NCBI GenBank assembly: GCA_018667995.1
Contig: JABIQT010000573.1
Coordinates: 1-13,941 of the forward strand
Reading direction: 5' to 3'
From: Candidatus Latescibacterota bacterium
GTDB taxonomy: Bacteria; JAAXHH01; JABIQT01
Length of the DNA stretch: 13,941 nt
Below are positions 1-13,941 of the stretch, piece after piece. Position 1 is the stretch's first letter. Every line of letters begins with the position of its first letter. Under the pieces are notes generated by a model, which ran no database searches, was not told where the DNA came from, and worked only from the letters and a program-made list of their open reading frames with translations. Made by a program: the position numbers and the translations under genes.

Positions 1-733
1 CATAATCGAATACCGCGCCGATTATACCCTCCTTCATCATCTGCTCCATTGCCTCACCGCCTGATCCAATGGCGTGAAAAACAATGACCTCGTATCCGGC
101 TGCATTGAAAAGATCGAGGGCAACCATGGCTCCCTCAGTGAGTACGCCCAGGTTTGTCATACCAATCAGCGGCCTGTCATTCTTCTCGGTGCTTATCGGT
201 TCATAGATCTCTGCCATTCCGCTGGCGGCGCCGGCCGCATTGGCCAGTATCCTGCGTGTAAAGCTATTCAGGCCCAGGATATCACCGACGGAGAACATCA
301 TGGTGACATCCTTGACCCCGACAAACGGAGAGGTGTCACCGGAGGCCATGGTTGAGACCATGATTTTTGGGAATCCGTAGGGGAGTGTTTGAAGCACCTG
401 CCCCCCACTTGTGGTGCCCTGCGTGCCGCCGAGACAGATTATCGCCTGTATCTTCCCCTCTTGAATCAACCGGTTGACAATCGATACAGCGCCCGCCACC
501 ATCACTGGGGCGGCCACCTGGCGGACAGGGTTCTCCAGGAGGACTTCGAGGGACGTGCCTCCTGCGGTCGCGATCTCGGCGCGCTGGATGTCGGCACTGG
601 TTCCGGGTTCTCCTATCACGCCCATATCGATCAGTAGCGCGGAGTTGCCCAGCAGTTGAATCTGTTCTCGAATGTAGTTGGATTCGTGTCCCTTGGTATC
701 AAGAGTAGCAAGCACAGCGACTGTTTTTTTCAT
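1..733 (-). CDS. UPF0261 / Tm-1-like ATP-binding protein (3' end cut by window edge)
   Basis: The first 244 codons of an UPF0261 (Tm-1-like) protein are present; the family is usually about 400 residues, so roughly the last 40% lies off the left edge. Visible family features are the N-terminal TLDTKG at residues 10-15, GGTQGT at 102-107, STMASGD at 127-133 and FHAIGSGGEAME at 219-230. These Gly-rich segments form the nucleotide-binding region in the Tm-1 structure. The biochemical role in bacteria is unsettled. The ATG at 733 lies 6 bases after the stop of the PEP-hydrolase-like gene, so the two are almost certainly cotranscribed. In plants and some microbes the same two modules are fused into one chain. 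The family assignment is firm; the reaction is not known to me. Confidence 0.9.
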   Translation of the reverse strand, partial: MKKTVAVLATLDTKGHESNYIREQIQLLGNSALLIDMGVIGEPGTSADIQRAEIATAGGTSLEVLLENPVRQVAAPVMVAGAVSIVNRLIQEGKIQAIICLGGTQGTTSGGQVLQTLPYGFPKIMVSTMASGDTSPFVGVKDVTMMFSVGDILGLNSFTRRILANAAGAASGMAEIYEPISTEKNDRPLIGMTNLGVLTEGAMVALDLFNAAGYEVIVFHAIGSGGEAMEQMMKEGIIGAVFDY

Positions 734-739
734 TGAGAT

Positions 740-1597
740 CTATTCCTGGAATTTCAACTCGGCAAACTGCGTGGCGGTTTCGAGCACGGCCCGTTCAATT
801 GGAATCCTTTCGGTCGACGACCCGGTCCAAATTCCGTGCCCCGATGTGTGATTCAACATGTACTGCGCTTCTTCCGGCGTTTCCATGGCTGCCCCGTGGC
901 CGATCAGGATCAGGTCCGGTTTGATCTTCAGAACCTCCTGATATGCTTCCTCCGTGCGTTCGGCAGTCTCCTGGATCACTTCACCGGAGTCGTAACCCAT
1001 CAACCCGCCTTTCGTGGTACCCGCGTGATAACAGAAAATATCCGGATTTGCCTCCTCTACAACCTTGACACTATCCTCAATGTCGAAGGCAAGCGCGACT
1101 GTGGCCATTTCCATTTGGCGGCCCAATTTCAGCATCTCGATTTCATGCTCGAAGGTGATTCCCGCGCTGGTAAGAATCTTGTATATGTTGCTGTCCTTGT
1201 CATAGTAACTGATGGATGGTCCAATATTGGACACGGAGAACACACCCATAGCCTTCAGACGGTTCAGGACCGTGGTCATATCCTTAAGCGGGTCGTTAGC
1301 ATTTATGCAGGCACATATGAAGGCGTTTCCCTCGATGGCAGGCAGGATGTCCTCTTCCGTGTAGTCAAGTGTCTGCTTATTGGCATCCAGAATCGGCCAC
1401 AGCATGGACATGGTTCCCATCCCATTGCCCCGCAACCGGGCACCGGAAAACGTATTAATGCAATCAGCTCCGGCCTTTTCAAGCAATCTGGCGACCAGGC
1501 CGCTTCCGGCGCTGGAAATCAGAATCGGATCCCGGCTCTTCACTTTCCGCTGGAGGTTTCCAATTATCTCCGTTCGTGAGGTTCGTCTGACAATCAC
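740..1597 (-). CDS. PEP-hydrolase-like TIM-barrel protein (PF09370 type)
   Basis: This complete 285-residue protein matches the TIM-barrel family called phosphoenolpyruvate hydrolase-like or 'TIM-barrel signal transduction protein'. Family landmarks are ISSAGSGLVARLLEKAGAD at 27-45, the NTFSGARLRGNG segment at 48-59, YHAGTTKGG at 190-198, HGAAMETPEEAQ at 234-245 and TGSSTERIP at 258-266. The family resembles PEP mutase/isocitrate-lyase-type barrels, and its physiological substrate is uncertain. The start is GTG at 1597, with a strong GGAAGGA ribosome site about seven bases upstream. It directly precedes the UPF0261 gene, recreating as two genes the architecture fused in tomato Tm-1. A 275-base gap separates it from the upstream oxidoreductase, so it may have its own promoter. 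Confidence 0.9.
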   Translation of the reverse strand: MIVRRTSRTEIIGNLQRKVKSRDPILISSAGSGLVARLLEKAGADCINTFSGARLRGNGMGTMSMLWPILDANKQTLDYTEEDILPAIEGNAFICACINANDPLKDMTTVLNRLKAMGVFSVSNIGPSISYYDKDSNIYKILTSAGITFEHEIEMLKLGRQMEMATVALAFDIEDSVKVVEEANPDIFCYHAGTTKGGLMGYDSGEVIQETAERTEEAYQEVLKIKPDLILIGHGAAMETPEEAQYMLNHTSGHGIWTGSSTERIPIERAVLETATQFAELKFQE

Positions 1598-1677
1598 AGT
1601 TATATCCTTCCGTCAGTTTTACTGTTCGAGGTTAAGCCATCAAGGCGCGAACTGTGAATATGCTGTTCCAATGTACC

Positions 1678-1848
1678 CTAGGCAAGTGCCCCGGTACTGA
1701 TGACCACATGAAGATGTCCCATACCGTCAAGCGCCAAGGAATCTGCGTTCGGTACACAGAGCCTTACACCAAACCCGGTGCTACCAGCCAGGTATACCTG
1801 TGCTGTGGTCTCCGCAGTACCCGCTGGACATTGTCCACTCAGATACAC
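1678..1848 (-). CDS. Possible small ORF, 56 codons, unrecognised
   Basis: The gap between the oxidoreductase and the PEP-hydrolase-like gene contains a 56-codon frame that starts with GTG at 1848, preceded by AGGAA seven bases upstream. It is in the same frame as the oxidoreductase stop codon, nine codons further on. The peptide begins VYLSGQCPAGTAETT and ends HVVISTGALA; it is rich in Gly, Ala, Val and Thr and looks like a soluble beta-rich fragment. I do not recognise a family. It could be a genuine small gene, a decayed remnant of an inserted gene, or chance, since 56 codons is short enough to arise at random. No terminator-like hairpin was seen in this gap. Confidence 0.2.
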   Translation of the reverse strand: MYLSGQCPAGTAETTAQVYLAGSTGFGVRLCVPNADSLALDGMGHLHVVISTGALA

Positions 1849-1872
1849 GATCGAATTCCTGAAAGAGTATGA

Positions 1873-2910
1873 TTACAGGATGTCCTTCAGGTGCTGCATC
1901 ATATTGTCTGCTGGATCGAATGGCAGGTCAATCGGCCGGCGCAAGGATCCACTCTCATATATGCCAAGCAGCAGGTTGAATTCGGCCAGAGACTGTTTCA
2001 GGTTGGTCGGATGGACCTTGGAATCGTCCTCCAGCCAGTCAATCATGGCGTTAGTCAGTCCAGTCTGTGCCACCGCATCCTGCTCGCCGTAGTCAAGATC
2101 CCCGCTCTGGTATCCCGTTTCAGGAGTGTATTTCTCCCAACTCTCGAAACGCCAGTGGATAAACCCCTCCGTGCCGAAAACGCGAACGCGTTTGTGGCGG
2201 TGATTTCCGGTATCCGCCAGGACGCGCGGTGCCATCTCCGGCCCAAATGCGACAGATGCCTGGACCCCATTGGCGTAATGAATCCGCGCCGCCGCATTGT
2301 CCGGCGAAGGTTGGTCAGACTCGAGCTGGTCGCTTCCGGCTATCTGCCCCATGACCTTGACGGGGCGTGAGTTGTCGATGTACGAAGAGATAAGCTGAAG
2401 GGTGTGAGGCGCCTGGTCCACAGGTGGGTTCCGACAGCTAGCTTCGATCAACTGAATGTCACCGATCTTGCCTTCGGCCACGTCTTTTTTGAGCTCCAGA
2501 TTCTTCGGGTGGAAATTCAGCTGGGTATTGACCGCTATTTTTGTTTCTGTCTGCTCCGACAAGTCGCGGATCTGTCGCCAGTCTTCTCCGACCAGTGCGA
2601 TCGGTTTTTCGATTATCACTGCGGGAACACCGTGGTCAGAGGCCACCTTCAACAGTGGATATCTGATCGGCTGCCTGGTACCCCGAAGGACCGGGGCCGT
2701 GACGATGTGGAGCAGGTCGGGCTTCTCGCGGTCAAGCATCTCATCGAGATCTGAGTAACGTTGGCTCACTCCGAACATTTCCCCGAACTCGTTCAGATGC
2801 TCCTCATTCATGTCACAGATTGCCGTGAGCTTACTACGCGTTATGTCTTCGTAAGCTTTAGCGTGGGCCCGCGCTCGTCCGCGACAGCCCAGGATTGCGC
2901 TCTTCAACAT
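1873..2910 (-). CDS. Gfo/Idh/MocA-family NAD(P)-dependent oxidoreductase
   Basis: A 345-residue protein with an N-terminal Rossmann fold (AILGCRGRARAHAKAY at residues 5-20, acidic strand end ICDMNEEHL at 31-39) and the family signature EKPIA at 101-105, whose Lys is the usual catalytic residue. The C-terminal alpha/beta domain includes APHTLQLIS at 167-175 and RVRVFGTEGFIHW at 241-253. Members oxidise or reduce sugars, inositols or related polyols; this substrate is unknown. The start is chosen as the ATG at 2910 rather than the one at 2916, because AAAGGAG sits six bases before 2910 but directly abuts 2916. The ribosome site overlaps the stop of the ThuA-like gene, implying translational coupling. 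The glycine-rich nucleotide loop (GCRGRARA) departs from the usual GxGxxG, as is common in this superfamily. Confidence 0.9.
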   Translation of the reverse strand: MLKSAILGCRGRARAHAKAYEDITRSKLTAICDMNEEHLNEFGEMFGVSQRYSDLDEMLDREKPDLLHIVTAPVLRGTRQPIRYPLLKVASDHGVPAVIIEKPIALVGEDWRQIRDLSEQTETKIAVNTQLNFHPKNLELKKDVAEGKIGDIQLIEASCRNPPVDQAPHTLQLISSYIDNSRPVKVMGQIAGSDQLESDQPSPDNAAARIHYANGVQASVAFGPEMAPRVLADTGNHRHKRVRVFGTEGFIHWRFESWEKYTPETGYQSGDLDYGEQDAVAQTGLTNAMIDWLEDDSKVHPTNLKQSLAEFNLLLGIYESGSLRRPIDLPFDPADNMMQHLKDIL

Positions 2911-2916
2911 GTGCAT

Positions 2917-2923
2917 CTCCTTT
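2917..2923 (-). promoter_or_regulatory. Ribosome binding site AAAGGAG for the oxidoreductase
   Basis: The minus strand reads AAAGGAG, then six bases, then the ATG at 2910. The alternative in-frame ATG at 2916 has no spacer at all. The site overlaps the TAA stop of the ThuA-like gene (2922-2924). Confidence 0.7.
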
Positions 2924-3854
2924 ATTGGTAGCTCGAGGGACTGAGTCCCTGTTTGTAAGTGCCAAAGCCGAAATAGGTCGGATTATAAGGCCCAACAATG
3001 TCCGCGCAGCAAGGCCCTCCGGTTGATTCGTCCATGCACCAGTAGGCTGCATTCACGAGCAGTCGCCGCAGGTCATGGCAGACCAGGTCCGGGGCAGCAC
3101 CCATTGTTGTACAGAAAACACGGGAAGGCTTGCCTCCCTCTCCATGGTAATCGCGCGTCCATGCGATGGGCATCGTCGGCGTGTCAGCCTTGGGAGCGTC
3201 CTGTGGGTCCATTCCAGAGAGGACCTGTCCTTCGACAAGGATACTGGCGTCATCCGGCAGTTTGCTCGTTTTGTATACATCTGTGGGTCCCCAGATATCC
3301 TCGACGCCGATGAGTACGGGATGGTCGGCATGATTGGGATTGACAAGGCCTCGGGTACTTTCATGACCATGATGCCCGTGGTGACTGATCCACGTTTCTC
3401 CGAGCACCTGACGACCATATCCGCCATCGAATGCCTCGTTCTTCCAACTGTATTTGGCGTACGGGCTCCCAAGATCACGAGAATACATGAATGCGTGCGT
3501 GGCCGTTCTCAGGCCCATCACGGGGCGCCCGGAATTGGTGTAATCAACGATGTGTTTCATTTGATCATCAGGAAGCTCGCGGAAGCGGGTGAAGAGAATC
3601 ATCAGATCTGCCGTTTCCAGTTGGCTCAGGCCGGGGATGTTGGTCTGACAGCCCGGGTCAATGAGGCCAGTCTCTGGATTGATTGCGAATAACACGGTGC
3701 AGTCGAAGCCGTGGTGCGTCGCCAGTATCTTCGCCAGCATCGGCAGGGCCTCCTCTGAACGGTACTCTTCATCGCCACTCACCAGGACTATGTGCCGCTT
3801 CCCGTTGGCTTGCCCGGCTCCTTTGAAATGTATCCAGTTCCTATCCTCTGTCAC
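2922..3854 (-). CDS. ThuA-like domain protein (trehalose-utilisation family)
   Basis: A 310-residue protein of the ThuA family, a class I glutamine-amidotransferase-like fold found in sugar-catabolism clusters. Characteristic stretches are HIVLVSGDEEYRSEEALP at 21-38, MGLRTATHAF at 113-122, HHGHHGHESTRG at 158-169, AWTRDYHGEGG at 231-241 and the C-terminal FGFGTYKQGLSP at 296-305. The HHGHHGH cluster could bind a metal. No signal peptide is visible, so it should act in the cytoplasm. The start is GTG at 3854 with GGGAGGA a few bases upstream; the start region also matches the WxxFxG opening of related proteins. It begins 18 bases after the preceding URO-D gene and couples into the oxidoreductase. 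ThuA with a Gfo/Idh/MocA partner is a recurrent pairing for oxidation of a sugar. The actual reaction of ThuA is not established. Confidence 0.9.
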   Translation of the reverse strand: MTEDRNWIHFKGAGQANGKRHIVLVSGDEEYRSEEALPMLAKILATHHGFDCTVLFAINPETGLIDPGCQTNIPGLSQLETADLMILFTRFRELPDDQMKHIVDYTNSGRPVMGLRTATHAFMYSRDLGSPYAKYSWKNEAFDGGYGRQVLGETWISHHGHHGHESTRGLVNPNHADHPVLIGVEDIWGPTDVYKTSKLPDDASILVEGQVLSGMDPQDAPKADTPTMPIAWTRDYHGEGGKPSRVFCTTMGAAPDLVCHDLRRLLVNAAYWCMDESTGGPCCADIVGPYNPTYFGFGTYKQGLSPSSYQ

Positions 3855-3872
3855 AGGTTCCTCCCATTTGAG

Positions 3873-5138
3873 TCATGCCACCTCGTCTATCACTTCTCGG
3901 GCTATTTCCACCCACCGTGGCAGACGTTCGGGCTGGTTGTTAAGGGTATGCACGTCCTTCATGATGAGTTCCACACGACACCCGTGAGCCACATTGAGCG
4001 TATGGCGAAGGTCGGCTCGAATGGCGTCTTCATTGAACACTTCGGTGCTAATCAAGGTCGGGTTTGACTTGCGAGAGTATACGATATCCGATTTCAGCGA
4101 CTCCGCCATATACGCCTCGTCCGCCCACGGGGACACGGAGACGCGCGCCAGGTTAGGAATGTCTTTCAGTATCTCAATGCGGCTGTGTACGGGCTCACAG
4201 CATCCGTAGTAGCACTTACCGAACTGTTCGGCGATACTAAGCTGATATGGAAAGACGAACTCCTCGAATTGATCGGGGCCGACACCTACCGTTTCCTGGG
4301 ACTCAACCAGCACCCACTGGTCCCGCATGCGCACTGAGTTCCTTTTCTCCTGATCGGTTAGCGGCAGGTCGTGTGTGTAGCCCGTACTGCCGGAGCCTAT
4401 GTAGTCATTCTGGTTGTTCAGGTTGAGCAGACCTTCTTTCTCAAGCCAGGAGGCGTAGGCCAAATGGTCATCCCGGAGAAACTTCATGAGACGATGCAGT
4501 CCCTCCGGATTGTCGTACATGTAGAGCATCATGTTTTCCATGCCGATCAGTTCGATCGCCGTCCATGTCATTCCCATGGTCCACCAGTGGGAGCCCCGAA
4601 TGCATACTGGGAGGATGGAAGCAAAGACATGCTCCAGGCGCGATAATTCGACCTGCGTCGATTCGCGATCGACCGAAAATGTCCGCTGCGCGAGTTTGTG
4701 GAAGTCCCTATCCAGATCCTGGATGGGGGGATCCCATCGGCGTGCCGTGAGGTGCCCGTGGTTCTCCGGGTATTCCAGGACGACCTCCGCCCCGTAGTTG
4801 CTGGTATTCACCTTCCAATTTGTCGTGAAATACGGTTCGACCACGTGATCGTCCCCAAGTGTCCTGAACCGGTAAATCTCCAGACGGAGTGTCTTTTCAA
4901 CGCTCCGAGCCCAGGCATCTTCGCATTGGAGAACAGATTCCGGAAGCGGCAAAACGGCATCCTGTACTCCCTGGGTCTCGGCGAGCACCATTGGGCGTCC
5001 CCCACCCCCGGCATCGTGCAGGTACCAGAGGCGCCTTCGTTCCAGATTGACCGAATCCTCGGCAATTTCAACTTTGCACTCGGCCAGTTGGCGGAGAATA
5101 TCCACATCATGCCGAGGAAGATTCTTTATATCAGACAT
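3873..5138 (-). CDS. URO-D/MtaA superfamily protein with Gly-Cys-Cys-Glu metal-site variant
   Basis: A 421-residue protein, the longest of the five URO-D-like proteins here. The C-terminal half carries the superfamily barrel: WWTMGMTWTAIELIG at 185-199, a helix of 'YDNPEGLHRLMKFLRDDHL' type at 208-226, YYGCCEPVHSR at 310-320, IPNLARVSVSPWAD at 327-340 and LIMKDVHTLNNQPERL at 391-406. Aligned by hand on the shared IPNL segment with the protein at 7391-8452, its C313-C314-E315 falls at the His-x-Cys ligand site. The His is replaced by Gly312, and the third ligand Cys is absent. It may bind metal through Cys314/Glu315 or differ in chemistry. It is not a plausible HemE, which lacks this architecture. 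The ATG at 5138 follows AAGGAG by ten bases. A 131-base gap separates it from the gene upstream. Confidence 0.85.
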   Translation of the reverse strand: MSDIKNLPRHDVDILRQLAECKVEIAEDSVNLERRRLWYLHDAGGGGRPMVLAETQGVQDAVLPLPESVLQCEDAWARSVEKTLRLEIYRFRTLGDDHVVEPYFTTNWKVNTSNYGAEVVLEYPENHGHLTARRWDPPIQDLDRDFHKLAQRTFSVDRESTQVELSRLEHVFASILPVCIRGSHWWTMGMTWTAIELIGMENMMLYMYDNPEGLHRLMKFLRDDHLAYASWLEKEGLLNLNNQNDYIGSGSTGYTHDLPLTDQEKRNSVRMRDQWVLVESQETVGVGPDQFEEFVFPYQLSIAEQFGKCYYGCCEPVHSRIEILKDIPNLARVSVSPWADEAYMAESLKSDIVYSRKSNPTLISTEVFNEDAIRADLRHTLNVAHGCRVELIMKDVHTLNNQPERLPRWVEIAREVIDEVA

Positions 5139-5269
5139 TAAATTCCCACTCCTTGTCAGTGTCAGTGGCTACGCACCAGGTGATCCCATCTGATGAGTGG
5201 ACCAGAACCGGGGGCCGGCGAGCGACGCAAAGCGTGTGTCGGATCTGGCTTCGCGACCGAGTTAGGTCG

Positions 5270-6244
5270 TCACGTACCGACGCGAAGGAACACTTCGTAG
5301 GCCCACCTGTCCCACTCAGGTTCCACCCCGATACCGTGCAGATCACCATAGTTCTTGGCTACAAATCCACCCCGGAATGTCTTGGCCAGGCGTTCGGTCT
5401 CATACTCGATCAGCGTCCTGTCTCCTGTCGGTAGCACTTGCTGGATGTCGCAGGGAGAGAAGAGGCCAACTCGGTGTTTGCGCAACTTTCGCGCCAGTGC
5501 TGGCAAGTCGTATACAAGCGGCTGGTCGAATTGTAGGCAGTCTATGCCTGACTCGCACAGATCATCGAGCAGGTCCCAGTTGTATCCGCACGAGTGCTGG
5601 ATCACTTTCATTCCATACTTGTGAGCTCGATCTGCCAGTCGTTCGTACAGCGGGCGGTAAATATCACGCCACATGTCCGGTCCCATCAGAAGGCGGTCCT
5701 GCGTGCCGAGGTCCTCGCAGAACATCACTCCATCCATGCCGGCTTCGCCATACCGGTCGATGACGCCTTCCAGCAGGCGGGTGACGCGATCGTGAAGGCG
5801 GTCTACGTGTTCGCGCTCCAGTACCAGGTCTACAAAATAGATCTCCATTTTGCGCATATACCTACAGATAGCAAACGGCCATCCGGGCATCCAGCCGACT
5901 CGAAATCTACTATGGTCATTCATGCCCAGAGACCGGGCTCGCTGGAAATACCTCGGATTGTCCAGGTCGGGCAGTTCAATGCTATCGATATCGTTCCAAT
6001 CCGCAAGGACCGGCTTGCATACCTCGCCTCCTTTCGACATTCCCTTTGTCCTGTGCCATGTGTTACCCCAAATGTCGGTATAGTATTCGAATGGCCCCTC
6101 TTCCCATCGTTTGATTTCGATCTCATGATCGCACGAGGCCCCCGTGAAATCGTTCGCGTGGGCCTCACTGGTCGTAAAATTGAGACCAATACGTTCGTGG
6201 CAGTCGTATTCCATGTTGCTGACTATGATTTCGCGGGGCGTCAT
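5270..6244 (-). CDS. URO-D/MtaA superfamily protein, HxC...C zinc-site type
   Basis: A 324-residue protein with the normal URO-D superfamily length and order: MTPREIIVSNMEYD start, FCEDLGTQDRLLMGPDMW at 175-192, YRPLYERLADRAHKYGMKV at 196-214, HSCGYN at 217-222, GIDCLQFDQPLVYD at 233-246 and SPCDIQQVLPTG at 263-274. His217, Cys219 and Cys265 fit the His-x-Cys-x(n)-Cys zinc pattern of methylcobamide:thiol methyltransferases (MtaA/MtbA). It is therefore a better candidate for methyl transfer to a thiol or corrinoid than for porphyrin decarboxylation, although no corrinoid protein is present. The ATG at 6244 gives the classic MTPRE opening; an AGGA lies very close to it, so initiation may be weak. 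The gap from the upstream gene is 38 bases. Confidence 0.88.
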   Translation of the reverse strand: MTPREIIVSNMEYDCHERIGLNFTTSEAHANDFTGASCDHEIEIKRWEEGPFEYYTDIWGNTWHRTKGMSKGGEVCKPVLADWNDIDSIELPDLDNPRYFQRARSLGMNDHSRFRVGWMPGWPFAICRYMRKMEIYFVDLVLEREHVDRLHDRVTRLLEGVIDRYGEAGMDGVMFCEDLGTQDRLLMGPDMWRDIYRPLYERLADRAHKYGMKVIQHSCGYNWDLLDDLCESGIDCLQFDQPLVYDLPALARKLRKHRVGLFSPCDIQQVLPTGDRTLIEYETERLAKTFRGGFVAKNYGDLHGIGVEPEWDRWAYEVFLRVGT

Positions 6245-6282
6245 ATCCTGCTACTTTCTGTGTTGGGTACCGAGCCAAACAG

Positions 6283-7401
6283 CTACCGACCAATCAGTTT
6301 TCGTTTTTTCTCCAGGTAATCACAATAGTGACCGTAAGGGATATCCGGGGGGACCAGGTGGTCAAGGTGGGGAATGTAACCGCCCTGTTCCAGTAGCGGT
6401 CGGATTCGTTCCAATTCCCTGTCGATAGCCGTGCCGCCCACCACCAGCGGTTGCTTGGCGATGGCCCCCCGGAGGCGCAGATTCATCCCGAATTCTCTGC
6501 GCCAGGAGAATGGGTCAACGCCGGCAGCAACCTCAAGGGGAAACATGATATTCACGCCCTCCTCAAGCCAGTTCTGTACGATGTCATGGGGATCTCCGTC
6601 GCTGTCAACCATACTGATACCACACCCCCGCAGCTTGGCAGCTGTCATCACCTTATTGTAGCCGGGCTGCAGGAATTCACGGAATGTGTCTGGGCTGACC
6701 AGGGGCCCATTCTTTCCGGCCATATCCTCCCACCAGTCGACCTGATCGATCACAATGTCATCCGGAATACGGTCAAGTTGCCGGACGATCAAGTCACCCC
6801 AATCGGAGACCATGCTATGAATCATTTCCGGGTAGTCATAGAAGGCATATGACAGATTTTCCATTCCCATCCAGTTCCTCAGCTGGCCATAGAAGCCCAC
6901 AAAAAAAACCTTAATAGCGGACCCATTGTGGCAGGCCTGGCGGGCCTCCTCGACAGCCTCAACCGATATTGATCGCACCGGATCCTCCGGGTCATAGCGG
7001 TCCCTTAAGAGAACCCAGTCATCGGGAGTCTCGACCGGGAACCGGATGTACCTTGGAATTGAACTCTCATCCGCGTCGTTAAGAAACCGCTCAGCCAGGA
7101 CACCGTCCTCTCCCCGCACGATAGTGGAGGCCTCTCTTCGCTCAATGATCTCCTCCTCAAACATCGGATGCATTTCGAAATTGAGGGGGATGCTGTGCCC
7201 TTCATGCTCGAACTGGAAAAAATCATCGAGCTTTCTGCAAAACATGTCATTGGTTTCGCTCTTGGTTAGCTCAAGGGGCATTCCCTCAGCAATCCATCGT
7301 CTTATTGTCTGGGGCCAGTATCCGAACTCTATGTCGGGGGGGCGATCGACGTTCTGATATGTAAAGACCTTGAAGAACCGATCTGTAATGTCAGCGCGCA
7401 T
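6283..7401 (-). CDS. URO-D superfamily protein with Asp-x-Asp-Gly variant
   Basis: A 372-residue URO-D-like protein: MRADITDRFFKVFTYQNVDR opening, the helical FVGFYGQLRNWMGMENLSYA segment at 167-186, WWEDMAGKNGPLVSPDTF at 223-240, VDSDGD at 265-270, INIMFPLEVAAG-type strand at 282-294 and IPHLDHLVPPDIPYGHYCDY near the C-terminus. At the position where MtaA-type enzymes have His-x-Cys-Gly, it has Asp266-Ser-Asp268-Gly, and no third Cys follows. The canonical zinc site is therefore missing and a different metal or no metal is likely. The start is ATG at 7401, preceded by AAAGGA nine bases away. An upstream in-frame TTG at 7422 would add seven residues without a ribosome site. It overlaps the end of the upstream URO-D gene by 11 bases. 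Confidence 0.88.
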   Translation of the reverse strand: MRADITDRFFKVFTYQNVDRPPDIEFGYWPQTIRRWIAEGMPLELTKSETNDMFCRKLDDFFQFEHEGHSIPLNFEMHPMFEEEIIERREASTIVRGEDGVLAERFLNDADESSIPRYIRFPVETPDDWVLLRDRYDPEDPVRSISVEAVEEARQACHNGSAIKVFFVGFYGQLRNWMGMENLSYAFYDYPEMIHSMVSDWGDLIVRQLDRIPDDIVIDQVDWWEDMAGKNGPLVSPDTFREFLQPGYNKVMTAAKLRGCGISMVDSDGDPHDIVQNWLEEGVNIMFPLEVAAGVDPFSWRREFGMNLRLRGAIAKQPLVVGGTAIDRELERIRPLLEQGGYIPHLDHLVPPDIPYGHYCDYLEKKRKLIGR

Positions 7402-8452
7402 GTTTCGAGTTCCTTTGTTCAAATAGAGCTCTGAGTTTATGTGCCTGTTCCAACGCCTGCGATCTGGATTCCGCAGAAACCTGTAGAACGGCCCGACAAT
7501 CCTCAGGCCAGTGTTTCGTCCATGAAAGCGGGTCCCCGTCCCCGCACCAGTTATGCATCTGTGGCACCTGGGATGCGAAGTACTGGTATGCTTCCTGGAG
7601 TTCCGTCACAGGCTGCACCAGGTTGAGAAGCTGGAGGTTGGGGATTCGTTTCAAATGCTCCCACTGATGCCGGGCATCGGCACAGCAGTGAATTCCGATA
7701 CCACCGTATCGCCGCGACAACATTGTTAACTGAGGCAGAAATAACGCTTCAAACACGTCTGGGCTGACGGCGCCTATTTCATCTTCGGAGAGCGTCACAC
7801 CACCGGGCATATAGTAATCCGGGTAGTGTGCTATGAATTCCACACCATATCGGGAGAACCATTCATCCAGAAACGCGGTAAGCAGTAACCGAACCTTGTC
7901 CGCCAGTTCTCTAACAGCCGCGGGGTTTTCGATTACCGCCACAAAAAAGTCTGTCTTTTCCCATATCAGAGCCGCGATGTCCATGGGGCTCTGTATGTCT
8001 ACCAGTCTCATTATAGCCTCTGGTCCACCCCTGGCGCGCAACTCGTCTGCGATATCAAACAGAATGCTCAGGCACGGTGCACTCAGATCGGGCACGCGCA
8101 GTCGCGAGGCCTCAGAGGCATTCTGGACGAGGGGGCGAGCGAACGGATTGGTGAAGTCAGGGCGATGCACAGGGCATCCAAATGCCTCTGCAAAGATCTC
8201 TGTTCCGGTGTAGGGATTGAGATGCGGAATTGAATCGTCATCAAGCCACTCGGTGCGCGCCATGTCGTTTTCATAGAGGTCCCAGGCCCAATCAATTCGC
8301 TCCTGCTTCGCGTGCGGATTCGGCAAAGGCGGTTCTCCGCCGTTCTCAGAATAACGAATGAGAAAGAGGTGGGACGGAGGTTTGTCCATATCGTAGAAAT
8401 CCCGCCAACGCGCTTTTCGAGCTGCGATATTCGATGTAGCATTCAGGTTCAT
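7391..8452 (-). CDS. URO-D/MtaA superfamily protein, HxC...C zinc-site type (second copy)
   Basis: A 353-residue protein with a short N-terminal extension (ARKARWRDFYDMDKPPSHLF at 11-30), LFLIRY at 29-34, an aspartate/tyrosine-rich HYPDYYMPGGVTLSEDEIG segment at 209-227, VSPDVFEALFLPQL at 229-242, the ligand segment IHCCADARHQWEHL at 254-267 and HNWCGDGDP at 300-308. His255, Cys257 and Cys303 reproduce the His-x-Cys-x45-Cys spacing of the protein at 5270-6244, although overall similarity looks low. The start is placed at ATG 8452, which has GGAG five bases upstream. A GTG at 8518 would add 22 residues but has no ribosome site, and the extra residues look non-conserved. It is the first gene of block B, after a 409-base gap, and its stop overlaps the start of the next URO-D gene. 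Confidence 0.85.
   Translation of the reverse strand: MNLNATSNIAARKARWRDFYDMDKPPSHLFLIRYSENGGEPPLPNPHAKQERIDWAWDLYENDMARTEWLDDDSIPHLNPYTGTEIFAEAFGCPVHRPDFTNPFARPLVQNASEASRLRVPDLSAPCLSILFDIADELRARGGPEAIMRLVDIQSPMDIAALIWEKTDFFVAVIENPAAVRELADKVRLLLTAFLDEWFSRYGVEFIAHYPDYYMPGGVTLSEDEIGAVSPDVFEALFLPQLTMLSRRYGGIGIHCCADARHQWEHLKRIPNLQLLNLVQPVTELQEAYQYFASQVPQMHNWCGDGDPLSWTKHWPEDCRAVLQVSAESRSQALEQAHKLRALFEQRNSKHAR
7411..7416 (-). promoter_or_regulatory. Ribosome binding site AAAGGA for the URO-D gene ending at 6283
   Basis: AAAGGA lies nine bases before the ATG at 7401 and inside the 3' end of the upstream URO-D gene. This supports the ATG over the in-frame TTG at 7422. Confidence 0.6.
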
Positions 8453-8861
8453 GGATTCTCCGCTTGGTAGACGGGACGCTCGATTTTGGGAGCCTACTGG
8501 GGTACCATATTTACTCACGGTTTGGATAGCCAGTTATAGGAACCGTAGGTGTTAACCTTGGTGTGGCGTGGCATCAAGTCACTGACGACTTTTCTTCATT
8601 CTGAGATAGGGTGCTCTTCCTGTTGCACCAACTGCGTGTGCCAATCGCTGGCATATCGTTTTCTGCGGATCGGACCGCATCTGCCGCGGAAGTGTAAAGG
8701 CCCCTCTACGACGATTCACGGAATCGGTGATACGATCGGACTCGGCAAGCATTAGGGGCACGGGCAAACCCAAGAATTCCCAAGCCATTGCTCATTGCTG
8801 CTTTGTACTCCCATCCTGAAAACGCCAAAATACAGGGGGTCGGCACTGTACATACCAGTAC
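8453..8861. other. Intergenic region between blocks A and B, probably holds terminator/promoter elements
   Basis: This 409-base stretch has no recognisable gene. On the minus strand a 69-codon frame (8579-8788) exists, but it has no ribosome site and no family I know. Just after the block A stop, an imperfect TACAG...CTGTA stem with a ten-base loop and a short T run (8827-8850) is a weak terminator candidate. A TATAAC hexamer at 8533-8538, about 80 bases before the start of block B, resembles a -10 box, but no good -35 partner is seen at the right distance. A GTG at 8518 in frame with the next gene is judged not to be its start. Confidence 0.5.
8458..8461 (-). promoter_or_regulatory. Ribosome binding site GGAG for the first block B gene
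   Basis: GGAG lies five bases before the ATG at 8452. The only upstream alternative, GTG at 8518, is preceded by no purine-rich site. Confidence 0.6.
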
Positions 8862-10025
8862 TCAGGTGCGAGGAAATTCCCCTTCCGGGTTGCCACATAC
8901 ATCATGGAGCAGGGACATGAATTTACACAGGCTGGTATAGCTGACGAACGGCTGCAAACCATGATCTCCGTTCGGGAAATAGCGTCCTCTCTGCAGAAGC
9001 TCAGGAACCTTACTCATGATCTCTTCTACTATATGGTGCTCATTTCCCTCGTTGACCGATTCCTTCTCCAGCCATCCAAACATCACGAAGTCGTTATACT
9101 GCTCCCGCAATGCGAACAGGTCATTGCCGGCTTTCACCTCAAACGGGTAGATGGCGTTTACGCCGCATGAGGCGGCAACACCTGTAAACTCCATTGCATT
9201 GCCATCTGTGTCGACGGCCACAATCTCCGCACCATTTGCGTATGCACAGCCAGATACCTCACGATAGTATTGTCCGAAAAAGATCTTAAAGTGACTGGGG
9301 GACAAAAGCATACCATGATTGTAGCACAGGTCCTCCCCAATGCAAACGACTTCAGGCCGCAGCCTTTCAATCAATGGGAAGACATGCTCTCGAATGGTCT
9401 GCAGGCTATTGTTGGTGATGTCATGCACAAGCTCAGGATCTTCGTAAAGGGCGATACTCGCGGCCTCCGGTCCCATCAACCCTCGAATCCGGCCGTAGGT
9501 GCTGCCGGCACTCACATGGAGCGGCCTGTTCCTGTCGTCAAAGCGCCGGCAGTTCGCCTCCATTTGGTCCCGGGACATGAAGCACCGGGGTTCGGTTTTT
9601 TCCTTGTAGAACTCCCAGGAAGCGCGGTCTCTCACCGGGTAGCGGATGAACTCGGGCATACTGTAGGTCACATCGTTATCCACAACCTGTCTCGTGAGGG
9701 AACCATTCTCCGATTCAATGACCTCGTACCCGTTTTCGATGTGTGTGCTGCTCTCGAAGCCCTGCTCGCCCCATGCAAGTGAGAAGTCGAGCCCTATAGG
9801 CCCCGTAGTGCCCCAATAATGATACCAGCTCTCAACTTCCGGATTACCCGTGACCAAACTCGCACAGCCCCCCACATGGGCCGGCATACCGGCCTGCACC
9901 AACCGTTCATGTGTCCTGGCCATGCACCCACCGCTCATGCCCGGGGCACCTGGAAAGCCAAAAATCGGGGTATAGTCGGGTTCTTCGCCGCGACAGATTG
10001 CTATGAATCGTTCTCGATTATCCAA
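8862..10025 (-). CDS. URO-D superfamily protein with Asp-x-Asp-Gly variant (block A)
   Basis: A 387-residue protein with the opening DNRERFIAICRGEEPDYTPI and a glycine-rich GFPGAPGMSGGC at 23-34, then HVSAGSTYGRIRGLMGPEA at 170-188, IGEDLCYNHGMLLSPSHF at 229-246, VDTDGN at 271-276, NAIYPFEVKAG at 290-300 and FPNGDHGLQPFVSY at 350-363. Asp272-Thr-Asp274-Gly replaces the His-x-Cys-Gly zinc motif, as in the block B protein at 6283-7401, so these two form a subgroup. It is the only URO-D protein grouped with the glycyl radical enzyme, after a 42-base gap from the methyltransferase. The start is taken as TTG at 10025, with GGAG nine bases upstream. A TTG at 10040 would add five residues and has no ribosome site of its own. 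There is no ATG near the expected start. Confidence 0.85.
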   Translation of the reverse strand: MDNRERFIAICRGEEPDYTPIFGFPGAPGMSGGCMARTHERLVQAGMPAHVGGCASLVTGNPEVESWYHYWGTTGPIGLDFSLAWGEQGFESSTHIENGYEVIESENGSLTRQVVDNDVTYSMPEFIRYPVRDRASWEFYKEKTEPRCFMSRDQMEANCRRFDDRNRPLHVSAGSTYGRIRGLMGPEAASIALYEDPELVHDITNNSLQTIREHVFPLIERLRPEVVCIGEDLCYNHGMLLSPSHFKIFFGQYYREVSGCAYANGAEIVAVDTDGNAMEFTGVAASCGVNAIYPFEVKAGNDLFALREQYNDFVMFGWLEKESVNEGNEHHIVEEIMSKVPELLQRGRYFPNGDHGLQPFVSYTSLCKFMSLLHDVCGNPEGEFPRT

Positions 10026-10034
10026 TCCACTTCG

Positions 10035-10038
10035 CTCC
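10035..10038 (-). promoter_or_regulatory. Ribosome binding site GGAG favouring TTG start at 10025
   Basis: GGAG is separated by nine bases from the TTG at 10025. It lies inside the codons of the longer alternative start at 10040, so it cannot serve that one. Confidence 0.45.
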
Positions 10039-10067
10039 AATCTGTTTGAGAAAAGCGCAGGCGCGCA

Positions 10068-10781
10068 TCAGGTCTGGAAAACCATGATATTCGCCTTACT
10101 GACCGCTGGGTCGAAGGGCGTTCCGGTATAGTCGCCGAAGTTACCACACAGCGTGAATCCGATGTCTCTGTGGAGTGAGAGGTAGGTTGCGTGTTTCAAC
10201 GGGTACAGGGGCGTGACTTCATCGAAGACCACCTCTTCCCCGGACATCAGAGCTGTCCGAAAGGATACCTCACGATCAGATACATTTCCATACTGTCTGA
10301 TGAACTTCAGCGAGCCGCCTTCGATGATCTTATCTGGGAAATTGTACGAGGGTTCGCTTAGAATGGCATCCCAGTTTACTACCTGGAATATCCAGTAACC
10401 CCCGTGGCACAGCAACTTGTACACGTGCTCCAAAAAGTGTCGCACGCCGCTTTCTGAAAGGTGCGAGATGACATTGCCAATGGAATAGATCAGGTCGAAG
10501 GTTTTCCCCAGGTCCTGAATCTGAGACATGTCCATTTCCAGGAAGGACGCAATCTGATAGTGAGCTTTAGCGTAAGTTATCATATGGGCGTCCCTATCGA
10601 TCCCAAGGACTTCCGCGCCGCCGCGAGCGAATTCGCTGGCGTATTGTCCTGTCCCACAGCCCGCATCAAGAACCTGCGTTCCGCTAGCGTCGGCATACTG
10701 CTGTAAAAAAGAAAAGGCGCTCTCCTGAAACGGAAAAACGGCTTCATAATATCGTGAGAATTCCGAATAGAATGACCTCAT
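10068..10781 (-). CDS. Class I SAM-dependent methyltransferase
   Basis: A 237-residue cytoplasmic methyltransferase with motif I VLDAGCGTGQYA at 37-48, an acidic motif II (GIDRDAHMI at 60-68), the DMSQIQDLGKTFDLIYSIGN region at 84-103 and the post-motif GGYWIFQVVNWD at 127-138. This is a Rossmann-like methyltransferase of the UbiE/COQ5-like shape. The substrate is not predictable; small-molecule or sugar-type acceptors are as likely as others. It sits 42 bases after the glycyl radical enzyme and 42 bases before the block A URO-D gene, so it belongs to that operon. The context suggests it acts on the same pathway compound. The ATG at 10781 matches the usual short N-terminus before motif I, but the ribosome site is weak. 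Confidence 0.9.
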   Translation of the reverse strand: MRSFYSEFSRYYEAVFPFQESAFSFLQQYADASGTQVLDAGCGTGQYASEFARGGAEVLGIDRDAHMITYAKAHYQIASFLEMDMSQIQDLGKTFDLIYSIGNVISHLSESGVRHFLEHVYKLLCHGGYWIFQVVNWDAILSEPSYNFPDKIIEGGSLKFIRQYGNVSDREVSFRTALMSGEEVVFDEVTPLYPLKHATYLSLHRDIGFTLCGNFGDYTGTPFDPAVSKANIMVFQT

Positions 10782-10823
10782 GTATTTCGCTGCTGTCCTT
10801 ATCCGTCCATCACGTGTTGAGGG

Positions 10824-12908
10824 TTATTCGTCCTGTAAGGCTCGCTGAATGATGTGGTTCTGCATGTCTTCACACAGTTCTACAAAACGCGCGGAGAATC
10901 CCCATACTCTGACTATGATATCCCGGTGTCTCTCAGGGTGTTCCTGTGCTTCTCTTAAGGCACTAACGTCATAGATCGCCGTATTCATAATGGCCACACC
11001 CTTTTGCAGAGCGCCTGCGATTAGGCCCCCCAGCAGTTCTTTGCCCTCGGAGCTTCGGGGTGCCATGGCCCGTGCTAGCGAAATATGGAAGACCGAAGAG
11101 CCGCAGGCGTCACCCAACGGTCCTTTGGCAGCGGATCGAATGACCGCTGTTGGCCCACCCGTTGCCTTCCCGGGCGTCGGTGAGTAATGCTCTCCGATGG
11201 GATCGTTCCATCTGCGTCCATCCGGCGTTGCGCCGACAACTTTGGTGAAGTCGTTGAACAGGTGATTGTAGAGAGCGGGCCAGAAAGGCTTCCCGGTGGG
11301 AGTTGGCCACTGTTTCACTCGATCGCAGAATCGTCGGGCAATATCGGTGGCGATCTTATCCACCCGATCATCATCATTGCCGAACTTGGGGGCTGCTAGG
11401 CAGAGCCTGCGGAGACTATCGTGCCCATCGAAATTCGCACGAAGGGCTACGAGCAGTGATTCGGGCGAACAGTATTTCTGCTCGAATACAACTTGTCTGA
11501 CCGCGGCCAGTCCATCGGCGACGGTAGGAATTGAACCCGAGAACAGCATGTGGCACGGGACAGTGAAGCCTCCTCGAAAAGGATCTAGACCGGTCCTGAG
11601 ACTTTCGGGGAAAGTGCCGGACAGAAAGGGCGACGAGCAACCCCGCTCCGTGCTACCTATCACGCCCTGGGTTAGCTCCTCCAGTTTCCTGTCCACTTGA
11701 TACAGATATTGATCCAGGAATGCCTCGTAGAACTGATCAAATTCCGTCATGGAACTGAAGTCACCTGTCCGGTACCCAGCCACGAGGGAGGTCTCGAGTT
11801 GGCGGATCGCCTGTATGCTGGTGACGTATTGTCCTGTGGGTGTTCCGTGGAGTACGTTCTCCTCACCGTTAAATAGCGTCAACTCCAGTGATTTCACGGC
11901 CTCCATCTGCAGAAAACTGATTCCGCTTTCGCCGTCAATGGTAACTTCTGTACACCCGTCATTGCTGTAGTTTCGCGCGGAAGCAGTTGGAACGCCCTTC
12001 TCTATCAAGGAGGGGAGGAGGGCTTCGTCGTTGTAGACGGTTCCCTGACCGTGACCAAGAAGCTGGAGATCTACGAGGCTGTCAATGAACGCCTGCGAGG
12101 TGTTTTTATGCACCCTCGCGCTCAGGTGGGGTTCCGGTTTGCAGACAGCAAGGGAAGCCTCAATCATGAGATAGGAGAGATCGTTTGTGGCGTCCTGGCC
12201 CTGATGATCCTGGCCGCCCACCATGAGGTTTCTCAGTGTGTCACCTGTGGTTCCACGATTGAATCCGTTCCAGAGTTCAATGAGCAGTGACAGTACAGAG
12301 TTTTTGGAGACACAACCGGACTCCATATCACGTTTATAGAACGGATACAGATGCTGATCCAAGCGACCGATAGTGCCCTTCCCTCGCAGGCACCACGCGA
12401 ACCAGAACAGCTGGATAGCTTCAGCGAAGGATGCCGGAGCCCGCACACCGACCGCACGACAATTCTCACGTATCTGTGTCAACCTCTGTGACTCTTCATC
12501 CGTACAGTCTGCACAAAGTTCGTCAGCAGCTATCGCGTGTGCTTCCGCGAAGGTTGCCGACGACCTGTGGCATCTTGCGATGGCCGATAGGAATGCGGCG
12601 GGTTCGCCATGGGTTTCGCAGGCCCTCTCTTCCGCGGTCTGTGCGATTCCAACGAATCCCAATCGCAGCAGTGTACCCACATTCATGGAAAAGTGGAGGT
12701 TGTCTTCACCTCGCTCGGGTGCCCTATCATTCTGCTTCTGAATCGCCTCCCATGTAAACGTATCGGGACCGGCAAGGATGCCACTGTCGGGAATACTCGC
12801 GGGGGTGCCCGAGACCATCGCCTCGAACGTGTCCGCCGCCCGCTCAGCTACCTGAACTCGCCTATATATATCGGTAGTCGTCTGCTCAGCCTGTGTGACT
12901 ATTGACAT
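10824..12908 (-). CDS. Glycyl radical enzyme (pyruvate formate-lyase/dehydratase superfamily)
   Basis: A 694-residue glycyl radical enzyme. The N-terminal NLHFSMNVGTLLRLGFVGI (70-88) and the LDQHLYPFYKRD segment (183-194) are typical. The active-site loop is NDGCTE at 316-321, giving thiyl Cys319 and Glu321. Near the C-terminus are TPDGRRWNDPIG at 561-572, GPTAVIRSAAKG at 585-596 and the radical motif RVWGFSARF at 667-675 with Gly670. Cys-x-Glu is seen in eliminating members such as diol dehydratase and choline lyase rather than PFL, which has Cys-Cys. The protein is shorter than the usual 760-850 residues, mostly at the N-terminus. No PflA-like activase is in the window. The start is ATG at 12908; the upstream ATG at 12947 overlaps the preceding gene and adds 13 unconserved residues. 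The substrate is unknown. Confidence 0.92.
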   Translation of the reverse strand: MSIVTQAEQTTTDIYRRVQVAERAADTFEAMVSGTPASIPDSGILAGPDTFTWEAIQKQNDRAPERGEDNLHFSMNVGTLLRLGFVGIAQTAEERACETHGEPAAFLSAIARCHRSSATFAEAHAIAADELCADCTDEESQRLTQIRENCRAVGVRAPASFAEAIQLFWFAWCLRGKGTIGRLDQHLYPFYKRDMESGCVSKNSVLSLLIELWNGFNRGTTGDTLRNLMVGGQDHQGQDATNDLSYLMIEASLAVCKPEPHLSARVHKNTSQAFIDSLVDLQLLGHGQGTVYNDEALLPSLIEKGVPTASARNYSNDGCTEVTIDGESGISFLQMEAVKSLELTLFNGEENVLHGTPTGQYVTSIQAIRQLETSLVAGYRTGDFSSMTEFDQFYEAFLDQYLYQVDRKLEELTQGVIGSTERGCSSPFLSGTFPESLRTGLDPFRGGFTVPCHMLFSGSIPTVADGLAAVRQVVFEQKYCSPESLLVALRANFDGHDSLRRLCLAAPKFGNDDDRVDKIATDIARRFCDRVKQWPTPTGKPFWPALYNHLFNDFTKVVGATPDGRRWNDPIGEHYSPTPGKATGGPTAVIRSAAKGPLGDACGSSVFHISLARAMAPRSSEGKELLGGLIAGALQKGVAIMNTAIYDVSALREAQEHPERHRDIIVRVWGFSARFVELCEDMQNHIIQRALQDE

Positions 12909-12916
12909 TCCGTCTA

Positions 12917-12920
12917 CCTC
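12917..12920 (-). promoter_or_regulatory. Ribosome binding site GAGG for the glycyl radical enzyme
   Basis: GAGG is eight bases before the ATG at 12908 and overlaps the TGA stop of the flavoprotein gene (12919-12921). This supports translational coupling and the shorter start. Confidence 0.6.
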
Positions 12921-13491
12921 AGTCCGACACGGATCGCTCGTCCGCATACGCCGCCAGCCATTGCCCTGTCGTCCTGAGCAGTGTCTTTTTCAGATCCAGA
13001 TTCTGTTTCCGTACCGGAATCATATCCACCACATCAAGACCGCATTCCCCTAATACCTTCTCCAGGCTCACCGTGCAGTGAGGCGCTCCACTGCCGCCAC
13101 CACCCGCAACGCAGATGCCCACGGCGGGTTTCTCGATCAACCCTTTTTTGCCTACTTCGTGGGAACAGGTTCGTCGCAGGCGATCCAGAAACGCGCGGAG
13201 ACTTTCGCTCAGATCACCGAAATACACGGGCGTCGAAAAGGCGAGAGCATCCGCCTGTTTGACCTTGTCAACAAGACCGGCGAAATCGTCCACGATTTCA
13301 CAAAGGCCCTCCGTACGACAACGTCCCCATCCGTCATCTTCACACTGATGACATCGATCGATCTTCCTCTCGGGCAGGAAGACCGATTCCGTCTGATTTC
13401 CTTCCCTGGGAACTCCCTGAAGCAGAGCTTCCATCGCCTGAGCTGTCTTTCCGTCCTTATTTCGGCATCCTGCTATTGCGAGTATTTTCAT
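12919..13491 (-). CDS. Flavodoxin-fold (NADPH-dependent FMN reductase / iron-sulfur flavoprotein-like) protein
   Basis: A 190-residue flavodoxin-fold protein. MKILAIAGCRNKDGKTAQAM (1-20) is the phosphate-binding loop region, STPVYFGDLSESLRAFLDRL at 86-105 is the family signature, and GICVAGGGGSGAPH at 125-138 is the second flavin loop. Cys47, Cys50, Cys58 and Cys64 form C-x2-C-x7-C-x5-C in the region where iron-sulfur flavoproteins carry their compact cysteine motif, so it may hold an Fe-S cluster, though the spacing differs from the classical pattern. The ATG at 13491 has GGAG six bases upstream. It is the first gene of block A, 10 bases ahead of the glycyl radical enzyme start, and may supply electrons for radical activation or for another step. 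The role in electron transfer is inferred. Confidence 0.85.
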   Translation of the reverse strand: MKILAIAGCRNKDGKTAQAMEALLQGVPREGNQTESVFLPERKIDRCHQCEDDGWGRCRTEGLCEIVDDFAGLVDKVKQADALAFSTPVYFGDLSESLRAFLDRLRRTCSHEVGKKGLIEKPAVGICVAGGGGSGAPHCTVSLEKVLGECGLDVVDMIPVRKQNLDLKKTLLRTTGQWLAAYADERSVSD

Positions 13492-13941
13492 CTATCGCTC
13501 CATTTCGTCTGGCCCCGGGTGTACAGACCACAATCCTGCACGGTTTTTGATAAAGCGAGGACGTTCTGGTGAAACAGGTAGATAGCCACGTCGTTGCCGC
13601 GGCTAACAATGAATCCACCGTTTGGCCCACATCTCTAATTGGCTCATGCCCTTCGGACCGCGTTCGTCACGCTTCGAGCTTTTCCCAGCAGGCAGAATCG
13701 ATTACATCGCTGATGCTTCAGAGACCACGTATCCATGACTCCTCCATCCCATCAATTGCTGTGCCAGGTGCGTTCAGTGCCAGCTCACAATATGGCAACC
13801 GGCCGCACGCTCGGGAGCACAACGCGGTCGAGACGCTCGTGCTGAGTCATTTCCTATTCCTTCGTCAACGCCTCCTTTATATCACAACAAGAGTCGATGA
13901 AATGGTGGCGAGAAGCGCTTGGAGATCCGAACGTAACGCGC
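13492..13941. other. 450-base region upstream of block A without a convincing gene
   Basis: No frame on either strand gives a recognisable protein. On the minus strand there is a 21-codon frame beginning at an ATG near 13850, after AGGAAT/GGAA and opening MTQHERLDRVVLPSVRPV, which ends in TGA. Nearer the flavoprotein there is an unstarted frame reading NGGFIVSRGNDVAIYLFHQ, with GC-rich third positions, that stops just at the flavoprotein start. They could be pieces of a decayed gene or chance. The promoter of block A should be in this region, but I see no clear -35/-10 pair. Confidence 0.4.

Follow-up and report, generated by a model that had tools for sequence, protein, structure and literature searches.

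The substrates of many clades of glycyl radical enzymes (GREs) are not known. In this oxygen-sensitive enzyme class an activase and SAM generate a glycyl radical, which gives rise to a Cys thiyl radical that abstracts hydrogen; the CxE motif is that of the eliminases, and its Glu acts as the base in most of them (PMC7077986). The described systems closest to the enzyme studied here are the B12-independent glycerol and 1,2-propanediol dehydratases (1R8W, 5I2A, 9RCO), together with the eliminases CutC (choline TMA-lyase, 5FAU), HypD (trans-4-hydroxy-L-proline dehydratase, 6VXC) and YbiW/PflD. The PDB titles of 8id7 and 8id0 describe YbiW/PflD in complex with 1,5-anhydrohexitol 6-phosphates, a precedent for a sugar-phosphate ligand on the GRE eliminase scaffold.

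The window, a stretch of 13,941 nt, is the entire contig C1067 of a 6.06 Mb metagenome-assembled genome (MAG) in 1165 contigs, 85% complete and 4% contaminated, so that just 1.03 kb is visible upstream of the GRE start. The phylum is represented by 16 genomes in the data set, all of one order. Twelve recognisable genes, all on the minus strand, are separated by gaps of 5–42 nt within groups and by three larger gaps of 131, 275 and 343 nt. The GRE, its catalytic codons and its neighbours are as follows.

10824..12908, minus strand: short GRE, intact, 694 aa plus stop (Pfam, motifs, and an AlphaFold2 model built with 51 sequences; pLDDT 92.2, pTM 0.92)
12693..12695, minus strand: codon of His72, the eliminase His (aligns with chain position 164 of glycerol dehydratase 1R8W)
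11946..11954, minus strand: codons of Cys319-Thr320-Glu321, the CxE motif of eliminases (motif alignment)
10899..10901, minus strand: codon of Gly670, the glycyl radical site in VRVWGFSARF (Pfam and alignment)
12919..13491, minus strand: FMN-reductase/flavodoxin-like flavoprotein with a Cys cluster, CHQC...CRTEGLC (Pfam); its stop lies 10 nt before the GRE start
10068..10781, minus strand: SAM-dependent class I methyltransferase (domain matches), 42 nt after the GRE
8862..10040, minus strand: distant URO-D-like protein (Pfam), 27 nt after the methyltransferase

The original prediction of a GRE of about 694 residues with Cys319-x-Glu321 and Gly670 agrees with the ORF, the Pfam domains and the motifs; it did not name the strand, which is minus. 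The start ATG (12908) is preceded at a suitable distance by GAGG, while the longer alternative of 707 aa, from an ATG at 12947, lacks one. The protein is a member of the GRE superfamily, with a PFL-like barrel, a catalytic Cys loop and a C-terminal Gly radical domain. PF02901 (PFL-like) matched with 302 bits, the profile being entered at position 159 of 647 with its N-terminal part absent, and PF01228 (Gly_radical) matched with 50 bits, over its cut-off. Alignment of 98 GREs revealed Gly in the Gly670 column in every sequence, His in the His72 column in 81 and the CxE motif in 82. The Cys loop reads GCTE, compared with CCVS in PflB, and is thus without the two adjacent cysteines of pyruvate formate-lyase. 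By its C-x-E motif the enzyme belongs to the eliminase class, and elimination is its predicted activity.

Scores against the NCBIfam equivalogs for HypD, CutC, HpsG, IAD, HPAD and PFL1 were all far below the cut-offs (HypD 253 against 1100 bits, CutC 239 against 1050, HpsG 258 against 1000, PFL 71 against 994), and in maximum-likelihood trees the protein clustered with no characterised GRE, E. coli PflB, PflD and YbiW and Klebsiella CutC all falling outside its clade. Together, cut-offs and trees rule out identity with a known GRE. Comparison of the model with the PDB gave Z 39.6 for 1,2-propanediol dehydratase (644 residues, 2.5 Å), 39.2 for CutC, 38.9 for glycerol dehydratase and 38.3 for HypD, near-tied values that indicate class and not substrate. 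On this point the original prediction is supported: profiles, trees and the similar PDB scores of many eliminases place the protein with no characterised GRE. The best solved relative by family profile was the B12-independent glycerol dehydratase (372 bits).

The diol dehydratases share with the focal enzyme the fold (Z 37–40 over ~640 residues), the CxE motif, the catalytic Gly and a His (His164, focal H72), but are only 24–30% identical; the focal N-terminal region is shorter, and no microcompartment or diol locus was recognised for the short GREs. The loop carrying His281/Ser282 in glycerol dehydratase is shortened in the focal enzyme, where by alignment it holds R175. HypD has the CxE motif, the eliminase fold and, by alignment, a His (His160) at the position of focal H72, whereas its Asp278 position is Gly176 in the focal protein. 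CutC shares CxE and fold; unlike CutC, the short GREs have no cut or BMC genes beside them. YbiW/PflD form a separate clade lacking Arg175, His261, His574 and Arg613 of the short GREs. Residues invariant in seven short GREs and rare or absent in 44 others include D69, R175, H261, D325, S459, F551, H574, R613 and Y646; Arg175, located in the shortened loop before GRLDQ, occurs in none of the 44. Since the aligned pocket residues differ from those of all solved enzymes, homology does not reveal the substrate. An anionic substrate, for example a phosphorylated one, would be in keeping with several conserved positive residues.

An alignment of three GREs served as the query in a search for homologues across 84,980 genomes; a contig scan with the single focal protein as query gave no match. 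Six close homologues, all clostridial, were found among the matches listed, scoring 477–736 bits to the focal protein against at most 290 for everything else listed, and a seventh came from sampled Lachnospiraceae genomes. The family therefore has at least eight members: the focal protein, those of Clostridium oryzae and C. zeae, four from ruminant-gut clostridial MAGs and one from a further Lachnospiraceae-family genome. The clostridial proteins are 38–49% identical to the focal GRE where measured, and ~656–697 aa long. All members have a short N-terminus and a length of ~655–700 aa, and the clade is marked by GDTL, PxPH and R-V-W-G-[FY]-x-A-R-F, each present in the focal protein. Shortness is a trait of this family of at least eight members. 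The original prediction was right that the protein is intact with 694 aa, and its view of the length as an oddity does not hold; the shared length and the intact motifs rule out a truncation or pseudogene.

The eight-member clade received support of 100/100; within it the focal protein is nested among the clostridial members (96/92), a placement suggestive of transfer between phyla. No other member was found in the 16-genome phylum, among the 84 genomes of the phylum to which a related MAG belongs, or in a viral scan and plasmids. The short GREs were rare in Clostridiaceae (2/206) and Lachnospiraceae (2/397), and two order-level searches, with overlap between their listed samples, each gave 1/394. 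They are a small, previously unstudied GRE family in gut and soil clostridia and the focal bacterium. Separately, a contig catalogued as viral (L117, IMG/VR contig IMGVR_UViG_3300022698_000034) carries the C-terminal part of a GRE and an activase, and may be a mis-sorted bacterial contig.

The original prediction also stated that the window has no activase, whereas most GREs have one adjacent. When all window ORFs of at least 60 aa were searched by phmmer with nine activases as queries, none matched. Of 50 related GRE loci flanked by 3 kb or more on either side, 43 have an activase within 3 kb, which supports the general statement; absence at the focal locus is unusual, not unique. Each of the seven clostridial short GREs has an adjoining radical-SAM activase, so that the missing gene is peculiar to the focal contig and not a trait of this kind of GRE. 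A search of the rest of the MAG revealed two clear TIGR02494 activases. That on C1152 is complete and is followed, as read by eye, by the 5' part of another GRE gene, while that on C435 is interrupted by the contig end, and another GRE comes after it. Both are 38–45% identical to the clostridial family activases, no closer than to others; with other GRE genes adjoining them, neither qualifies as a dedicated focal activase, though either could act on the focal GRE in trans.

The focal copy could be a horizontally acquired relic, no longer functionally activated since its dedicated activase was not transferred. Its nesting among Clostridia, its absence elsewhere in the phylum and the lack of an activase that all seven relatives possess would fit such a history. 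Nevertheless, the ORF is intact with all catalytic residues retained, its codon-position GC matches that of the neighbouring genes, the spacing to the flavoprotein is tight and the MAG encodes two other activases, making this account improbable.

The GRE on C435 (L019:631-2847) has a Cys-Asn-Trp Cys loop, with the activase immediately upstream. A contig of 3.8 kb (C890, L018) carries a tandem pair of GRE genes and no activase; its complete GRE clusters with GREs from Poribacteria and SAR202, and for several of those, too, no nearby activase is seen. On C595 (L020:2403-4691), a GRE with Cys-Asn-Arg replacing Cys-x-Glu lies directly downstream of two URO-D-like genes. Despite this unusual Cys loop, it otherwise scores with eliminases.

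The flavoprotein, methyltransferase and URO-D-like neighbours named in the original prediction were all confirmed by Pfam. The URO-D-like proteins number four in succession, the one adjoining the methyltransferase lying just under the cut-off in a genome search; a fifth protein of similar length (3873-5138) has no Pfam match. The flavoprotein could possibly serve as electron donor for an activase. The MAG contains ~33 URO-D-family matches in 6 Mb, four of them in the window (3873-10040), a large lineage-specific expansion. None of the three gene types was found at the seven clostridial loci, which excludes them as conserved partners of the GRE. Because of this absence and the ~33 URO-D copies, the window context is weak evidence on substrate. 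The GRE might still work with the URO-D and methyltransferase genes, for example in demethylating a methylated compound, as URO-D-like genes also lie beside the GRE on C595 and one in a same-order genome (G015). However, these other GREs fall in clades different from the focal one, the window revealed no corrinoid protein, the URO-D proteins are a many-copy family and none neighbours a clostridial short GRE; we regard such a partnership as highly improbable.

The clostridial neighbourhoods, with regulators and transporters partly recognised by eye, are of three different types, so that a single common substrate is not certain.

L025 and L042: GntR, deoxyribose-phosphate aldolase DeoC, FGGY kinase, Fe-ADH, GRE, activase
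L027: GntR, FGGY, short GRE, activase, second GRE, DeoC-family aldolase, Fe-ADH
L024 and L026: LacI, ABC sugar transporter, two GH32 proteins, GRE, activase, PfkB kinases; L026 also sucrose phosphorylase
L115: GRE, activase, then LacI and ABC sugar transporter genes
L028: activase and GRE only

Sugar-utilisation genes thus lie around or beside six of the seven clostridial short GREs. DeoC in L025 scored 181.7 bits against the TIGR00126 cut-off of 117.3, and the DeoC proteins at short-GRE loci retain the FVKTGTG and KAAGG lysine motifs. The second GRE of L027 (6340-8523) sits on a very long branch and its Cys loop reads TCMQ; it shares one activase with the short GRE. In sister clades, GREs are accompanied by aldehyde ferredoxin oxidoreductase-like genes (L036, L072) or by RpiB and aldehyde dehydrogenase (L033). 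In a Poribacteria MAG (L036:2043-5286) the oxidoreductase-like gene follows the GRE after 35 nt, with a similar pairing in L072 and, by eye, in L088; such a pair possibly constitutes a module for radical dehydration and aldehyde oxidation. Taken together, the clostridial and sister-clade neighbourhoods suggest that the substrates are carbohydrates and the product an aldehyde. The focal locus (contig C1067) has neither an activase nor a sugar kinase, aldolase, ADH or transporter, and the focal substrate may therefore differ.

The carbohydrate neighbours could alternatively be coincidental, the focal GRE being an eliminase of other chemistry, such as a C-N or C-S lyase or an amino-acid or N-heterocycle dehydratase. 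The scaffold is common about equally to CutC, HypD, IslA and HplG, and the family-invariant R175, H261, H574 and R613 could bind an anionic group such as sulfonate or carboxylate. Against this, sulfite, amine and microcompartment genes were recognised beside none of the eight short GREs, six of the seven clostridial members adjoin sugar-utilisation genes, and every NCBIfam lyase model scored far under its cut-off; we consider such chemistry somewhat unlikely.

Given the clostridial carbohydrate loci and the fold of the B12-independent diol dehydratases, the reading we favour, at about even odds, is that the focal GRE is a competent radical, B12-independent dehydratase of a sugar, sugar alcohol or sugar phosphate, with a (2-deoxy) aldehyde as its probable product. 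From residues, fold, family and gene neighbourhoods we infer dehydration, the substrate class, activation in trans and the pathway as a whole. A PflC-type activase, either encoded just past the contig end or working in trans, would convert Gly670 to a radical. The radical would pass to Cys319, which would take hydrogen from a hydroxyl-bearing carbon; Glu321, with His72 tuning it, would then remove the hydroxyl proton, and the adjacent hydroxyl would depart as water, leaving the (deoxy) aldehyde.

In the clostridia with DeoC, FGGY kinase and Fe-ADH, a 2-deoxy sugar would be phosphorylated and cleaved by DeoC to acetaldehyde and triose phosphate, with reduction to ethanol for balance. The neatest reading of these loci would be conversion of a pentitol (or pentitol phosphate) to a 2-deoxypentose (phosphate), followed by acetaldehyde and glyceraldehyde 3-phosphate and finally ethanol; at the GH32 loci a sugar derived from fructan may be the substrate instead. 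A search of the open-access literature, which leaves most subscription journals outside, returned nothing relevant on GREs with DeoC, pentitols, fructan or anhydroglucitol. That the short GREs open a so far undescribed anaerobic pathway, from sugar or sugar alcohol to 2-deoxy sugar and through DeoC to acetaldehyde and triose phosphate, with ethanol as electron sink, is a tentative proposal that we judge unlikely on present evidence.

The short GRE clade is small and sharply bounded, and since the cultured strains C. zeae and C. oryzae carry an adjoining activase and a readable sugar locus, its chemistry is directly testable. If the DeoC-linked reading is true, 2-deoxy-sugar catabolism in ruminant gut bacteria would have an additional, radical entry.
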